Below, piece after piece: positions 1 to 64,000 of a DNA stretch of 64,000 nt (within the stretch, counting starts at the first letter, position 1; the number at the start of each line of letters is the position of its first letter). The notes below the pieces were generated by a model. That model was given only the letters and a program-made list of their open reading frames with translations. It made no database searches and was not told the DNA's origin. The position numbers and the translations under genes were made by a program. This DNA is from Haladaptatus paucihalophilus DX253 (GTDB lineage: Archaea; Halobacteriota; Halobacteria; Halobacteriales; Haladaptataceae), in contig NZ_AQXI01000001.1 in the NCBI RefSeq assembly GCF_000376445.1, forward strand, positions 466,962 to 530,961. Reading direction: 5' to 3'.

Positions 1-253
1 CATGGTCGACCTGGACGCCGTTGCCCCGCACTACCGAATCGACTTGCGGCGGGACGGCCAACTCGACAGGATGGAGATAACCGTCGAATACCACGAGGAC
101 TTCGACGATTCGCCGCACGAACTCCGCGAGCGAATTCAGGAGCGTTTGCGCGAAATTCTAGAGGTCAAACCCGACACGCTGGAAGTGGTCGAACCGGGTG
201 CCCTCGAACGGACCGAGGTCGGGAAGGTAAAGCGCGTGTACGACCACCGCTGA
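1..253 (+). CDS. paaK: Phenylacetate-CoA ligase, C-terminal fragment (5' end outside window)
   Basis: This is the last 83 or so residues of an adenylate-forming ligase that converts phenylacetate, ATP and CoA to phenylacetyl-CoA in the cytoplasm. The visible part matches the mobile C-terminal lid domain of the PaaK family: an HYRIDL strand, a helix rich in Arg and Glu, then the closing pattern VVEPGALERTEVGKVKRV, in which the Lys after VG lies in the usual catalytic-lysine region. The reading frame is open to the left window edge, so the true start is upstream. PaaABCD and several CoA-ester enzymes elsewhere in the window support the pathway assignment. An aryl-CoA ligase of slightly different substrate range is the main alternative. 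Confidence 0.82.
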   Translation, partial: MVDLDAVAPHYRIDLRRDGQLDRMEITVEYHEDFDDSPHELRERIQERLREILEVKPDTLEVVEPGALERTEVGKVKRVYDHR

Positions 254-277
254 GGGCGGCGCTTCGCGTCCCTCGAC

Positions 278-1183
278 TCAGAGCCACGGACCGAGCAGCG
301 AGTCGCGCCCGTCCGGGCGTTCGACGCTGACGACGGTGCTGTACGCCGAGGAACGAACGTCCGCCGTCGTGGACCCGAAGACGAACTCCCGAAGCCTGTT
401 CTTTTGCGGCGCGCCGAGCACCGTCACGTCGTAGTACTGAGACTGGTCGACGATGGCGTCGGTGGCGTCGTCCGCTTCGAGAATCCACTCGTCGACGGCG
501 CTGAAGTCGCCGAGGCGCTCGTTGGCCGCGGCGATGTACTGCTCCGCGTCGGTGTGAGCGCGTTCGTCCGCGGAACTCGGGACGACGTGGAGGAGTTCGA
601 GCCACGCGCCGTGTTTCTCGGCGAGGTATCGTGCCATGTCAACGGCCAGCCCGGAGTGTGGCCCGCCAGCCACCGGAACGAGAATCGAGGTCACGTCGGT
701 CGAGAGGTGATTTCCGCCCACGGAGATAACGTCACAATCGACGTGGCCACCGACGCGCGTCGAGACGCTTCGACCGAACGCCGTCGACGTCATCGACTCC
801 GATTCGTCCACGACGACCACACCGGCAGAGAACTCCTCGCTCGCGGTCCGTGCGATGGTGAGATAGTTCCGTCCGACTCGGGCCGCCGCGCGGGTTCGAA
901 CGTCGAATGCGGAATCGACGGTGGTCCGAAGAGTCCGTCGAGCCGCCGCTTGCCGTTCGTTTAGCACGTCTCCGGCGAGATTGAGCGGCGTTCCCGACGA
1001 CCGGACGGCCGCATTGACGAGTATCAACTCGCCACCCCGTGCGTCGGCGAGCGTCGCCGCGAACGAAACCGTCCGTTCGGCGTCACCCCCGTCGGACAGG
1101 ACGACGACGTTCTGCCGCGATGATCGCCCACCGGCCGTTGCGTACAGCAGCGAGGGAGCCAACGGCATGGGACTCGTGTTCAT
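278..1183 (-). CDS. Universal stress protein with two tandem UspA domains
   Basis: A 301-residue cytoplasmic protein made of two UspA-like Rossmann domains, roughly residues 24-155 and 165-292. Each begins with a beta strand, NVVVLSDGG in the first and SILVPVAGG in the second. The second repeat ends with a Gly-rich stretch (VLGAPQKNRLREFVFGSTT) resembling the ATP-binding GxxG-x9-GS pattern. The first repeat has a degenerate version, so nucleotide binding, if any, is probably by the second. It converges on paaK with a short gap. A TTTATA box lies 25-30 bases upstream of the ATG, consistent with a leaderless transcript. Function beyond stress tolerance cannot be inferred. Confidence 0.85.
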   Translation of the reverse strand: MNTSPMPLAPSLLYATAGGRSSRQNVVVLSDGGDAERTVSFAATLADARGGELILVNAAVRSSGTPLNLAGDVLNERQAAARRTLRTTVDSAFDVRTRAAARVGRNYLTIARTASEEFSAGVVVVDESESMTSTAFGRSVSTRVGGHVDCDVISVGGNHLSTDVTSILVPVAGGPHSGLAVDMARYLAEKHGAWLELLHVVPSSADERAHTDAEQYIAAANERLGDFSAVDEWILEADDATDAIVDQSQYYDVTVLGAPQKNRLREFVFGSTTADVRSSAYSTVVSVERPDGRDSLLGPWL

Positions 1184-1207
1184 ACCTCACGACATTTACT
1201 GAAACGG

Positions 1208-1214
1208 TATAAAT
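1208..1214 (-). promoter_or_regulatory. TATA-like box of the universal stress protein gene
   Basis: Read on the minus strand this is ATTTATA, 25-31 bases before the start codon at 1183. That is the spacing expected for a haloarchaeal promoter giving a leaderless or near-leaderless mRNA. The surrounding 1190-1270 is AT-richer than the genes on either side. Confidence 0.5.
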
Positions 1215-1465
1215 CACACCATTATCCAGCCAAATTTGGAATTTAAGCTCCTCGTGCCGATAAAATTCTCATTTCTTTTCGGTGAGCGTTTCGAACGTGG
1301 TTACCGCGTGCAGTTCTCGAAGTAACTACCAATGGAATTAAAATTGGCTCGAAATATAACGACCGAAGTGGGACGAATCGAGGCCGAGTTCGACGGGTGT
1401 TCGGGGATGTTTGGGAGTGTTCGGGGTGCCGTCGGGTGCTTCGGCGGTCGGTGTCGGTCCGGCTG

Positions 1466-1960
1466 TCAGGGTTTGTACACCCGACCGCGGAAGATGGCGA
1501 CGTTCTCGGGGTCGCTTGCTTCTTCCGTTCCTTCGCTTCCTTCTCTCGCGGTTTCCGTTCCCCCGCTCCCGTCTTCCGTTTCGGTTTCCGCCTCGTCTTC
1601 CTCAGCTCTCGCCTCGACGGCCACGTCCACCCGATAGGTACCGGTGCGTCGAGTCTCGTCCTCGCGCTCGGCGACCGCGACGAGTCTGTCGCCCACGTCC
1701 GCGGCCGAGAGGTAGGAGATGTTCGTCTCCAGCGCGAGCGCGGTGTCGCCGTCGGCGTTCGACGCCGCCGCGAACGCCGCATCCGCGAGCGAGTAGACGA
1801 CGCCGCCGTGGGGCGTCCCGTGGAAGTTCAGCAACTCCTCTCGGACCGTGAGTTCCGTCCGCGCCCCGCCCGACTCGAGGGTCGTGAGTTCGATTCCGAG
1901 GGTCGCACAGAAGGGGTCGTTCGCGATTTCGTCGTATCTCTCGTCCGGGATATTCGCCAT
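1466..1960 (-). CDS. paaI: PaaI-type hotdog thioesterase with acidic insertion
   Basis: An acyl-CoA thioesterase of the hotdog fold. In the phenylacetate pathway PaaI hydrolyses stalled hydroxyphenylacetyl-CoA esters. The family signature is clear: HGTPHGGVVYSLADAAFAAA supplies the helix with catalytic Asp, preceded by a small N-terminal domain. The start at 1960 (MANIPDERY) is preferred over an in-frame ATG five codons upstream because it places the TATA-like box 26 bases upstream. Odd feature: between the last core strands (VDVAVEAR) and the closing strand (NVAIFRGRVYKP) lies an insertion of about 35 residues, nearly all Glu, Thr, Ser and Gly. Divergent from a MaoC hydratase. Confidence 0.85.
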   Translation of the reverse strand: MANIPDERYDEIANDPFCATLGIELTTLESGGARTELTVREELLNFHGTPHGGVVYSLADAAFAAASNADGDTALALETNISYLSAADVGDRLVAVAEREDETRRTGTYRVDVAVEARAEEDEAETETEDGSGGTETAREGSEGTEEASDPENVAIFRGRVYKP

Positions 1961-1980
1961 GGGTCGGTTCCGCACAGTAG

Positions 1981-1991
1981 TTACTTATATT
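1981..1991. promoter_or_regulatory. Shared AT core of a bidirectional promoter (paaI / MaoC)
   Basis: The 51-base spacer 1961-2011 separates two divergent starts. Its only AT-rich stretch (TTACTTATATT) sits in the middle, about 26 bases from each start codon. It reads as a TATA-like element on both strands, so both genes are probably transcribed leaderless from one AT core. Confidence 0.5.
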
Positions 1992-2011
1992 CTTCCCGAG
2001 TGGGATTCGAC

Positions 2012-2473
2012 ATGGCTTACAGCTACGAACCACACTACTTCGAGGACTTCGAGGAAGGCCAGACGTTCGAGAGCGTCGGCCGGACGGTCACCGAGTACGA
2101 CTTCGTGATGCATTCGGCCTTCACCGGCGACTGGACGGAACTCCACACGAACAAGCACTACGCCGAGGACGAGTACTTCGGCGAACGCGTCGCACACGGC
2201 CCGATGACGTTCTCGCTGGCGACCGGGTTCGTCTACCGCTGTGGCTTCCTGGAGCGCACCGTCCTCGCGTTCCTCGGCATGAACTACATGGACATCCCCG
2301 CGCCCGTCAAGATGGACGACACCATCTCGCTCGACATGGAAGTCATCGAGACGAAGGACCTCTCCAGCCGCGAGGACTCCGGTCTCGTCGTCATCGACAC
2401 CACGATGACCAACCAAGAGGATACCGTCGTCTTCGAAGGCGACATGAAGTTCCTCATCAAGCGCCGGGACTAA
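2012..2473 (+). CDS. MaoC-like (R)-enoyl-CoA hydratase
   Basis: A 153-residue single-hotdog protein of the MaoC/R-hydratase family, predicted to add water to 2-enoyl-CoA or related CoA esters. The core motif is present: an Asp (GDWTELHTNKHYA) followed by His four residues later in the hydratase-2 arrangement, then GERVAHGPM. ATG 2012 is chosen because it begins the conserved domain (SYEPHYFEDFEEG) and lies 25 bases from the AT core of the divergent promoter. A much longer upstream reading frame is only open because the opposite strand codes for PaaI. Its position next to PaaI and near PaaK suggests work on aromatic-derived CoA esters, but the substrate is not determined. Confidence 0.85.
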   Translation: MAYSYEPHYFEDFEEGQTFESVGRTVTEYDFVMHSAFTGDWTELHTNKHYAEDEYFGERVAHGPMTFSLATGFVYRCGFLERTVLAFLGMNYMDIPAPVKMDDTISLDMEVIETKDLSSREDSGLVVIDTTMTNQEDTVVFEGDMKFLIKRRD

Positions 2474-2553
2474 TCCCGCCGTTCGATTTTCGTCGGCCAG
2501 TCGAACCGCGAGCCGTCCGAACGTTCTATGCCGTTCCCTTCGAAATTTAGTCC

Positions 2554-3750
2554 ATGGTCTCCGACGCGCTCGTCGTCGCCGTCGTCTTCTGTACCTTCGG
2601 CCTGCTGTTTTTCAACCAAATTCGCGTCTACCCGCTCAGCCGGTCGCTGACGAGCGCGACGGGTGCCGTCGTCGTCCTCGCGCTCGGGGCGATTTCTCCC
2701 GACGAGGCGCTCGCCAGCGTCGATACGAGCACTCTCCTCCTGTTGTTCGGTATGCTCGCCCACGTCGAGGCGCTCTCGCGGAGCGGCTTTTACGGCTGGG
2801 CGGGGTCGTACCTCGTGGATTTCACCGGGACGGCGAGACGACTCACCGTGGGAACGCTCGTCGTCGCCGCCGTCTTCAGCTCCGTCGCGCTCAACGACGC
2901 GACGGTCCTGTTGCTGACCCCCATCCTCGTGCAGGTGATTCGCAACGCGGACATCGACCCCGTGCCGCCGCTCATCGCCGTCGTCCTCGGGGCGAACATC
3001 GGCAGCGCGGCGACGCCGCTCGGCAACCCGCAGAACGCCTACATCCTGAACCGAAGCGGATTGACGTCTGTCGAGTTCGTCGCGCACCTCGCGCCGGTCG
3101 CGCTCGTCTGCCTGCTCATCGCGGCGCTCGTCCTCGTGCCGATTACGGCCGCCGGGACGTCGCTCCCGGAGATTCCCGTCCCCGACATCGACGAGCGGTG
3201 GGCGCTGTCGAGCGTCGTCTTTCTCCTCGCCACGTTCGCCCTTCTCATCGTTTTCCCGGACTCGGACCCCGGCATCATCGCCGCGTCGATGGGAATTATT
3301 CACATCACGTGGCTCCAGTTGTTCCGTCGAGTGCCCGGCGAGGAGATACTGCACGGGATGGACTGGAGCATCATCGTCCTGTTCGTCGGCATCTTCGTCC
3401 TCGTCGGCAGTCTGGAGGAGACGTCGCTGATGGGACTCGTTTCCGGATTCGGCGCTAGTTGGCGATTCGCCGGACTGACGTTCGTCCTGTCGAACCTCAT
3501 CAGCAACGTTCCGGCGGTCGTCCTGCTCTCGTCGGGCGTCACGACTCAATCCGGTTGGCTGGTCCTCTCGGCGGTCAGCACCCTCGCCGGGAACGCCACG
3601 CCCATCGCCAGCGCGGCGACGCTCATCGCGCTTCAGCAGGCCGCCCGCCGCGGGGTGGACATCTCCATCCGGCGGTTGCTATCGGTGGGCGTCCCCGTGG
3701 CTATCGTCACGAGTGCCGTAGCGGTGCTCATGCTCAACGCGGGACTGTGA
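2554..3750 (+). CDS. SLC13/ArsB/NhaD-superfamily membrane transporter
   Basis: A 398-residue integral membrane protein with about 11 hydrophobic helices, belonging to the ion-transporter superfamily that includes ArsB, NhaD and SLC13 (DASS) carriers. The diagnostic motif GANIGSAATPLGNPQN (residues about 148-165) matches the ion-binding hairpin of this superfamily. A second hairpin-like motif, LSNLISNVPAVVLLSSG, occurs near residue 310, as expected for inverted-repeat carriers. Substrate could be a dicarboxylate, sulfate, arsenite or sodium/proton exchange; the sequence does not decide. It is followed by a convergent gene, so it is probably monocistronic. Confidence 0.8.
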   Translation: MVSDALVVAVVFCTFGLLFFNQIRVYPLSRSLTSATGAVVVLALGAISPDEALASVDTSTLLLLFGMLAHVEALSRSGFYGWAGSYLVDFTGTARRLTVGTLVVAAVFSSVALNDATVLLLTPILVQVIRNADIDPVPPLIAVVLGANIGSAATPLGNPQNAYILNRSGLTSVEFVAHLAPVALVCLLIAALVLVPITAAGTSLPEIPVPDIDERWALSSVVFLLATFALLIVFPDSDPGIIAASMGIIHITWLQLFRRVPGEEILHGMDWSIIVLFVGIFVLVGSLEETSLMGLVSGFGASWRFAGLTFVLSNLISNVPAVVLLSSGVTTQSGWLVLSAVSTLAGNATPIASAATLIALQQAARRGVDISIRRLLSVGVPVAIVTSAVAVLMLNAGL

Positions 3751-3780
3751 AAAACGAACCAAAACCGCGAGTCGGCGGCC

Positions 3781-5229
3781 TTACTCCTCCGACGAGCACG
3801 ACGGGGAGGCACAGGACGCCCCGCAGGTCGAGTTACACCGTTGGGTCACGTCGTCCGAGTGGTCGAGGACGACGGCGTCCCCGGTCACGTCGAACCCGCT
3901 TCCCGTAACCGTGCTGTCGTCGCAGTACTGCAACAGGATTCCGTCGCGGTCGGTACCGGTCTGACTCACACAGCAGGACTCGAAGACGGAGTTCGGGCGG
4001 CCGAAGGCGCGGAGCGGCGCGCTGCCGGGATAGCCGCTTCCCGTGTGGTTCGCGTCGCCCGTCACCTGTACGCCGGAACAGACGACCGGCGCGGGCGTGG
4101 ACTTCGGCTTCACCGCGTACATCGCCGCCGTGTCGTCGGTGCCGATTCGAATCCGGGTGTCTCGAATCGTGGTCGTTCCCGCACCGGCGGCGACTATCGC
4201 CCCGTCGCTCGCTACGTCGGCGGTCAGGCTGACGTCGCAGTTTTCGACCGTCGCGTCGTCGGCGAACAGCCAGATACCCCGCATGTTCGTCGGGAACGAG
4301 GAGGACGAATGCGCGTCGTCGATGACGACACAGCAGTCACGAACCGTACCGCCGGACCCGGCCAGACGGACGTTCGCGATGTTGTTATTCCTGTACTCGC
4401 CGCCGGTGACGGTGACGGTTCCGGTGCTCTTGCTCGACTCGTACAGGCCGTTGTTCGGGAATCCTCCGACGTGGCAGTCCCTGAATTCGAGGTCCCCCTT
4501 CGTGTACTGGTGGACGAAGACGCCGACCGCGCCGCTCCCGTCCGGCGCGCCGTCGGGGGCGCGGAGTCCCTCGACCAACCCGGACCCGTCGTCGGTGAGC
4601 ACGCCGAAGATGAACGGTCCTTTCGACCCGTCGTGGACGCCGTGATGGTCCACGTCCCGGACGAGGAGGCCGTCGTCCACGTTTATCTGCATCCCCGGCG
4701 CTTCCGGGGCGTCGGTGACGTCGTGTCGAAGCCCCTCGTACTGGATGTTGTACGAATCGCTCGCGCCGCCCACCGACAGCCACATCGCACCGGGGTTTTG
4801 CGTGGCGCTGTCCGGCGTGTCGAGGAGCATCGTCGCCCCCTCCTCGACGCCGACCATCCCGAAGTCGTGGAGTCCGTTTCCGTAGTTATACACCAACTCG
4901 GTAACGCGGTAGGTCCCGTCCGGGAACTCCAGTTTCGTGTTGCTCTGGAGATTCTCGCGGAGGATGTCGTCGATGGGTTCCTCCCCACTCGGGTCCATTC
5001 CGAGGTCGTCCACGACGTCGTACACCTCGTCGTACTGGAAGCCGTCCGGAGTCGCCGTCGTCGCCTCGACGTTGCTGTCGATGTCACCGTTCGTCACGCT
5101 CGACGTGGCCGTCGTCGGGGTGACGGAAGCGATGGTTCCTCCCGCAACCAGTGCGCCGCTTGCGATTTTTAGATACGACCGTCGGTCGAGTGTCGTTCGC
5201 TCGTTCGGTGTATCTGGATTCTCGGACAT
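3781..5229 (-). CDS. Tat-exported, Cys-rich right-handed beta-helix protein
   Basis: A 482-residue secreted protein. The N-terminus carries a twin-arginine motif (LDRRSYLKIASGALVAGG), indicating export as a folded protein. After a linker, residues about 60-450 contain repeated short strands with turns such as VRDVDHHG, FRDCHVGG, VENCDVSL and FESCCVSQ, typical of a parallel beta-helix (pectate-lyase-like or NosD-like) fold. At least fourteen cysteines are present, which is unusual for haloarchaea. They include DCC and SCC pairs and a C-terminal tail with spacing C-x3-C-x3-C-x4-C. Carbohydrate or surface-polymer binding is plausible from the fold, but no catalytic site was recognised. Convergent with the permease gene. 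Confidence 0.7.
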   Translation of the reverse strand: MSENPDTPNERTTLDRRSYLKIASGALVAGGTIASVTPTTATSSVTNGDIDSNVEATTATPDGFQYDEVYDVVDDLGMDPSGEEPIDDILRENLQSNTKLEFPDGTYRVTELVYNYGNGLHDFGMVGVEEGATMLLDTPDSATQNPGAMWLSVGGASDSYNIQYEGLRHDVTDAPEAPGMQINVDDGLLVRDVDHHGVHDGSKGPFIFGVLTDDGSGLVEGLRAPDGAPDGSGAVGVFVHQYTKGDLEFRDCHVGGFPNNGLYESSKSTGTVTVTGGEYRNNNIANVRLAGSGGTVRDCCVVIDDAHSSSSFPTNMRGIWLFADDATVENCDVSLTADVASDGAIVAAGAGTTTIRDTRIRIGTDDTAAMYAVKPKSTPAPVVCSGVQVTGDANHTGSGYPGSAPLRAFGRPNSVFESCCVSQTGTDRDGILLQYCDDSTVTGSGFDVTGDAVVLDHSDDVTQRCNSTCGASCASPSCSSEE

Positions 5230-5386
5230 CTTCAGCAGAAACGCGAGTATAATTCATAAAATCAGTTCGTGGTTGAATTACTAAAAATATCGTTCATGAA
5301 TGTTCGAAACGGTACGCCGACGCGGTGTGATGGCGGGGTGACTCCGGGTCGTTCATCTTTTTCACCTCTCCGGCGAACTATCGCGT

Positions 5387-6262
5387 ATGACGCTCGACGT
5401 ACTCGAGGCGGAGGACGAACCGCGGATTATCGACACGCACGCCCACCAGCCGACGAAGGAGTTCTTGGAGGACGCGGGCGGGCAGATGATGGAGGACGCC
5501 GCGAACAAGTTCGGCGCGAAGATGGAGACGGACACCTACGATTCGCTCGTCGAGGAGTACCACGAGGCCGGAATCGGTCGGACGATTCTGCTCGGCTGGG
5601 ACGCCGAGACCAACACCGGAAACCCGCCGGTGCCGAACGATTACGTCGCTGAAGTCCGCGACGAGTACGACGACTTCTTCATCGGCTTCGGCAGCGTCGA
5701 CCCCCTGAAGGACGATTGCGTGGAGGAAGCCGAACGCGTCGTCAACGACCTCGACCTCTCCGGGTTCAAATTCCAACAGATAGCTCAGGGCTTCGACCCG
5801 AGCGCTCCCGAACACGAGGAACTGTTCTCGACCATCGAGGACCTCGGCGTCCCCGTCGTCTTCCACGGCGGTAACTCGACGCTCGGCGCGGGTGCACCCG
5901 GCGGCAGGGGCCTCAAAATCAAGTACGGAAACCCGATGCTCATCGACGACGTGGCCGCCGAGCACCCGGATCTCCAGATTCTGCTCGCACATCCCGCGTT
6001 CCCGTGGGAGCAGGAGCAACTCGCCATCTGCCAGCAGAAGGGCAACGTCTACATGGACCTCTCCGGGTGGCTTCCGAAGTACATCGACGACCAAGTGCTC
6101 CACTACGCGAAGACGCTCCTGCGGGACAAAGTGATGTTCGGGACGGACTACCCGATGATTCGCCCCGGACAGTGGTTGGACCAGTTCGAGGACCTCGACT
6201 TCCCCGAGGAGGTCCAGCGGAAGATACTTTGGGAGAACGCGGAGGAGTTCCTCGACCTGTAG
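5387..6262 (+). CDS. Amidohydrolase-2 family metal-dependent hydrolase (ACMSD-like)
   Basis: A 291-residue TIM-barrel enzyme of the amidohydrolase-2 family, which includes aminocarboxymuconate semialdehyde decarboxylase and related C-C hydrolases or decarboxylases. Metal-binding signatures appear in order: IDTHAHQP near residue 17, a His in VVFHGGNS near 165, a His in LLAHPAFPW near 203, and GTDYPM near 259, whose Asp is the usual catalytic base. It has its own upstream spacer and is not tightly coupled to its neighbours. Kynureninase, an enzyme of the pathway containing ACMSD, lies far downstream at 34 kb, so any link is only suggestive. Confidence 0.8.
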   Translation: MTLDVLEAEDEPRIIDTHAHQPTKEFLEDAGGQMMEDAANKFGAKMETDTYDSLVEEYHEAGIGRTILLGWDAETNTGNPPVPNDYVAEVRDEYDDFFIGFGSVDPLKDDCVEEAERVVNDLDLSGFKFQQIAQGFDPSAPEHEELFSTIEDLGVPVVFHGGNSTLGAGAPGGRGLKIKYGNPMLIDDVAAEHPDLQILLAHPAFPWEQEQLAICQQKGNVYMDLSGWLPKYIDDQVLHYAKTLLRDKVMFGTDYPMIRPGQWLDQFEDLDFPEEVQRKILWENAEEFLDL

Positions 6263-6332
6263 TCTCGCGGACCGCTACGCGACAGTTCGGGGCCACAATT
6301 CTATTCCTTCCCTCCCCCGAAGAAAACCACCC

Positions 6333-6548
6333 ATGGCGAAACGAGCGACCGAGCGGTGGGAATACCACACCATCAGGCCGCCGCGGGGAAGCACGAAAAA
6401 GGAATCCATCGACCCCGAAAACGACCTGAACGACCTCGGCGAAGACGGCTGGGAGCTGGTGACGACCATCGAATACGTCGGCGGCGGGACGAAGTATCTC
6501 GTCTTCAAGCGACCGGCATGGAGGGATGACGACGACGAGAATGAGTGA
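6333..6548 (+). CDS. Small DUF4177-like protein
   Basis: A 71-residue protein with the short pattern typical of DUF4177: a WEYHTI strand, a basic/acidic loop, the helix-turn DLNDLGEDGWELV, and a closing strand KYLVFKRP. No enzymatic residues are evident and the molecular role is unknown. Its last eight bases overlap the start of the next gene, so the two are probably co-translated. Confidence 0.72.
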   Translation: MAKRATERWEYHTIRPPRGSTKKESIDPENDLNDLGEDGWELVTTIEYVGGGTKYLVFKRPAWRDDDDENE

Positions 6549-7569
6549 GCGAGACGACAACGGCGACCAGATCAGCACCGCCAACACGATGCGCGAGCGG
6601 GCGGGCGAGAGCAGAGCAAAGCTTTGGGTCGTTCTCGGCGCGAGACGACTGTTCGTAACGGGTGGGATAGTCCTGCTCTTTTTCGTCGCGTTCGTCATCG
6701 CCGGGACGTTCCTCTACCCGCCCTTGCGGTCCGAGATAGCGAAATCGGACACCATCGAGACGATGTTCTCGACCATGCTCGGCGCGAACATCACCGCGAC
6801 GACGCTCGTCGTCACCATCACGCAGTTGGTTATCTCACAGGAGAACGGTCCGCTCGGCGACCAGCGCGGACGGATGAGCGACGCGATGGACTTCCGGAAC
6901 TTCGTCGGCGAGATGCTGGGCCACACCACGCCGTCCGACCCGTCGAAGTTCCTGAGCGAGATAATCGACACGACCGAGGAACGAGCGAACGAACTTCGGA
7001 ACTCCGTCGAACGGGACGGAAACGAGGAACTGCGCGGCGAACTCGACGAGTTCATCGACAGCCTCACCGGTAACGCGGATACCGTCAAAGAGCAACTCGA
7101 CGGTGCGACGTTCGGCACGTTCGACGTGCTGTTCGCGGCGCTCAACTTCAACTACTCGTGGAAGATATTCCACGTCGAACGGATGCGAGACGAGTATCGG
7201 GACGACCTCACGGACGACCAGTATCGACTCTTCGAGCGGTTGAAGACCTCGCTGTCCATGTTCGGCCCCGCACGCGAACACATCAAGACGCTCTACTTCC
7301 AGTGGGCGCTCATCGACCTCTCGCAGATGATACTGTACGCCGCGATTCCCGCGCTGTTCGTGGCGGGTTCGATGCTCGCGTTCGTCGGCAGCGGGACGTT
7401 CACGGGAACGACGTTCGGATTTTCGGACATCCTGCTGGTCGTCGGCGCGGCGTTCAGCGTCACGCTGGTTCCGTTCATGCTCCTCGTCTCGTACATCCTC
7501 CGTATCGCCACGGTCGCCAAACGAACCCTCGCCATCGGGCCGCTCATCCTGCGGGATTCACAGCGATGA
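6541..7569 (+). CDS. Multi-pass membrane protein of unknown function
   Basis: A 342-residue membrane protein with hydrophobic helices near residues 36-60 and 80-100 and two more near 262-287 and 297-326. Between them lies a central soluble region of about 150 mostly acidic, helical residues. No family was recognised. ATG 6541 (MSERDDNG) is preferred over ATG 6526 because it gives a short overlap with the preceding gene. Its stop overlaps the start of the next gene as ATGA, indicating a three-gene operon with a DUF4177-like protein and a Tat lipoprotein. Confidence 0.75.
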   Translation: MSERDDNGDQISTANTMRERAGESRAKLWVVLGARRLFVTGGIVLLFFVAFVIAGTFLYPPLRSEIAKSDTIETMFSTMLGANITATTLVVTITQLVISQENGPLGDQRGRMSDAMDFRNFVGEMLGHTTPSDPSKFLSEIIDTTEERANELRNSVERDGNEELRGELDEFIDSLTGNADTVKEQLDGATFGTFDVLFAALNFNYSWKIFHVERMRDEYRDDLTDDQYRLFERLKTSLSMFGPAREHIKTLYFQWALIDLSQMILYAAIPALFVAGSMLAFVGSGTFTGTTFGFSDILLVVGAAFSVTLVPFMLLVSYILRIATVAKRTLAIGPLILRDSQR

Positions 7570-7991
7570 CGGGGAACGACGACGCGAACGAAGGGGAGAA
7601 CCGACGCTCACGTCGAGCGTTCCTCGGTGCGGCGGCCGCCGCGGGAGTCGTCGGAACGAGCGGGTGTCTGACTCTCAGCCCGACGGTCCGCGTCACGGGT
7701 ATCGAGGATTCGATCGTGTTCAAAGCGATCTCCGTCAGCGAACCGTGGGCCAGCGGTCGCGTGAACGCGAACGTGACCTTCACGCCGTCAGCGACGACGG
7801 AGTACGGCGTTCGGACCCTCGTGGTCGTCAGTTCGAGCGGAAGCGAGTTCGACACGGCGGGCGTCTACGGCGGCCAAACGTCGAAGAGCGTTTTCCTTCC
7901 CGTCGGGAAATCCACGCTCACCGCCGTCGATTTCGACGGGAAGACGGTCGATTCGGTGTCCGTGACGGTCGGCGGCGACCGACTCCTCTAA
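7566..7991 (+). CDS. Tat-dependent lipoprotein, small surface protein
   Basis: A 141-residue exported protein. The N-terminus has tandem arginines (RRSRRAFLGAAAAAG) followed by a short hydrophobic stretch and a lipobox ending at Cys34 (VGTSGC), so it should be lipid-anchored outside the membrane after Tat export. The mature part (about 107 residues) is predicted to be mostly beta strands, for example VNANVTFTP, RTLVVVSS and SVSVTVGG, suggesting an immunoglobulin-like domain. The start overlaps the preceding membrane-protein stop by four bases, pointing to translational coupling and possibly a shared envelope function. Confidence 0.75.
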   Translation: MTGNDDANEGENRRSRRAFLGAAAAAGVVGTSGCLTLSPTVRVTGIEDSIVFKAISVSEPWASGRVNANVTFTPSATTEYGVRTLVVVSSSGSEFDTAGVYGGQTSKSVFLPVGKSTLTAVDFDGKTVDSVSVTVGGDRLL

Positions 7992-8046
7992 GGAACGCCT
8001 CGGGGATTCTTGACCCTCCTCGTCGTACGGAGTCCGGGTGAACGGA

Positions 8047-9408
8047 ATGGAGGAGTTCGATGTCGTCGTTATCGGCGGGGGAACCGGAAACAAAGTGGTG
8101 CTCGCGGCCGCGAACCGCGGATTGGACGTGGCGCTCGTCGAACGGGGGCCTGTCGGCGGAACGTGCGTCAACCGCGGCTGTAACCCGTCGAAGACGCTGA
8201 TACACCGGGCGGACGTGGCGGAAACCGTCGGGCGAGCGGGCGAGTTCGGCATCGACGCCGACCTCGAACGAATCGATTTTCCCCGCATCGTCCACGAGGT
8301 GACCCGAGCGGTGGACGGCAAATCGCGGAGGATGGAACGAATCGACGAGGAGCGCGAGAACGTTACGCTGTTCCGCGACGACGCGCGGTTCGTCGGCGAG
8401 CGAACCTTGGACGTCGGCGACGAGCGCATCCGTGGCGAAAAAGTCGTCGTGGCCGCCGGAGCGCGCCCGTCGATTCCGCCCATCGACGGCATCGAGGACG
8501 TGGAATACCTCACGAGCGCCGACGCGCTCCGACTCGACAGCCAACCCGACCGACTGGTCATCGTCGGGGGCGGCTACATCGCCGCGGAACTCGGATACTT
8601 CTACGAGGCGCTGGGGACGGCCGTCACCATCATCGGTCGGAGCGACGTGCTCGTCCCGAACGAGGACCGCGATGTCGCGGAGACGTTCACCGAAATCGCC
8701 CGTCGCCGCCACACGGTTCACGCGGGCTACGAGGCGACCGCGGTCTCTCAATCGAATGGGCGCGTGACCGTCACGGCGACCGCGGAGGACGGCGAACCGG
8801 TCGCGGTCACGGCCGACGAGATGCTGGTTGCGACCGGGCGACGGCCGAACACGGACCGTCTCGACCCGGAACGAGCGGGTATCGAACTCGACGACCGCGG
8901 CTACATCGAGACGAACGAGTTTCTGGAGACGAGCGCGGAGCACGTCTGGGCGCAGGGTGACGTCATCGGGACCTACGAGTTCAAACACGCCGCCGACCAC
9001 GAGACGAAGTACGTCGTGAAAAACGCCCTCGACGGGGAACGAGAGGCGGTCGAGTATACGAGCATGGGCCACGCGATTTTCACGTCACCGCAGATTGCCG
9101 GAACGGGAAAAACGGAACAAGAGTTGGCGGATGCGGGGCGGGAGTACGCCGTCGGTCGATGTGCCTACCGGGAGACGGTGATGGGCAACGCGCTCAAGGA
9201 CCGGGACGGCTTCGTCAAGGTGCTCGCCGACCCCGACGGGGCCGTTATCGGCTGTCACATCATCGGTACCGACGCCTCGACGCTGATTCACGAGGTCCTT
9301 CTCGCGCTGGCGAGCGGGTCCGGGACCGTCGGCGACGTGACCGAGACGATCCACATCCACCCGTCGCTGAGCAAGGTCGTGTTGAAAGCGTTCGAGGACG
9401 TCGAGTAG
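8047..9408 (+). CDS. FAD pyridine nucleotide-disulfide oxidoreductase (dihydrolipoamide / thiol-disulfide reductase-like)
   Basis: A 453-residue cytoplasmic flavoenzyme. The FAD fold begins VVVIGGGTGNK. The redox-active disulfide is GGTCVNRGCNPSK (Cys40 and Cys45), the NAD(P)H fold is VIVGGGYIAAE, and ATGRRPNTD precedes the dimer domain. The C-terminal active site reads HIHPSLSK: the catalytic His is present, but the Glu that normally pairs with it in HPTLSE is replaced by Lys. Halobacterium bis-gamma-glutamylcystine reductase belongs to this family. With a gamma-Glu-Cys ligase at 27.9 kb in the same window, that role is a reasonable alternative to dihydrolipoamide dehydrogenase. ATG 8047 is chosen over a GTG nine bases upstream. 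Confidence 0.82.
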   Translation: MEEFDVVVIGGGTGNKVVLAAANRGLDVALVERGPVGGTCVNRGCNPSKTLIHRADVAETVGRAGEFGIDADLERIDFPRIVHEVTRAVDGKSRRMERIDEERENVTLFRDDARFVGERTLDVGDERIRGEKVVVAAGARPSIPPIDGIEDVEYLTSADALRLDSQPDRLVIVGGGYIAAELGYFYEALGTAVTIIGRSDVLVPNEDRDVAETFTEIARRRHTVHAGYEATAVSQSNGRVTVTATAEDGEPVAVTADEMLVATGRRPNTDRLDPERAGIELDDRGYIETNEFLETSAEHVWAQGDVIGTYEFKHAADHETKYVVKNALDGEREAVEYTSMGHAIFTSPQIAGTGKTEQELADAGREYAVGRCAYRETVMGNALKDRDGFVKVLADPDGAVIGCHIIGTDASTLIHEVLLALASGSGTVGDVTETIHIHPSLSKVVLKAFEDVE

Positions 9409-9558
9409 GTGCGCGTTCCTCGTGGATGTCAGTGGAGGATCAATCGGGACATCCGAATCGATAGCGTTCGAAACGAGTCGTTCGTCGTATTGAGGCGGTT
9501 GACCTTCCGGTTCGTTTCGAATGATATCTTCAGCGGCCTGTTCACGTGGACGGGTCGC

Positions 9559-9843
9559 TTACGACGTATCTCCCGCGACTTTCCGCACGCGCTCGCCGGA
9601 CTCCGCCATCCGCGGTTGCGGCGTGGGTTCCGTACCTCGCTCCTCTTCGCCGAACCGTATCGACGTGCGGTGGCCGTCGGACCGCTGCGCTCGTTCCTCG
9701 ATGGTTATCCCGTCGAGAACGCGGTCGCCGATAGTCTTCGGGAGGGTGGACGCTTCGTACGCGTCGTCTATCGTCGGAGCATCGAGGGTGCGGCGGACGG
9801 TGCTCCCATCTCTGAACGTGTAGGTGACCAACCAGGGGGACAT
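9559..9843 (-). CDS. Small hypothetical protein
   Basis: A 94-residue acidic protein beginning PWLVTYTFRDGSTVRRTLDA, with alternating strands followed by a short helix (TIDDAYEAST) and a disordered Pro/Arg-rich tail. The amino-acid pattern looks like a genuine haloarchaeal protein rather than an antisense frame, but no family was recognised. It stands alone between a convergent reductase gene and a membrane protein gene on the same strand. Confidence 0.5.
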   Translation of the reverse strand: MSPWLVTYTFRDGSTVRRTLDAPTIDDAYEASTLPKTIGDRVLDGITIEERAQRSDGHRTSIRFGEEERGTEPTPQPRMAESGERVRKVAGDTS

Positions 9844-9951
9844 GTGGATTCACAAATAGTTTCCATCACATCTGGTGAAAGCTTTGTGGTGTCCGACAGT
9901 GCGATGAACTGAAAATCGTCGAACAGTACTAAGACGGGAATAAAAGGCGAT

Positions 9952-10620
9952 TCACCGCGACCGTCCGGGGGAGAGCCGCCGCAACCGAACGTGGGATTTC
10001 AGGCGGCGGTGGCGGCGATACTGGATCAGGACGCCTGACCCGACGAGGAGGAGCCAGAACACCTCGTTCGTCCCGAGCATCGCCCACACGTCTGCCTGAA
10101 ACACCGGGAGGACGTTCCCCCACTGGCGCGCGAGTTGTTGGAGGATGGTCGCCCCGAGGAGGCTCGTCACGACGGTCAGGAACGGCAGGTAGAACCGCCA
10201 GACGAGAATCCCCGTGACACCGCCGACGAGCAGCGACCCGACGAGCGGGTCCGCGGCCCCGTCGAGCATCGGGAGGGCAATCGTTTCGACTCCACCCGAC
10301 CCGAACGACGCGTACGCCGCCGAGGCAGCGGCGAGGGCGCTCCCCCCGACGATGGCGAACCGTTGGGCGGAGTGGGCCACCCGACTCCCGATGAGGCCGC
10401 CGAGGAGGGCACCGACCAGCGACACGAGCAACAGGTTCGGCGACGCGATGCCGAGTGCGGGGGCGAGGGTTCGAGCGGCGAAACTGCCGAACAGGGCACC
10501 GCCGAGACCGCCGACGAGCGAGGTGAGTTGCGTCACGAAGGAGTAGCCGAAGTAGGTGAACGCGAGCCCGACCCCGACTGCCAGCGCCACGACGGTAGCG
10601 GTAAAGAAATCTGGGACCAT
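9952..10620 (-). CDS. Six-to-seven-pass membrane protein, DUF4203/TMEM198-like
   Basis: A 222-residue, strongly hydrophobic protein with about seven membrane helices rich in Gly and Ala (GGLGGALFGSFAA, GALLGGLIGSRV, SLLVGGVTGILVW) and a basic cytoplasmic tail (RRHRRLKSHVRLRRL). The Gly-zipper helices and length resemble the DUF4203/TMEM198-type family, whose function is unknown. It is preceded by a long gene-free stretch that should contain its promoter. Confidence 0.68.
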   Translation of the reverse strand: MVPDFFTATVVALAVGVGLAFTYFGYSFVTQLTSLVGGLGGALFGSFAARTLAPALGIASPNLLLVSLVGALLGGLIGSRVAHSAQRFAIVGGSALAAASAAYASFGSGGVETIALPMLDGAADPLVGSLLVGGVTGILVWRFYLPFLTVVTSLLGATILQQLARQWGNVLPVFQADVWAMLGTNEVFWLLLVGSGVLIQYRRHRRLKSHVRLRRLSPGRSR

Positions 10621-10961
10621 CGGTTTTCGTATTTCGTACCGTGGGCCTCCATTCCGTTAAATCACTCGGTGGAAATTCGTCGAAGTGTCGCTCGTCGGGA
10701 TGTATTCGTCGGCGGCGTCGCTCGCGGCTATTCGTCAGTCAGCGCCGTCAGTCGAGCCGTTATCGAACGATGACGACGACGGATGGCGTCCGCTCCGAAA
10801 ATCCCTGACGCTGAATCGTTCGCGGACGGGATGATTCGATAGAGCGAGATACAGTTTATCCGTTCGAAAACCGACGACCCCACCGAACAAAGATAACAAT
10901 CCTCTGTCAAAAACCGCCGAAAAATCCTCCGAATACCGAACTGCGATTCGACCGCTCTCCG
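10621..10961. other. Gene-free spacer
   Basis: 341 bases between two minus-strand genes. A 60-codon open frame at 10728-10910 lacks a convincing protein pattern. The stretch is AT-richer near 10840-10930. It holds the 3' end region of nothing recognisable and presumably the promoter of the membrane protein gene at its left end. No RNA gene or repeat was seen. Confidence 0.5.
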
Positions 10962-11726
10962 CTATTCGAACTCCGGTTCCCGACCTTCCAAAAACGCCGC
11001 GACGCCCTCGATGTGGGCGGGCATGTCGTAGGCTTGCGACTGCACCATCGTCTCGTAATCTAGCGCTTCGCGCCAGTCCTTGCCCAGATTCTCGTGGAGG
11101 GCCTGCTTGCCCAGCGCGATGGTGTGGGTCGGCTGGTCCGCCAGCGTGTCCGTCAGCTCCGTGACCCGGATATCGAGCTGTTCGTCCGGGACGACTTCGT
11201 TCACCACGTCCAGTTCGGCCGCCTCTTCGGCCGAGATGAGTTCGCCGGTGAAGGCGAGTTCCTTCGCCTTTCGAAGCCCGACGAGTCGCGGGAGGAGGAA
11301 GGTTCCGCCCATGTCGGGAATGAGGCCGACGTTGATGAACGACGCCGCGAACCGCGCCGATTCCGTCGCGTAGGCGAAGTCGGCGGCCGTGACGAGCGCC
11401 ATCCCCGCACCTACCGCGTCGCCGTTGACCTTCGCTACGACCGGCACCGGCGCGGTCAGCACCTCGTGGACCACGCGGGAGAGAGTGTCACGAACGCGCT
11501 CGTAGGCTTCCCGGACGTTCTCCTCGCGTTCGGCCATCGACTCGATGTCGCCGCCCGCGCTGAACGCTTTCCCTTCGCCGGTCAGCACGATGGCGTCCTG
11601 TTCTTTCGGGTCGCTTTCGGCGAGGATTTCGGCGAGTTCGCCCGCCGCGTCGGGCGTGAAGGCGTTCCGAACCTCCGGGCGGTCGAACGTGATGGTCCTG
11701 ATTCCGTCGTCGTCGGAAACGTGCAT
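10962..11726 (-). CDS. Enoyl-CoA hydratase/isomerase (crotonase family)
   Basis: A 254-residue crotonase-fold enzyme, expected to act on acyl-CoA thioesters in the cytoplasm. Family features in order: ITFDRPEVRNAF near residue 12, the oxyanion-hole segment FSAGGDIESM near 55, the second oxyanion loop VNGDAVGAGMAL near 103, and FINVGLIPDMGG near 135, where the usual catalytic Glu region (PE...G) is changed. The altered residues make the exact reaction (hydratase, isomerase or PaaB/PaaG-like ring chemistry) uncertain. It is divergent from a second PaaI thioesterase across a 54-base promoter spacer, which supports a shared role in aromatic-CoA catabolism. Confidence 0.85.
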   Translation of the reverse strand: MHVSDDDGIRTITFDRPEVRNAFTPDAAGELAEILAESDPKEQDAIVLTGEGKAFSAGGDIESMAEREENVREAYERVRDTLSRVVHEVLTAPVPVVAKVNGDAVGAGMALVTAADFAYATESARFAASFINVGLIPDMGGTFLLPRLVGLRKAKELAFTGELISAEEAAELDVVNEVVPDEQLDIRVTELTDTLADQPTHTIALGKQALHENLGKDWREALDYETMVQSQAYDMPAHIEGVAAFLEGREPEFE

Positions 11727-11750
11727 ACCTGAGAGGGTCTCCCCACGTAC

Positions 11751-11759
11751 ATTTAATTA
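11751..11759. promoter_or_regulatory. Shared AT core of a bidirectional promoter (enoyl-CoA hydratase / thioesterase)
   Basis: ATTTAATTA lies in the 54-base spacer 11727-11780, about 29 bases from the left start codon and 26 from the right. It is nearly self-complementary, so it can serve as a TATA-like element on both strands for two leaderless transcripts. Confidence 0.5.
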
Positions 11760-11780
11760 CTCCCCGCGTCCAGTCGTGGT

Positions 11781-12164
11781 ATGGACATCGAAGCGTTCTT
11801 CGAAGGCATGCCGTTCGCGGACCTGCTCGGCGTCGAGGTGACGGAAGCGGCGGACGGACACGCCGAGGGGCGACTCGAAATACGCGAGGAACTGTCGTGG
11901 AATCAGGACCGACTCATGGCCCACGGCGGCGTCACGTTCACCCTCGCGGATACCGTCGGCGGCGCTGCGCTCGTCTCCCTCAACGACCAGCCGGTGCCGA
12001 CCATCGACATGCGAATCGACTATCTGAGCGCTGGTACGGGCGATCTCTACGCCGAGGCCGACGTAGTGCGGAACGGGAGCGACGTGGGAACCGTCGACGT
12101 GAGCGTCTACGACGAGGACGACGAACACGTCGCGGAAGCGCGCGGCGTCTACAAGACGGGGTGA
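11781..12164 (+). CDS. PaaI-type hotdog thioesterase (second copy)
   Basis: A 127-residue hotdog thioesterase acting on acyl- or aryl-CoA esters. The signature LMAHGGVTFTLADTVGGAAL contains the His-Gly-Gly turn and catalytic Asp, and the protein ends with the strand VAEARGVYKTG common to PaaI proteins. Unlike the copy at 1.5 kb it has no acidic insertion. It starts 26 bases after a TATA-like core shared with the divergent enoyl-CoA hydratase gene, and is followed after four bases by a possible tiny membrane protein. Confidence 0.88.
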   Translation: MDIEAFFEGMPFADLLGVEVTEAADGHAEGRLEIREELSWNQDRLMAHGGVTFTLADTVGGAALVSLNDQPVPTIDMRIDYLSAGTGDLYAEADVVRNGSDVGTVDVSVYDEDDEHVAEARGVYKTG

Positions 12165-12168
12165 CACG

Positions 12169-12276
12169 ATGAAGCGATGCCGCTCTCTCCTCGCCATCCT
12201 GCTCGCAATCGTGACCGTCGCGCTCGCGCTCCGCCGACGAAAGCGGTCGCGTACCCAACTCGAACCGCCGTTCTAA
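12169..12276 (+). CDS. Putative 35-residue single-pass membrane microprotein
   Basis: A short frame starting four bases after the thioesterase stop. It encodes MKRCRSLLAILLAIVTVALA, then a strongly basic stretch (LRRRKRSRTQ) and a stop. A basic end, one hydrophobic helix of about 14 residues and a second basic end make a plausible microprotein or signal-anchor peptide. No family can be named. A chance frame is possible because the region is GC-rich; the close coupling to the upstream gene is the main support. Confidence 0.38.
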   Translation: MKRCRSLLAILLAIVTVALALRRRKRSRTQLEPPF

Positions 12277-12359
12277 CGCGGTCGTCGCGGTCGTTTTTAT
12301 CGTCGTGTCGGCCTGCCGGTCATAATCTTTTATCGGCTGGCTGTAATAGTACATCGGGA

Positions 12360-13913
12360 ATGGGAACTTCTGATTCGCCCGCACTCGATGCACCGATTCT
12401 TCGCGTTTCGGCTGGGGCGGGGCGCGAGGACGCGGAAGCGGTGCTCGACAGTGCACGTGACGCGGCGGAAACGGTGGCGGTTGCGAACGTCGGCCCGGTC
12501 GGAATCGAGGAGTTGACGCCGCTCGTGGCGACCACGGCCGACGGAACCACCGCGTTTCACGCGAACTGCACCCCCCAGCGTGCCCGAACCCTCGTCGAAT
12601 CGCTGGAGGACGGCACCGTCGTCGAGGAGGGCGCACACGCGGTCGTGAGCCACGGCGAGGAGCAGGCGACCTTCCCGGTGCCGGACGACGGGCCGCTGTC
12701 GGTCGGTCGCCGGGACGTCCTCGAACGGTGCGGCTGGGTGGACCCGACGACCGCGGAGGGCTACGAGGAGTTCGTCGCGGCGGAGGCCGGTGCGGCCCCG
12801 GAGACGGTCATCTCGCGGGTCGAAACCGTCGGCTTGCTCGGCCGCGGACGGGGCGATGCGCGGATGGACGAACCGGTCGCCGAGGAGTGGCGGACGGCCC
12901 GCGAAACCGACGGCGACCCGGTCGTCGTCGTGAACGCCGGGGAAACCGACGATAGGAATGCCACCGACCGGACGCTGTTGGAGGCCGACCCCGTAGCGGT
13001 GCTCGACGGCGCGACGGCGGTCGCCTCGGCCATCGGTGCGGAGGATATCGTCGTCTACTGCCCGGAATCCGCCCTCGGAACCCGTGAACGGGTTCGGAAG
13101 GCGATGACCGCGTTTAACGACACCGACGCCGCCGAGGGCGTGACGATTCGCACCTTCGCCGCCCCGGACATGTACATCGCGGCGGAGCCGACGATGGCCC
13201 TCGAAGCACTGGAGGGTAACGACCGGTTGGAGGCCCGCCTCCGCCCGCCGTCCCCCGGCGAGCACGGGTTGTACGGTCGGCCGACAATCGTCCACACGCC
13301 GCGCACGTTCGCACAGGTTCGACGAATCCTGCGCGACCCGGACGCGTTCGACCCGGACGACGCCGACCCCGGCACGCGACTCCTGACCGTGACGGGCGAC
13401 GTGACCGCCCCCGCGACCCTCGAACTGCCGACCGGCGGCAGTCTCGAAACGGTGCTGGAGGCGGTCTCGGTCGATAGCGAGTTCAAGATGGCGTGCGTCG
13501 GCGGGCAGTTCGGCGGCGTCACGCGCTCGCTCGACCACACGCCGAGCGCCCCGGCGCTGACCGGCGCACGCCTCGGAACCGACGGCGTGGTCGAACTCTT
13601 CGACCAGTCGCGGTGCGCCGTGGTGACCGCCGGAACGCGGGCGCGGTTCGCCGAGGAGGAAAACTGCGGGCGCTGCGTTCCCTGCCGCGAAGGCTCGAAG
13701 CAGTTGACGAACCTGCTTCGAGATATCTACTCCGGCGAGTTCAAGGACGACATGCTCCGCGAACTCGCCCGGACGATGCGCGAGACGAGCATCTGCTATT
13801 TCGGACGGTCGGCGTCGCGGCCCGTAACGACCGCGATGGACGAATTCGAACCGGAGTTTCACGCACACGCCGAGGGCCGTTGTCCGAGCGGCGCGTGCGA
13901 GGAAGTACAGTAA
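12360..13913 (+). CDS. NuoF-like subunit of formate dehydrogenase (FdsB type)
   Basis: A 517-residue iron-sulfur protein resembling the NADH-binding subunit of NAD-dependent formate dehydrogenase or complex I. Residues 1-100 look like the thioredoxin-like N-terminal extension without its cluster cysteines. The middle resembles the FMN/NADH domain, but the Gly-rich loop reads GLLGRGRGDARM instead of the usual RGRGGAGFPTG, and the acidic loop reads NAGETDDRNATDR. The SLBB-like segment and the C-terminal [4Fe-4S] site are intact: ENCGRCVPCREG plus Cys in TSICYFG. ATG 12360 begins the conserved protein. It lies 81 bases upstream of the fused catalytic subunit, so the two form an operon. Confidence 0.8.
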   Translation: MGTSDSPALDAPILRVSAGAGREDAEAVLDSARDAAETVAVANVGPVGIEELTPLVATTADGTTAFHANCTPQRARTLVESLEDGTVVEEGAHAVVSHGEEQATFPVPDDGPLSVGRRDVLERCGWVDPTTAEGYEEFVAAEAGAAPETVISRVETVGLLGRGRGDARMDEPVAEEWRTARETDGDPVVVVNAGETDDRNATDRTLLEADPVAVLDGATAVASAIGAEDIVVYCPESALGTRERVRKAMTAFNDTDAAEGVTIRTFAAPDMYIAAEPTMALEALEGNDRLEARLRPPSPGEHGLYGRPTIVHTPRTFAQVRRILRDPDAFDPDDADPGTRLLTVTGDVTAPATLELPTGGSLETVLEAVSVDSEFKMACVGGQFGGVTRSLDHTPSAPALTGARLGTDGVVELFDQSRCAVVTAGTRARFAEEENCGRCVPCREGSKQLTNLLRDIYSGEFKDDMLRELARTMRETSICYFGRSASRPVTTAMDEFEPEFHAHAEGRCPSGACEEVQ

Positions 13914-13953
13914 CCGTGAGAGCAACACGTGCAACCGTGAGAGCGACACGTGC
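13912..13953. repeat. Two tandem 21-base repeats in the formate dehydrogenase operon spacer
   Basis: Positions 13912-13932 and 13933-13953 are identical except one A/G change. Each unit contains ACCGTGAGAGC followed by the palindrome CACGTG (13926-13931 and 13947-13952). The first unit begins within the stop codon of the NuoF-like gene. The repeat lies in the 81-base spacer ahead of the catalytic-subunit gene. Confidence 0.8.
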
Positions 13954-13994
13954 GTTACAAACGCAGCGCGGATGACGAGAGGCGACATCACAAA

Positions 13995-16900
13995 ATGAGT
14001 TCAGACGAGCAATCAGGAATCGAAGACACCGCTCCGGCCGCACCCAAACCCGGTGTGCCGGACATCGAAGACCCGCGACCGAGCACGCCGCTGACCGAGG
14101 ATTTCGTCACGGGGACGGCGAACGACCCCGACTTCGGTGCGGACGGCGATGGAATGAATCACGTGACGGTGGACGGCCACCCGATAGCCGTGCCGCCGGG
14201 TTCGACGCTCATCGACGCCATCGACGCGGTGGAGACGGACGGACACGTCCCGGCGCTCTGTTACTACGACCGGGACACCGATCAGGGCGACAACATCGGA
14301 CCGCGTTCGGAATGCCGGACGTGCATGGTGGAGACGGACGAACATGGCTTAGTTCCGTCCTGCAGTTTCCCCGCGGAGGACGGCCTGACGGTGCGGACCG
14401 ACGCCGAGGACGCGGCGAACGCCCGCGACGTCAACCTCGATTTGGTGCTCTCGAATCACAACCTCAGGTGCACCACGTGCGGGCAGAACGGCCGCTGTGA
14501 GCTACAGGACACCTCCATCGAGAACGGCGTCGAGGAGCCCCGCTACGGCGTGTTCGAGGACCGCGACGAGTACGAACCCATCGACGACACGTCGGCCGCC
14601 ATCCAGATAGACCGGAACAAGTGCATCCTCTGTAATCGCTGTGTCGAGGCCTGCAACGACGTGCAGGTCGAAGGCGTCCTCCGAATCGAGGGCCAAGGAC
14701 AGGACACCCGAATCGGCTTCCAGAGCGACGCCGAGACGATGAGCGATTCGACGTGCGTCTCCTGTGGCCACTGTGCGACCGTCTGCCCGACGGGTTCGCT
14801 GGTCGAACAGGGCCTGACCGACTCGGCGACCATCCCGCTCCCCGGATTCAACCAGAAGAACTCCATCGGGAAGACCATCGAAGTGGACCACGCCGAAACG
14901 TCCGATACGTCCACCGCGCCGAACCGGAACGTACCCGGCGAACGCGACGAGGAAGAACTCTCCGGCGTCGCGCGGTTCATGGCGAAGGCGAAGGGGAAAG
15001 CGCGGGAAACCGGCGAGCGCGTGAAGGACGAATTGCTCGAAGAGACCGAACACGTCGCCGAGAAATCCGCCTCCGAGACGCTGAACATCGGGCATATGTT
15101 CGACGTCGCCGAACTCGTCAGCGGCCCGCGCCTCTCCGGCGTGACGAAAGCCGAAACGACCTGTAACTACTGCGCCGTCGGCTGTCGGTTCGACCTGTAC
15201 GGCAAGGACGGCGAAGTGCTCGGCGTCCGACCGGCGGACGAGGACGCGACGCCCGCGAACGACTTCTCGACCTGCGTGAAGGGCAAGTTCGGTTACGACT
15301 TCGTGAACAGCCCGAACCGCCTGACCACGCCGCTCATCCGCGAAGGCGACGAGTTCCGCGAGGCGACGTGGGAGGAAGCCCTCGACAAGGTGTACGAAGG
15401 GTTGTCGAAGATACGCGAGGAGACCGGCGACGACGCCATCGCCGTCACCTCCTCCTCGAAGTGTACGAACGAGGAGAACTTCCTCGCCCAGAAGTTCGCC
15501 CGCCAGGTGTTGCACACGAAGCACGTGGACAACTGCGCCCGGCTCTGTCACTCATCGACCGTGGCCGGACTCCAGCAGACGCTCGGCTACGGCGCGATGT
15601 CGAACCGCATCAACGAGGACATCGGGAAGACCGATTGCTATCTCATCACCGGGTCGAACACCACGGGAAGCCATCCCGTGCTGGCGACGCGAATCAAGCA
15701 GAACGTCGATGACGGCGCGGACCTGTTCGTTTTCGACCCCCGCAAAATCGGTCTGGCCGAGCACGCGACCCAGTACACGCAGACCAAACCCGGCGAGGAC
15801 ATCGCGTGGATAAACGGCATGGTGCGATACATTATCGAGAACGACCTCCACGACGAGGCGTTCATCGAGGAGCGCACCAAGCACTTCGACGAATTGAAGG
15901 AGAAGGTCCAGCCGTTCACGCCCGAGAAGGTCGAAGAACTCGCGGGCGTTCCCCCGGAGGAACTCACGAACGCGGCCGAAACCATCGCCGAGGCCGACAC
16001 CTGCATCTTCGGCTGGGCGATGGGGATGACCCAGCACGCACACGGAACGCGGAACGTCATCGCGTTGACGAACCTCGCGCTGGTGACGGGCAACCTCGGG
16101 AAACCGCGCGCCGGTGTGTCTCCGTTCCGCGGGCAGAACAACGTGCAGGGCGGCGGCGGCGACATGGGTCCGGCACCACACACCCTGCCGGGCTATCAGG
16201 ACCTCTCGGACGACGACGTGCTCGACAAGTTCGAGGACGCGTGGGGCGTCAGACCGCCGGACGAAATCGGTCTCCGATTGCCCGAACAGTACGAGGCCAT
16301 CACGGAAGGCCACATCAAGGGCATGTTCATCATGGGCGAGAACCCCGTGCTCTCGGAACCCGACATCCGCGAGGCCGAGAACGCAATCGAGGAACTCGAC
16401 TTCCTCGTCGTACAGGACATCTTCCTCACCGAGACGGCCGAGTTTGCCGACGTGGTGCTCCCCGCGGCGTCGAACGCCGAGAAGTCCGGCACGTTCACGA
16501 ACACGGAACGGCGCGTCCAGCGCGTCCGCCCCGCCGTCGAACCGCCGGGAGAAGCGCGAACCGATTCGGACATTCTCGCGGACCTCGCCGGTCGGTTCGG
16601 CTTCGACTGGGACTACGACGGCCCGGTGGACGTGATGGACGAAATCAACGACCTCGTGCCGATTTACGGCGGCGTCACTTACGACCGTCTCGAATCCACG
16701 CCGGAAGGACTTCAGTGGCCCTGTGAGGACGAGGACGACCCCGGAACGCCGTTCCTGTACGAGGACGAGTTCAACTTCGACGACGGCAAGGCCCGGTTCG
16801 TCCCGGCGGACTACGGCGGCCCGGTCGAACTCCCGGACGAGGAGTATCCGTTGATGCTCACGTCCGGCCGGGTGCTCTACCACTGGCACACCGGCACCAT

Positions 16901-17282
16901 GACCCGCCGCGTCGAGGTGCTGATGGACCACGTGCCCGAGAGTTTCGTCACCATCCATCCGGAGATGGCCGACCGACTCGGCGTGAAGGACGGCGAGTAC
17001 GTCCGCGTCACGTCCCGACGCGGGGACATCGTGACGAAGGCCAACGTGGAGGAAACCTCGGACCCCGGCGTCGTCTTCATCCCGATGCACTTCGCGCACG
17101 GGGCCATCAACGAACTCACCCAACACGCGCTCGACCCGACGTCCTACATCCCCGAGTACAAGGTGACGAGCGTTCGAATCGAACCGCTCGGCCCGGACAC
17201 CGACGAGGACCCCCTCCCCGTCGAACCGCCGACGGGAACGCTCGAAGGAAGGCCCGGAGAGCAGACGACGGGCGACGACTGA
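13995..17282 (+). CDS. fdhA: Formate dehydrogenase catalytic subunit, NuoG-like ferredoxin domain fused to molybdopterin domain
   Basis: A 1,095-residue Mo/W-bis-pterin enzyme predicted to oxidise formate to CO2. The N-terminal part (about 1-290) is NuoG-like: a [2Fe-2S] site (Cys89, 107, 110, 123), a His-Cys3 [4Fe-4S] site (His155, Cys159, 162, 168) and two ferredoxin clusters (Cys210-220 and 254-264). A linker with a KAKGKARETGERVKDELLEE helix leads to the MopB domain: [4Fe-4S] Cys390, 393, 397, 427, and metal ligand Cys518 in NCARLCHSS, where selenocysteine or cysteine occurs in formate dehydrogenases. The C-terminal dinucleotide-binding domain is complete. ATG 13995 follows the tandem repeats. 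A second, split version lies at 45.4-48.7 kb. Confidence 0.9.
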   Translation: MSSDEQSGIEDTAPAAPKPGVPDIEDPRPSTPLTEDFVTGTANDPDFGADGDGMNHVTVDGHPIAVPPGSTLIDAIDAVETDGHVPALCYYDRDTDQGDNIGPRSECRTCMVETDEHGLVPSCSFPAEDGLTVRTDAEDAANARDVNLDLVLSNHNLRCTTCGQNGRCELQDTSIENGVEEPRYGVFEDRDEYEPIDDTSAAIQIDRNKCILCNRCVEACNDVQVEGVLRIEGQGQDTRIGFQSDAETMSDSTCVSCGHCATVCPTGSLVEQGLTDSATIPLPGFNQKNSIGKTIEVDHAETSDTSTAPNRNVPGERDEEELSGVARFMAKAKGKARETGERVKDELLEETEHVAEKSASETLNIGHMFDVAELVSGPRLSGVTKAETTCNYCAVGCRFDLYGKDGEVLGVRPADEDATPANDFSTCVKGKFGYDFVNSPNRLTTPLIREGDEFREATWEEALDKVYEGLSKIREETGDDAIAVTSSSKCTNEENFLAQKFARQVLHTKHVDNCARLCHSSTVAGLQQTLGYGAMSNRINEDIGKTDCYLITGSNTTGSHPVLATRIKQNVDDGADLFVFDPRKIGLAEHATQYTQTKPGEDIAWINGMVRYIIENDLHDEAFIEERTKHFDELKEKVQPFTPEKVEELAGVPPEELTNAAETIAEADTCIFGWAMGMTQHAHGTRNVIALTNLALVTGNLGKPRAGVSPFRGQNNVQGGGGDMGPAPHTLPGYQDLSDDDVLDKFEDAWGVRPPDEIGLRLPEQYEAITEGHIKGMFIMGENPVLSEPDIREAENAIEELDFLVVQDIFLTETAEFADVVLPAASNAEKSGTFTNTERRVQRVRPAVEPPGEARTDSDILADLAGRFGFDWDYDGPVDVMDEINDLVPIYGGVTYDRLESTPEGLQWPCEDEDDPGTPFLYEDEFNFDDGKARFVPADYGGPVELPDEEYPLMLTSGRVLYHWHTGTMTRRVEVLMDHVPESFVTIHPEMADRLGVKDGEYVRVTSRRGDIVTKANVEETSDPGVVFIPMHFAHGAINELTQHALDPTSYIPEYKVTSVRIEPLGPDTDEDPLPVEPPTGTLEGRPGEQTTGDD

Positions 17283-17329
17283 ATCGAGGGACACACCACC
17301 GGAAACGACCACCGAGCGCAAAAACGGAT

Positions 17330-19078
17330 CTACTCCTTCCCGACGGGGGTTTCGTCGTCCACGACCGAATCGAGTCCCAACCGGGAGAGTAGCGAGCGGG
17401 TGGGCCGCCCCGTTTCGTCCCAGCCGCGTTTTTCGTAGTAGACCGACAGCAACCGCTCGAACTCCTCGGGGTCGAGTTGCGCCCCGTCGTTCGGGCCGCC
17501 TCGCAACGGTTCTGCGAGCATCGCCGGGAGCGCGTCGTCCTCCCGGTCGAACCCTTCGCGGACGTTGAACAGTCGAGTCAGCGTCCAGACCCGCTCGCCG
17601 ACCCGCCGAAGTTCGTCCGCCGACAGACCGATTCCCGACTCGTGCAACCACTCGGCCCCAGCCTCGTTCCACAGCGCTTCGCCAGCGAAATCGTCCACGA
17701 CGAGGCTCCAGAGGAGCGACCGCAAGTCCTGCTCCTCGATGACCGCTTCCGCGCGGCGCTCGTCGGTCCACGACCCGGCCGCGAACACCTCTTCGAGGAC
17801 GGGACGCGCCCGGCGGTGGCAGGCTCCGCGGTCGCTGGTGGCGTACGCGAGCGCCATCGCGGGAGCGCCGCGGGGGTCGTAGGTCGGCAAATCCATCGCC
17901 TTCACCGTCGGAACGAGTGTTTCACCGCCGTACCGCGCCGCCGCCGCGTCTACTCCATCCGCGAGCACGTCGCCGAGTTCGGACGAGCGATACGCGACTT
18001 CCTCCAAGAGGTCGCGCGCCGCCTCGTCGTCGCCGAACTCGATGTCGCGCGAAAGGACGCCCTCCGTCGCCGCGCGAATTGTCCACGCGACGGCGTTGCC
18101 CGCGCTGATGAGGTCGAGACCGAGGTCGTCGCACGCCGCGCCGAGTACCGCTACCGCGTCGAAATCGTCGATGCCCAACCCGGACCCGAGCGAGATGGCG
18201 GTTGCGCCACGCGGCACCGTTTCGCCCTCGCTACTCTCGACGCGAAACCCACCGGCCACCTCGTCGTCCGGGTTCTCCCGCGCGACGGCCCGTTCGCGCG
18301 CGCTCTCGATGCCGATGTCGTCCGCGCCCTCGAAGGACCCTTCCTGCCACCCTCTCGTCGGGAGGACGCCGACCTCGTTGGCGAAATCGACCGTTTCGAG
18401 CGTTTCGCTCGACGTCTGCCACCGGCCGATGTCGGTGCTCCCGTAGTTCGACTCCGCCTCGCCACGCCCCGGTTCGCCGACCGCGACGACGGCTTTCATA
18501 CCCTTCGACCCCATGACGGCACCGGCACCGCCGCGACCCGCGTGGTGGTCCCCGCCGTCGGACGCGACGGTCGCGTATCGAACCTCCCTTTCCCCCGCGG
18601 GACCGATGCAGGCCGTCGGTCGCTCGAACGCGTCACACGTTTCCTCGACCGTCGAACCCCACAGCTCGTCGGTCGGTTCGACCGTCGCGTCCCCGTCCTC
18701 GATTCGCACGGAAACGGGGTCGGCGGACGCGCCCGTGAACAGCACGCCGACGTGGTTTCCCAGCGCGGCGGCGAGGTGGTCGGGAAACGACCCGCCGGAG
18801 TACGAATCCAGAAACGTTCCGGTGAGCGGCGATTTCGTAACCACCGCGTAGCGCGACTCGCCGGGGACGGTGCCCGTCAACGGTCCGGGCATGAACAGCA
18901 GGGCGTTCTCGGGTCCGAGCGGGTCGATACCCGCATCCAATTCGTCGTAGAGATATCGCGCCGCAAGTCCCTTTCCGCCGACGAACCGCCGTGACCACGA
19001 CGCGGGGACCGGTTCGCTTTCGGCTCTGCGAGACGAGAGGTCGATTCGAAGAAGCCGAGCGGTCGATGGAGACGCCAT
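17330..19078 (-). CDS. Aldehyde:ferredoxin oxidoreductase homologue lacking iron-sulfur ligands
   Basis: A 582-residue member of the tungsten-pterin AOR family, which oxidises aldehydes to carboxylates with ferredoxin. Pterin-binding features are kept: an N-terminal beta domain (FVGGKGLAARYLYDEL), RGGAGAVMGSKGMKA, DPRGAPAMALAYATS and DRGACHRRA. The cubane ligands are missing: the CxxCxxxC site reads AxxNPxxE (residues 266-273), and the fourth Cys is Asp462 in SLVVDDF. The protein has only Cys148, 157, 316 and 420. Electrons therefore cannot leave through the usual cluster. GTG 19123 and ATG 19102 are other in-frame starts; 19078 best fits family N-termini. Divergent from mobA, convergent with fdhA. 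Confidence 0.82.
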   Translation of the reverse strand: MASPSTARLLRIDLSSRRAESEPVPASWSRRFVGGKGLAARYLYDELDAGIDPLGPENALLFMPGPLTGTVPGESRYAVVTKSPLTGTFLDSYSGGSFPDHLAAALGNHVGVLFTGASADPVSVRIEDGDATVEPTDELWGSTVEETCDAFERPTACIGPAGEREVRYATVASDGGDHHAGRGGAGAVMGSKGMKAVVAVGEPGRGEAESNYGSTDIGRWQTSSETLETVDFANEVGVLPTRGWQEGSFEGADDIGIESARERAVARENPDDEVAGGFRVESSEGETVPRGATAISLGSGLGIDDFDAVAVLGAACDDLGLDLISAGNAVAWTIRAATEGVLSRDIEFGDDEAARDLLEEVAYRSSELGDVLADGVDAAAARYGGETLVPTVKAMDLPTYDPRGAPAMALAYATSDRGACHRRARPVLEEVFAAGSWTDERRAEAVIEEQDLRSLLWSLVVDDFAGEALWNEAGAEWLHESGIGLSADELRRVGERVWTLTRLFNVREGFDREDDALPAMLAEPLRGGPNDGAQLDPEEFERLLSVYYEKRGWDETGRPTRSLLSRLGLDSVVDDETPVGKE

Positions 19079-19102
19079 TCGTTTCGAACCGAGGAATTGC
19101 AT

Positions 19103-19115
19103 GGGGAAAATCCCC
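19103..19115. promoter_or_regulatory. Inverted repeat between the AOR homologue and mobA
   Basis: GGGGA-AAA-TCCCC, five-base arms with a three-base centre, in the divergent spacer. Its position between two cofactor-related genes makes it a candidate operator, but a 13-base dyad may occur by chance. Confidence 0.3.
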
Positions 19116-19156
19116 TCGGCCACAGAAACTTACTCACCCGCCACGTACGAAAAACC

Positions 19157-19774
19157 ATGCCCGCAGGTGTCGTCATCGCCGGAGGTCGCTCGACTCGATT
19201 CGGGAAATCGGACAAAGCGGTCGCTCCGCTCGCGGGAGTGCCGATGATTCGCCGCGTCGCCGACCAACTCGTCGATGTCGTCGACGAACTCGTCGTCAAC
19301 TGTCGGGAAGACCAACGCGCGACGATCGACGACGCCATGAGCGACTATCCGCTCCCCGTTCGCTTTGCCATCGACACCGACCCCGACACCGGACCGATGG
19401 CCGGAATCCGTACCGGACTCGCGGCGTGCGACCACCACTACGCCGTCGTCGTCGCCTGTGACATGCCCTTCGTGGACCCGGCAATCGTCTCGTTCCTGTT
19501 GAATCGAGTGGACGGCTACGACGCCGCCGTCCCTCGACTCGGCGACGGATGGTTCCAACCCACGCACGCCGTGTACCGACCGGAACCCATGGTCGAGGCG
19601 TGCGCCGCCGCCCTCGCCCGCGGCGAGCGACGAATCGTCGAACCGCTGTTCGACCTCGAATACGTCGTGGTCGAGGAGGACGAACTCCGGGAACACGGCT
19701 CGCTCGACTCCTTCGAGAACGTCAACACGCGCGAGGAGTTCGAACGCGCCGAAACCCAACTCGAAGGAACCTGA
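19157..19774 (+). CDS. mobA: Molybdenum cofactor guanylyltransferase
   Basis: A 205-residue nucleotidyltransferase that joins GTP-derived GMP to Mo/W-molybdopterin to form the guanine-dinucleotide cofactor used by formate dehydrogenases and relatives. The family motifs are present: VVIAGGRSTRFGKSDKA at the N-terminus (GTP binding), TDPDTGPMAGIRTGL, and the metal-binding stretch VACDMPFVDP. The start at 19157 opens the conserved motif directly. Its position beside two tungsten/molybdenum enzyme genes fits its role in their maturation. The 78-base spacer to the divergent AOR gene contains a GGGGA-AAA-TCCCC inverted repeat. Confidence 0.9.
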   Translation: MPAGVVIAGGRSTRFGKSDKAVAPLAGVPMIRRVADQLVDVVDELVVNCREDQRATIDDAMSDYPLPVRFAIDTDPDTGPMAGIRTGLAACDHHYAVVVACDMPFVDPAIVSFLLNRVDGYDAAVPRLGDGWFQPTHAVYRPEPMVEACAAALARGERRIVEPLFDLEYVVVEEDELREHGSLDSFENVNTREEFERAETQLEGT

Positions 19775-19919
19775 GGTTTATATCCGAGCGCGCGGCCACA
19801 CTCGCCATCCGCCACAAAGCGCCGTGAAGCGACCCGCGGGAGTACGGCACACCGCTTCACGTCCGGCCGTGCCGTCTGTTCGCCATACGGGTTTCCTGTA
19901 CCCCGACCCACTCGTGCTC

Positions 19920-20645
19920 TCATTCGACGACCGCAACCACGGGTTCGTCCGCCATCATCCTCGTGAGGACGACGCGGGAAACGTTCGCACTCGCCAGCAC
20001 TCGCTCCGCGATGTCCCGTCCCACGGCTTCCAACTCCCCGTCGTCGACCATGTTCACGACCGGAACGACCGTCGCCTCCTCGGGAACGTCCTTCATCCCG
20101 CCGCGCGCGCTCGCCAGCACGGTAGCCACGTCTGACGCACGGAGTTCTTCGCCCGCTTCGCGCCCCGTGAGCGACGCCACTCGCTCCGGTCGATGGACGA
20201 ACTCCTCGGTCAGCGGCTTGCCGACGACGCGAGCGCTCGCAATCGGAACGACGACGTCGGCGTTCGACGGGAGTTGTGGCTCGCGGTCGTTCGGTGCCTT
20301 CAGAAGCCGCGTCCGCGCGCCGTCCGCCTTCACGAGAACCGGCGCGTCGGTCCGGTCCCGAAGCGACGCCACCGTCTCGGTGTCGTATCCTCGATAGCGA
20401 TCGGGTCGCTCCTGTTCCGGTACGACCCCAACGGGCCATTCCTCGACCCTGTGGAGTGTTTCCCCCGGTGAATCAGTGACGACGACTTCCCGAACGTGGT
20501 CATCGAAAATCGGGATTCGGACCGTCGCCGTGACGACGGCCCTGTCGAGATGGGACGCCAGCGTGTACAGCGTCGATTTTTTCCCACCCGCTCCGACGAC
20601 ACAGAGGAGCCCGGAATCCGCCGAGAGTGCCGTAACGAGGTCCAT
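19920..20645 (-). CDS. yqeC: YqeC-like molybdenum hydroxylase accessory protein (P-loop)
   Basis: A 241-residue P-loop protein of the YqeC family, thought to assist maturation of selenium- or molybdenum-dependent enzymes. The Walker A loop is VVGAGGKKST near residue 17. Further family traits are VLVKADGARTRLLKAPND and ADVVVPIASARVVGKPL. In bacteria the gene usually travels with molybdenum hydroxylases and cofactor genes; here it lies in the same island as MobA and two Mo/W enzymes, which supports the call. The biochemical activity of the family is not firmly established. Confidence 0.75.
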   Translation of the reverse strand: MDLVTALSADSGLLCVVGAGGKKSTLYTLASHLDRAVVTATVRIPIFDDHVREVVVTDSPGETLHRVEEWPVGVVPEQERPDRYRGYDTETVASLRDRTDAPVLVKADGARTRLLKAPNDREPQLPSNADVVVPIASARVVGKPLTEEFVHRPERVASLTGREAGEELRASDVATVLASARGGMKDVPEEATVVPVVNMVDDGELEAVGRDIAERVLASANVSRVVLTRMMADEPVVAVVE

Positions 20646-20665
20646 GTGAGAAAATCGAACGGGCG

Positions 20666-20890
20666 CTATTTCGAACTACTGGATTCCGACCGGGAGTCAG
20701 TCTCGTCCAAAATTAATAACGGAATCAACACGAACAGGAAGAACCCGGTCGCGTAGCCGAGAACGGCCGCTCCATCCGGGAGGACGTGGGCTTGCGAGAT
20801 GGAGAGATAGCCGAAGACGAGGAGGATGATCTCCGGTCGAGAGGGGACGTCGGACGTGGGCACGGGAGGGAATATCTGGCACCGGAACAT
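20666..20890 (-). CDS. Small two-helix membrane protein
   Basis: A 74-residue hydrophobic protein with membrane segments near residues 20-35 and 40-62 (YATGFFLFVLIPLLIL) and a charged Ser-rich tail. No family recognised. It lies 20 bases upstream of yqeC on the same strand and may be co-transcribed with it. Confidence 0.5.
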   Translation of the reverse strand: MFRCQIFPPVPTSDVPSRPEIILLVFGYLSISQAHVLPDGAAVLGYATGFFLFVLIPLLILDETDSRSESSSSK

Positions 20891-20921
20891 GAACCTTGCG
20901 TCGGGTTTCCGCCCGCGACAG

Positions 20922-21563
20922 CTACGCGAATATCTGTGCGAACATCGACCGCTCGGCCCGATGGAGACGCTCTAAAAACGCCGACTTGCTGATGCCGAGT
21001 TCGTCGGCGACGTCGCTCGCGGTTGCCCCGCGCGGGACGCTGAAATAGCCCGATTCCAGTGCGGTTCGGAGGGCACGTTCCTGTGCGGGTGTCACGTCCC
21101 ACTGCTGGGCGACGACGTTCTCGTCCTCGGACCCGAGTTGATGGACGCGCTCCAGTCGCATCCCGACCGTTTCACCGGCGGCTTCGAGCACGCCTTGGAG
21201 GACGTCGTGGCCGACGACCGCCCCCGTAAACTTCGCATCGCCGTCGCGGTAGCGGAGCGACTCGGCCATGAACCCGACGTTGGTCAGTTCGTGGACGACG
21301 CACGCGTGCTTCGAGAGACAGCGGAAGTTCTGTCTGCCGTCGGTCGTGGAAACGTGGAGGTATCGGATACGGTCGTCTTCGTCGAGAAAGTCGGCGAGAC
21401 CGTCGTTTTCTGCGGGAGCGCTGAACCGGAGCAGGGCGTAGCCATCGTCCCGATGTTGTGGCGGTTGGCAGTCGATACGAACCCCCGTCTCGCGCGACGC
21501 CTCGGCCAACGGGCAGTCGTCGCCCGTTACGGCGAATTCGACGACGAGGCACTCGTCAATCAT
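20922..21563 (-). CDS. Bat-type HTH-10 transcription regulator, divergent from paaABCD
   Basis: A 213-residue regulator of the bacterio-opsin-activator family. The C-terminal HTH-10 domain is clear: WDVTPAQERALRTALESGYF, then VPRGATASDVADELGISKSA and FLERLHRAERSM. The N-terminal part (about 1-150) is a sensor-like region with several cysteines (Cys4 region, Cys20s, CLSKHAC). ATG 21563 (MIDECLVVEF) is preferred over an ATG eight codons upstream because a TTTAAATA box then sits about 27 bases away. It is transcribed away from the phenylacetyl-CoA epoxidase operon and is its likely regulator. Confidence 0.83.
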   Translation of the reverse strand: MIDECLVVEFAVTGDDCPLAEASRETGVRIDCQPPQHRDDGYALLRFSAPAENDGLADFLDEDDRIRYLHVSTTDGRQNFRCLSKHACVVHELTNVGFMAESLRYRDGDAKFTGAVVGHDVLQGVLEAAGETVGMRLERVHQLGSEDENVVAQQWDVTPAQERALRTALESGYFSVPRGATASDVADELGISKSAFLERLHRAERSMFAQIFA

Positions 21564-21647
21564 GCCGCGATTGTATGCGCTCGGCATATTTAAACCCCGT
21601 ACATGGACGGGCGAATCGGTATGGGTTGGGCTCCATAACTATCGACC

Positions 21648-22589
21648 ATGGACATAGCAACCGTCAAGGAGCGGGCCGGACCCCGGCAGTTCAGTCCGAA
21701 GGACGACATGCCGGAGGAGTACCGCAAGGCGGCGACCCGAATGATTCAGTTCCACGCGAACTCCGAAATCATGGGGGCGTATCTGGAACGCCCGTTCATT
21801 CGACAGGCGCCGAGCCTCGACCGCAAACTGGCGTTCAGCGCGAAGGTGCAGGACGAAATCGGCCACGGGCAACTGCTCTATCGCGCCGCAGAATCGCTCG
21901 GTATCAAGACCCGCGACCAGATGCTGGACGAGTTGGCGAACGGCGAAGGGAAGTTCCTGAACTGTTTCCACTACGAGATGGAAAACTGGTGGGAGACGCC
22001 GATGATCGCCTTCTTCGTTGACGGCGCGGCGATGCGCCGACAGGCGACCCTGAAGCGCACGAGTTGGGAACCCTACGCACACGCCATGGACAAGGTGTGT
22101 TTCGAAGAGGGCTTCCACGTCAAACACGGCGAGGATATCATGCGCGAACTCTCGATGGGGTCGAAGAAGGAACAGGAACTCATGCAGGAGGCCTTCGAGG
22201 AGTGGTGGCCCCGCATCATCCAGTTCTTCGGGCCGACCAACGAGAAGAGCACCCACCACGACTTCTCCGCCGAAGTCGGGTTGAAGACGATGACGAACGA
22301 CGACCTCCGCAACGCCTTCCTCAACGCCTACATCCCGAAGGCGAAGAAGTACGGATTGGAAATTCCCGACGAACCCCGCATCGAGCGTGACGAGGAGACG
22401 GGGACGTACAAAGTGCGCGAGGACGACCTCGACTGGGACGAGTTCTTCCAAATCGCGAAGAACAGCTACGAACCCGGCGTCGGTCAGATAAACGGCCGCA
22501 AACACGCACAGGACGCGGCGGAATGGGTTCGTGACGTACTGGACGACTGGGAATCGAGCGGTTCGAACACGCCGGTGGCGGCTGATTAA
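21648..22589 (+). CDS. paaA: Phenylacetyl-CoA epoxidase catalytic subunit A
   Basis: A 313-residue ferritin-like di-iron oxygenase that epoxidises the aromatic ring of phenylacetyl-CoA within a PaaABCE-type multicomponent enzyme. Iron-ligand motifs are visible in the helical bundle: KVQDEIGHGQLLY (ExxH, about residues 68-80) and the second KVCFEEGFHVKHGED (about 145-160). Length and conservation fit bacterial PaaA. First gene of a tightly packed operon; paaB begins one base after its stop. Confidence 0.93.
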   Translation: MDIATVKERAGPRQFSPKDDMPEEYRKAATRMIQFHANSEIMGAYLERPFIRQAPSLDRKLAFSAKVQDEIGHGQLLYRAAESLGIKTRDQMLDELANGEGKFLNCFHYEMENWWETPMIAFFVDGAAMRRQATLKRTSWEPYAHAMDKVCFEEGFHVKHGEDIMRELSMGSKKEQELMQEAFEEWWPRIIQFFGPTNEKSTHHDFSAEVGLKTMTNDDLRNAFLNAYIPKAKKYGLEIPDEPRIERDEETGTYKVREDDLDWDEFFQIAKNSYEPGVGQINGRKHAQDAAEWVRDVLDDWESSGSNTPVAAD

Positions 22590-22590
22590 C

Positions 22591-22911
22591 ATGATCTGGG
22601 AAGTGTTCCGACAGGAAGAAGCGGGCAAGTATCACACCCATTGCGGAAACGTCCACGCGCCGGACCGCGACATGGCGCTCATGTTCGCCCAAGTCCAACA
22701 CGGGCGTCGCAAGCCGACCAACAGCCTCTGGGTCGTCCCGAAGGACGAAATCGGCGAAGTCGATGCCGACGAAACCGCCTTCGGCGGCACGACGAACAAA
22801 TCCTACCGCTGGGTGATGGCGTACAACACCATCGACTCCAGTTTCGCACAGGAAATCGAGGACTCCGAGAGCGAACAGGAAGACGCGGACCGACGACGGA
22901 GTGAGGCATAA
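22591..22911 (+). CDS. paaB: Phenylacetyl-CoA epoxidase subunit B
   Basis: A 106-residue small structural subunit of the epoxidase, recognised by WEVFRQEEAGKYHTHCGNVH at the N-terminus and NSLWVVPKDEI in the centre, both matching PaaB. The start at 22591 lies one base after the paaA stop; its stop overlaps the paaC start by one base (TAATG). The C-terminal 25 residues are an acidic extension typical of haloarchaeal proteins. Confidence 0.92.
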   Translation: MIWEVFRQEEAGKYHTHCGNVHAPDRDMALMFAQVQHGRRKPTNSLWVVPKDEIGEVDADETAFGGTTNKSYRWVMAYNTIDSSFAQEIEDSESEQEDADRRRSEA

Positions 22912-23753
22912 TGTCGGCACAACTCGCCGGACCCGACGAACTGGGCGATGCGGAGCGAGCGGCCGTCGAAAGCCTGCTCCGCCGACTCGCCGACGACGAA
23001 CTCGTCCTCGCGGAGCGCTACACCGAGTGGCAGGTTCGCGCGCCAACGCTCGAATCCGACCTCGCCATCTCGAATATCGCACAGGACGAACTCGGCCACG
23101 CCCGGCTCTGGTACGACCTGTTGCAGGACTTCGGCTACACGGAAGCCGAACTCATCTTCGAGCGCGACCCCGCGGACTTCCGCCACTCGACGCTCGTCGA
23201 ACGCCCGTTCGAAACCGGCGACTGGGCCGACGCCATCGTGCGCGGATACTTCTACGACGTTGCCGAGGAACTCCGACTCGAAGCCCTCGAAGATACGTCG
23301 TATCCGCGAATCGCGGACCGCGTGGCGAAGATTTTGAGCGAGGAGAACTACCACCGCGAGCACGCCCAGAACTGGCTCGAACGGCTGACGAGCGACGACG
23401 AGGGGGTAGAACGCGTACAGGCGGCTGTTGACCGACTGTTCCCGTACGCGCTGACGCTGTTCGAAGCGGGCGACGCCAGCGAGGACATCGACGAACTCGG
23501 GATTCGAACCGAGTCGCTCGACTCGATGCGCGAGCAGTGGCTCGACATCACGGTCCCGTTCCTCGCGTCGCTCGGCGTGGACGTGCCCGCCGAATCCGAG
23601 GACGACGTAGACGAACTGCTCCCCGAGCACATCGGACGAGACGGAAATCACACCGACGACTGGGCCGACCTTCACGACGACATGACGCGGACGTACCGGG
23701 ACCTCGGGCGAACCGAAGCCCACCGAATCATGCCGGACCCAGATAATGAGTAG
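22911..23753 (+). CDS. paaC: Phenylacetyl-CoA epoxidase structural subunit C
   Basis: A 280-residue ferritin-like subunit that pairs with PaaA but in bacteria does not hold the catalytic iron. Diagnostic stretches are YTEWQVRAPTLESDLAISNI and AQDELGHARLWYDLLQDFGY, followed by the helical bundle with EENYHREHAQNWLERL. An acidic, Glu/Asp-rich segment lies near residue 225. It overlaps paaD by eight bases. Confidence 0.92.
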   Translation: MSAQLAGPDELGDAERAAVESLLRRLADDELVLAERYTEWQVRAPTLESDLAISNIAQDELGHARLWYDLLQDFGYTEAELIFERDPADFRHSTLVERPFETGDWADAIVRGYFYDVAEELRLEALEDTSYPRIADRVAKILSEENYHREHAQNWLERLTSDDEGVERVQAAVDRLFPYALTLFEAGDASEDIDELGIRTESLDSMREQWLDITVPFLASLGVDVPAESEDDVDELLPEHIGRDGNHTDDWADLHDDMTRTYRDLGRTEAHRIMPDPDNE

Positions 23754-24210
23754 TGACCCACAGGAGTTCGACACCGACTCCGAACCGACCGCGTGTGCGT
23801 ACACCGACTACACGAAAAGCGAACGGTCCCCCGACGAACTGCCCGCGACGGGCGAGGGAGCGACCGGCCTCGAACGGCGCGTCTGGGACGCGCTGTACGA
23901 CATCGAAGACCCCGAGATGCCCATCAGCATCGTCGATCTGGGGCTGATCTACGGGGTCGAGTGCGAGACTCCCGAGGAGTCCCGTGACGATAGCAACGCC
24001 GCCGGAGCGAGCGTCACCGTCATCATGACGCTGACGTACACCGGATGCCCCGCCCGTAAGATGCTGACCGAGGAGATAGTGAACGACGTCGCGGCGGTCG
24101 AAGGCGTCGAGGACGCGGACCTCGAACTCGTCTGGAATCCGCCGTGGTCCATCGAGATGGTGACCGAACAGGGCAAAGACGACCTCAGGGAGTTCGGACT
24201 GAGCATATGA
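23746..24210 (+). CDS. paaD: PaaD, DUF59 (MIP18) domain only
   Basis: A 154-residue protein of the SufT/MIP18-like DUF59 family, a probable iron-sulfur or metal assembly factor for the epoxidase system. The DUF59 core is WDALYDIEDPEMPISIVDLG, then VTVIMTLTYTGCPARKMLTE with the conserved Cys, and WNPPWSIEMVTEQGKDDLREF. It stops where bacterial PaaD continues into a zinc ribbon. That ribbon is encoded by the next gene, which starts in an ATGA overlap. Confidence 0.9.
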   Translation: MSSDPQEFDTDSEPTACAYTDYTKSERSPDELPATGEGATGLERRVWDALYDIEDPEMPISIVDLGLIYGVECETPEESRDDSNAAGASVTVIMTLTYTGCPARKMLTEEIVNDVAAVEGVEDADLELVWNPPWSIEMVTEQGKDDLREFGLSI

Positions 24211-24374
24211 GACGACTCGACCCCAGCGTCACGACGAGCGGCGAGGAAACGGGCGCGGAGTGTCCCTACTGCGGTTCGACGGACACCCACCGCGAACACC
24301 CGAAAGGGCCGTCGCTCTGTCGGTCGATGCACTACTGTAACGGCTGTGAACAGCCGTTCGAGAAGTTCGAGTAG
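24207..24374 (+). CDS. Detached PaaD C-terminal zinc ribbon
   Basis: A 55-residue zinc-ribbon protein: ECPYCGSTDTHREHPKGPS, LCRSMHYCNGCEQPF, EKFE. Four-cysteine spacing (C-x2-C ... C ... C-x2-C) and the closing CEQPFEKF match the C-terminal domain of bacterial PaaD, where it is fused to DUF59. The start codon overlaps the paaD stop (ATGA), so the two halves are translated together and probably act as one unit. It is the last gene of the operon; no PaaE reductase follows. Confidence 0.85.
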   Translation: MRRLDPSVTTSGEETGAECPYCGSTDTHREHPKGPSLCRSMHYCNGCEQPFEKFE

Positions 24375-24534
24375 GGGTTTTGTGTCCCGACGAGGGGACG
24401 TGTTGATGGGTCCGCACCAACAGCTATGGAGAAAGTAAACATAATTCTTTTGTAGGGTGAATAAATGGGTCTGATTCCATACACGAATGGAGATGGCCAA
24501 CACGTTTTTTCCGCCGTCCGTTGCAGTTCGTCGT

Positions 24535-24747
24535 ATGTCCGCAAATCGACCGACGCGAGAGGAGTTGCGCCGCGGAATAACCGTCGAAATCGAGCAGACC
24601 AACGCCGAGAACGCGGACGAAGCCGAACCGCTCCGTGGCGATATCGCGAAGATTCTCTCGGAGGAGCACAGCGAACCCGGCGGCGTGAAAGTCGAGTTGG
24701 AGTCCGGGATTACCGGACGCGTCAAACGCATCGCACCGGACGGATAG
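24535..24747 (+). CDS. YwbE-like DUF2196 protein
   Basis: A 70-residue protein of the YwbE/DUF2196 family: ITVEIEQTNAENADEAEPLR, GDIAKILSEE and GVKVELESGITGRVKRI. The fold is expected to be a small beta barrel. Function is unknown. It has its own AT-rich upstream region (24390-24470) and ends directly against the convergent DNA-repair gene. Confidence 0.82.
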   Translation: MSANRPTREELRRGITVEIEQTNAENADEAEPLRGDIAKILSEEHSEPGGVKVELESGITGRVKRIAPDG

Positions 24748-25137
24748 TCAGTCGGATTCGAGGTCGAGCAGCCGTTTTTTCAGTCCGAGGCGGTCCCCCC
24801 GTCCGCCGGAGTACCCGCCTAAATCGTTCGCGCCGACGATGCGATGGCACGGCACGACCAGCGGCACGGGATTGCGACCACAGGCCTGTCCGACCGCTAT
24901 CGGCGCGGTGTCGAGTTCGTCGGCGATGTCGCCGTACGTCCGCGTCTCGCCGCGCGGCACGTCGGCCATCGCGGCCATGACCCGTCCGGTGAAAGAGTCT
25001 GGATAGTCCACGGTGAGGTCGAACGACCGCCGTTCGCCCGCCGCGTACTCGCCGACCTGTTGACGGATTTCGTCGAGCGGTTCGGCGACCAGCGCGTCGT
25101 CGATTTCGACCTGCCAGTCCCAAACGGAGACGAACAT
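24748..25137 (-). CDS. ogt: Methylated-DNA-protein cysteine methyltransferase
   Basis: A 129-residue O6-alkylguanine DNA repair protein. It has the DNA-binding helix pattern RGETRTYGDIAD and the acceptor-cysteine motif VPCHRIVGANDLGGYSGG with PCHR. At this length it has little beyond the catalytic C-terminal domain, with a shortened N-terminal domain. Its start overlaps the stop of the upstream methyltransferase gene by one base. Confidence 0.9.
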   Translation of the reverse strand: MFVSVWDWQVEIDDALVAEPLDEIRQQVGEYAAGERRSFDLTVDYPDSFTGRVMAAMADVPRGETRTYGDIADELDTAPIAVGQACGRNPVPLVVPCHRIVGANDLGGYSGGRGDRLGLKKRLLDLESD

Positions 25138-25916
25138 CAGCGCCTCCTGAGGACCGTCACGGGTCGGTGGAGCGTACCCGGTTCACAGTCCTCGACGGGG
25201 GTCGAGAGGTCGAAGCTGTCGAACCACCCCACGTGGTCGAACTCGGTCCGTTCGAGGAGCATGCGGAACTCTTGGGGCGCGAACGTCTTGCGTACGTACT
25301 CCTCGCGGAAGTGCCGCGTTCCCTCGGGCGTCTCGACGCGCGTCGTCAGCGTCTGTCGAACCAACTGCTCCGTCGTGTGTATCGGTTCCTGTTCGATGCC
25401 GAACCGAACCGTCGTGTCTCCACGCGTCGTTTCCCATTCGCTTTGGGAGGACGTGCCGCCCGCGAAATCGATGGAGCCGTCGATGCAGTAGAGCGACCCC
25501 GGTGTCATCGCGTCGGCCATCGAATCGAGATGCGACAGCAGGGCCTCGTTCGAATCGAGATACAGCGACCCGAGCGCACAGAACGCGAAATCGACGTCGC
25601 TCGGTAGAACGAAGTCCGCCATGTCTCGCCGGAGGAACGTCGCTTCGATGTCGTGTTCGCGGGCCTTTTCGATGGAGTGGGAAATCATCTCCGAGGAGTT
25701 GTCCAAGCCGGTGAACTCGTAGCCCCGCGCGTCGAATTCGAGCAGATACGGAGACGGGCCACAGGCGATTTCGAGGACGGAATCCGGACGATTCGACCGC
25801 TCGCCGAATCGGTCGATACAGGCTTCGAAGAAGTCTACTTCGGCCGCCACATCGCGGAAATCGAAGGCAATCTCGTAGTAGTCGGGATGCGCGTAGAGAC
25901 CGGCCATAACTTCCAA
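25137..25916 (-). CDS. Class I SAM-dependent methyltransferase
   Basis: A 259-residue methyltransferase with motif I SVLEIACGPSPYLLEF near residue 47, an acidic end to strand beta-2 (FTGLDNSSEMISHS), and VDFAFCALGSLYLDSN as motif IV. Tyrosine-rich N-terminus (LYAHPDYYEIAFDFRD) is common in methyltransferases of the type-11/25 families. The substrate is not predictable. It forms a two-gene operon with the DNA-repair gene, but the connection may be only transcriptional. Confidence 0.82.
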   Translation of the reverse strand: MEVMAGLYAHPDYYEIAFDFRDVAAEVDFFEACIDRFGERSNRPDSVLEIACGPSPYLLEFDARGYEFTGLDNSSEMISHSIEKAREHDIEATFLRRDMADFVLPSDVDFAFCALGSLYLDSNEALLSHLDSMADAMTPGSLYCIDGSIDFAGGTSSQSEWETTRGDTTVRFGIEQEPIHTTEQLVRQTLTTRVETPEGTRHFREEYVRKTFAPQEFRMLLERTEFDHVGWFDSFDLSTPVEDCEPGTLHRPVTVLRRR

Positions 25917-26357
25917 CTCTGCGGGTGGGTCTTAACTGCTCGTATCGGGACGAAAAGGGTTGGATGAACGGCAGAAACAGTCCGTCTTTTGTGACGAGAT
26001 GGCTTCATCCGTCCGGTCCCCTGTGACCGGACTCCACCGTGGTGCGGTCCGATGGCAACGTGCCGAATTCACTTTGCTTTCCGTTACGCGATGCCACGAT
26101 TGTCGGCGTGAGTTCCTGTGCGGTGCGATGAAACCGGTGTACTAACTCGCCTCGTGAACCTCCCAAACTCTCCGCGAAACTATCAATTTATACTAAAAAA
26201 TACTATTTCTTACTACTATACACTGAAATCGCCTCGCACACCGGGAGACGAAATCCGACGACAGCGCGATGCGGCCACCGCCGCACGCACTCCCCGTGAC
26301 AGGCACCGGAGAGCGCGTAAACGTAGGTTTAAACGAGAAGGCGCACAACCCACGGCC
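25917..26357. other. Gene-free, partly AT-rich spacer upstream of nop5
   Basis: 441 bases between a minus-strand methyltransferase and plus-strand nop5. An AT-rich block at about 26180-26225 precedes a mixed region. At 26327-26336 GTTTAAACG lies 25-30 bases upstream of nop5 and is its likely TATA box. A 61-codon frame at 25960-26145 has no protein-like pattern. No small RNA could be proven, though the length leaves room for one. Confidence 0.5.
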
Positions 26358-27218
26358 ATGACCGAATCGGACGCCGAGACGGCGGGTGGCGAACTGGGGT
26401 GGTTCGCGGGCGTCGAACCGGACGACGTGGAGGACGGCGCGCGCGCCATCCGGGAGGGGAGCGCCGACGCACCGGCGGACTGGCCCGAGCGGGCCGTCAA
26501 AGCCGGGTTTGCCGAGGACGACGCGGACTACTACGCGAAGCTTCGAAAAGCTACCATCCGAGCGACGCGGGACGCGGTGACGGAGCGCGAACGGGCGGAC
26601 GACCGCCAACTCGTGCACGCGGTGCGCGCGATGGACGACTGTGAATCGGAGGCGAACGAACTCGCTGAACGCGTCGCGGAGTGGGCGGGAACGCTGTATC
26701 CCGACGCCGGAACGGGCGTCGGATACGCCCGCGAACTCGCCGAGAGCGACCCCGAAACGCCGGTCGAGGAGCGGGTGGTGTCGCTGGCGGAGCGGGTCGC
26801 GGACCTCGCCGACGAGCGCGATACACTCCGGTCGTTCGTGGAGCGACAGGCACCGGCGGTCGCGCCGAATCTCGCCACGCTCGCCGACCCGGTGCTCGCC
26901 GCGCGACTCATTGCGCTGGCCGGGGGACTCGAATCGCTGGCGAAGATGCCGGGCGGGACGGTACAGGTGCTCGGCGCGGAGAACGCGCTGTTCGCACACC
27001 TCCGCGGACACGCCTCCTCGCCGAAACACGGCATCATCTACACGCACGAAGCGGTTCGGGCGGCCCCACCGGACCAGCGCGGGTCGGCGGCGCGCACGCT
27101 GTCCGGGAAACTCGTCATCGCGGCGCGAATCGACCACTACTCGGGCGAACACAACCCGGAACTGAAGGCGGAACTCGACCGCCGGATGGACGCGATTCAG
27201 TCGCGGGGTGACGAATGA
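26358..27218 (+). CDS. nop5: Nop5 family box C/D RNP core protein
   Basis: A 286-residue scaffold protein of the archaeal C/D small RNA-guided 2'-O-methylation complex. The C-terminal Nop domain shows the classic signature: LAKMPGGTVQVLGAENALFA, then HLRGHASSPKHGIIYTHEAV and the RGSAARTLSGKLVIAARIDH stretch. A coiled-coil middle (about 90-170) and a short N-terminal domain precede it. ATG 26358 is 25-30 bases from a TATA-like sequence. It overlaps the fibrillarin start by four bases (ATGA), so the complex partners are co-translated. Confidence 0.94.
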   Translation: MTESDAETAGGELGWFAGVEPDDVEDGARAIREGSADAPADWPERAVKAGFAEDDADYYAKLRKATIRATRDAVTERERADDRQLVHAVRAMDDCESEANELAERVAEWAGTLYPDAGTGVGYARELAESDPETPVEERVVSLAERVADLADERDTLRSFVERQAPAVAPNLATLADPVLAARLIALAGGLESLAKMPGGTVQVLGAENALFAHLRGHASSPKHGIIYTHEAVRAAPPDQRGSAARTLSGKLVIAARIDHYSGEHNPELKAELDRRMDAIQSRGDE

Positions 27219-27850
27219 CGCTCCCCGATGGCGTCGAACGGCGGACGTTCGGCGGCGACGACCGACTGGCGACGAAGGGTCACCCGGTCTACGGCGAACC
27301 GACCGACGGGGACTGGCGCTGTTGGGACGCTCGGCGCTCGAAGTTAGCCGCCATGCTGGAACACGGGATGGACACCGGTCTGGACGGTGGCGAGACGGTG
27401 CTCTACCTCGGAGCGGCGAGCGGAACGACGGTGAGCCACGTCGCCGACTTCTCCGGGCCGACGTACGCGGTCGAATTCGCACCGCGACCGACCCGCGACC
27501 TGCTCGACGCGGTGGACGCCCGCGAAAATCTCTTTCCGCTGCTGAAGGACGCGCGAAAACCCGAGACGTACGCGCACGTCGTCGAATCTGACGTCGAGGT
27601 GCTCGTTCAGGACGTGGCGACGCGGGGACAGGCCCGCGTGGCCTGTGAAAACGCGCGGTTCCTTCGGGAGGACGGTCGGCTACTTCTCGCCATCAAAGCC
27701 CGAAGCGAGGACGTGGCGAGCGACCCGGAAACCGTGTTCGAGCGCGCGCTCGACACGCTTCGGGAGGGGTACGAAATCATCGAAACCCGACGACTCGAAC
27801 CGTTCCACGTGGACCATCTCGGCGTCGTGGCCGTTCCCCGGAAGGTGTGA
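27215..27850 (+). CDS. flpA: Fibrillarin-like rRNA 2'-O-methyltransferase
   Basis: A 211-residue SAM-dependent methyltransferase, the catalytic subunit of the C/D RNP that methylates rRNA ribose at guide-specified sites. Motif I TVLYLGAASGTTVSHVADF is unmistakable. Further conserved stretches are YAVEFAPRPTRDLLD, VEVLVQDVATRGQA and LLAIKARSEDV. It follows nop5 in an overlapping arrangement, the usual archaeal order. Confidence 0.95.
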   Translation: MTLPDGVERRTFGGDDRLATKGHPVYGEPTDGDWRCWDARRSKLAAMLEHGMDTGLDGGETVLYLGAASGTTVSHVADFSGPTYAVEFAPRPTRDLLDAVDARENLFPLLKDARKPETYAHVVESDVEVLVQDVATRGQARVACENARFLREDGRLLLAIKARSEDVASDPETVFERALDTLREGYEIIETRRLEPFHVDHLGVVAVPRKV

Positions 27851-27895
27851 CCGTCACCGGAAGTATTTACGTCTCGGGTGGCTAAATCTCGAAAA

Positions 27896-28966
27896 ATGGA
27901 TTTGGGTTCGGCCGAGAATTTCACCGACCTAGGGACGCTCGGCGTCGAAGAGGAGTTCTACGTCGTCGACGAGCGAGGCGTCCCGACCGCAGGGACAGAC
28001 GAACTCGTCTACCAGACCGACCCACCGGAGATACTCGACGGTCGCTTGGACCACGAACTGTTCAAATGCGTCATCGAGACGCAAACGCCGAAAACGACGC
28101 TTTCGGACGTTGACGACAATGTGAGGCGAGTACGCGAAGCTCTCGTCGAGCACGCCAGTTCGCAGGGATTCGGCATCGCGGCGGCGGGTCTCCACCCCGG
28201 CGCGAAGTGGCGTGAACTGGATCACGCCGAAAAGCCGCGCTACCGAGCGCAACTCGACCGAATTCAGTACCCGCAACACCGCAACACGACCGCCGGGCTA
28301 CACGTCCACGTCGGCGTGGACGACGCGGACGCGGCCGTCTGGGTGGCAAACGAGATTCGCTGGTATCTCCCCGTCATGCTGGCGTTATCGGCCAACTCGC
28401 CGTATTGGAACGGCTACGACACCGGCTTGCAGTCAGCACGGGCGAAGATATTCGAGGCGCTGCCGAACACCGGCATGCCGACCGATTTCGAGGATTACGA
28501 GGCGTTCTCCGAGTTCGAGCGGACGATGGTCGAAACGGGGTCGATAAACGACCGCGGCGAACTCTGGTACGACGTTCGCCCCCACTCCGGCCACGGGACG
28601 GTCGAGGTTCGAACACCCGACGGGCAGGCCGACCCGGAACGCGTGCTCGCGTTCGTGGAGTACACCCACGCCCTCGTGACCGACCTCGTGGAGCGCTACG
28701 AGGACGGCGAGTCCGGCTACCGCCACCGCCGCGAACTGCTGGACGAGAACAAGTGGCGTGCGATACGCTACGGCCACGACGCTTCCTTTATCGACCGCGA
28801 CTGTGACGGCGAAATCTCGCTCGGCGAGGTGGTTGACCGCGAGTGCGACCGCCTCGGCGTCAGCGGCATCGGCGACATCTACGACGCGGAGAGCGGTGCC
28901 GAGTGTCAACGGCGACTCCACGAGGAAGACGGCTTCGAGACGGTGTGTGAATCCCTTTTGCTGTAG
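27896..28966 (+). CDS. gshA: Gamma-glutamylcysteine ligase (haloarchaeal GshA)
   Basis: A 356-residue GCS2-type ATP-dependent ligase joining glutamate and cysteine. Haloarchaea use gamma-glutamylcysteine instead of glutathione as their main low-molecular-weight thiol. Family traits: [15 protein letters not shown] at the N-terminus, [28 protein letters not shown], and [22 protein letters not shown] 27896 is preferred to a GTG 18 bases upstream. A disulfide reductase at 8 kb could complete the thiol cycle. Confidence 0.9.
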
Positions 28967-29011
28967 GCAAGTTTTTTACGCGCTACTGACTTTTGTCCTT
29001 CTGAGAACGAC

Positions 29012-29659
29012 ATGACTGGGGACGACGCTGACAACGAACGGAACGACTCCGAGGATACCGGCGACGAGATACCCGTCGATACGAGCGGTGCGGACGACGC
29101 GGAGGCCGTCGGCGACGAATTGGATGCGGACGAGGTGGAAGGCGAAAAACCGCTGTCGCGCGGTCGGAAACGCCTCGGAGAGGAGGCGGACCGCGCGGTC
29201 GAAGGGTTCGACCAAGGTATCGTGGACCTGCTTTCGTGGGTGCTCGACACCGAGACGCGCGCGCGAATCTACGTTTACCTCCGGCAGAATCCGGGGAGTA
29301 CCAGCGAGGAAATCGCCGAAGGGACGGGGCTGTATCCGAGCACGGTCCGCGAATCGCTCGCCGAACTCCACGAGGAGGAGAACGTCTTCCGCGAGAAACG
29401 CGAGAGTTCGGGTGCCGGAAACAACCCGTACGAGTACACGGCCATCGCGCCGAGCGAACTCGTCGGCGGTATCGTGGACCAGGTACAACAGGAGCTGAAC
29501 ACGGTGTTCAACCTCGACAGCCACCTGAACGACGAGGTGTCCGAAACCGAACCGGTCAGTATCGAAGTCGAGGACATCTCGGACGACGTGGACGAGGAAG
29601 ACACGGCGGACGTGGCCGACGACGGTACCGGATCGGACGACGAAGCGGACGAGGAGTAA
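29012..29659 (+). CDS. HTH transcription regulator with acidic arms
   Basis: A 215-residue protein with a winged-helix domain in its middle (residues about 70-150: WVLDTETRARIYVYLRQNPG, then STSEEIAEGTGLYPSTVRES). The first 50 and last 45 residues are almost entirely Asp, Glu, Gly and Ser. Between them a helical segment (GGIVDQVQQELNTVFNLD) could mediate dimerisation. It resembles ArsR/TrmB-like haloarchaeal regulators. A DNA-independent role is possible given its acidity. Separate transcript, 45 bases after gshA. Confidence 0.78.
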   Translation: MTGDDADNERNDSEDTGDEIPVDTSGADDAEAVGDELDADEVEGEKPLSRGRKRLGEEADRAVEGFDQGIVDLLSWVLDTETRARIYVYLRQNPGSTSEEIAEGTGLYPSTVRESLAELHEEENVFREKRESSGAGNNPYEYTAIAPSELVGGIVDQVQQELNTVFNLDSHLNDEVSETEPVSIEVEDISDDVDEEDTADVADDGTGSDDEADEE

Positions 29660-29729
29660 TCTTCCCCTTCGGAAAGATACACGGTCTTCTCACCCGACTC
29701 TACACACGGTACTGACCGTACTGACTATC

Positions 29730-30569
29730 ATGGAGTCCACAATTTCTCCCGAAACGACCGTCGGTCGCGTCGCACTCCGAGTCAACGACCTCGACCGAGT
29801 GCGTCGCTTTTACGAGACCGTCGTCGGACTCGAACGCCTGCGGGAGGACGGCGAAACCGCCGTCCTCGGCGCTGGTGGCGTTCCGCTTTTGGAACTGGTC
29901 GCGGACGCCGACGCTCCCGTGCGGAGACGAACCGAAGCGGGACTGTTTCACACGGCGTTTCTCGTCCCCTCGCGGAGCGCCGTGGCGGATGCGCTCGTGC
30001 GCATCGAGAACGACTGGGAGCTGTCCGGCGCGTCCGACCACCGCGTAAGCGAGGCGCTCTACCTCACGGACCCCGAAGGGAACGGCGTCGAAATCTACCG
30101 TGACCGCCCCCGCGAGGAGTGGTCCGTCGAGGAAGACGGGAGCGTTCGGATGGAGACGCTGCCGCTCGACATCGACGAACTCCGGGAACAGCGGACGGAC
30201 GCCGAAACGGTCCCGTCCGGAACGACCGTCGGGCACGTCCACCTCGAAGTCTCGTCACTCTCCGCCGCCCGGGAGTTCTACGTCGAGACGCTTGGAACCC
30301 GTATTCGTCAGCGGTTCGGCCCGTCCGCGCTCTTCCTCGCGACAGACGACTATCACCATCACATCGGCCTGAACACGTGGAACGACCGCACGGAACCGAC
30401 CGCGGGGCGCGGGTTGCTGTGGTTCGAACTCGTCGTCCCCGACCGGGCGGCGCTCGACGAGGCCCGACATCGGTTCGCCGCGCGCGGCGTCGAGACGACT
30501 TCGAGGGAGAACGGATTCGACGTGTCTGATTCCGATACTATAAACCTCCGAATCACAGTGAATGATTGA
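29730..30569 (+). CDS. Two-domain VOC protein, catechol-2,3-dioxygenase-like
   Basis: A 279-residue protein with two vicinal-oxygen-chelate domains, residues about 8-130 and 165-279. The second domain carries a likely metal triad: His in VGHVHLEVSSL, His in DDYHHHIGLNTWN, and Glu in LLWFELVV. This matches extradiol dioxygenases of the B. subtilis CatE type, which cleave catechols, though many VOC proteins of this length have other reactions. Its presence fits the aromatic-degradation theme of the window, but it is not next to other ring-cleavage genes. Confidence 0.78.
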   Translation: MESTISPETTVGRVALRVNDLDRVRRFYETVVGLERLREDGETAVLGAGGVPLLELVADADAPVRRRTEAGLFHTAFLVPSRSAVADALVRIENDWELSGASDHRVSEALYLTDPEGNGVEIYRDRPREEWSVEEDGSVRMETLPLDIDELREQRTDAETVPSGTTVGHVHLEVSSLSAAREFYVETLGTRIRQRFGPSALFLATDDYHHHIGLNTWNDRTEPTAGRGLLWFELVVPDRAALDEARHRFAARGVETTSRENGFDVSDSDTINLRITVND

Positions 30570-30718
30570 TTGTAGATATAAAAGGTGGGGTATTGGGATT
30601 CGGTGTTCGGATACTCTCCAAGAGGCTCTAAATCGAGGCTTCTAGGTAGCCCGAACGTTACGACGAACGGAAATATTCTTCGTAATAGCTGTTGTTCGAT
30701 AATCCTATCGGCGCATGA

Positions 30719-30728
30719 TTTATATATC
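30719..30728 (+). promoter_or_regulatory. TATA box of the coiled-coil protein gene
   Basis: TTTATATATC lies 21-30 bases upstream of ATG 30749, in a 180-base AT-rich spacer, consistent with a leaderless transcript. Confidence 0.5.
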
Positions 30729-30748
30729 CATTCTCGGATGTGCACAGT

Positions 30749-32353
30749 ATGAGTGATTTCAGTAGCGGGAACGAAGTGATTTCGAGTTCGGAGAGCGGGG
30801 TTACGATCGAAAAATCGTTCGATGGGGAGGCGTTCGCGGTCCCGGCGATTCGGTTCGAACTCCGGTCGGACCACGACGACGCGGTGACGGTCCGCATCAC
30901 GGACCGAATTCCCGACGACTTTCCGATGGACAACGTGGGATTCCACCCCGAATACGAGAACGAGAACTGGACGGCTTACAAGGACCACCGCGTGCAGTTC
31001 GAGCGGACGCTCGAACCGAACGAGTCGCTGACGACGGTGTACGGGATTCGACTGTCGGACTGGTCCGACGCCGAGAAGTTCCTCATCGAACCGGAACTCG
31101 AAGAGGTCACGCCGGTCACGGACGACGGCGGGCAGGGCGAGGAGCGCATGGAGGAACACACCATCACCGACATCGTTTCCGAGGACAGCAGTCAGGTCGT
31201 CCGCGACGTCATCGCGGGCGACAGCGGACTGCCGGGACTGGACGAGGACGCCGAAACGGGCGACGACCCCGCTGACCCGCTCGCCGACGTCGGAAACGAC
31301 CCCCTCTCCGACCCGCTCGGGTCGAGTGCCGACGCGGACGACGGTGCCACGGACCCGCTCGCGGACGCGGCGAGCGCGTCGGCTGACTCGACGGGTGAGG
31401 ACTCCGCACCCGACGAATCGGACCCTGCCGGTTCGGATACCGAAGATGGTCCGTTCGCTGGCTCGGAGGACGACATCATCGACGCGGACGAGCCGGGCGA
31501 CGACTCCATCGACGGGGGCGACGACGCGGACGAGTCGAACGACGACAGCCTCGAAGCGCCCGTCGAAACCGCCGACGAACCCCCGGCGTCACCCCCGCGG
31601 CCCGGAAGCGTCGCCGCCGCTCTCGCCGACGAGATTCGCGCCGGGGAGGTGAACGACGACGACCTCAAACGCATCCAGCAGGAACTCGATTTGGACACGC
31701 CCGAGAGCACGAACGTCCGCATCCGCCACCTCCAGTCCCGGGTGGACGACCTCGCGGCCTACACCGAGGCGTTAGAGGAGTTCATCGACGAGAACGGGAC
31801 GGCGAAAACCCTCATCGACGGCTTCGAATCCGAAGTCGAATCGGTTCGCGCCGACCTCGACGAGATGGGTTCGGAGATAGAGAACGCGAAGGACGAGGGT
31901 GCACAGGCGCGCGCCCGCGTCGCCGACCTCGAAACGAACCTCGACGGTCTCGAAACGAGTATCGACAGCCTCGAATCGGGACTCGAAAGCGACCTCGCCG
32001 ACCTCGAAGACGACCTCGACGAGTTGGGCGAACTGGACTCCAACCTCGACGGACTCACGTCTCAGCTCGACGACTTGGAGGACCTCGTTGCGACGAACAC
32101 CCAAGAGGCGTCCGCGTTGGACGACGAACTCGAAGACCTCCGAGACGACTTCGAGACGGTCGATTCGCTCGAAGGAAAAATCGAGGTGCTTTCCGAGGAC
32201 GTCTCCGACCTCTCGGATTCCGTCGAGGCGACCGAGACGCGCATGGACGAAAAGATCGACACGCTCCGTTCCGACATCGGGGACATCGAGAGCGAACTGA
32301 AGGAACTCCACGAGTGGCGCGATCAACTCGGCTCGGTCTTCGGCGGGAACTGA
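30749..32353 (+). CDS. Large acidic coiled-coil protein of unknown function
   Basis: A 534-residue protein in three parts. Residues 1-150 form a beta-rich domain (VTIEKSFDGEAFAVPAIRFE, then VTVRITDRIPDDFP). Residues 150-290 are an extremely acidic, Ser/Asp/Gly-rich linker with repeated DPLAD-like and DDxDD patterns. Residues 290-530 form a long coiled coil with heptad Leu and repeated LDDLEDD/LESDLADLED blocks. There is no signal peptide or membrane helix. The arrangement suggests a cytoplasmic scaffold or filament-like protein. No known family was recognised. Confidence 0.7.
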   Translation: MSDFSSGNEVISSSESGVTIEKSFDGEAFAVPAIRFELRSDHDDAVTVRITDRIPDDFPMDNVGFHPEYENENWTAYKDHRVQFERTLEPNESLTTVYGIRLSDWSDAEKFLIEPELEEVTPVTDDGGQGEERMEEHTITDIVSEDSSQVVRDVIAGDSGLPGLDEDAETGDDPADPLADVGNDPLSDPLGSSADADDGATDPLADAASASADSTGEDSAPDESDPAGSDTEDGPFAGSEDDIIDADEPGDDSIDGGDDADESNDDSLEAPVETADEPPASPPRPGSVAAALADEIRAGEVNDDDLKRIQQELDLDTPESTNVRIRHLQSRVDDLAAYTEALEEFIDENGTAKTLIDGFESEVESVRADLDEMGSEIENAKDEGAQARARVADLETNLDGLETSIDSLESGLESDLADLEDDLDELGELDSNLDGLTSQLDDLEDLVATNTQEASALDDELEDLRDDFETVDSLEGKIEVLSEDVSDLSDSVEATETRMDEKIDTLRSDIGDIESELKELHEWRDQLGSVFGGN

Positions 32354-32462
32354 CCTTCGACGTCCTACAACGAACGGAAACCACTCCTTTTCATCCACTT
32401 GCGGGTGCAGGCACGAGTCACCTGACGCCGGAGACGCTTCGTTTTGTTAGAGGGGGAAACCT

Positions 32463-32690
32463 ATGAGCACGATACAAGTGGGTCACGCGCCGGACCAAGC
32501 GGACGGCTCGGACGATGAACGTCGTCTGTACGGCGACCCACAACACGAGGTTACCGTTGACGACAACCCCGAGCGGTTGTACGGGACGCCGCAACACGAG
32601 GGGGAACCGCCGAGGAGCGACGTCGAGCGGTTCTGGCTCGACTGTTTCGCCTTCAGAAAGAGCGTCCAATGCGAGGATGGTTCCCAGTGA
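32463..32690 (+). CDS. Small hypothetical protein with internal LYGxPQHE repeats
   Basis: A 75-residue protein with two copies of a short motif, RRLYGDPQHEVT and ERLYGTPQHEG, followed by FWLDCFAFRKSVQC. A GA-rich Shine-Dalgarno-like stretch (GAGGGGG) precedes the ATG. It overlaps the next gene, which begins inside its last codons, so the pair is probably co-translated. No family known; reality is supported mainly by the repeats and overlap. Confidence 0.5.
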   Translation: MSTIQVGHAPDQADGSDDERRLYGDPQHEVTVDDNPERLYGTPQHEGEPPRSDVERFWLDCFAFRKSVQCEDGSQ

Positions 32691-32959
32691 AAGCAAAACC
32701 ACCACGAACGCCGGACGATGGAAACGCGCGGAACGAAAACGAGAACGCGAAAGCGACACGGAGCGAAAACGATGAACAGCAGGCGGACAGGACGGAGGAG
32801 TGTCCGACCTGTGTGGCGGAGACGCCACACCGCGTCACTATCGAGATTCGAACGGAAAACGAACAGGCGAAGCACAGTTCGTTTTCCCGCGAACCGTACC
32901 GAGTCAGCGTCTGTGTCGAATGCGGCGAGGAGACGGTTCGGCGGATGAACGACGCCTGA
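32669..32959 (+). CDS. Haloarchaeal zinc-ribbon protein (DUF7835-like)
   Basis: A protein of up to 96 residues with two CxxC pairs: EECPTCVAETPHRVTIEIRT and SREPYRVSVCVECGEETVRR. The stretch SREPYRV..C.ECGEE is typical of a small haloarchaeal zinc beta-ribbon family. The N-terminal 40 residues are poorly conserved. ATG 32669 or GTG 32687 (which would overlap the previous stop as GTGA) are possible starts. The stop abuts the stop of the convergent regulator. Function unknown. Confidence 0.75.
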   Translation: MRGWFPVKAKPPRTPDDGNARNENENAKATRSENDEQQADRTEECPTCVAETPHRVTIEIRTENEQAKHSSFSREPYRVSVCVECGEETVRRMNDA

Positions 32960-33622
32960 TCACTCGCGGCCGTCGCTCGGGGAGAGCGCGAGCGCGTTTT
33001 TCACGAGACTCCGATGCCCGCGTCGAAGTCGTTCGGACACCGCCTGATGGGAGATGCTGAGGTCCCCAGCGAGGTCGTCCGCCGTCGAGTCTCGCGGGAC
33101 GTCGTAGTATCCGGCTTCGAGCGCCATCATCAGCGTTTCGTGCTGTTCTTCGGTCAGTCCGTACAGGCCGTGGCGCGTGTCGCTTATCTCGTAGATGTTG
33201 CGCACGTCGAGCGAGAGGCCGGTGTCCTGACAGAAGTCGTACGTCGCCGACAGCGAGTCGCGGTCGGGAAAGAGGATGCGAAGCCGCCAGCGGTCCTCCT
33301 TGCCGTGGAGGTTCAGGATGGTCGCTTCCTCCTCGACGAGGATGTGAATGACGACGTGTATCTGGTCCACCCAGTGCATCCGGTACAGTCGCTCGTCGCC
33401 GAGGTCCTCGATGAGATTCAATTTATCGATGCTGTTGTCCGCACGAAGGGCGGAATCCAACTTCTCCAGGTCGTCCGCCGTCACCCAGAGGTAGGGCATG
33501 ACGTGATTCGCGTCGTGTGCCGCCACGCGAACGACATCGAACTCGGCGTTCGGCGCACGCTCCAAGGCGGTTCTGAGCGCAAACTCCTTCGCCGGGAGTT
33601 CTATTTCGGCGATGGTACTCAT
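32960..33622 (-). CDS. Bat-type HTH-10 transcription regulator downstream of kynureninase
   Basis: A 220-residue regulator with the C-terminal HTH-10 domain: GLTEEQHETLMMALEAGYYD, VPRDSTADDLAGDLSISHQA and VSERLRRGHRSLV. The N-terminal region (1-150) matches the GAF/HTH-associated sensor half of Bat proteins (ILFPDRDSLSATYDFCQDTG). ATG 33622 (MSTIAEIEL) begins the conserved domain. It sits 38 bases downstream of kynU on the same strand, so it may be co-transcribed and govern tryptophan breakdown, but this is inference. Confidence 0.83.
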   Translation of the reverse strand: MSTIAEIELPAKEFALRTALERAPNAEFDVVRVAAHDANHVMPYLWVTADDLEKLDSALRADNSIDKLNLIEDLGDERLYRMHWVDQIHVVIHILVEEEATILNLHGKEDRWRLRILFPDRDSLSATYDFCQDTGLSLDVRNIYEISDTRHGLYGLTEEQHETLMMALEAGYYDVPRDSTADDLAGDLSISHQAVSERLRRGHRSLVKNALALSPSDGRE

Positions 33623-33660
33623 ACGACAACGAATGCCAGCGACTGTAATACGTGCTACGG

Positions 33661-34911
33661 CTACGTCACTCCGCCACCGCGACGGTCGAGCGACTCGTAC
33701 TCTCGCGTCTCGACGATTTCGCGCAGGTGCTCTCCGACACGCCACACGTCGTGAAAGCCGACGTACAGGGGTGCCGGACAGACCCGGACGACGTTCGGCG
33801 GCCGGAAGTCCACGACGACGCCTCTCTCTTTCAGCGCCTCGCCGATGCGGTACGCTTCTTCGTGTTCGACGGCGACGTGTCCGCCCCGGCGTTCGGGGTC
33901 ACGCGGGGTGCCGACCCGATACTCCGGCAACTCGTCCACTATCTCGATGAGAAAGTCGGTGAGCGACAGCGATTTCTCCCGCACCGGGTCGATTCCAACC
34001 TCCTCGAACGGTTCGAGCGACCCCAAGAGCGGGGCGGCGCTGAAGACGGGTACCGTGCCGATTTGCCACGCTCCGGCGTTCGCGGCGGGCGTGAACGTCG
34101 TCTCCATCTCGAATTGGGTTTCCTTGTCGTGTCCCCACCATCCGGCGAGTCCGGGTTCGGTGCCGAAGTGGCGTTCGTTGACGTACAGGCCCGCAACTGC
34201 GCCCGGTCCGGCGTTCAGGTACTTGTAGCTACACCAGACGGCGAAATCTACACCCCACTCGGAGAGTCGATGGGGTACCGCGCCGACCGAGTGGGCGAGG
34301 TCGAACCCGGCCAGCGCGCCGCGGGCGTGTGCCGCGTCCGTCAGTCGCTTCAGGTCGAGCAACTGTCCGCTCCGGTAGAGGACGGACGGCATGAACAGAA
34401 TCGACGTCTCGGGGGTCAACGCGTCGATGACGTCCTCTTCTTCGATGGTGCGCCCGTCGCGGCTTTCGACGACGACGAGGTGGTCGTCCGGGTCGAGACC
34501 AAGCCGTCGCATCTGTGCGCGGATGGCGTAGTGGTCCGTCGGGAAGTCGAGTTCGTTGACGACGACCTCCCCGCCGTCGTAGAACGTCGAGAAGAGCGCG
34601 TGGATGTTGACCGTCGTGGAGTTTCCGACGACGACCTCCGCCTCGTCCGCGCCGACGAGCGGCGCGAGTCGGTCGCCGAGGCGCTCCCCGTAGTGGAACC
34701 AGTCCGGGTCGGCGTCCGTCCAGCCTCGGATTCCCAGTTCTTTCCACTCCTCGACCGCGTTCGAGAGCGCCCGCTCCGCGTCCGACGAGTGTACGCCGAG
34801 CGAGTTGCCGTCCATGTACAGTTCGCCCTCCGGAATCGAAAACCGGTCCCGAACGGAAGCGAGCGGGTCGGCCTCGTCACGTCGTTTCGCGTCGTCCGCC
34901 CCCGTATCCAT
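33661..34911 (-). CDS. kynU: Kynureninase
   Basis: A 416-residue PLP enzyme that cleaves kynurenine to anthranilate and alanine in tryptophan catabolism. Features: LYMDGNSLGVHS at residues about 29-45, VVVGNSTTVNIHALF, FDLAHSVGAVP with the PLP-binding Asp, and WCSYKYLNAGPGAVAGLYV with the Schiff-base Lys. A C-terminal RRGGHVAVEHE substrate-binding stretch is also typical. ATG 34911 is preferred over one six codons upstream. No kynurenine formamidase or tryptophan dioxygenase is visible in this window. Confidence 0.92.
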   Translation of the reverse strand: MDTGADDAKRRDEADPLASVRDRFSIPEGELYMDGNSLGVHSSDAERALSNAVEEWKELGIRGWTDADPDWFHYGERLGDRLAPLVGADEAEVVVGNSTTVNIHALFSTFYDGGEVVVNELDFPTDHYAIRAQMRRLGLDPDDHLVVVESRDGRTIEEEDVIDALTPETSILFMPSVLYRSGQLLDLKRLTDAAHARGALAGFDLAHSVGAVPHRLSEWGVDFAVWCSYKYLNAGPGAVAGLYVNERHFGTEPGLAGWWGHDKETQFEMETTFTPAANAGAWQIGTVPVFSAAPLLGSLEPFEEVGIDPVREKSLSLTDFLIEIVDELPEYRVGTPRDPERRGGHVAVEHEEAYRIGEALKERGVVVDFRPPNVVRVCPAPLYVGFHDVWRVGEHLREIVETREYESLDRRGGGVT

Positions 34912-35043
34912 GCGTATCCTTTCGGGCACGGCTACTTCACTGTACGCGCCCCGGACAGTCGGTCGTGAGTCCCCGACTTCCGTTTCGCGGGTCGTCAGCT
35001 TGTCCCTATCTCGACACCGCGTGACACGTCTCCGCCGACCACC

Positions 35044-35580
35044 TCATCCATCGCGCCAGCGTTCGACCTGTGGCTCGATAAAATCGAGGACGCGCTCCGG
35101 CGGCGAGTCGAACCACCGGGCGTCGAGAACGTCGTCTCCCACCGTCAACTCGCCGCCGACGCGGACGCCCGAAAAGAGTACCGAGAGTGCGAATAGTCGC
35201 TCGCTCGGGTCCGTTTCGAGAAATATCTCCTTCCGCCGAACGTTGAGGACGTCCGTCAGGCGACAGCGGAGTCCCGTCTCCTCACGCACCTCGCGCCGGG
35301 CCGTCTCGGAGAGGGTTTCACCGGGTTCGTGACCGCCCCCGGGGACACCCCACTCGTTCGCCGCGTTCGGATGGCGAATCATCGCTACCCGGTCCTTCGC
35401 GTCGGTCACCCAGACGGCGGCGTCGCCGAGCCATCCGTCCGCTGCTTTTCGTCGTCCGTGTTCGAAGTAGTCGGCGTCGTTCCCGACCCGCTCGTCGTGG
35501 ACGGGAAACATCCCGTATGCGTTTCGAAGCCGACGGAGGCTCTCCGTCGTGGCGTCGCGGGTTCGCGCTTCGAGTGACAT
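35044..35580 (-). CDS. Nudix hydrolase
   Basis: A 178-residue Nudix enzyme, hydrolysing a nucleoside-diphosphate-linked substrate. The Nudix box GGGHEPGETLSETARREVRE continues into ETGL, matching G-x5-E-x7-REUxEExGU with all metal-binding Glu in place. The N-terminal 40 residues are Arg-rich and the C-terminus holds a short WFDSPP motif. The substrate is unknown. Divergent from an esterase gene with a 53-base spacer. Confidence 0.87.
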   Translation of the reverse strand: MSLEARTRDATTESLRRLRNAYGMFPVHDERVGNDADYFEHGRRKAADGWLGDAAVWVTDAKDRVAMIRHPNAANEWGVPGGGHEPGETLSETARREVREETGLRCRLTDVLNVRRKEIFLETDPSERLFALSVLFSGVRVGGELTVGDDVLDARWFDSPPERVLDFIEPQVERWRDG

Positions 35581-35633
35581 GATTCGAAGTTGATGGGATG
35601 AGACTTTAACTTTCCTGCCACGGTGAAGTCGGT

Positions 35634-36545
35634 ATGGATGACGAAATGGCCGATGCGGTGGCGCGAATCGAGGCGATGGGTGTTCCGCCGTGGCACGCCC
35701 TGTCCGTCGAGAGCGCGCGACGCGTCGAGGACGACGTGTTCACCGCGGATAACCGCGCGCAGGTCGCGTTCGTTCGCAACCTCTCGATTCCCGGCCCTCG
35801 CGGAGAGATTCCGATTCGCGTCTACCGCCCCGACGTGCAGGACGCCCCAGTCGTCGTGTTCTATCACGGGGGCGGGTGGACGCTCGGGACGCTCGACTCC
35901 ATCGACGGCGTGTGCCGAGAGCTGGCGAACCGCGCCGAATGCGTCGTCGTCTCCGTGGACTACCGACTCGCACCGGAACACCCGTTTCCGGCGGGGGTGG
36001 ACGACGCCGTTGCCGCGCTCGAATGGGCGGCCGACCACGCGACCGCGTTCGGCGGCGACCCCGCCCGTCTCGGCGTCGCTGGCACGAGCGCGGGGGGCAA
36101 CCTCGCCGCCGCGACCGCGCTCTACGCCCGCGACTTTGGCGGGCCGACGCTCTCCCACCAGAGCCTCCTCTATCCCATCACGAATCACGCCTTCGATACG
36201 GATTCCTACGAGGAGAACGGTGACGGACCGCTGCTCACCCGCGCCGACATGGAGTGGTTCTGGAGCCATTACCTCCGGAGTCCGGTCGATGGCCGGAATC
36301 CTTTCGCGTCGCCGCTTCGCGCGCGCGACCTCTCAGACCTCCCGCCAGCGACCGTCGTCACGTGCGGTCACGACCCGCTTCGGGACGAGGGCATCGCGTA
36401 CGCCGACCGACTCGCCGACGCGGGGGTTTCGGTCGAACACGACCACTATCCCGGTATGGCTCACGGCTTTCTGAGCCTCACCGGCGACGTGACTGCGGCG
36501 GACGAAGCGATGGATGCGGTCGCGTCGTCCCTCGGTTCGATGTGA
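35634..36545 (+). CDS. Alpha/beta hydrolase (hormone-sensitive-lipase-type esterase)
   Basis: A 303-residue esterase. The oxyanion hole is YHGGGWTLG, the nucleophile elbow GVAGTSAGGN with Ser in GxSxG, the acid Asp in TCGHDPLRDEG, and the catalytic His in YPGMAHGF. These define the HSL (bacterial family IV) class, which hydrolyses short-chain esters. There is no signal peptide, so it is cytoplasmic. Separate transcript. Confidence 0.9.
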   Translation: MDDEMADAVARIEAMGVPPWHALSVESARRVEDDVFTADNRAQVAFVRNLSIPGPRGEIPIRVYRPDVQDAPVVVFYHGGGWTLGTLDSIDGVCRELANRAECVVVSVDYRLAPEHPFPAGVDDAVAALEWAADHATAFGGDPARLGVAGTSAGGNLAAATALYARDFGGPTLSHQSLLYPITNHAFDTDSYEENGDGPLLTRADMEWFWSHYLRSPVDGRNPFASPLRARDLSDLPPATVVTCGHDPLRDEGIAYADRLADAGVSVEHDHYPGMAHGFLSLTGDVTAADEAMDAVASSLGSM

Positions 36546-36669
36546 GTCACGACGGTAACACGGCGGGCGACGGTTGAACGACGAGACGAGCACGTCGGCG
36601 ACGAGGACGGTCACGTTCGTCTCCCACCGAGGGCGAGCGTTTATCTCCCCGAACGTTGCATCGTACGAA

Positions 36670-37191
36670 GTGACCGACGACTACGATGCGGTCGTGTACG
36701 ACCTCGACGGAACGCTCGTTCGACTCGCCGTGGATTGGGCCGCCGCCGCGGAACCCATCAAGCCGATTCTCCGGGAGCACGGCGCTGACGCGGACGCGGA
36801 TGACGCACTCGATTTGTTACCGGTGGCGGAATCGATGGGCCTCGCCGAGGAGGTCGAACCGCACCTCGCGGCGGCCGAACGTGCGGGTGCCCGTGACTCG
36901 GAGCGGCTTCCGCTGTTGGACGAGTTGGCCGCCGCCGACGGTCCGGTCGGCATCTGTTCGCTCAACTGCGAGGCCGCGTGTCGTCTCGCGCTGGACGCCC
37001 ACGGCGTCCCGAACGCGACCGACGTCATCGTCGGCAGGGATTCCGTCCCGGAACGGAAACCCCATCCCCAACCGTTGCTCACGGCCATGCAGAAACTCGG
37101 TGCGACGCCGGAACGTACCCTGTTCGTCGGCGACTCGGACAGCGACGCGGAGACGGCCCGGAGGGCTGGAACCGCGTTTCGACGGGTCTGA
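36670..37191 (+). CDS. HAD-superfamily phosphatase (phosphoglycolate phosphatase-like)
   Basis: A 173-residue HAD hydrolase. Motif I is AVVYDLDGTLV, motif II GICSLN, motif III a Lys in VPERKPHPQPL, and motif IV FVGDSDSDAETA. The GTG at 36670 is chosen because it places VTDDYDAVVYDLDGT at the N-terminus; the frame upstream has no conserved sequence. The cap region is short and helical. Substrate unknown. Confidence 0.8.
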   Translation: MTDDYDAVVYDLDGTLVRLAVDWAAAAEPIKPILREHGADADADDALDLLPVAESMGLAEEVEPHLAAAERAGARDSERLPLLDELAAADGPVGICSLNCEAACRLALDAHGVPNATDVIVGRDSVPERKPHPQPLLTAMQKLGATPERTLFVGDSDSDAETARRAGTAFRRV

Positions 37192-37669
37192 TATCGACGA
37201 CGTGAGGAACCGGCACATCGCTTCGATTCCCGTGTTTTCCCCCTCCGTGCCATGCTGTATCTCCCGAGATAATATCGTGGCATACGGTTTATCGGTGTGT
37301 TAGTCAACACGAGCGTCGCCGACGTTGAACCCATACAGACAAACGAGTACGTCATCAGCCAGGTATCGTGACTCTTCACAAAAATCGGGACGGGAACCGA
37401 TGCAATTTCTTTCGGAACGATGTTCGAGGGGCATCGAATGGATGTCGAAGTTGCGAAATTGGAGGGTGTTTTTCGACCACGCCACCGAACACAAACTGTG
37501 AATAATCTCTCTTTTTTTGCTTCCTTCGAGATGAAAACTCCCTCTGAAACCACCACGATTTCCATCGGAAGTTGTCTTCGTCTATAGTGGGAAATGGCTA
37601 CGAGACGACGATAATAGCAATCGTTCTGAACATATTACTGTGTATTCTGCTCGCGCCATTGGAATATTT

Positions 37670-37691
37670 CGGAGGACCAATAACTCCTCCG
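37670..37691. repeat. Inverted repeat CGGAGGA-N8-TCCTCCG
   Basis: Perfect seven-base arms around an eight-base centre (CCAATAAC), about 180 bases upstream of the recombinase-associated gene. The geometry (paired arms around a short AT-rich centre) resembles a recombinase or regulator site, though the arms are short for a dif-type site. Confidence 0.6.
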
Positions 37692-37704
37692 TAGCTGGCG
37701 CTCA

Positions 37705-37721
37705 AAATAATATCGTTATTT
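37705..37721. repeat. Inverted repeat AAATAA-TATCG-TTATTT
   Basis: Six-base AT arms around a five-base centre, 14 bases downstream of the previous dyad. It may be a promoter-linked dyad or chance in AT-rich DNA. Confidence 0.45.
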
Positions 37722-37804
37722 GTGTACCTAGAAAGGGTGCTAGGGCAGGACTATCTAGCGAGATATTTTATTATTTGACCCTAATTTGGGGTGCTATATT
37801 CACA

Positions 37805-37820
37805 GATAAGTTCGCTTATC
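37805..37820. repeat. Hairpin GATAAG-TTCG-CTTATC
   Basis: A perfect six-base stem with a TTCG loop, ending 46 bases before the start of the DUF5805-like gene. If transcribed it would fold as a stable tetraloop hairpin in a leader; as DNA it may be a binding site. Confidence 0.5.
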
Positions 37821-37866
37821 ACTCTCCGTGGGACAGCTTAATGTACTCGTGGTGAGATGGGAAACC

Positions 37867-38262
37867 ATGGCCGATGACGGGACGGAACGGACTGTCGTAA
37901 AGACGTACATTCCGAAATATCAGAAAGAGGAGTGGCAGGCGCACGCCGACGAACTCGATATGAGCCAGAGCGAGTTCGTCAGGTCCATGGTGCAGGCCGG
38001 ACGACGGGGGTTCGAGATGAATCCCGTGGAGGACCATTCTGGGGGGTCGAACCCCAGGGGTAGCGACCTCGAAACACGGGTGCTCGAATCGCTCGCCAGG
38101 GAGGACAACATGTCGTGGGACGAACTGGTCGAACGGCTCGCCGGTAACTTCGAGGACCGGCTCGACGAGGTGTTGAACGAACTACAGGCGAAAAACCGCG
38201 TCCAGTACAGCGGGCGCCACGGCGGGTACGTCCTCGTCGGGGGTGTCGATGGCGACGAGTAG
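37867..38262 (+). CDS. Small DUF5805-like protein paired with the recombinase
   Basis: A 131-residue protein. The N-terminal half (TVVKTYIPKYQKEEWQAHAD, then MSQSEFVRSMVQAGRRGF) resembles a ribbon-helix-helix-type DNA-binding fold. The C-terminal half (LESLAREDNMSWDELVERLA) looks like a winged helix with RVQYSGRHGGYVLV as wing. Known haloarchaeal DUF5805 proteins have this two-part form. Its end overlaps the recombinase start by 14 bases, so it is probably its partner or regulator. ATG 37867 begins the conserved part. Confidence 0.75.
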   Translation: MADDGTERTVVKTYIPKYQKEEWQAHADELDMSQSEFVRSMVQAGRRGFEMNPVEDHSGGSNPRGSDLETRVLESLAREDNMSWDELVERLAGNFEDRLDEVLNELQAKNRVQYSGRHGGYVLVGGVDGDE

Positions 38263-39307
38263 CCCCGCCAATCCGAACCCGGACGACCCGGTGGGGTACT
38301 TCCTCCAGGACCTGCTCTATCATGGAAAGAGCGAGCGCACTCGCGACGCCTACGAACGCGTGTTGCGGCGGTTCGAGGGATTTCTTTCCGACCCCGACCG
38401 AAACCCGTCGAGGAGAACCATTGCACCGGGGGAGGCGACCCAACGGGACTGCATGGCGTGGATTCACACGCTTCGCGGGGACAACGCCGAAAGTACGATA
38501 GCAACCTACGCGTCCTACCTCCACCGGTTTTACGCCTACATGACGCAAGTCGGCGCGTTCGAATCCAACCCGATGGCGCTCGTAGTCGAGGAGATGCACG
38601 AATCCATCGACAAGGACCCGACCCGCCGTGAGATTTCCGTCGAAGCGATGCGCGAATTCGTCGGGGAAATCGGCCATCCGTTGGAGCGCGCCGTCGTCTG
38701 CACGCTGTTGAAGACGGGGATGCGTGTCGGCGAAGTGAGCAACCTCGATTTGCGGGACGTGAATCTCGCCGACGAGGACGTTCGGTCGGCGTACTCCCTC
38801 GGGGCGCGTCCGCGACTCGACGGCCGTCCCGACTCGATTTTCGTCGGCACCGACGCGGTTCGCGGGCAAGTCGTCAACGGCGAGGAGCGCACCGCCTCGA
38901 ACAAGCGAAAGCGCGACACCATCGTCCCCGTGGACGACGAACTTCGTCGGGTGCTCGTCCGGTGGCTGGCGATTCGGCCGGACTCACCGTCGCCCGCGGA
39001 ACCGCTGTTCGTCAGCACGAGCGGTGACTGGGGTCAACGGCTCACGCCGAAGATGATCCGGAACGTGGTCGAACGCCACGCCCGCGATGCGGGGTGGCAC
39101 CGAACCGGCGGCGGCGCGGAAGAAAACGTCACGCCCCACTACTTCCGGCACTTTTTCACCACGCATCTCCGCGACCGAACCGGAGACCGCGGTATCGTGA
39201 AGTACCTCCGCGGCGACGTGGCGAGCGACATCATCGACACCTACACGCACAACTGGGGAGACAGGGTGCGCGAAGTGTACGAGGCGAACATCTACTCGCT
39301 GTTGTAA
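38249..39307 (+). CDS. Tyrosine recombinase (XerC/D-like integrase family)
   Basis: A 352-residue site-specific recombinase. The N-terminal half (about 1-120) is a SAM-like core-binding domain (SERTRDAYERVLRRFEGFLS). The catalytic domain holds Arg in KTGMRVGEVSNLDL, a Lys in the beta hairpin region (ASNKRKRDTIV), HYFRHFFTTHLRD (His and Arg), GD in place of the usual GH, and Tyr in DTYTHNWGDRV. All key residues are present, so it should be active. It could be a chromosomal Xer-type resolvase or a phage/element integrase. The AT-rich region upstream may contain its target. Confidence 0.87.
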   Translation: MATSSPANPNPDDPVGYFLQDLLYHGKSERTRDAYERVLRRFEGFLSDPDRNPSRRTIAPGEATQRDCMAWIHTLRGDNAESTIATYASYLHRFYAYMTQVGAFESNPMALVVEEMHESIDKDPTRREISVEAMREFVGEIGHPLERAVVCTLLKTGMRVGEVSNLDLRDVNLADEDVRSAYSLGARPRLDGRPDSIFVGTDAVRGQVVNGEERTASNKRKRDTIVPVDDELRRVLVRWLAIRPDSPSPAEPLFVSTSGDWGQRLTPKMIRNVVERHARDAGWHRTGGGAEENVTPHYFRHFFTTHLRDRTGDRGIVKYLRGDVASDIIDTYTHNWGDRVREVYEANIYSLL

Positions 39308-39668
39308 GTTGGTTTCTCGTTTCGTGGAGAGATACGGGGGAACCTGTCGTCGGGACGAATTCGAGTCGGACTCGGCGGAACGATACTGACCGCTGTGAGT
39401 TGAGAGGGTCGTGACTTCTTCGAGAAGCCTTCGGCCGTCTCTTTCCCTCTCCTTCGCAGACCGATGCGTGAGTCGGATGTGAGTGGTTTGAGCCGCCAGA
39501 GAATGACAAATGTATTTTATTTATCCATGGCATGGGCGTCTCGTTTCGACGCCATAAATCTTATTTCGCTATATCAAATTGTTGGAGGGTTCGGTGCCAC
39601 GGCTAGAACGATTTTCCCGTCTTCTGCAGAAATTCCCTCGACTCCGCGCTTCGATTTCGGCTATCGCG
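39308..39668. other. Gene-free spacer with AT-rich block and hairpin
   Basis: 361 bases between convergent recombinase and rhodanese genes. It is AT-rich near 39500-39580. GGCGTC-TCGTTTC-GACGCC at 39535-39553 forms a six-base stem and could mark a transcription end. No gene, RNA or attachment repeat was identified. Confidence 0.45.
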
Positions 39669-40544
39669 TCACTGCCGTCGTATTTCCGCGCGTTGGCCCT
39701 TCTCTATCGGCGCGCCGACCGTGTTGCCCCACTCCACCCACGACCCGTAGTAGTTTCGCACGTCCTCGAAATCCAGCAGTTCGTGGAGGACGAACCACGT
39801 CAGGGCGGAGCGTTCCCCGATACGACAGTAAGTGATGATTTCGGTCGTTTCGTCGATGCCCGCCGCCTCGTAGATGGCTCGAAGTTCGTCCTCGGATTTG
39901 AAACGGCCTTCGCCATCGACGACTTGACTCCACGGGATGTTGACCGCGCCGGGGATGTGGCCGCCGCGCTGGACGCCCTCGTTCCATCCCGGCGGTGCGA
40001 GGATTTCGCCGCGGTACTCCTCCGGCGTTCGAACGTCGATGAGCGAGGTCTCCCGCGGTATCGCGTCCAGCACGTCCGGTTGATCGGCGCGAACGTCGGC
40101 GTTCGGTTCCGCCGCACTGTACGAGCGCGCCGTGAACTCCGGTACCTCGTCCGTGACCGGCGCGTCGCGGCCCAACCAACTGTCGCGGCCGCCGTTCAGC
40201 AACCGCACATCGGAGTGGCCGTAGTACGTGAGAAGCCAGTAGGCGTAGGCGGCGAACCAGTTCATCATGTCGCCGTACAGCACGACCGTCGAATCCTCCG
40301 TGATGCCGTGTCCGCCGAGTAACGCCTCGAAATCGCCCTTCGTCGGCACGTCGAACGTCGTCGAGTCCTGCAGTTCGGTCCGCCAGTCCACTTTCGTCGC
40401 GCCCGGAACGTGCGCTTCGTCGTAGTTGCTCGGGTCGATATCGACCTCCAACAGCCGAAACGAGGGGTCGTCGCGTTGGAACTCGTCGAGTCGGTCGACC
40501 ACCCAGCCGACGGAAACCAGTGCGTCGGTGGTATCGCTGGTCAT
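39669..40544 (-). CDS. tssA: Two-domain rhodanese, thiosulfate sulfurtransferase
   Basis: A 291-residue thiosulfate:cyanide sulfurtransferase with an inactive N-terminal rhodanese domain (about 1-140) and an active C-terminal one. The catalytic loop is IITYCRIGERSALTWFVLHE, with the sulfane-sulfur-carrying Cys and loop Arg residues. ATG 40544 begins the conserved protein. It is the last gene of a minus-strand operon after a Bat regulator and a YeiH-like exporter, suggesting a role in sulfur anion handling. Confidence 0.88.
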   Translation of the reverse strand: MTSDTTDALVSVGWVVDRLDEFQRDDPSFRLLEVDIDPSNYDEAHVPGATKVDWRTELQDSTTFDVPTKGDFEALLGGHGITEDSTVVLYGDMMNWFAAYAYWLLTYYGHSDVRLLNGGRDSWLGRDAPVTDEVPEFTARSYSAAEPNADVRADQPDVLDAIPRETSLIDVRTPEEYRGEILAPPGWNEGVQRGGHIPGAVNIPWSQVVDGEGRFKSEDELRAIYEAAGIDETTEIITYCRIGERSALTWFVLHELLDFEDVRNYYGSWVEWGNTVGAPIEKGQRAEIRRQ

Positions 40545-40596
40545 TGCTGAACCTTGTGGCGGGAGTCGCATTAATACCCCGCCGTCCGCGGTAGGC

Positions 40597-41334
40597 TCAT
40601 TCGAGCCATCGGTTGCCCTCGTCGCCGCCCGCGTAGCGCCGGGCGAGTTGGGCTTCTGCCTGTCGAAGCCGATAGGAAAGCGTCGAACGAGGAATCGAGA
40701 GTTCCGCGGCGATTTCGTCCAGCGTCGTCTCGCGCGGCGTCTCGTAGTACCCCGCTTCGAGCGCGGCGCGGAGCGCGACTTCCTGCTCTTCCGGCATTGC
40801 GACGGTCGCCAGCGAATCCTGTCGCCATCCGCTCGCGTCGCGGAGGTGGCCCATTCGAAACGTGAGACCCGCGGCGAGTCGCGCGCCGAGGGCGTCGTAG
40901 AAGACGCCGACTTTCTCGTCCGAGCGCATCAGAATTCGCCACCAGTGGGTCGATTCGCGGCGGCGGGTTTCGAATATCAATCCCCTCGGGAGGTGCTTTC
41001 CGGCGAGGGTGTGGACGGATTCACAGCCGCGAATGTCGGTCAGATACGTGTACAGGACGAGTTCGTTCGAGGAGCGTTCGAGCACGTCGTGAAATCGGGT
41101 TGCATCGCAATCCCGCTCGGTGACCGACTCGCCGCAACACGTATCGTCGAACCGAATCTCCTCGATGCGGTCGAGCGCGGACCGCGGCCCCGAAATTCGT
41201 TCGATTCGCCAGAACCGGTCTTCGGTCACGAACCCATCGAGCGAGTGGGCCACGACGGACGGATGGTCGATGAAGACGTCCATGATGGGGTCCGAACCGA
41301 CCTCGTACTCGATGGCAAACGTGAACTCCCGCAT
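40597..41334 (-). CDS. Bat-type HTH-10 transcription regulator in the sulfur operon
   Basis: A 245-residue regulator. The C-terminal HTH-10 domain reads AMPEEQEVALRAALEAGYYE, TPRETTLDEIAAELSIPRST and LSYRLRQAEAQLARR. The N-terminal half (EYEVGSDPIMDVFIDHPSVV) is a sensor domain with two cysteines, CCGES and RDCD, that could sense redox or sulfur species. The gene lies between a yeiH-like gene (53 bases upstream) and a rhodanese gene (52 bases downstream) on the same strand. Confidence 0.82.
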   Translation of the reverse strand: MREFTFAIEYEVGSDPIMDVFIDHPSVVAHSLDGFVTEDRFWRIERISGPRSALDRIEEIRFDDTCCGESVTERDCDATRFHDVLERSSNELVLYTYLTDIRGCESVHTLAGKHLPRGLIFETRRRESTHWWRILMRSDEKVGVFYDALGARLAAGLTFRMGHLRDASGWRQDSLATVAMPEEQEVALRAALEAGYYETPRETTLDEIAAELSIPRSTLSYRLRQAEAQLARRYAGGDEGNRWLE

Positions 41335-41387
41335 TCACCTCGATGAGGTCGTCGGGCGGGGAAAAAGACTCTCATTGGCGAAGCGGG

Positions 41388-42443
41388 TCAGAACAGCGCC
41401 TGCACGACGGCCAGCATCGCCGTGGCGACGACGAGCAGGGCGAGGAGGACGACGAGTATCGGCTTGTATCCCGTCGAGCGGAGTTCGTCGAGTCGCGTTT
41501 CGAGTCCCAACCCGGCGAACGCGAGGAGGAACGCCCAATCGGAGGCGTTCGAGAGGGAGGTGATCTGCGCCTCAGAGAGGAATCCGAGATTGGCGACGAG
41601 GAGGACGACCAGAAACCCGAACACGAACTTCGGAAACGTGTTCCAGAGGAACCGCCACCCGCCGGGCACGCCGTCGGCGGATTCGTAGTCCGAATCGCCG
41701 TCGGTGTGGTGGCTGTCGCCGTCGCGGTGGGCGTCGCCGTCGGTACGGCGAGCATAGTACACCGCGTACGCGATGGCGGCGAGGCCTATCATCGAGTTCC
41801 GAGTGAGCTTCACGAGGAGCGCCCACTGTCCGGCGGTCTCCGAGAACGCGAACCCGGCGGCCGTCACGGGACCGGTGCTGAACATGGTCAGCCCGGCCCA
41901 GATTCCGAAGACGGTGCTCGAAAGCCCGAGCGCGTGGCCGACGACCGGGTAGACGAAGAGAGTCGTCGAGTCGAACAGGAGAACCGTCGCCGCCGCGTAC
42001 GCGATTCGCGTCTCGTCCACGTCGATGCTCTCGGCGATGGCGACGACGGCAGACACGCCGCAGATGCCCGACCCGGCGGCCAGCAAGGAACCCGTCTCCT
42101 CGTGAATCGAGAAGACCGTCCGGGCGAGCAGTTCGACCACCAGAATCGTGGTCGTGACGGTGGCGACGACGAGGAACAGTATCGTCGGCCCTGCAGCGAT
42201 GACCCGGTCGAGCGCGACGCTCGCGCCCATGACGACGATTCCGGCTTCGAGCCAGACTTTGTGGGTTCGGACGCCGGGGCGCGCCCAGTCGGGGATTCCG
42301 TAGAGATTACCGACGAGCAGGCCGAGGAGTATCGTCACGATGAGGTAGTTGAGACCGGGAACGGCCGACGCGACGAGACGGGCGAGGAGGCCGACCGCGA
42401 GGAGGACCGCCAATCCCGGAACGGTTCGTCGAATCGTCACCAT
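41388..42443 (-). CDS. yeiH: YeiH/UPF0324-family putative sulfate exporter
   Basis: A 351-residue integral membrane protein with about ten helices, of the YeiH/UPF0324 family of putative sulfate/anion exporters. Conserved stretches include GLLVGNLYGIPDWARPGVRT, LLAAGSGICGVSAVVAIAES and FAGLGLETRLDELR. A cytoplasmic loop near residue 240 is unusually rich in His and Asp (DGDAHRDGDSHHTDGD). ATG 42443 begins the first hydrophobic helix; the frame is open further upstream but unsupported. A tiny membrane protein overlaps its start. Confidence 0.82.
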   Translation of the reverse strand: MVTIRRTVPGLAVLLAVGLLARLVASAVPGLNYLIVTILLGLLVGNLYGIPDWARPGVRTHKVWLEAGIVVMGASVALDRVIAAGPTILFLVVATVTTTILVVELLARTVFSIHEETGSLLAAGSGICGVSAVVAIAESIDVDETRIAYAAATVLLFDSTTLFVYPVVGHALGLSSTVFGIWAGLTMFSTGPVTAAGFAFSETAGQWALLVKLTRNSMIGLAAIAYAVYYARRTDGDAHRDGDSHHTDGDSDYESADGVPGGWRFLWNTFPKFVFGFLVVLLVANLGFLSEAQITSLSNASDWAFLLAFAGLGLETRLDELRSTGYKPILVVLLALLVVATAMLAVVQALF

Positions 42444-42568
42444 GGAATCGAAACGCCGAGAGAGACGGCGACCAGTAGTAGAAGTCCGAGACAAACCGCC
42501 TGCCAGTCGTTTTCGAGACTCGTCCACCAACGCCACAGGTGTTCGGAGGGGGAAACGGAATCGCTCAC
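42437..42568 (-). CDS. Small single-pass membrane protein overlapping yeiH
   Basis: A 43-residue protein (GTG start 42568) with two Trp-rich turns (LWRWWTSLENDWQ) and one hydrophobic helix, AVCLGLLLLVAVSLGVSIPW. Its stop overlaps the yeiH start, so the two are translationally coupled. An AT-rich stretch about 30 bases upstream could be the promoter. An ATG at 42622 would run through an operator palindrome and is less likely. Function unknown; a small accessory subunit of the transporter is possible. Confidence 0.55.
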   Translation of the reverse strand: MSDSVSPSEHLWRWWTSLENDWQAVCLGLLLLVAVSLGVSIPW

Positions 42569-42608
42569 TGTGGTCGATACTCCGAACGGGAGTGAAATAC
42601 GAATTCGG

Positions 42609-42639
42609 TTGTCGCACGACAAGGTTGTCGTACGACAAC
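42609..42639. promoter_or_regulatory. Tandem palindromic operator TTGTCG-NN-CGACAA (two copies)
   Basis: Two dyads side by side in the divergent spacer: TTGTCGCACGACAA at 42609-42622 and GTTGTCGTACGACAAC at 42624-42639. The repeated half-sites are 16 bases apart, about one and a half helical turns. They lie immediately upstream of the likely promoter of the small membrane protein and yeiH, and opposite the acetyltransferase gene, so they probably bind a dimeric regulator. Confidence 0.65.
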
Positions 42640-42769
42640 TCCTTACCCGAATCTCGATTCACCGCGAGTGATTCGAAGGTGAGGAATCAACTCCTTCTCC
42701 GATGGAATTCGTCCACTTCGAACGTTCGTCGCGGAAAACATATTACCTCGCTTCGAAAACACTGGTTCA

Positions 42770-43330
42770 ATGCCCGGCGCACGCATCGACGGCGACGAGC
42801 GAATCACGCTCAGGACGGTCGAAGAAGAGGACGTTCCGTTCGTCCAGCGCGAGGCAACGAACCCCGAAATCCGCTATCCGATGGGGAAACCGCTCAGGAC
42901 CCGCGCGGAAGTCGAAGCGCATCTGGAAGAGGAGCACGCCGACCGGTTTCTCGTCTGCCTCGACGGTGACGACGCGGGTCCGGGGACCCCCGAGGAAGGA
43001 GCGGTCCGACGAATCGGGTGCGTGGGCGTGGAGGACGCCGACTGGAAACGCCCGGAACTCGTCTACTGGCTCGTCCCCGAGGCGCACGGCAACGGCTACG
43101 GCAAAGCGGCCGTCTCGTTGGTCATCGACTACGTGTTTCGGACCTACGCCACCCCCGCCATCGGTGCGGGTGCGTTCCCTTTCAACGACGCCTCCCGCGG
43201 TTTGTTGGAATCGCTCGGATTCACCGAGGAGGGCCGCCAGCGCAAGTACATATTCGTCGACGGCGAGCACCGCGACATCGTTCAGTACGGCCTCCTCCGC
43301 GAGGAGTGGCGGGAACGAAAACGGGCGTGA
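42770..43330 (+). CDS. GNAT-family N-acetyltransferase (RimJ/RimL type)
   Basis: A 186-residue acetyltransferase: ITLRTVEEEDVPFVQREATN opens the GNAT fold, the acetyl-CoA loop appears around YWLVPEAHGNGYGKAA (Gly-x-Gly-x-Gly/Ala), and NDASRGLLESLGFTEEGRQR closes it. This layout is typical of RimJ/RimL-type enzymes that acetylate ribosomal protein N-termini or small amines. An ATATTA box lies about 27 bases before ATG 42770. Divergent from the yeiH operon across the tandem operator. Confidence 0.82.
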   Translation: MPGARIDGDERITLRTVEEEDVPFVQREATNPEIRYPMGKPLRTRAEVEAHLEEEHADRFLVCLDGDDAGPGTPEEGAVRRIGCVGVEDADWKRPELVYWLVPEAHGNGYGKAAVSLVIDYVFRTYATPAIGAGAFPFNDASRGLLESLGFTEEGRQRKYIFVDGEHRDIVQYGLLREEWRERKRA

Positions 43331-43337
43331 CCGGTCG

Positions 43338-45041
43338 TCAGTCGTGGTGCGCGGAGACGCGAGTCGGGACGTCTTCGACCGGCTCGAACGCCGTTCGCCG
43401 CTCGCCCGTTCGAAACCGCTCCTCGTGCAGAATCCCGGTCCCCTCCTCCGCATCGTCCGGTAACGGCCAGCGCTGACTTCCGTGACCGATTCCGTCGTAC
43501 GACATCCCCGCGTACAGCGGATTGACGCGCGTGAGTTCGTCGAACACTTCTTCTCTGTCGTCGTACTCGAACCGAGCGTCGGTCAGTCGTCTCCCGATTT
43601 CGAGGAGGATGTCGAGGTCGCGTCGAACGCCATCCGGCGGCGGGGTCATCGGGCGCATCCGCTGTACCTGCCGGTCGAGGTTCGTCACCGTTCCGCCCTT
43701 CTCGGCCCAGAGGCTCGCCGGAAGCACCACGTCCGCGTGTTCGACCGTCTCGGTCGGGAACGCCTCCTGCACGAGCAGGAAGTCGAGCGATTCGAGCGAC
43801 CGGGCGACCGACTGCGTGGCCCGTTTGCTCACGGCGGGGTTCTCGCCGACGACGTACGCGCCGCGAATCGCGTCGCCGAACGCGCGAACCGCGTCGAGTT
43901 CCGAGCGGCCGGGACGCGAGGGTGGGGCCGCGCCCCACTCCTCGGCCACCGCCGACCGCGCGTCGGCGTCGGCCACGGGACGAAAGCCCGGAAGCGTCGA
44001 GGGACGACAGCCGACGTCGTTCGCCCCCTGTTCGTTGGTGAGACCGCGCAGGAGGTTCATCCCCGTCCCGCGCCTGCCGATGTTACCCGTCACGAGGAGG
44101 AGGTCGATGAGCGCATCCGCCGTCGCGGTTCCCTCGTGGTCGTCTTCCTCCGCTCCCGTTCCGACGATGACGGCGGCGCGGTCGGCGCGGCCGAACCGCT
44201 CTGCGATGTGGCGAATCCGCTCTGCATCGACGCCGGTTCGCTCGGCGCACTCGTCGAGGGAGAGGGACGCCAGCGATTCGGCGAACGACTCGAAGTTCGT
44301 CGTCCGCTCGGCGATGAACGCCTCGTCTTGCAATTCCCGGTCGAGGAGTTCGGCGGTGACGGCGTTCACGAACAGCGCGTCGGTGCCGGGGGTCGGCGCG
44401 ACGTGCGCGTCGGCGAGTCGCGTCGTCTCGTTGGCGTCCGGTTCGACGTGAATCAACGTCGCGCCGTCGTTGATTGCCGGGCGAAGATACGAGTTGAAGG
44501 CGATGGGTTGCTGGGCGGCCGGGTTCGCGCCGACGACGAGGAACAGGTCCGCCTCGGTCAAATCCGAGAGCGTGTTGGTCATGCCCGGCGACCCCAACCG
44601 CTCGACCATCGCCGCGACCACCGACCCGTGGCAGATTCGCGCCCTGTTATCGACGTTGTTCGTCCCGAGGACGCGAGCGAGTTTCTGGAGGAGGTAGTTC
44701 TCCTCGTTGGTACAGCGCGGCGCGCCGAAGAACGCGAGCGCGTCCGGTCCGCGGTCGTCGAGAACGGTTTCGAACTCGGCTTCGATTCGGTCGAACGCCT
44801 TCTCCCACGTCACGGATACGAGGTTCCCTTCCTCTCGAATCAGCGGGTCGGTGAGTCGGTCGGCGGCGTTCAGTCCGTCGAAGGCGTCGATTCCGTTTCG
44901 ACAGAGCCGCCCCTCCTCGTTGACGGGTGCGCCGTCACACCCCACAGCACCGTCCCGCCGGTCGCTGTATCGGACGCGACAGCCGACCGAACAGCACGGG
45001 CAGACGCTTTCGACCGTCTCGTCGGGGTCCGTTCCGTTCAT
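43338..45041 (-). CDS. MopB-family molybdopterin oxidoreductase lacking the C-terminal dinucleotide domain
   Basis: A 567-residue protein of the formate dehydrogenase/nitrate reductase family. The [4Fe-4S] site is SVCPCCSVGCRVRY (Cys14, 17, 21) with Cys47, and the metal ligand position is Cys137 in NRARICHG, so the start of the catalytic core is intact. It ends at FEPVEDV, exactly where the paralogue at 45.4 kb enters its C-terminal molybdopterin-dinucleotide-binding domain of about 140 residues. That whole domain is absent and does not continue in another frame. ATG 45041 overlaps the stop of the zinc-ribbon gene. Activity, if any, would be unusual. Confidence 0.78.
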   Translation of the reverse strand: MNGTDPDETVESVCPCCSVGCRVRYSDRRDGAVGCDGAPVNEEGRLCRNGIDAFDGLNAADRLTDPLIREEGNLVSVTWEKAFDRIEAEFETVLDDRGPDALAFFGAPRCTNEENYLLQKLARVLGTNNVDNRARICHGSVVAAMVERLGSPGMTNTLSDLTEADLFLVVGANPAAQQPIAFNSYLRPAINDGATLIHVEPDANETTRLADAHVAPTPGTDALFVNAVTAELLDRELQDEAFIAERTTNFESFAESLASLSLDECAERTGVDAERIRHIAERFGRADRAAVIVGTGAEEDDHEGTATADALIDLLLVTGNIGRRGTGMNLLRGLTNEQGANDVGCRPSTLPGFRPVADADARSAVAEEWGAAPPSRPGRSELDAVRAFGDAIRGAYVVGENPAVSKRATQSVARSLESLDFLLVQEAFPTETVEHADVVLPASLWAEKGGTVTNLDRQVQRMRPMTPPPDGVRRDLDILLEIGRRLTDARFEYDDREEVFDELTRVNPLYAGMSYDGIGHGSQRWPLPDDAEEGTGILHEERFRTGERRTAFEPVEDVPTRVSAHHD

Positions 45042-45307
45042 CCCTTCGGGACGTCGCCTTCGAGGACGTTGTACGCGGCACCCACCCCGGCGAGCGCCAC
45101 GATGACGAGCAGGGTGACCAGCGCGTTCGGAACGACTGTTTTTGTCCGGAAGAGGTGACTGCCACACTCCGGACACCTGAGCGCAGTCGTCTCGAACCGC
45201 GCTCCGCAGACGGTACACTCGTGAACGTCGCGTTCGCGGTCGTTTTCGACCCCGACGAGGCCGTTGTCGATGCCGAGCAGCCGTTTGACGGTGTACGTGC
45301 GTTTCAT
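45038..45307 (-). CDS. Zinc-ribbon membrane microprotein in formate dehydrogenase operon
   Basis: An 89-residue protein with a CxxC...CxxC zinc ribbon (CTVC at 31-34, CPEC at 45-48) and a single hydrophobic helix at about 61-78 (NALVTLLVIVALAGVGAAY). The N-terminus is basic. Its start overlaps the stop of the 36-residue zinc-finger gene, and its stop overlaps the start of the truncated molybdopterin gene, so all three are coupled. It may anchor or regulate an adjacent oxidoreductase; the role is unknown. Confidence 0.7.
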   Translation of the reverse strand: MKRTYTVKRLLGIDNGLVGVENDRERDVHECTVCGARFETTALRCPECGSHLFRTKTVVPNALVTLLVIVALAGVGAAYNVLEGDVPKG

Positions 45308-45414
45308 GCCGTGGAATGGTGTTCCTGGATGTGTTCGCGGAGGTCGTCCTCGCTGTCGAACGATTCGTGACAAAACTGGCACTCGTGGTCGCTCGCGGTT
45401 GGATTGTCTGGCAT
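45304..45414 (-). CDS. 36-residue C2H2 zinc-finger microprotein
   Basis: A protein shorter than 40 residues: MPDNPTASDHECQFCHESFD, SEDDLREHIQEHHSTA. It contains a classical C-x2-C-x12-H-x4-H zinc finger. The coding frame is closed by TGA overlapping the next ATG (ATGA). It lies 23 bases after the FdhA stop. Haloarchaea are known to encode many short zinc-finger proteins, but they are seldom found inside a formate dehydrogenase operon. Confidence 0.65.
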   Translation of the reverse strand: MPDNPTASDHECQFCHESFDSEDDLREHIQEHHSTA

Positions 45415-45437
45415 GGTGTTGGATGTCGTCGTTTCGG

Positions 45438-47786
45438 TCAGTCGTCCCCTTCCGCCCCGGCTTTCTGTGCCTCCGTTCGTTCACCCTCGCCCGTCGGGGC
45501 TACTCGAACGTCGGTGACTTTGTACTCCGGCACGTGGGCTTGCGGGTCGAGGTGCTCCTCGTCGGTGAGTTCGTTCGCGACGTCGCCCCTGCCGAAGTAG
45601 TGCATCGGAACGAAAACGACGTCGCCGCCGGTTCGTTCCGTGACCTGTGCGAGGGCGGTTATCGACCCCTTCCGGGAGGTGATTTCGACCACCTGTCCGT
45701 CCGAGACGCCGAGGTCGGCCGCGGTGTCGGGGTTGATTTCGACGAACAACTCGTCGGTGTACGACCGGATTCCGGGTTCCCGGTTGGTCATCGTCCCGGT
45801 GTGATACTGGTAGAGGACGCGGCCGGTCGTCATCGCCAGCGGGAACGCCTCGTCCTCCATGTCCGCCTCGACGGGGCCGGAAACGTCGGTCGGGAACATG
45901 TGGGCCTTCCCGTCGTCGGTGTTGAACTCCTCCGTGTAGAGGTGTGGCGTCCCCGGATGGTCCTCGTCCCAGCACGGCCACGGGATGCTCCCCTCGGTTT
46001 CGAGGCGCTCGTGGGTGATGCCGCCGTAAATCGGCGTCAGGTCGTTGATTTCGTCCATTATTTCGCTCGGGTTGCGAAAGCCCCACTCGTAGCCGAACCG
46101 CTCGGCGAGTTCCTGCGTGATAACCCAGTCGGGTTTCGCGTTTCCGGGCGGGTCGATGGCCCGCTTGACGAGTTGGACGTGGCGCGTCGAACTCGTGTAC
46201 GTCCCGTTCGTCTCGACGGGGGCGTTCGCGGGCAACACGACGTCCGCGTGTTTCGCGGAGTCCGTGAGGAAGATGTCCTGTACCGCGAGGAACTCCAAGT
46301 CGTCGAGGATTTCCCCGGCGTGGCTGACGTTCGGTTCCGAGTACACCACGTTCTCGCCTTGGATGAACATCCCCCGAATCTCGCCGCGATCGGCGGCGAG
46401 GAACTGTTCGGTGATGGTGTATCCTTCGTCGTCCGGGAGGTGGTCCACGCCGTAGGCTTCCTCGAACTTCTCGCGCGCGTCGTCGTTCGTCACCTTCTGG
46501 TAGCCGGGGAAGTTCCCCGGAATCGGTCCCATGTCGCCGCCGCCGCCCTGCACGTTGTTCTGCCCGCGGAACGGCGCGAGGCCGGACTTTTCGGTGCCGA
46601 CGTGCCCCGTCACGAGTGCGAGGTTCGCCATCGAGACGATGTTCTCCGTGCCGTGGCTGTGCTCGGTCAGGCCGAGCGTCCAGCAGAACGTACACGAGTC
46701 CGCCTCGGCGATGGTTTCGGCCGCGCGCTTCAGTTCCTCGGGCGGGACGCCCGCCTTCTCCTCGACGTACTCGGGCGTGAACTTCTCGACGCCCTCCTTT
46801 ACCTCCTCGAACCCGACGGTACGCTCCTCGACGAATTCCTCGTCGTGGAGGTCGTTCTCGATGACGTGTCGGATCAGCCCGTTTATCCAGACGGTATCGT
46901 AGCCCGGTTTGATTCGGGTGTACTGCGTGGCGAACTGCGCCATCTGGATTTTGCGCGGGTCGAAGACGAACATGTCCGCGTCGTCGTCCTTGACGTTCTG
47001 CTTGATTCGCGTCGCCAACACGGGGTGGGCCTCCGTCGTGTTCGACCCGGTGATGAGATAGCAATCGGTGTTTTCGAGGGCGTCGGTGCCGACCGACCCG
47101 GCACCGAATCCGACCGTCTGGGACAGTCCGGCGACGGTCGGCGAGTGACAGAGCCGGTTGCAGTTGTCGATGTTGTTCGTCCGGAGCACCTGCCGGGCGA
47201 ACTTCTGCATCAGGTAGTTCGCCTCGTTCGTCGTTTTGGATGAGGAGACGAGGCTCAGTCCGTTTCGCCCGTACTCGTCCTGAATCTCCTTCAGTCCGTC
47301 CGCCACCCGGTCGAGCGCTTCCTCCCACGACGCCTCGCGGAACTCGCCGTCCTCTTTCACGAGGGGTTGCGTCAGCCTGTCCTCGCTGTCGGCGTACTTG
47401 TATCCGAACTTGCCCTTCACGCACGTCGAGATGCCGTTTATCGGCGCTTTCTCGGGGTTCGGACGCACGCCGAGCACTTCTCCGTCCTTCGAGTAGATGT
47501 CGAACCGACAGCCGACGGCGCAGTAGCCACACGTCGTGTCGGTGACGTCCACCTCGTTCAGGCGGTAGTCGCTCAACGCGTCGGCCATGTCGAACAGCCG
47601 CCCCTCCGACATGGTGTTCGCGGCGAAACTCTCGGCGACGTGTTCGAGCGGTTCGAACGCGCCGCTTTCACCCATCTTCTTCCCCGCGGTTTGGGCCTGT
47701 TCCTTCGCTCGGGCCATGAAGCCCGCGACGCCTTCCTTTTCGGTGTCGTCCTCCGCGCCTTTCGTTCCCGGTGTTTCGTCAGTCAT
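45438..47786 (-). CDS. fdhA: Formate dehydrogenase catalytic subunit (split form)
   Basis: A 782-residue molybdopterin enzyme, closely parallel to the C-terminal two thirds of the fused protein at 14-17 kb. It has an N-terminal acidic/helical linker (MARAKEQAQTAGKKMGESGA), the [4Fe-4S] site Cys86, 89, 93, 122, and metal ligand Cys213 in NCNRLCHSPTVAG, then the full MopB core and the C-terminal dinucleotide-binding domain (MTTGRVLYQYHTGTMTNRE). It overlaps the ferredoxin-subunit gene by eight bases. Electrons probably leave through that subunit to an unidentified acceptor, since no NuoF-like gene lies in this operon. Confidence 0.9.
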   Translation of the reverse strand: MTDETPGTKGAEDDTEKEGVAGFMARAKEQAQTAGKKMGESGAFEPLEHVAESFAANTMSEGRLFDMADALSDYRLNEVDVTDTTCGYCAVGCRFDIYSKDGEVLGVRPNPEKAPINGISTCVKGKFGYKYADSEDRLTQPLVKEDGEFREASWEEALDRVADGLKEIQDEYGRNGLSLVSSSKTTNEANYLMQKFARQVLRTNNIDNCNRLCHSPTVAGLSQTVGFGAGSVGTDALENTDCYLITGSNTTEAHPVLATRIKQNVKDDDADMFVFDPRKIQMAQFATQYTRIKPGYDTVWINGLIRHVIENDLHDEEFVEERTVGFEEVKEGVEKFTPEYVEEKAGVPPEELKRAAETIAEADSCTFCWTLGLTEHSHGTENIVSMANLALVTGHVGTEKSGLAPFRGQNNVQGGGGDMGPIPGNFPGYQKVTNDDAREKFEEAYGVDHLPDDEGYTITEQFLAADRGEIRGMFIQGENVVYSEPNVSHAGEILDDLEFLAVQDIFLTDSAKHADVVLPANAPVETNGTYTSSTRHVQLVKRAIDPPGNAKPDWVITQELAERFGYEWGFRNPSEIMDEINDLTPIYGGITHERLETEGSIPWPCWDEDHPGTPHLYTEEFNTDDGKAHMFPTDVSGPVEADMEDEAFPLAMTTGRVLYQYHTGTMTNREPGIRSYTDELFVEINPDTAADLGVSDGQVVEITSRKGSITALAQVTERTGGDVVFVPMHYFGRGDVANELTDEEHLDPQAHVPEYKVTDVRVAPTGEGERTEAQKAGAEGDD

Positions 47787-48699
47787 CGTCGGATTCCGCA
47801 CCTCCTTTGCGGCCCTTTCGTTCCTCCTTCATCGGCGTCATCTGCCGAGGTTGGTGCTCGTAGTCCTCGCCGACGCTCTTGCCGATGCTGTTGTGCTGGT
47901 TGAATCCGGGCACCGGAATCGTGGCGATGTCGGTCATGTCCTGTTCGACGAGCGCTCCCGTCGGGCAGACGGTCGCACAATGGCCACAGGAGACGCACGT
48001 GGATTCCATCATCGTCTCGGCCCCGTTCTGGAAGCCGATTCGCGTCTCGCCCGCGTTTCCCTCCATGCGGAGGACGCCCTCGACCTGCACGTCGTTGCAG
48101 GCCTCGACACAGCGATTACAGAGGATGCACTTGTTCCGGTCTATCTGGATGAACGGCGAGGATTCGTCGATGGGTTCGTACTCGTCGCGGTCGTCGAACA
48201 CGCCGTAACGGGGCTCCACCACGTCGTTTTCGATGGAGACGTCTTGCAGGTCACAGCGACCGTTCTTCCCGCAGGTCGTACAGCGGAGATTGTGGTCCGA
48301 GAGCACCAAATCGAGGTTGACGTCGCGGGCGTTCGCCGCGTCCTCGGCGTCGGTCCGCACCGTCAGGCCGTCCTCCGCGGGGAAGCTACAGGACGGGACG
48401 ACGCCGTGTTCGTCCGTCTCGACGACGCACGTTCGGCACTCGCTTCGGGGTCCTATCCGTTCGTCTTCGTCGTAGGAACAGAGCGCCGGGACGTAGCCGT
48501 CCGTCTCGGCCTTTTCGACCGCATCGAGCAGCGTCGTCCCTTCCTCGACCGTCACCGTCTCGCCGTCGACGGTGATGGCGGCGCGGTCGGTCGAACCGAC
48601 GTCCGGGTCGTTCGCCGTCCCCGTCTCGATGTACTCGTTCAGCGGGAGGTCAGGTCCCCCCTCGTCGCGTGAGTTCTCCCAAATCGGGTCGGTGCTCAT
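47779..48699 (-). CDS. NuoG-like ferredoxin subunit of formate dehydrogenase (split form)
   Basis: A 306-residue iron-sulfur protein corresponding to the N-terminal domain of the fused FdhA at 14 kb. It has a [2Fe-2S] site (Cys74, 88, 91, 104), a His-Cys3 cluster (His136, Cys140, 143, 149) and two [4Fe-4S] ferredoxin sites (Cys191-201, 235-245). It would carry electrons from FdhA. The C-terminal tail is basic and differs from the linker in the fused protein. First gene of a minus-strand operon of five genes running to 43338. Confidence 0.9.
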   Translation of the reverse strand: MSTDPIWENSRDEGGPDLPLNEYIETGTANDPDVGSTDRAAITVDGETVTVEEGTTLLDAVEKAETDGYVPALCSYDEDERIGPRSECRTCVVETDEHGVVPSCSFPAEDGLTVRTDAEDAANARDVNLDLVLSDHNLRCTTCGKNGRCDLQDVSIENDVVEPRYGVFDDRDEYEPIDESSPFIQIDRNKCILCNRCVEACNDVQVEGVLRMEGNAGETRIGFQNGAETMMESTCVSCGHCATVCPTGALVEQDMTDIATIPVPGFNQHNSIGKSVGEDYEHQPRQMTPMKEERKGRKGGAESDDD

Positions 48700-49059
48700 A
48701 CGTCCCCCGAACTGTAGCCCTCTCCGGCCGTTTCCTTATGTCGAATCGTGCGACGACACATTGAATAACACACCCCATACGCGTATCACGAGATTTCACT
48801 TAGGCCTGCTGGCTTCGTAAATCGACGCGACCGCGACGGCCCGAGCGTTCGACGTCCGAATTTCTCCCTTTCCCGCCACGTTTCACCGGTCGCCACCGAG
48901 CGAGACTCGATTCAGGCCCCCCCAAACGCCCCGTAACCTACACTATCGCTCCGATAACGTAGAATCTCCCCGGACGGTGGCCGGTAGGATATGATTGGTA
49001 AACTGAAACGTCTCTGCCCTTTATCAGCAAGTCCGGCATAGACAGGATGCGAGGTAGAG
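48700..49059. other. Gene-free divergent promoter region
   Basis: 360 bases between the formate dehydrogenase operon and a Tat-secreted protein gene. Both promoters must lie here. A small TATCG-CTC-CGATA dyad at 48944-48956 is 104 bases from the plus-strand start. A TTAGGC at 48800-48805 lacks its mate. No gene was recognised. Confidence 0.45.
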
Positions 49060-49557
49060 ATGACCGAAAGTGACACACAAGAACACGTCGAATCGGAAGA
49101 CCGACGCTCGTTCATGAAGAAAGGCGCACTCGCGACAGGTGCGCTCGCACTGGGATTGGGGAGTGCCGGGACCGCCGCGGCACAGAATCAGAACGTGTTG
49201 GTCTACACTTACGACTATCACCCGAACGTCGAGTTCCGGGTCGAGAACTCGCTGGAGAAGGCCACGACGGTTCGGTTGCTCCAACGCCCCGGTGGCGGCA
49301 ACGTGCCGGAAATCAGTCAGCCGGACAACTACAACGGCTACATCATCCGCTACCTGCTCGGGCAGAACGGCGGAAGCGACGCGCAGATTACCACCTTCCT
49401 CTTCGGAGATGGGCTCTCACTGAGTCAGGGGGACACGCGACGCCTCACCGGTGGCGCATCGGTCTTCAGCAGCACGCTCAACCTGCTCAGCACCGACATC
49501 GGAGGTAGTGGCGGTGGAGGAACGACGACGACCAGCGGCGGCAACTCGTCGTCATAA
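49060..49557 (+). CDS. Tat-secreted small protein
   Basis: A 165-residue exported protein. The signal sequence holds twin arginines (EDRRSFMKKGALATGALALG) with a cleavage-like AxA before residue 40. The mature domain of about 90 residues has mixed strands (NVLVYTYDYHPNVEFRVENS and TVRLLQRPGGGNVPE), ending in a Gly/Ser/Thr-rich, low-complexity tail (GGSGGGGTTTTSGG) that may be a surface linker. No family recognised. Confidence 0.68.
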   Translation: MTESDTQEHVESEDRRSFMKKGALATGALALGLGSAGTAAAQNQNVLVYTYDYHPNVEFRVENSLEKATTVRLLQRPGGGNVPEISQPDNYNGYIIRYLLGQNGGSDAQITTFLFGDGLSLSQGDTRRLTGGASVFSSTLNLLSTDIGGSGGGGTTTTSGGNSSS

Positions 49558-49646
49558 GCTCCTCTCCCACGAATCGTCATTTTCAGTACGAGCGTTTCAG
49601 AAATCGACCGCTCGTCGAATTTTTGTAAAAATCGCCAGTCGTGACT

Positions 49647-50240
49647 TCAGTCGTCGGCTGTGACCGGTTCGCTGTGCTCGACGTTCGTTCCGAGGACGTC
49701 GAGGAACTGTGACAACCATTCTACGTGGTCGCCCCAGTCGCGCCCGGAAACGAGGTTGCCGTCGGTCGTCACGCCGTCGTAGTACTCGCCACCCGCGCCC
49801 TCGACGTCGGCTTCCAGCGCGGAGTACGCGGCGCACGTCCGCCCCTCGATGACGTCCGCCGCCGCGAGAATCTGGGCCGCGTGGCAGATTGCGGCGATGG
49901 GCTTGTCCTCGTCGGTGAAGTGTCGAACCGCTTCGAGAACCTCGTCGTGCGTCCTGAGGTACTCCGGCGCTCGACCGCCCGGTAGGACGAGTCCGTCGTA
50001 CTCCGTCGGGTCGATGTCGTCGAACGACGCCGTGAGCGCGAAGTTGTGGCCGCGACTCTCCATGTAGGTCTGGTCGCCGCGGAAGTCGTGAACGGCCGTC
50101 TTCACTGTGTCCCCCTCTTCCTTTTCGGGACACACCGCATCGACCTCGTGGCCGACCGCCTGCAGGGCTTGAAACGGTACCATTATCTCGTAATCCTCGC
50201 CGAAATCGCCGACTATCATCAGCAGTTTCTTGCCATCCAT
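49647..50240 (-). CDS. DJ-1/PfpI-family protein
   Basis: A 197-residue protein of the DJ-1/PfpI superfamily (glyoxalase, deglycase or protease-like). Motifs: [14 protein letters not shown] with the conserved Glu, [15 protein letters not shown], and the nucleophile elbow [16 protein letters not shown] with Cys followed by His. ATG 50240 starts the conserved core; an upstream in-frame ATG is unsupported. The enzyme is cytoplasmic and may respond to carbonyl stress. Confidence 0.85.
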
Positions 50241-50321
50241 GCCACGAGGAGAGACGGTAGCGAGGGACATAATCGTGCGGGTGCCCCCGCCCTCGGTCAA
50301 CGGAATTCGCCCGTCTCCTCC

Positions 50322-50882
50322 TCACGTGTCGCCGATTCTGTAGGCCGTCTCGATTGGCGAGCGCTCGGAGCGGAACAGCGCGAAGTGGACGGCGAGCGCG
50401 ACCGCCAGCAGTCCGAAGTTCCACACCACCGAGTCGTAGTAGATGACGTCGATGATAATCGGCTTGGCGTACAGCGGCCAGAGCGGCGTTAGCGGCGGGG
50501 CGATGTCCGGTGCCGAGAGGAGGTCGGCGAAGATGTGGCTCGTCCCGCCCGTCAGAAACCCGGCGGTCGTGAACACGAACACGGTTTCCTCCCGGATGGC
50601 GTCGCTTCGCACCCATCGATTGGCTTCGAAGTGGCCGGTGAGTAGCCGTGCCGCGAGCGCACCGGCGACGACGCTGGCGACGGTGACGAAGAGTATCGTG
50701 TGCGTCACCCCGTGGTGGTGCACGGTCGGGAACACGCGCCGAAGCACGAGGTCGGTGTCGGGGAGCATCGCGGTCACGAGCGTAAACCCGGCGAACGTGA
50801 GACTCCCCCGCCGACCCCAGAGAAGCCACGCGGGGGCGGCGAACAACAGTGCCATCGCCAAGTGACCGCTGACGTCGACCAT
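50322..50882 (-). CDS. Membrane-bound metal-dependent hydrolase (YdjM/LexA-binding-like)
   Basis: A 186-residue membrane protein with about four to five helices. The family motifs are SGHLAMALLF with His near the start, MLPDTDLVLR, VHHHGVTHT, and TSHIFADLL with a conserved His and Asp, which fit the PF04307 group of membrane-bound putative metal-dependent hydrolases. Substrate unknown. Divergent from a glycosyltransferase gene; the TATA-like TTTATA lies close to its start. Confidence 0.8.
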   Translation of the reverse strand: MVDVSGHLAMALLFAAPAWLLWGRRGSLTFAGFTLVTAMLPDTDLVLRRVFPTVHHHGVTHTILFVTVASVVAGALAARLLTGHFEANRWVRSDAIREETVFVFTTAGFLTGGTSHIFADLLSAPDIAPPLTPLWPLYAKPIIIDVIYYDSVVWNFGLLAVALAVHFALFRSERSPIETAYRIGDT

Positions 50883-51000
50883 ACGCGCACAACCGGGACA
50901 TCGAGATTTATACGTTTTCGCCGAACTGGACGTCCGAACGAGGGGCGATATTTTGGCAAACCTAAAAACTCAAGTTCGACCCCCGTTTAGCGGGACGTAG

Positions 51001-51717
51001 ATGCAACGCGAATCGCGGGACGACGGCTTCACTTTCGAGGACGTGAGCGTCGTCATGGGGACGTACAACGAGGAGGCCGCCGTCGGGTCGGTGCTTTCCG
51101 ACATCGAGCGCGTGACGGACGGGAAGGCGGAGGTCGTATGCGTCGATGGGTCGTCCGACCGAACGCCGGAGATCGCCGAGGAGCACGGCGCTCGCGTCAT
51201 TCGACAGCGACCGCGAGGATACGGCGTCGCGGTGACGGCCGCCCTGCTCGCCCCGGACCGGCCGGTCGTCGTCACGACCGACTGTGACGGCACCTATCCC
51301 ATGGAGCAACTGCCGGAATTTCTCACCCTTATCAACGAGGGCTACGACGTGGTGAGCGGCGACCGACTCTACCACGGCGCGGCGGAGATGCCGACGGTGA
51401 ACCGCTGGGGGAACCGCGCGTTCGCGGCGCTCGCTTCGGTTCTGATGGGCAGGCGCGTTCACGACACGACGACGGGGATGCGCGCCTACCGGCGCGACGT
51501 GATAGAAGAAATCGAGTGGACCGAAAACACGGGACTCTCCGCCGAACTGCTCATTCGTCCGCTGATGCGCGGCTATCGCGTCCGCGAACTCCCCATCGAC
51601 TACGACGAGCGATTGGGTGAAACGAAACTCGACCCGTTATCGGGCGGCGCGGAGATAGCGAAATCCATCGTCAAAGTGTGTCTGGACGAGCGGTCGCTCA
51701 TCCCCCGCCCCGTTTGA
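51001..51717 (+). CDS. Family 2 glycosyltransferase (dolichol-phosphate sugar synthase-like)
   Basis: A 238-residue cytoplasmic GT-A glycosyltransferase. It has the nucleotide-binding start VSVVMGTYNEEAAVGSVL, AEVVCVDGSSDRTPEI, and a DCD/DGT metal-binding motif in VVTTDCDGTYP. The layout is typical of dolichyl-phosphate mannose or glucose synthases, which prime lipid-linked sugars for archaeal N-glycosylation or surface glycolipids. Its 3' end overlaps the convergent small membrane-protein gene. Confidence 0.82.
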   Translation: MQRESRDDGFTFEDVSVVMGTYNEEAAVGSVLSDIERVTDGKAEVVCVDGSSDRTPEIAEEHGARVIRQRPRGYGVAVTAALLAPDRPVVVTTDCDGTYPMEQLPEFLTLINEGYDVVSGDRLYHGAAEMPTVNRWGNRAFAALASVLMGRRVHDTTTGMRAYRRDVIEEIEWTENTGLSAELLIRPLMRGYRVRELPIDYDERLGETKLDPLSGGAEIAKSIVKVCLDERSLIPRPV

Positions 51718-51868
51718 GACGCCCGGCGACGAAAAGCGGGAGGAAGAACCCGACCGCGAGCAAAACGAGCATCGCAAGCGGCACGCTGTGGGTGGCCTCG
51801 TCGGCGATGATGGCGACGACGAGCGCGAGGATGACCGCTAGAACGGTGACTTTCGGTGCGAACTCCAT
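51698..51868 (-). CDS. Small two-helix membrane protein
   Basis: A 56-residue protein with two hydrophobic segments: PKVTVLAVILALVVAIIAD at the N-terminus and PLAMLVLLAVGFFLPLFVAG, then a basic end. It lies 107 bases downstream of the large glycosyltransferase and its stop overlaps the 3' end of the convergent GT2 gene. No known family. Confidence 0.5.
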   Translation of the reverse strand: MEFAPKVTVLAVILALVVAIIADEATHSVPLAMLVLLAVGFFLPLFVAGRLKRGGG

Positions 51869-51975
51869 CTCTGTCGAACGTACGTTCCTATTCGTCCTAT
51901 AACTTTCCGGATGGGAATCGAAATAAATGGGAAAATCGGTTCGAACGGTGCGATTTCGACGTGCCTTGAGGTCCG

Positions 51976-54030
51976 TTATTCCGACCCCTGCAACCGCGTT
52001 TCGAGCGAGACGCCGGGTGCCGTCTCGTTCGGGAGGTATGCGGTCCCCTCGCCGTCGCAGGTTCGTGCCACGCGACAGATTCCTTCGTACGGCGTCAACG
52101 CCCGAACCGACCCGTCGCGTCGTTCGACCGGCAGTCGAAGGAGATAGGAGAACCCGGTTCCTTCGGCGTTCTCCACGTACATCTCGACCGCGACGGTATC
52201 GGTTTCGTTGACCGGAACCGCCGCACCGTCGCCGACGGCGCTGACGTTCGACCCGACCAGCCGTGCTCGTCCGTCCGAAACGACGAGTCGGAAGCGGGCC
52301 GAGCGGTCGCCCTCGACGACGTAGTAGCCGCTTCCCGAGTCGGACGCGAGGCGAATCGACGCCGACTCGACCGACCGCGGAAGTCCGGCGGTCGTCGTCA
52401 GCGACACCGACTCCCCGCGCACCTCCCGGACTCGTTGGAGTCGCGGTTCGACCGGCTCGCCTCCGTCGGGTGCCCACTCTCCGCGATAGACGTACCGGTA
52501 CAGCGTGCGGTTCGAGTAGGCGTCCACGACGTCGAAGCGGTTCGGACCGTCGAGCGCGTAGACGACGCGGCCGTCGAAATCCGGGTGGTTGCGGAACGCC
52601 TGAAACGGGTGGTTCAGCCAGTCTCCGTACGTCGTCGGCACGAAGACGAGCGCGTCGTCGAACGACCGGTTCTCGACGGGCGAGTACGCCGCGCGATACT
52701 GGTCGGTGACGGTCGCGTTCGCCCGGTACGGCGACGTCGCCACCGCCGCGGTGACGCCCCCGAAGACGACCGTCGAGAGGACGAGCAGGGCGACGACGGC
52801 GGGTTTCGCCCGGCTTGGCGACAGGGAGGATTCGACCCGCCCGCGGAGCCAACGCGCCGCGACGACGGCCCCGAACGCGCCGAAGGCGGCCGTCGGCAGG
52901 AGCAGGTCGAAGTGGTAGTACGGACCGAAGAAGTGAATCAGCCCGTCGCCCGGATCTGAAATCGTGCCCACGATGTTGCGGTTGCCCCAGAAGTAGACGT
53001 TGCCCAGCACGACGGACGGAATCAGTCCGGCGAGCACCGCACGCGCTTGGTGTTGCGAGAACTCCGCTTCCCAGTCGCTCGGCCGAGTCCAACGGACGCC
53101 CGCGAGGACCCCGACGAGCGCCAGCGCGGTTCCGAGTGGACCGCCCGCGACCCAGTTGACGAACAGGTCCGAAACGACGGCGAAATTCGACCGTAACGCG
53201 AGCCTAACCGTGTACCGCTGTTCGTATCCGAGCAGTTTCCGATGGCCGAACCCGAGGCCGTCGAGCGGTGCGAAGGCTTCGTAGGGGAAGACGAGCGGGG
53301 ACCCGGTGACCACGGCGTTGTAGCCGAGCGCGACGACCACGCCGAGGGACCCGACCGCCGCCACGGTTCCCAGTCGCACGACGGTCGGGCGGTCGAACCA
53401 CGTCGAGCGAAGCGAATAGAGGGCGTGAGCGACGAACGGCAGGGCGAAGAGGAGCGCGGTGTAGGGACGGGAGAAGAACGCGATGCCGACGGCCACCCCC
53501 GCGAGCACGGCGTACGAGTTTCGCTTCGTTCGAGCGGAGCGGAAGTACGCGAAGGCGAACAGCAGGTTCCAGAACGTCGTCGGCGCGTAGGGCAGGAAGA
53601 CGGCGGAGTCCACGAGGAACAGCGGGGAGGCGAAAAATAGGACGGCGGCGAGGAGTCCCGTCCGGCGGTCGAACGCTTGGGTGGCGACGAGCGCGACGAG
53701 CGCGACGTTTCCGGCGGCGACGAGCCCCAACGAGAGTCGGGCGTCCCCGAGTGCCCCTCCGAGCGCGAACATGGCCGCCGGGACGGGCGCGTACTTGGGA
53801 TACAGGCCGCTCGCGTCGCGGACGAAGAACCACGGACGGAACGCGTCGGGGACGGGCGGGTGCAAGAAGAGTTTGCCGTCCAGCAACATCGCGGCCTGCT
53901 GGAGGTAGACGCCCTCGTCGTGATTGAGGGAGTGGTACGGAAAGAGTTTCGTGGCGACGAGAAACGTGACGACGGCGGCGAGTATCGACAGGGCGACGAT
54001 GCCGTCTCGCGTGCGCCGTCGCGCCGTCAT
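51976..54030 (-). CDS. GT-C membrane glycosyltransferase (family 39/ArnT-like) in iron operon
   Basis: A 684-residue membrane protein with 10-12 helices. The first extracytoplasmic loop carries LNHDEGVYLQQAAMLLDG, the DE motif of GT-C enzymes that use polyprenyl-phosphate sugars. After the membrane part (to about residue 430) comes an extracellular beta-rich domain. It starts one base after the iron-transporter ATPase stop (TGA-G-ATG), so it belongs to the same transcript. It may modify surface glycans or lipids under iron limitation, but the substrate is unknown. Confidence 0.78.
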   Translation of the reverse strand: MTARRRTRDGIVALSILAAVVTFLVATKLFPYHSLNHDEGVYLQQAAMLLDGKLFLHPPVPDAFRPWFFVRDASGLYPKYAPVPAAMFALGGALGDARLSLGLVAAGNVALVALVATQAFDRRTGLLAAVLFFASPLFLVDSAVFLPYAPTTFWNLLFAFAYFRSARTKRNSYAVLAGVAVGIAFFSRPYTALLFALPFVAHALYSLRSTWFDRPTVVRLGTVAAVGSLGVVVALGYNAVVTGSPLVFPYEAFAPLDGLGFGHRKLLGYEQRYTVRLALRSNFAVVSDLFVNWVAGGPLGTALALVGVLAGVRWTRPSDWEAEFSQHQARAVLAGLIPSVVLGNVYFWGNRNIVGTISDPGDGLIHFFGPYYHFDLLLPTAAFGAFGAVVAARWLRGRVESSLSPSRAKPAVVALLVLSTVVFGGVTAAVATSPYRANATVTDQYRAAYSPVENRSFDDALVFVPTTYGDWLNHPFQAFRNHPDFDGRVVYALDGPNRFDVVDAYSNRTLYRYVYRGEWAPDGGEPVEPRLQRVREVRGESVSLTTTAGLPRSVESASIRLASDSGSGYYVVEGDRSARFRLVVSDGRARLVGSNVSAVGDGAAVPVNETDTVAVEMYVENAEGTGFSYLLRLPVERRDGSVRALTPYEGICRVARTCDGEGTAYLPNETAPGVSLETRLQGSE

Positions 54031-54031
54031 C

Positions 54032-55165
54032 TCACTCGGACGGGTACCACGCGAGCGTGTGGTCGGCCATCAGTTCGACGTCCACGGGTTGCCCGATTTC
54101 GAAGTCCTTGACGTGGTTGTGCTGGCAGTAGACGAGTTCGCCCGAGCCGAGTTCGACGTGGTAGACGAACGACGGGCCGGTGTACTGGCGGTGGACGATG
54201 TGGCCGTCCGCGGCGTCGCCCTCGGTCGCCCGTGCCCGGAGGTCGTCGGGACGGACGAGTACGTCCACGACCGCGCCGTCGTACTCCTCGGTCAGGCCTT
54301 CGAGTTGGTCGGCGTCGAACGTCCTGAGCGCCGTGTCCACCCGGCCGTCGCCCAGTCGCCCCGAGACGAATCCCGCCTGTCCGAGGAAGCTGGCGACGAA
54401 CCGCGATTCGGGGTGTTCGAAGACCATCTCGGGCCGACCGACCTGTTCTATCTGCCCGCCGTTCATCACGGCCACGCGGTCGCTGATGGAGAGCGCCTCC
54501 TCCTGGTCGTGGGTGACGGAGACGGCCGTGACGCCCGCTTCCTTGAGGATGGCGCGGACCTCCTCGCGCATCTCAACCCGGAGCTTCACGTCGAGGTTCG
54601 AGAACGGTTCGTCCAGCAGGAGGATTTCCGGTTCGGGGGCGAGCGAGCGCGCGAGCGCGACCCGCTGTTGTTGCCCGCCCGAAAGCTGGTCGGGGGTGCG
54701 GTCGCGGTGACTCTCCAGTCCGACGAGTTCGAGCAGTTCGGACACGCGCTCCTCGGTTTCCATTTCGTCCGCCTCGGTCAGGCCGAAGGCGATGTTCTCC
54801 GCGACCGTGAGGTGGGGAAAGAGGGCGAAGTCCTGAAAGACGATGCCAACGTCGCGGTTCTCGGGTTCGACGAACTCGTCGCCGGAGATTCGCTCCCCGC
54901 GGAGTCGAATCTCGCCGTCATCGGGGCGTTCGAGTCCGGCCATCATCCGGAGCGTGGTCGTCTTGCCACACCCGGACGGGCCGAGCATGGTGAGCAGTTC
55001 GCCCTCACGAACGTCGAGCGAGAGGCTTTCGACCGCGGTTTCGTGGCCGTACTCCTTGACGACGGTATCGAGTTCGAGCACCGCGTCCGGTTCCGCGCCG
55101 GTTTCGTCGGTCGTCGTGGGCGATTCGTCGTCGGTCGATGGCGAGCGGAGCGTGCTATTTGACAT
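54032..55165 (-). CDS. fbpC: ABC transporter ATP-binding protein for iron(III)
   Basis: A 377-residue ATPase with Walker A LGPSGCGKTTTL, Q-loop VFQDFALFPH, signature LSGGQQQRVALARSL, Walker B ILLLDEPFSNLD, and H-loop VSVTHDQEEAL. A C-terminal TOBE-like domain follows. The N-terminal acidic extension is haloarchaeal. Located after a periplasmic-type binding protein and permease on one transcript, its start overlaps the permease stop by 11 bases. Iron is favoured over thiamine because an iron-box-like dyad precedes the operon. Confidence 0.87.
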   Translation of the reverse strand: MSNSTLRSPSTDDESPTTTDETGAEPDAVLELDTVVKEYGHETAVESLSLDVREGELLTMLGPSGCGKTTTLRMMAGLERPDDGEIRLRGERISGDEFVEPENRDVGIVFQDFALFPHLTVAENIAFGLTEADEMETEERVSELLELVGLESHRDRTPDQLSGGQQQRVALARSLAPEPEILLLDEPFSNLDVKLRVEMREEVRAILKEAGVTAVSVTHDQEEALSISDRVAVMNGGQIEQVGRPEMVFEHPESRFVASFLGQAGFVSGRLGDGRVDTALRTFDADQLEGLTEEYDGAVVDVLVRPDDLRARATEGDAADGHIVHRQYTGPSFVYHVELGSGELVYCQHNHVKDFEIGQPVDVELMADHTLAWYPSE

Positions 55166-56768
55166 CGTAGTCCTCCTGTTTGATGATGATGAGCAGCGAG
55201 AGGCCGGAGATCCCGACCAGTATGAGCGCGGGAATCGCAGCCTTTCCGTAGTGGCCCGCACCCTGCACCTTCCAGATGTAGGTGACGAACGTCTCGAACT
55301 CCGGCGGGCGGAGCAGGAGCGTCGCCGGGAGTTCCTTCATCGTCGTCAGGAACACCAGCGCCGCGCCCGCCGCGACGCCGGGCGCGATGAGCGGGAGCGT
55401 CACCTTGCGGAACGCCGCGCCGGGCGAGTAGCCGAGCGTCTGGGCCGCCTCCGTCAGTTTCGGGTTCACCTGCAACACGGACGAGCGGACGGTGCCGACC
55501 GCTTGGGGCAGGAACCGGACGATGTAGGCGAAGACGAGCAGCGGAATCGTCTGGTAGAGCGCCGGTGCGTACGCCGACCCGAACGAGACGAGGGCCAGCC
55601 CCAAGACGATTCCGGGCACGGCGTAGCCGACGTAGGTCGCCCGGTCGAGGACGGTCGCCACGGTCGAGCGGTGGCGGGCCGAGAGGTACGCGACCGGAAT
55701 CGCGGCGAGCACGCCGAAGATGGCGGCCATGCCGGAGACGCCGACGGAGTTCCACGCGTACTCCCAGTGGAACGCGAAGGAACTTGACCCGTAGGTCGGG
55801 TCGGCCCGGAGCATCCAGAAGACGAGCATGCCCAGCGGGACGACCAGACAGAGGACCGCGACGGCGCTGCTGAACAACAGCGCCGGGTAGCGCCACGCGC
55901 CGAGTTCGATGACCGCCGAGCGGTTCGAACCGCGACTGCCGCCGTTGGTTCCGGCGTTGATGCGCGATTCCAGCGCGAGGATGACGACGGTGACGGCGAC
56001 GAGTTGCAACGAGAGCAGCGATGCGAAGTCCCGACCCCACGCGTTGTACTGAACGTAAATCTGCTGGGTGAACACCTCGAAGTGCATGATGGTCGGCGTT
56101 CCGAAGTCGGAGAGCGCGTACAGCGCGACGAGGAGGGACCCGGCGGCGATACCGGGAAGAATCTGGGGGATGGTGACGCGCTTGAACGCCTCCCACCGCG
56201 AGTGGTTGAGGGTGCGGGCCGCCTCGACCAGCGTGTCGTCGAACGAGAGCAGCGAGGCCCGCGTCGTCAGGAAGACGTAGGGATAGGTGAACAGCGTCAG
56301 GACGAGCGCAGCCCCGAAGAAGCCGTACATCGACGGAATCGACTCGACGCCGAGCGGCGCGAGGGCGTCGGCGAGTTCACCTTGCGGTCCGAACGCCGAG
56401 ACGAACGCGAACGCGCCGATGTAGCTGGGGACGACGAGCGGGAGCGCGCCGACGACGGTCCAGAACCGCCGGAACGGCAGGTCCGTCTGGACGGTCAACA
56501 CGGCGAGCGGGACGCCGATGAGAATCGACCCGGCCGTGACGGCGACGATGAGGGCGACGCTGTTCCCCAGCACCGTCAGCGTCGCGCCGCGGGTCAGCAT
56601 CGAGACGATTCGGTTCGCGTCCATTCCGAAGACGCGGACGACCAGCCAGAGGACGGGAAAGAGAACGGCGGCGGCGACGGCTCCACTGACGAGGGTCAAT
56701 CCGACCGGTGTCGACTCGTCGTCCCCGCCCGAGTCGGCCAGTCGTCGGAGTCGGTCGCGCGTCGCCAT
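55155..56768 (-). CDS. fbpB: ABC transporter permease for iron(III), fused two-domain form
   Basis: A 537-residue permease consisting of two similar halves of about six helices each, as in FbpB/SfuB permeases. The EAA loop appears in both halves: LVEAARTLNHSRWEAFKRVT in the first and LTEAAQTLGYSPGAAFRKVT in the second. It follows the binding-protein gene after three bases and overlaps the ATPase gene. It would form the membrane channel for Fe(III). Confidence 0.87.
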   Translation of the reverse strand: MATRDRLRRLADSGGDDESTPVGLTLVSGAVAAAVLFPVLWLVVRVFGMDANRIVSMLTRGATLTVLGNSVALIVAVTAGSILIGVPLAVLTVQTDLPFRRFWTVVGALPLVVPSYIGAFAFVSAFGPQGELADALAPLGVESIPSMYGFFGAALVLTLFTYPYVFLTTRASLLSFDDTLVEAARTLNHSRWEAFKRVTIPQILPGIAAGSLLVALYALSDFGTPTIMHFEVFTQQIYVQYNAWGRDFASLLSLQLVAVTVVILALESRINAGTNGGSRGSNRSAVIELGAWRYPALLFSSAVAVLCLVVPLGMLVFWMLRADPTYGSSSFAFHWEYAWNSVGVSGMAAIFGVLAAIPVAYLSARHRSTVATVLDRATYVGYAVPGIVLGLALVSFGSAYAPALYQTIPLLVFAYIVRFLPQAVGTVRSSVLQVNPKLTEAAQTLGYSPGAAFRKVTLPLIAPGVAAGAALVFLTTMKELPATLLLRPPEFETFVTYIWKVQGAGHYGKAAIPALILVGISGLSLLIIIKQEDYDVK

Positions 56769-56771
56769 CGA

Positions 56772-57947
56772 TTATAACACTCCCACCTCGCGCATCAGCT
56801 TCAGCGTCGGTTGCACGTTCGAGAGCTTCGAGAGGTCTATTTCCGGCGGCTGAAGCTCTTCGATGGGGGGCAGTCCGCCGACCGGTTTCACGCCCGAAAT
56901 CATGGGATAGCCGAGCGTGACCGTGGCGAAGAACTCCTGCGCCTCCGAGGAGAGCAGGTGAAGGGCGAAGTTGCCAGCGAGTTCCTTTTGATCCGTTCCT
57001 TGGATTATCTCCGCGCCGGAGACGTTCACCAGCGCGCCCGCGTCGTTCTTCGTGAACGCGAGGTCGATGGGGGCGTCGGGCCGTTGGGACTGCACGCGGA
57101 GCGCGTAGTAGTGGTTGGCGAACCCGGCTCCGATTTCGCCGTCGGCGACGGCGTTCGAGACGAGGAACTCGTCCTTGTACTCCGTGACGCCCTGTTTTTG
57201 CATCCCCTTCAGCCACGCTTTCGTCTTCTTCTCGCCGTCGAGCACGCGCATGGCGGTGACGAAGGACTGGAACGCGCCGTAACTCGGTGCCCAGCCCATC
57301 ACGTTCTTGAACTGCTGTTGGTCGGGGAGCGCGAAGATGCTGTCAGGGATGTCCGACTTCGAGAACTTGTCCGTGTTGTACGGAATCGTTCGGGCGCGGC
57401 CCTCGATGCCGACCCAACTGTCCTTGGGACCGCGGTAGTGTTCGGGAACCTTCGTCAGCACGTTCTGGGGGAGGGCGGTCGTCGCGCCGCTGTCGGCGAC
57501 GACGCCGAGGGACCCGGCGTCGATGGAGAGAAACAGGTCGGCCCTGCTTCCGCTTCCCTTGTTCTCCTCGATGATGGTGTTGGCGAGGGAGGCGGAACTG
57601 TCCGTCTTGACGAGGATGTCGAGGTCGGGATACCGACCGTCGATGTAGTCGATGAGACGCTGGTACAGTCCGCCCTCGCCGCCGCCGAGGTAGAGGGTGA
57701 GTTTCCCCGAGAGGTCGGGCATGTCGTCCATCGACGTGCCACCGGGTTTCGGGCGGTCCTCGACGAGGGGACCGGACCCCATGATGTCGCTCTCGTTCAC
57801 GTCCGCCGTATCGTTACCGTTCCCACCGGTCCCCGGCAGCGACGTGCATCCCGCGAGTCCGAAAACGGTCGCTGCCGCCGTCGAGGCCAGAACCGAACGC
57901 CGACCGACCCCCCTTCGGTCGGCACTATCGGCACCGTTGTCGCTCAT
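56772..57947 (-). CDS. fbpA: Tat lipoprotein iron(III)-binding protein of ABC transporter
   Basis: A 391-residue substrate-binding protein. The N-terminus has twin arginines (GRRSVLASTAAATVFGLAGC) with lipobox Cys at the end, so it is a Tat lipoprotein. The core belongs to the FbpA/FutA class: LTLYLGGGEGGLYQRLIDYI opens lobe 1, and a Tyr-rich segment (GAGFANHYYALRV) matches the pair of tyrosines that coordinate ferric iron. The first gene of the operon, its ATG is nine bases from a TTAGGC...GCCTAA dyad. Confidence 0.84.
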   Translation of the reverse strand: MSDNGADSADRRGVGRRSVLASTAAATVFGLAGCTSLPGTGGNGNDTADVNESDIMGSGPLVEDRPKPGGTSMDDMPDLSGKLTLYLGGGEGGLYQRLIDYIDGRYPDLDILVKTDSSASLANTIIEENKGSGSRADLFLSIDAGSLGVVADSGATTALPQNVLTKVPEHYRGPKDSWVGIEGRARTIPYNTDKFSKSDIPDSIFALPDQQQFKNVMGWAPSYGAFQSFVTAMRVLDGEKKTKAWLKGMQKQGVTEYKDEFLVSNAVADGEIGAGFANHYYALRVQSQRPDAPIDLAFTKNDAGALVNVSGAEIIQGTDQKELAGNFALHLLSSEAQEFFATVTLGYPMISGVKPVGGLPPIEELQPPEIDLSKLSNVQPTLKLMREVGVL

Positions 57948-57955
57948 AACTAGAA

Positions 57956-57969
57956 TTAGGCTCGCCTAA
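57956..57969. promoter_or_regulatory. Iron-box-like dyad ahead of fbpABC
   Basis: TTAGGC-TC-GCCTAA, a 14-base dyad between a TATAAA-like element (57974-57979, minus strand) and the fbpA start at 57947. The TTAGG...CCTAA outline matches binding sites of DtxR-family iron-dependent repressors. The location would block transcription when the regulator binds iron. Confidence 0.68.
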
Positions 57970-58056
57970 AACGTTTATACCTGCCGGTTCAGGGGCGGTT
58001 CCTCGACGAACGCGGGTGGAAAAAACGACGGATGACCCGACGAACGGGACGTCGTG

Positions 58057-59253
58057 TCAGTCGTCCGCCGGGACGGGCGCCCGGACGGATTCGAGCGCGT
58101 CGAGGCAGTCCAACCAATCGTGCATGTATTTACCGACGAAGGTTAAAAACTCGCCGTTTTCGTATTCGGACCAGTCGCCCGCGACGAGTTCGTCGGCCAT
58201 CGACTCGAAGACGGCGGCGTAGGCGTCCGCGTCGTTCCACCGTCCCGCCGCGTCACCCGTCTCCCAGTTTTCGGGCACGGCGTCGTCGATTATCTTCCAC
58301 AGGTGTTCGTTCAGTTCCAACCCGGCGACCTCGTTCTGTAGGTCGCCGAACGTCGAGCGCGGTGCTTTGTTGTGCTCACAGAGCGGGCCGCCGTTGTATA
58401 TCCGCGCGCCGAGGAGGTCACAGGCGCGTTTGAGGAAGACGCCGCTCCAGATGTCGTCGAACCGTCCGACGTCCCACGGGTTGTCGTCCATGGGCAGTTG
58501 GTAGAACGCCGGGACGACCTCCCGGCGGAACGCGAGGTTCATCGAGCAGACCGTGAGGTAGTCGCCGGGTGCGGCCACGAAGTCATCCTCGAAATCCGCC
58601 GCGGTCGTGCGGGTCCGGGCCTGTCCCTGTAAGTCGCCGTCCATCAAGATTCGAACCGCGTCCAAGTCGGGGACGTTCGTCCAGAGTCCTTGCGAGGCGA
58701 CGACGTTCGAGACGGTGGTTTCCGTCGTCTCGATTTCCTCGTCCATCGCGGAATAGGGGTAGCCGCGCGGGTACAGTCCGTGCTCGTCGGCGCTCTGATA
58801 GAGGACGTTCACCCATCGCTCGTCGGACGAGATTTCCTCGATTTCGCCGTCGAACCGGAGGTTTCGGAGGTGCCGACCGAAGAAGTCGTCATCGGGGTGC
58901 GGGAGCGTGTCGTCGTCGATGAAAAATCCGTAGTCGAATTCGCCCGCCCAGAGGTAGAGCAGGCCGAAACTCGTCTGGGCGTGGCTGGCGTCGGGAATCA
59001 GGTGACCGAACTCGGTGATTCCGTGCGCTTCGAACCACGCCTCGCGTCGCGCGCCGTCGAAGACCTCGCCGGAGACGCCCGCCGAATCGAGCATCGCCGC
59101 CATCGCGTCGGTGTCACAGAAATCCTCCGTGACGAGCACGACGTGCAGTCGGTCGAGGTCGAAGCCGTGCTCCCGAGCGTTCTCGAAGTACGCCCGCATA
59201 CACTCGTACTCCCGAATCGTCGGGACGACGACGCAGATGTCGGCTTCGGTCAT
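58057..59253 (-). CDS. RGP/UDP-arabinopyranose-mutase-like glycosyltransferase (GT75 type)
   Basis: A 398-residue cytoplasmic protein of the reversibly glycosylated polypeptide family. Features: ICVVVPTIREYECMRAYFEN near the start, the nucleotide-sugar DDD motif in DYGFFIDDDTLPHPDDDFF, WTNVPDLDAVRILMDGDLQG, and PWDVGRFDDIWSGVFLKRA. Plant members convert UDP-arabinopyranose to the furanose form; the haloarchaeal role is unknown. ATG 59253 begins the conserved domain. It has a promoter with a palindrome almost identical to the one ahead of the iron transporter. Confidence 0.78.
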   Translation of the reverse strand: MTEADICVVVPTIREYECMRAYFENAREHGFDLDRLHVVLVTEDFCDTDAMAAMLDSAGVSGEVFDGARREAWFEAHGITEFGHLIPDASHAQTSFGLLYLWAGEFDYGFFIDDDTLPHPDDDFFGRHLRNLRFDGEIEEISSDERWVNVLYQSADEHGLYPRGYPYSAMDEEIETTETTVSNVVASQGLWTNVPDLDAVRILMDGDLQGQARTRTTAADFEDDFVAAPGDYLTVCSMNLAFRREVVPAFYQLPMDDNPWDVGRFDDIWSGVFLKRACDLLGARIYNGGPLCEHNKAPRSTFGDLQNEVAGLELNEHLWKIIDDAVPENWETGDAAGRWNDADAYAAVFESMADELVAGDWSEYENGEFLTFVGKYMHDWLDCLDALESVRAPVPADD

Positions 59254-59274
59254 TGTGCCTCTTGTCCTGAATGG

Positions 59275-59290
59275 TTTAGGCATGCCTAAA
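59275..59290. promoter_or_regulatory. Iron-box-like palindrome ahead of the GT75-type gene
   Basis: TTTAGGCATGCCTAAA, a perfect 16-base palindrome, 22-37 bases upstream of ATG 59253 and overlapping the expected TATA position. It shares TTAGGC-NN-GCCTAA with the dyad ahead of fbpA, so the same regulator probably acts at both promoters. Confidence 0.68.
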
Positions 59291-59337
59291 AGGTTGTCTA
59301 TCTCGTCCGTGGCGACGTTCCGACCGATTCCGACGGC

Positions 59338-60018
59338 TCACTCGTCGGACCGCTCGCGTATCTCCTCCAGAATCGAAATCGTGCCCGTCGAGTACGACTC
59401 TTCGACGACCGTTCCGGCGGCGCGTTTGGCCTTCTCGTCGGCGTTCGCCACCGCGTAGCTCTCGCCGACGACGCCGAAGGTGGAGACGTCGTTTTCCGAA
59501 TCGCCGACGGCGACAAACTCCTCCGGGTCGCGGCCGAGCAGTTCGGCGACGGATTTGATGCCCATGCCTTTGCTGACGCCCGAGGATTTGACGTGGTAGG
59601 CGAACCCCGTGTCCACGACCTCCTGACCGTACTCGCTGGCGAGTTCGGAGAGCGGGCCGAGCGGTTGGTCGCGTCGGACGGCGATTTCGGTCTCGCGCCA
59701 GCGGTTGGTCAGGTCGCTTTTCCCCCACCCGAGTTCGTAGCCCGCCTCCTCGTACGCGTTTGCGACGCGCCGTGCGGCGTCGCCGTCGCCGTTTCGCGTG
59801 ATGTCGTCGTCCACGAGGACGATGCCGCCGTTCTCGGCGATGACGAGTTCGGGAATCTGCAGGAAGTGACAGAGGGAGACGGGATAGGGAAACGCCTTCC
59901 CGGTGGCGATGACGACCGGGGCGTCCCACCGGGGGAGGAGGTCGAAGAATCGCGGGTCGATGGAGTCGTCCGGGCGGGTCATCGTGCCGTCGATGTCGAG
60001 AACGAGGGGCGGAACCAT
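59338..60018 (-). CDS. pgp: Archaeal-type phosphoglycolate phosphatase (HAD-IIB)
   Basis: A 226-residue HAD-type phosphatase. Motif I is LVLDIDGTMTRPDD, motif II IATGKAFPY, motif III SSGVSKGMGIKSVAELLG with the catalytic Lys, and motif IV AVGDSENDVSTFGVV. The cap and size match archaeal phosphoglycolate phosphatases and sucrose-phosphate-phosphatase-like enzymes. The exact substrate is not certain. ATG 60018 opens the conserved strand. Confidence 0.83.
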   Translation of the reverse strand: MVPPLVLDIDGTMTRPDDSIDPRFFDLLPRWDAPVVIATGKAFPYPVSLCHFLQIPELVIAENGGIVLVDDDITRNGDGDAARRVANAYEEAGYELGWGKSDLTNRWRETEIAVRRDQPLGPLSELASEYGQEVVDTGFAYHVKSSGVSKGMGIKSVAELLGRDPEEFVAVGDSENDVSTFGVVGESYAVANADEKAKRAAGTVVEESYSTGTISILEEIRERSDE

Positions 60019-60171
60019 GCCGGGGATTCGTCGGTTCGGCACTTAGTTTCGGCGTTGCACTTTCGCCGTCTCGGACGCACGCGAAGGCGCTCCGGTGGCG
60101 TCGCTCGTCGTCGGAATTCGATGAAAAGAATCGGTGTCGAAAACGGTAACTCGGAAAAACGGGCTCCCGGA

Positions 60172-61293
60172 TTACAGCGCCGGGACCCACGCGCTCTGCG
60201 GGAAGACGCCGAGCATGGCGCACACCGCGACGAGGAACGTGCCGAAGACGATGGACGCGGCCGGGGGGTCCATGTGCGTGTCGGCGTGGGAGTAGAACAC
60301 GCGCTGGAACGCCTCGCCGAATAGGGCGCAGACGAGGCCGAAGACGGCACCCACGGCGAGCGCGGTCAGGAGCGGAATCTCGGCCTGAATCGCGGCCGGG
60401 GAAGCCGTCAAGATGTTCATGCTCGCCGGGGCGAGCGCCAGCGCGGCGGTGCTCGCGGGCAGACTCATGTGGTGGGTGACGGGCATCTTCTCGACGCCGC
60501 AGTTCAGGAAGACGAGGCTGGCCGCGCTGATTCCGAACGCGAGGAACGGACTACCCGTCTCGTAGGCCGTGTACGCGCCGAGTATCCCGACGACGATGCC
60601 GAGCGTCGCCACGTTGACCCACTTGTACTGGTGGGGAAGCCACGGTTCGACGAGGAACCGGCCGCTCGCCGTCCCGCCGTCGGCTTTCGCGGACCCGCCG
60701 TCCGCCGTCGCCGCGTCGCCGATGACGCGGCGTTCCTCGGACTCGAACGGGGACATGTTCAGAAGGCCCTGTTTGGCGTTGCCGATGATGCTGTAGCCGA
60801 ACGCGAGTCGGTGGAGCACGGCCGAGAGGACGACGCCCATCGCGATGGGGTCGTAGGGCATCCCGTAAATCGAGGACAGCTGGGTGAACCAGTAGCCGAA
60901 GATACCGAAGACGCCGCCGACCACGAGCACGTCGGGTTTCGTCCCCAGCGAGAACGAGATGTTCTTCGCCTCGTGGAAGTCGAAGCCGGTGTCCATGTAG
61001 CCGCGCTTCGCGGCGTAGGCGGCCGCGGCCGCACCAGCCGCGAAACTGATGGCGGGCGAGAAGACGGGACCGAATGCGATGGTCCCCGTGATTCCCAACG
61101 CGCCGAGTTCGCTCGCTTTCCCCGGACCGGCGGCGGCGACGTAGCGTCCAACGACGTTCGCCGCTTCCCCGGCGATGACCATGAAGCCGGTGAAGATGAA
61201 CGCCGGGAGCGCGCCGACCGCCGCGCCGAACGCGCCGCCAGCGAAGGCGGCGATGAGCATCTCGAGGGCCCAGAGTGATTCGAGGTTCGCCAT
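60172..61293 (-). CDS. glpX: Membrane protein next to glycerol kinase, candidate glycerol transporter
   Basis: A 373-residue membrane protein with about nine hydrophobic helices rich in Gly and Ala (AFAGGAFGAAVGALPAFIF, ITGTIAFGPVFSPAISFAAG). A soluble loop near residue 215 is Ala/Gly/Asp-rich. It begins one base after the glycerol kinase stop (TGA-G-ATG), so the two are co-expressed. Haloarchaeal genomes often pair such a protein with glpK, and it has been considered a glycerol transporter. The sequence itself does not prove transport. The symbol follows that usage and is unrelated to bacterial GlpX (a fructose-bisphosphatase). Confidence 0.7.
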   Translation of the reverse strand: MANLESLWALEMLIAAFAGGAFGAAVGALPAFIFTGFMVIAGEAANVVGRYVAAAGPGKASELGALGITGTIAFGPVFSPAISFAAGAAAAAYAAKRGYMDTGFDFHEAKNISFSLGTKPDVLVVGGVFGIFGYWFTQLSSIYGMPYDPIAMGVVLSAVLHRLAFGYSIIGNAKQGLLNMSPFESEERRVIGDAATADGGSAKADGGTASGRFLVEPWLPHQYKWVNVATLGIVVGILGAYTAYETGSPFLAFGISAASLVFLNCGVEKMPVTHHMSLPASTAALALAPASMNILTASPAAIQAEIPLLTALAVGAVFGLVCALFGEAFQRVFYSHADTHMDPPAASIVFGTFLVAVCAMLGVFPQSAWVPAL

Positions 61294-61294
61294 C

Positions 61295-62839
61295 TCAGGC
61301 ACCACCTTCGCTCGCCCAGTCGAGCGACCGCTCGACCGCGTCCTGCCAGCGGCCGTACTTCTCGTCGGCTTCGTCGCTCGCCATGTTCACCTCGAACTCG
61401 CGGTCAACCTGCCAGTTGTTCCGGAGTTCGTCCACCGTTTCCCAGTACCCGACGGCGAGTCCGGCGGCGTAGGCAGACCCGAGCGCCGTCGTCTCGTCCA
61501 CCACGGGGCGAACGATGTCCGTCCCTAGAATGTCGGACTGCAACTGACAGAGGAAGTTGTTCTTCACCGCGCCGCCGTCAACGCGGAGGGATTCGACTTC
61601 GATGCCGCTGTCGGCCTCCATCGCCTCGGCCACGTCGCGGGTCTGGTAGGCGATGGATTCGAGCGTCGCCCGAACGACGTGTTCCTTCCGCGTTCCGCGG
61701 GTCATCCCGACGAGGGTGCCGCGAGCGCGCTGGTTCCAGTGGGGCGCGCCGAGGCCGGTGAACGCCGGAACCATGTACACGCCGTCCGTCGAATCGACGC
61801 TTCTGGCGAGGTTCTCGGTCTTCGCCGCGTCGTCGATGAGGTCCATGTCCACGAGCCATTCGATAGCCGCGCCGGTGACGAAGATGGAGCCTTCGAGTGC
61901 GTACTGTACGGGTTCGCCCGAGCGCTGGAAGCCGACCGTCGTGAGGAGGCCGTGTTCGCTCTCGACGGCCTCGTTACCCGTGTTGAGGAGGAAGAAACTG
62001 CCCGTCCCGTAGGTGTTCTTGGCGTCCCCGGCGTCGAAGCAGGTCTGGCCGAACAGCGCCGCCTGCTGGTCGCCGAGCGCTCCCGCGACGGGGATTTCGG
62101 CACCCAAAAAGCCCTCCGGGTCGGTCGAACCGTAGGTCTCGTCGTCGCTCGACGGACGGACCTCGGGCAACATCTCGCGCGGGACCCGGAACTCCTCGCA
62201 GAGGCCGCCGTCCCAGTCCATCTCGTGGATGTCGAACAGCATCGTCCGCGAGGCGTTCGTCACGTCCGTGATGTGCTCGCCCGTCAGGTTGTATATCAAC
62301 CACGAGTCGATGGTTCCGAACAGGATTTCGCCGGTCTCGGCGCGGTCGCGCAAGTCCGCCGGGCGAGCGCGCTGGGTCTTGATGGGTTCGGCGTTGTCGA
62401 GCAGCCATTCGGCTTTCGTCGCCGCGAAGTACGCGTCCGGTTGGAGTCCCGTCTTGGCTCGAACCGCGTCGGCTTTGCCGTCCTCCTCCAGTCGTTCGAT
62501 GCGGTCGGTCGTTCGGCGGTCCTGCCAGACGATGGCGTTGTGGACCGGTTTGCCGGTCTCCGCGTCCCACAGCAGGGTCGTCTCGCGCTGGTTGGTGACG
62601 CCGAGCGCGGCGAGTTGGTCGGCTTCGATGCCCGCCTCCGCGAGCGCGGATTCGATGACCGACTGCGTGTTCTCCCAGATTTCGAGCGGGTCGTGTTCCA
62701 CCCATCCGGGTTCCGGGTATATCTGTTCGTGTTTTTCGTAGGCGTTCGCGACCACCGTCCCGGCGTGGTCGAACACCATGAATCGAGTGCCTGTCGTTCC
62801 TTGGTCGATAGAGCCGACGTAGGTTTCGTTCGTTTTCAT
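61295..62839 (-). CDS. glpK: Glycerol kinase
   Basis: A 514-residue FGGY-family kinase that phosphorylates glycerol to sn-glycerol-3-phosphate, the first step in using glycerol released by Dunaliella-type algae. The start SIDQGTTGTRFMVFDHAG is the phosphate-1 motif. Others include NQRETTLLWDAETGKPVHNA, LGDQQAALFGQTCF, and the C-terminal VESLRVDGGAVKNNFLCQLQ. Fully intact. The next gene, a candidate transporter, follows after one base. An inverted repeat lies 26-47 bases upstream of its ATG. Confidence 0.93.
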   Translation of the reverse strand: MKTNETYVGSIDQGTTGTRFMVFDHAGTVVANAYEKHEQIYPEPGWVEHDPLEIWENTQSVIESALAEAGIEADQLAALGVTNQRETTLLWDAETGKPVHNAIVWQDRRTTDRIERLEEDGKADAVRAKTGLQPDAYFAATKAEWLLDNAEPIKTQRARPADLRDRAETGEILFGTIDSWLIYNLTGEHITDVTNASRTMLFDIHEMDWDGGLCEEFRVPREMLPEVRPSSDDETYGSTDPEGFLGAEIPVAGALGDQQAALFGQTCFDAGDAKNTYGTGSFFLLNTGNEAVESEHGLLTTVGFQRSGEPVQYALEGSIFVTGAAIEWLVDMDLIDDAAKTENLARSVDSTDGVYMVPAFTGLGAPHWNQRARGTLVGMTRGTRKEHVVRATLESIAYQTRDVAEAMEADSGIEVESLRVDGGAVKNNFLCQLQSDILGTDIVRPVVDETTALGSAYAAGLAVGYWETVDELRNNWQVDREFEVNMASDEADEKYGRWQDAVERSLDWASEGGA

Positions 62840-62864
62840 TGGGGTAGCCTCCGTGCGATTGCTG

Positions 62865-62886
62865 CTGAATGACCGGTACCATTCAG
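62865..62886. promoter_or_regulatory. Inverted repeat upstream of glpK
   Basis: CTGAATG-ACCGGTAC-CATTCAG: seven-base arms separated by eight bases, 26-47 bases before the glpK start. It lies between the start codon and a minus-strand TTTATAATG (62946-62954), so it may be an operator or leader hairpin that responds to glycerol. Confidence 0.45.
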
Positions 62887-63033
62887 TGTGGCCCGCCCAT
62901 TTTTACTGGTTCAGGGCCATTGGCTGTAAACATCAAACACTTTCATTATAAAAGTTCCCCCTTCAACGATGACTCATCGGGGTCGAAAGCGGAAATCCTC
63001 GCCAACGTTCCCGTCGAGACGCTCTAAAACTCG

Positions 63034-64000
63034 TCAATCTTCGTGGAGTGCGCGGAACACGAGCGTCGGAAACCGTGGTTCGAGTCTGCTCGGTTGTCGT
63101 CCGCTCCGCCGCCCGTTTCTGGTCGTGATCCGTTCGAGAACGCCCGCTTCCGCCAGTTCGTAGAGGTAACGGGTGACGGTGCCGGGGGAGAGGTCCGTCT
63201 CGGTGGCGATGGCGGCGGCGCTGGATTCGACCGACGTTCGCGCGTCGGTGTCGAGTTCGAGCAGTTCGGCGAGGACGCGACGACGGTTCTCGGGGAGGGA
63301 AAGGACGATACCGAGCGAAACCCCGTCGCGCGGAACCGCGTCCATCGCCGCCTCCAGATACTCGTCCAGAATCCTGTCGGCGTCGGCATCGACCGCGAGC
63401 GTCACCGCGCCGAACAGCGCCGCGAGGGCGTCGTGGGCGTCGCCCTCGGCCCACTCCGCGATGGTCTTCACTCGCGCGTGGTCGAGGATGCCCTGTCGCA
63501 ATCCGCGCGACGCACGCTCCGTAACGACGTCGGTGAGTTCGTGCGTGCTGTAGGCCGGTATTTCGAGCGCGTGTTCTTCCCTGCCGCGGGTTCTCCCGAC
63601 GGTGAGCACGGAGAGCGACCCGCTCATGTCCTCGAACAGCGCGGTCACCTCTTCGGCGGCGAGCGTTTCGTCCTCGCCCACGTGGTCCACCGCGACGACG
63701 ACCTTGTTCGAACGACTCACGGCCGTCGCCAACTTCCGTTGCAGGACGCCGGTGCCGACGCCACGCTCGGGCACGTGGTCGTCGGTGAGCGAGTCGAGAA
63801 CGGTGCGATACAGTCGGAACGCCGTACTCGCCGTCCGTGCGTCGATGTACACGAAGTCGAAGCCGTCTTCGTCGACGGCCCGCGTGGTTGTCAGTATCGT
63901 CCCGCGTTCGGGGGACAGTTGCGTTGCGAGTTGACTGAACAGCGCGGAGACGAGCGCGGATTTTCCGGCTCCGGGCGGGCCGTAGAGATGAACGTTCGGC
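63034..64000 (-). CDS. Orc1/Cdc6-like AAA+ ATPase with winged-helix domain (5' end outside window)
   Basis: The visible 321 residues run from the Walker A loop HLYGPPGAGKSALVSALFSQ at the right edge through a sensor region (NKVVVAVDHVGEDE as Walker B-like) to a C-terminal winged helix (TETDLSPGTVTRYLYELAEA). The fold is that of archaeal Orc1/Cdc6 proteins, but it lacks the classical DE Walker B and may be a transcription regulator rather than an origin initiator. The N-terminus lies beyond the window. It is upstream of glpK and in the same orientation, with a 195-base spacer. Confidence 0.75.
   Translation of the reverse strand, partial: PNVHLYGPPGAGKSALVSALFSQLATQLSPERGTILTTTRAVDEDGFDFVYIDARTASTAFRLYRTVLDSLTDDHVPERGVGTGVLQRKLATAVSRSNKVVVAVDHVGEDETLAAEEVTALFEDMSGSLSVLTVGRTRGREEHALEIPAYSTHELTDVVTERASRGLRQGILDHARVKTIAEWAEGDAHDALAALFGAVTLAVDADADRILDEYLEAAMDAVPRDGVSLGIVLSLPENRRRVLAELLELDTDARTSVESSAAAIATETDLSPGTVTRYLYELAEAGVLERITTRNGRRSGRQPSRLEPRFPTLVFRALHED

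Follow-up and report, generated by a model that had tools for sequence, protein, structure and literature searches.

Introduction

The cysteine motif of the aldehyde:ferredoxin oxidoreductase (AOR) family is present in 99% of its members (PMC10413684), and the Class I WORs are defined by having the [4Fe-4S] cluster (PMC13328260). The 99% figure means that exceptions have been counted; in the openly accessible main texts searched, they were not described, and neither was any haloarchaeal AOR lacking the cluster. The residues that touch the pterins have been reported for the AOR of A. aromaticum (PMC10413684), and Glu313 is the proposed proton acceptor (PMC12096430). Formate dehydrogenases are frequent in halobacteria although fdhD is lacking there, and a 2023 review described the insertion and sulfuration of the Mo/W cofactor, and the proteins that carry them out, as an open question (PMC10609526). 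Selenium-independent roles have already been suspected for YqeC (PMC5029168). Here we describe AORx, a conserved haloarchaeal protein descended from tungsten aldehyde oxidases, whose gene lies among those of a formate dehydrogenase, a MobA-type protein and YqeC.

AORx keeps the AOR fold and lacks all cluster ligands

The gene and its altered sites are located as follows in the window, that is, the whole stretch of 64,000 nucleotides that was analysed:

17330..19078, minus strand: AORx, AOR-fold protein of 582 aa, without Fe-S ligand cysteines and without Glu313
18248..18283, minus strand: loop in place of the CxxCxxxC motif, residues 266-277 (ARENPDDEVAGG), from the alignment and predicted secondary structure
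18203..18211, minus strand: RGA, residues 290-292, aligned with Glu311-Tyr312-Glu313 of P. furiosus AOR, so that the catalytic carboxylate is missing
17708..17710, minus strand: Trp457 at the position of the pterin-binding Asp489, from the alignment
17693..17695, minus strand: Asp462 at the position of the cluster-ligand Cys494, from the alignment

The 582 aa are counted from an ATG, and an alternative in-frame GTG start is possible at 19123. Two Pfam domains, AFOR_N (1.9e-63) and AFOR_C (4.3e-94), together cover the whole length, no other Pfam domains were matched, and the closest PDB entries are AOR/FOR enzymes. The AlphaFold model (pLDDT 92.7, pTM 0.94) shows the complete three-domain AOR fold, with VIA Z values of 50.1 to 1b25 and 48.7 to 1aor and an rmsd of 2.1 over 563-573 residues in these superpositions. 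A sequence-only reading had proposed that this AOR homologue carries no ligand cysteine, and the alignment bears this out: its four cysteines (148, 157, 316 and 420) all lie off the ligand columns. The replaced sites that it had pointed out were also found, RENPDDEVAGG standing at CxxCxxxC and SLVVDDF at Cys494 (SLVVCKF in other AORs). The loop at residues 266-277 is two residues shorter and is predicted to lie inside a short beta-hairpin.

The same reading held that the pterin-binding motifs are kept. The motifs that it quoted are present in the AORx sequence, and the Asp343 motif is indeed retained; the second one (Asp489...Cys494) now reads W...D, leaving AORx with one of the two DxxGL(D/C) pterin motifs (Trp489 and Asp494 in the replaced one). 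When the A. aromaticum pterin contacts were mapped on AORx, Arg76, Gly95 and Asp343 were kept, whereas Arg182 was changed to His, Asp489 to Trp and Cys494 to Asp. Judged from these residues, the pterin site looks half intact and half altered, and the three substitutions around the second motif could mean that no bis-pterin is bound. The class-defining second-shell set Thr243/Glu313/Tyr427/His448 is incomplete, Glu313 being the missing member. The earlier reading had overlooked the loss of Glu311-Tyr312-Glu313 and that of Asp489 in the second pterin motif, and had not seen that an entire clade is defined by the trait.

The losses define a haloarchaeal clade under purifying selection

A genome scan combined with searches of relatives yielded about 70 homologues with roughly 51-73% identity, all of them haloarchaeal, from genera that include Haladaptatus, Halorussus, Haloferax, Haloarcula, Halobacterium and Halovenus. 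We named this clade AORx and aligned 73 members against 71 outside comparators and five sister-clade proteins. All four cluster ligands are missing in 73/73 AORx proteins, while each of the 71 comparators and of the five sister proteins has the full set. Position 494 is Asp in every AORx member and Cys in all comparators (71/71) and sister proteins (5/5). At Glu311-Tyr312-Glu313, AORx has Arg and Gly (73/73) followed by Ala, Ser or Gly (73/73), so that Glu313 occurs in 0/73 members versus 71/71 comparators, and the sister clade keeps it. Position 489 is Trp in 73/73. An aromatic residue (Tyr/Phe) already stands there in the Fe-S-bearing sister clade, which also has the Arg182 to His change in common with AORx. 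Other residues near the metal are retained, namely Thr243 (73/73), Tyr427 (72/73) and His448 (73/73), as is Asp343 of the first pterin motif (73/73). In the tree, AORx forms one clade (SH-aLRT 100) and the sister proteins form another (99), the two being joined with a support of 100; on the simplest reading, cluster and catalytic acid were lost once, by an ancestor still equipped with both.

Two trivial explanations could be dismissed. A cysteine at a shifted position does not account for the pattern, since the first ligand segment is free of cysteine in 73/73 homologues; the second segment has one in 21/73, never at the ligand column. A base-calling error is ruled out by the absence of all four ligands from 73/73 haloarchaeal homologues. 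A few genomes do have split or frameshifted copies (the gene is split in G026 and has one internal TGA in G023), as would suit a pseudogene in decay or an artefact of sequencing; against this stand frames intact in most of the 102 genomes that carry AORx, clade-specific invariant residues and a dN/dS of 0.09-0.23. Such values reflect purifying selection and mean that the protein is maintained, and we regard the pseudogene explanation as refuted, with a negligible chance of being right. As a separate observation, the ex-cluster loop of the AORx at L152:4245-6239 is itself the site of a long insertion of low complexity (DGDRGETADGDAGETADGD), which suggests that this loop is free of cluster constraint.

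AORx lies with MobA and YqeC in three types of operon

The neighbours of AORx in the window are:

12177..13913, plus strand: FdhB, NuoF-like diaphorase subunit, start uncertain (PF10589, PF01512; TIGR01959 151 bits, below cut-off)
13950..17282, plus strand: FdhA, formate dehydrogenase alpha with a NuoG-like N-terminal part (TIGR01591 839 bits, cut-off 666)
19157..19774, plus strand: MobA-type molybdopterin guanylyltransferase, ORF from 19097 (PF12804 8.7e-39; MobA models below curated cut-off)
19920..20645, minus strand: YqeC (TIGR03172), 241 aa, motif GAGGKKST (170 bits, cut-off 73)

FdhB and FdhA are thus convergent with AORx, MobA is divergent from it and YqeC follows. The active site of FdhA is of the Cys type (NCARLCHSS, Cys-His). 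Elsewhere in the window, a second FdhA-like alpha subunit (P0002; 45486-47789, minus strand) is 57% identical to FdhA and also of the Cys type (NCNRLCHSP), and a nearby ORF (43338-45041, minus strand) has NRARICHGSVVAAM, a motif typical of molybdopterin oxidoreductases.

The AORx/YqeC/MobA trio recurs in three formate-dehydrogenase-type layouts, and AORx lies at most 15 kb from YqeC in 70 of 102 genomes. The first layout has the NuoG-fused FdhAB pair. The second has a shorter FdhA (about 710 aa; 761 bits, above cut-off), accompanied at several loci by an ADH that resembles formaldehyde dehydrogenase and by a GTPase of the CobW/ZigA kind. In the third, from Haloarcula and relatives, the enzyme is FdhA-like, and its companions are an HdrA-like FeS/FlpD protein and a chaperone resembling NarJ. 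None of this applies to the five sister-clade genes, which have no MobA, YqeC or formate dehydrogenase beside them and whose neighbours are unrelated. Other conserved genes were seen in these operons. A protein of about 190 aa without clear family (L146:5439-5996 and homologues, 10 loci) occurs near the second type of FdhA and MobA/YqeC, and is a candidate for another maturation gene. The Haloarcula-type layout has a DUF7124 protein and two small unknown proteins after AORx (L144:5020-5709, L144:4244-4585 and the Haloarcula loci), and the Haloarcula loci alone also have a Dyp-peroxidase-like DUF7405 protein there.

This setting bears on what AORx may do. It could still be an active Mo/W-pterin oxidoreductase of formaldehyde or formate metabolism whose electrons go straight to a partner (a flavin, a quinone or the formate dehydrogenase complex) and not by way of a cluster of its own. 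His448, Tyr427 and Thr243 near the metal are kept, and the formaldehyde-dehydrogenase-like ADH of several AORx operons (TIGR02819 339 bits, below cut-off) makes C1 oxidation a shared theme. On the other hand, the Glu313 of all 71 comparators has become Ala, Ser or Gly, Glu311 and Tyr312 are lost with it and, besides formate dehydrogenase, no partner redox gene is common to the three layouts, so we consider an active oxidoreductase unlikely. A non-catalytic structural or regulatory subunit that binds formate dehydrogenase itself, and not the cofactor, would agree with the clade-wide loss of catalytic residues and with the position of AORx beside FdhA in several layouts. It is decidedly unlikely in our judgement, as the steadiest partner of AORx is YqeC, not one FdhA type, the operons are of three types, and a subunit would have no need to retain Asp343, His448 and the pterin cleft. 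Finally, AORx could be an enzyme that uses a metallopterin for hydration or isomerisation, non-redox reactions for which no electron relay is needed; acetylene hydratase provides a precedent of W-pterin with net non-redox chemistry (PMC12096430). Acetylene hydratase, however, retains both a catalytic Asp and its Fe-S cluster, AORx has neither the ligands nor the Glu, and its genomic surroundings speak for cofactor assembly, which leaves this explanation a slim chance.

AORx and YqeC co-occur with formate dehydrogenase

We surveyed 194 haloarchaeal genomes, each at least 90% complete. AORx was found in 102 and YqeC in 126 (124 above cut-off); YqeC was present in 102/102 AORx genomes versus 24/92 of the others, an association spanning 38 genera, in which the co-occurrence profiles follow descent and the Fisher p values take no account of shared ancestry. 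A contrast within the 12 genera in which some members have AORx and others lack it showed that in nine of them at least half of the AORx-negative genomes also lack YqeC, whereas in g8, g20 and g21 most or all of them retain it. Formate dehydrogenase types 1/2, separated from type 3 by hand according to the identities and coverages in the hit table, occurred in 114 genomes; all 114 had YqeC and 95 had AORx. In seven of the AORx genomes, FdhA gave no match at 1e-150. The profile of MobA is uninformative because 169 of the 194 genomes have a match at 1e-20. Altogether, YqeC fits better than AORx as a constant maturation candidate.

As a control for tungsten use we took WOR83, a cluster-bearing paralogue and tungsten-enzyme homologue, which was found in 113/114 genomes with types 1/2 and also in 29/80 without such an enzyme. 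Among the WOR83-positive genomes, YqeC was present in 113/113 with types 1/2 versus 10/29 without them, and AORx in 94/113 versus 7/29. The association persists in this set, and the idea that it is a mere side effect of tungsten use was rejected. A related possibility is that AORx helps to choose or insert tungsten instead of delivering a finished cofactor: WOR83 accompanies AORx in 101/102 genomes as opposed to 1/22 genomes with FdhA type 3 only, and one bacterial formate dehydrogenase is known to have a maturation module specific for W (PMC13197769). Against it, WOR83 occurs in 41 genomes without AORx, where its cofactor must be made without AORx; we find a tungsten-selecting role improbable.

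Type 3, to which P0002 belongs, is the only FdhA of 22 genomes; these lack AORx and FdhD and mostly lack YqeC, so that another maturation route must exist. The P0002-type enzyme seems to mature by such a separate route, given that its genomes have no AORx and mostly neither YqeC nor WOR83.

FdhD is absent and YqeC mostly occurs without SelD

FdhD/NarQ (PF02634) was found in 0/194 haloarchaeal genomes, while the same search was positive in 8/14 controls that included other archaea. This absence supports the statement on halobacteria in the 2023 review. SelD scored above cut-off in 17/194 genomes overall and in 15/102 AORx genomes, and genome G000 had no SelD above cut-off. Since SelD is so scarce, YqeC is here not mainly a selenium gene and mostly works without selenium; a selenium role for the locus through YqeC is accordingly not favoured. 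The YqeC model (pLDDT 96) has a P-loop SIMIBI-like NTPase fold, its likeness reaching Z 13 with SRP GTPases and Z 10 with MeaB. The SIMIBI class includes cofactor-loading GTPases. In the SelD genomes (e.g. G038, G048 and G173), YqeC lies beside SelD in reading frames often of about 328 aa, which is the known selenium-hydroxylase trait, and most of these genomes also carry a second YqeC linked to AORx.

A possible role in cofactor handling

The sequence-only reading had left three options for AORx (another electron route, a non-redox job or an inactive regulator) and had singled out a cofactor-related role as worth testing. Among these, a cofactor-related non-redox job is favoured, because Glu313 was lost along with the cluster and because AORx is linked to, or co-occurs with, MobA, YqeC and formate dehydrogenase across 38 genera; another electron route has no positive evidence. 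The best explanation in our assessment, at about even odds, is that AORx, a former tungstopterin aldehyde oxidoreductase, has given up redox chemistry and acts with MobA and YqeC on formate dehydrogenase, as a carrier of Mo/W-pterin or as a maturation factor. The more specific proposal, a maturation of formate dehydrogenase by YqeC, MobA and AORx independent of FdhD, with a disarmed tungsten enzyme as the metallopterin carrier or insertase, is tentative and falls somewhat short of that.

Under this proposal, AORx would still bind Mo- or W-pterin, perhaps through one half-site, and would do so without turnover; lacking the cluster and Glu313, the bound cofactor would neither turn over aldehydes nor leak electrons. 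MobA would supply or finish the guanine dinucleotide, and YqeC, modelled as a SIMIBI-type NTPase, could drive loading or release. AORx may thereby carry, protect or prepare the cofactor for formate dehydrogenase, and the YqeC/MobA/AORx set would deliver and possibly sulfurate the cofactor of FdhA, which is part of the job that FdhD does elsewhere. The invariant Cys420, beside the equivalent of His448, is a candidate sulfur relay, a speculative one because P. furiosus AOR likewise has Cys there. AORx as a full replacement of FdhD was rejected in its simple form: 19 of the 114 genomes with types 1/2 do without AORx, so it cannot be a universal substitute nor essential to every such enzyme.

In the absence of FdhD, the candidates that track formate dehydrogenase are therefore YqeC (114/114) and AORx (95/114), MobA lying beside them. 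If the proposal is true, a metallopterin redox enzyme has been repurposed as a cofactor-handling protein and YqeC has a selenium-independent job. In any case, labelling every gene with an AFOR domain as aldehyde ferredoxin oxidoreductase misleads in the AORx clade.

Comparison with known systems

The YqeC of the window belongs to the same family (TIGR03172) as that of the selenium-dependent molybdenum hydroxylase trait, but in the haloarchaea it accompanies formate dehydrogenase and AORx, and SelD is mostly missing. The job proposed for AORx would be analogous to that of the FdhD/XdhC sulfurtransferase chaperones, in that a Mo/W-pterin is held and then handed to one enzyme class. Nevertheless, no homology between these chaperones and AORx was detected (the FdhD-NarQ domain PF02634 gave no match in AORx, which has AFOR domains only), FdhD is not in these genomes and sulfur transfer by AORx is hypothetical.

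Closer by descent is WOR4 of P. furiosus, likewise related to AOR, whose cluster site is damaged and for which aldehyde activity was not detected (PMC12096430). WOR4 loses one Cys, which gives a 3Fe cluster, and still holds W, whereas AORx loses all four together with Glu313. The Fe-S-bearing haloarchaeal sister clade (L135-L139) is 43-44% identical to AORx and shares Tyr93, His178-His179 and the aromatic residue 489, but it keeps all four Cys and Glu313 and is not found beside MobA, YqeC or formate dehydrogenase. Finally, the AOR/WOR enzymes (P. furiosus AOR 1aor and FOR 1b25) are homologous to AORx over the whole length, with the same fold and the Arg76, Gly95, Asp343, Thr243, Tyr427 and His448 positions in common; they differ from AORx, which has 0/4 [4Fe-4S] ligands, no Glu311/Tyr312/Glu313 and a changed second pterin motif. 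AORx is hence an AOR/WOR homologue by sequence and fold, yet falls outside the definition of a Class I WOR or aldehyde:ferredoxin oxidoreductase.
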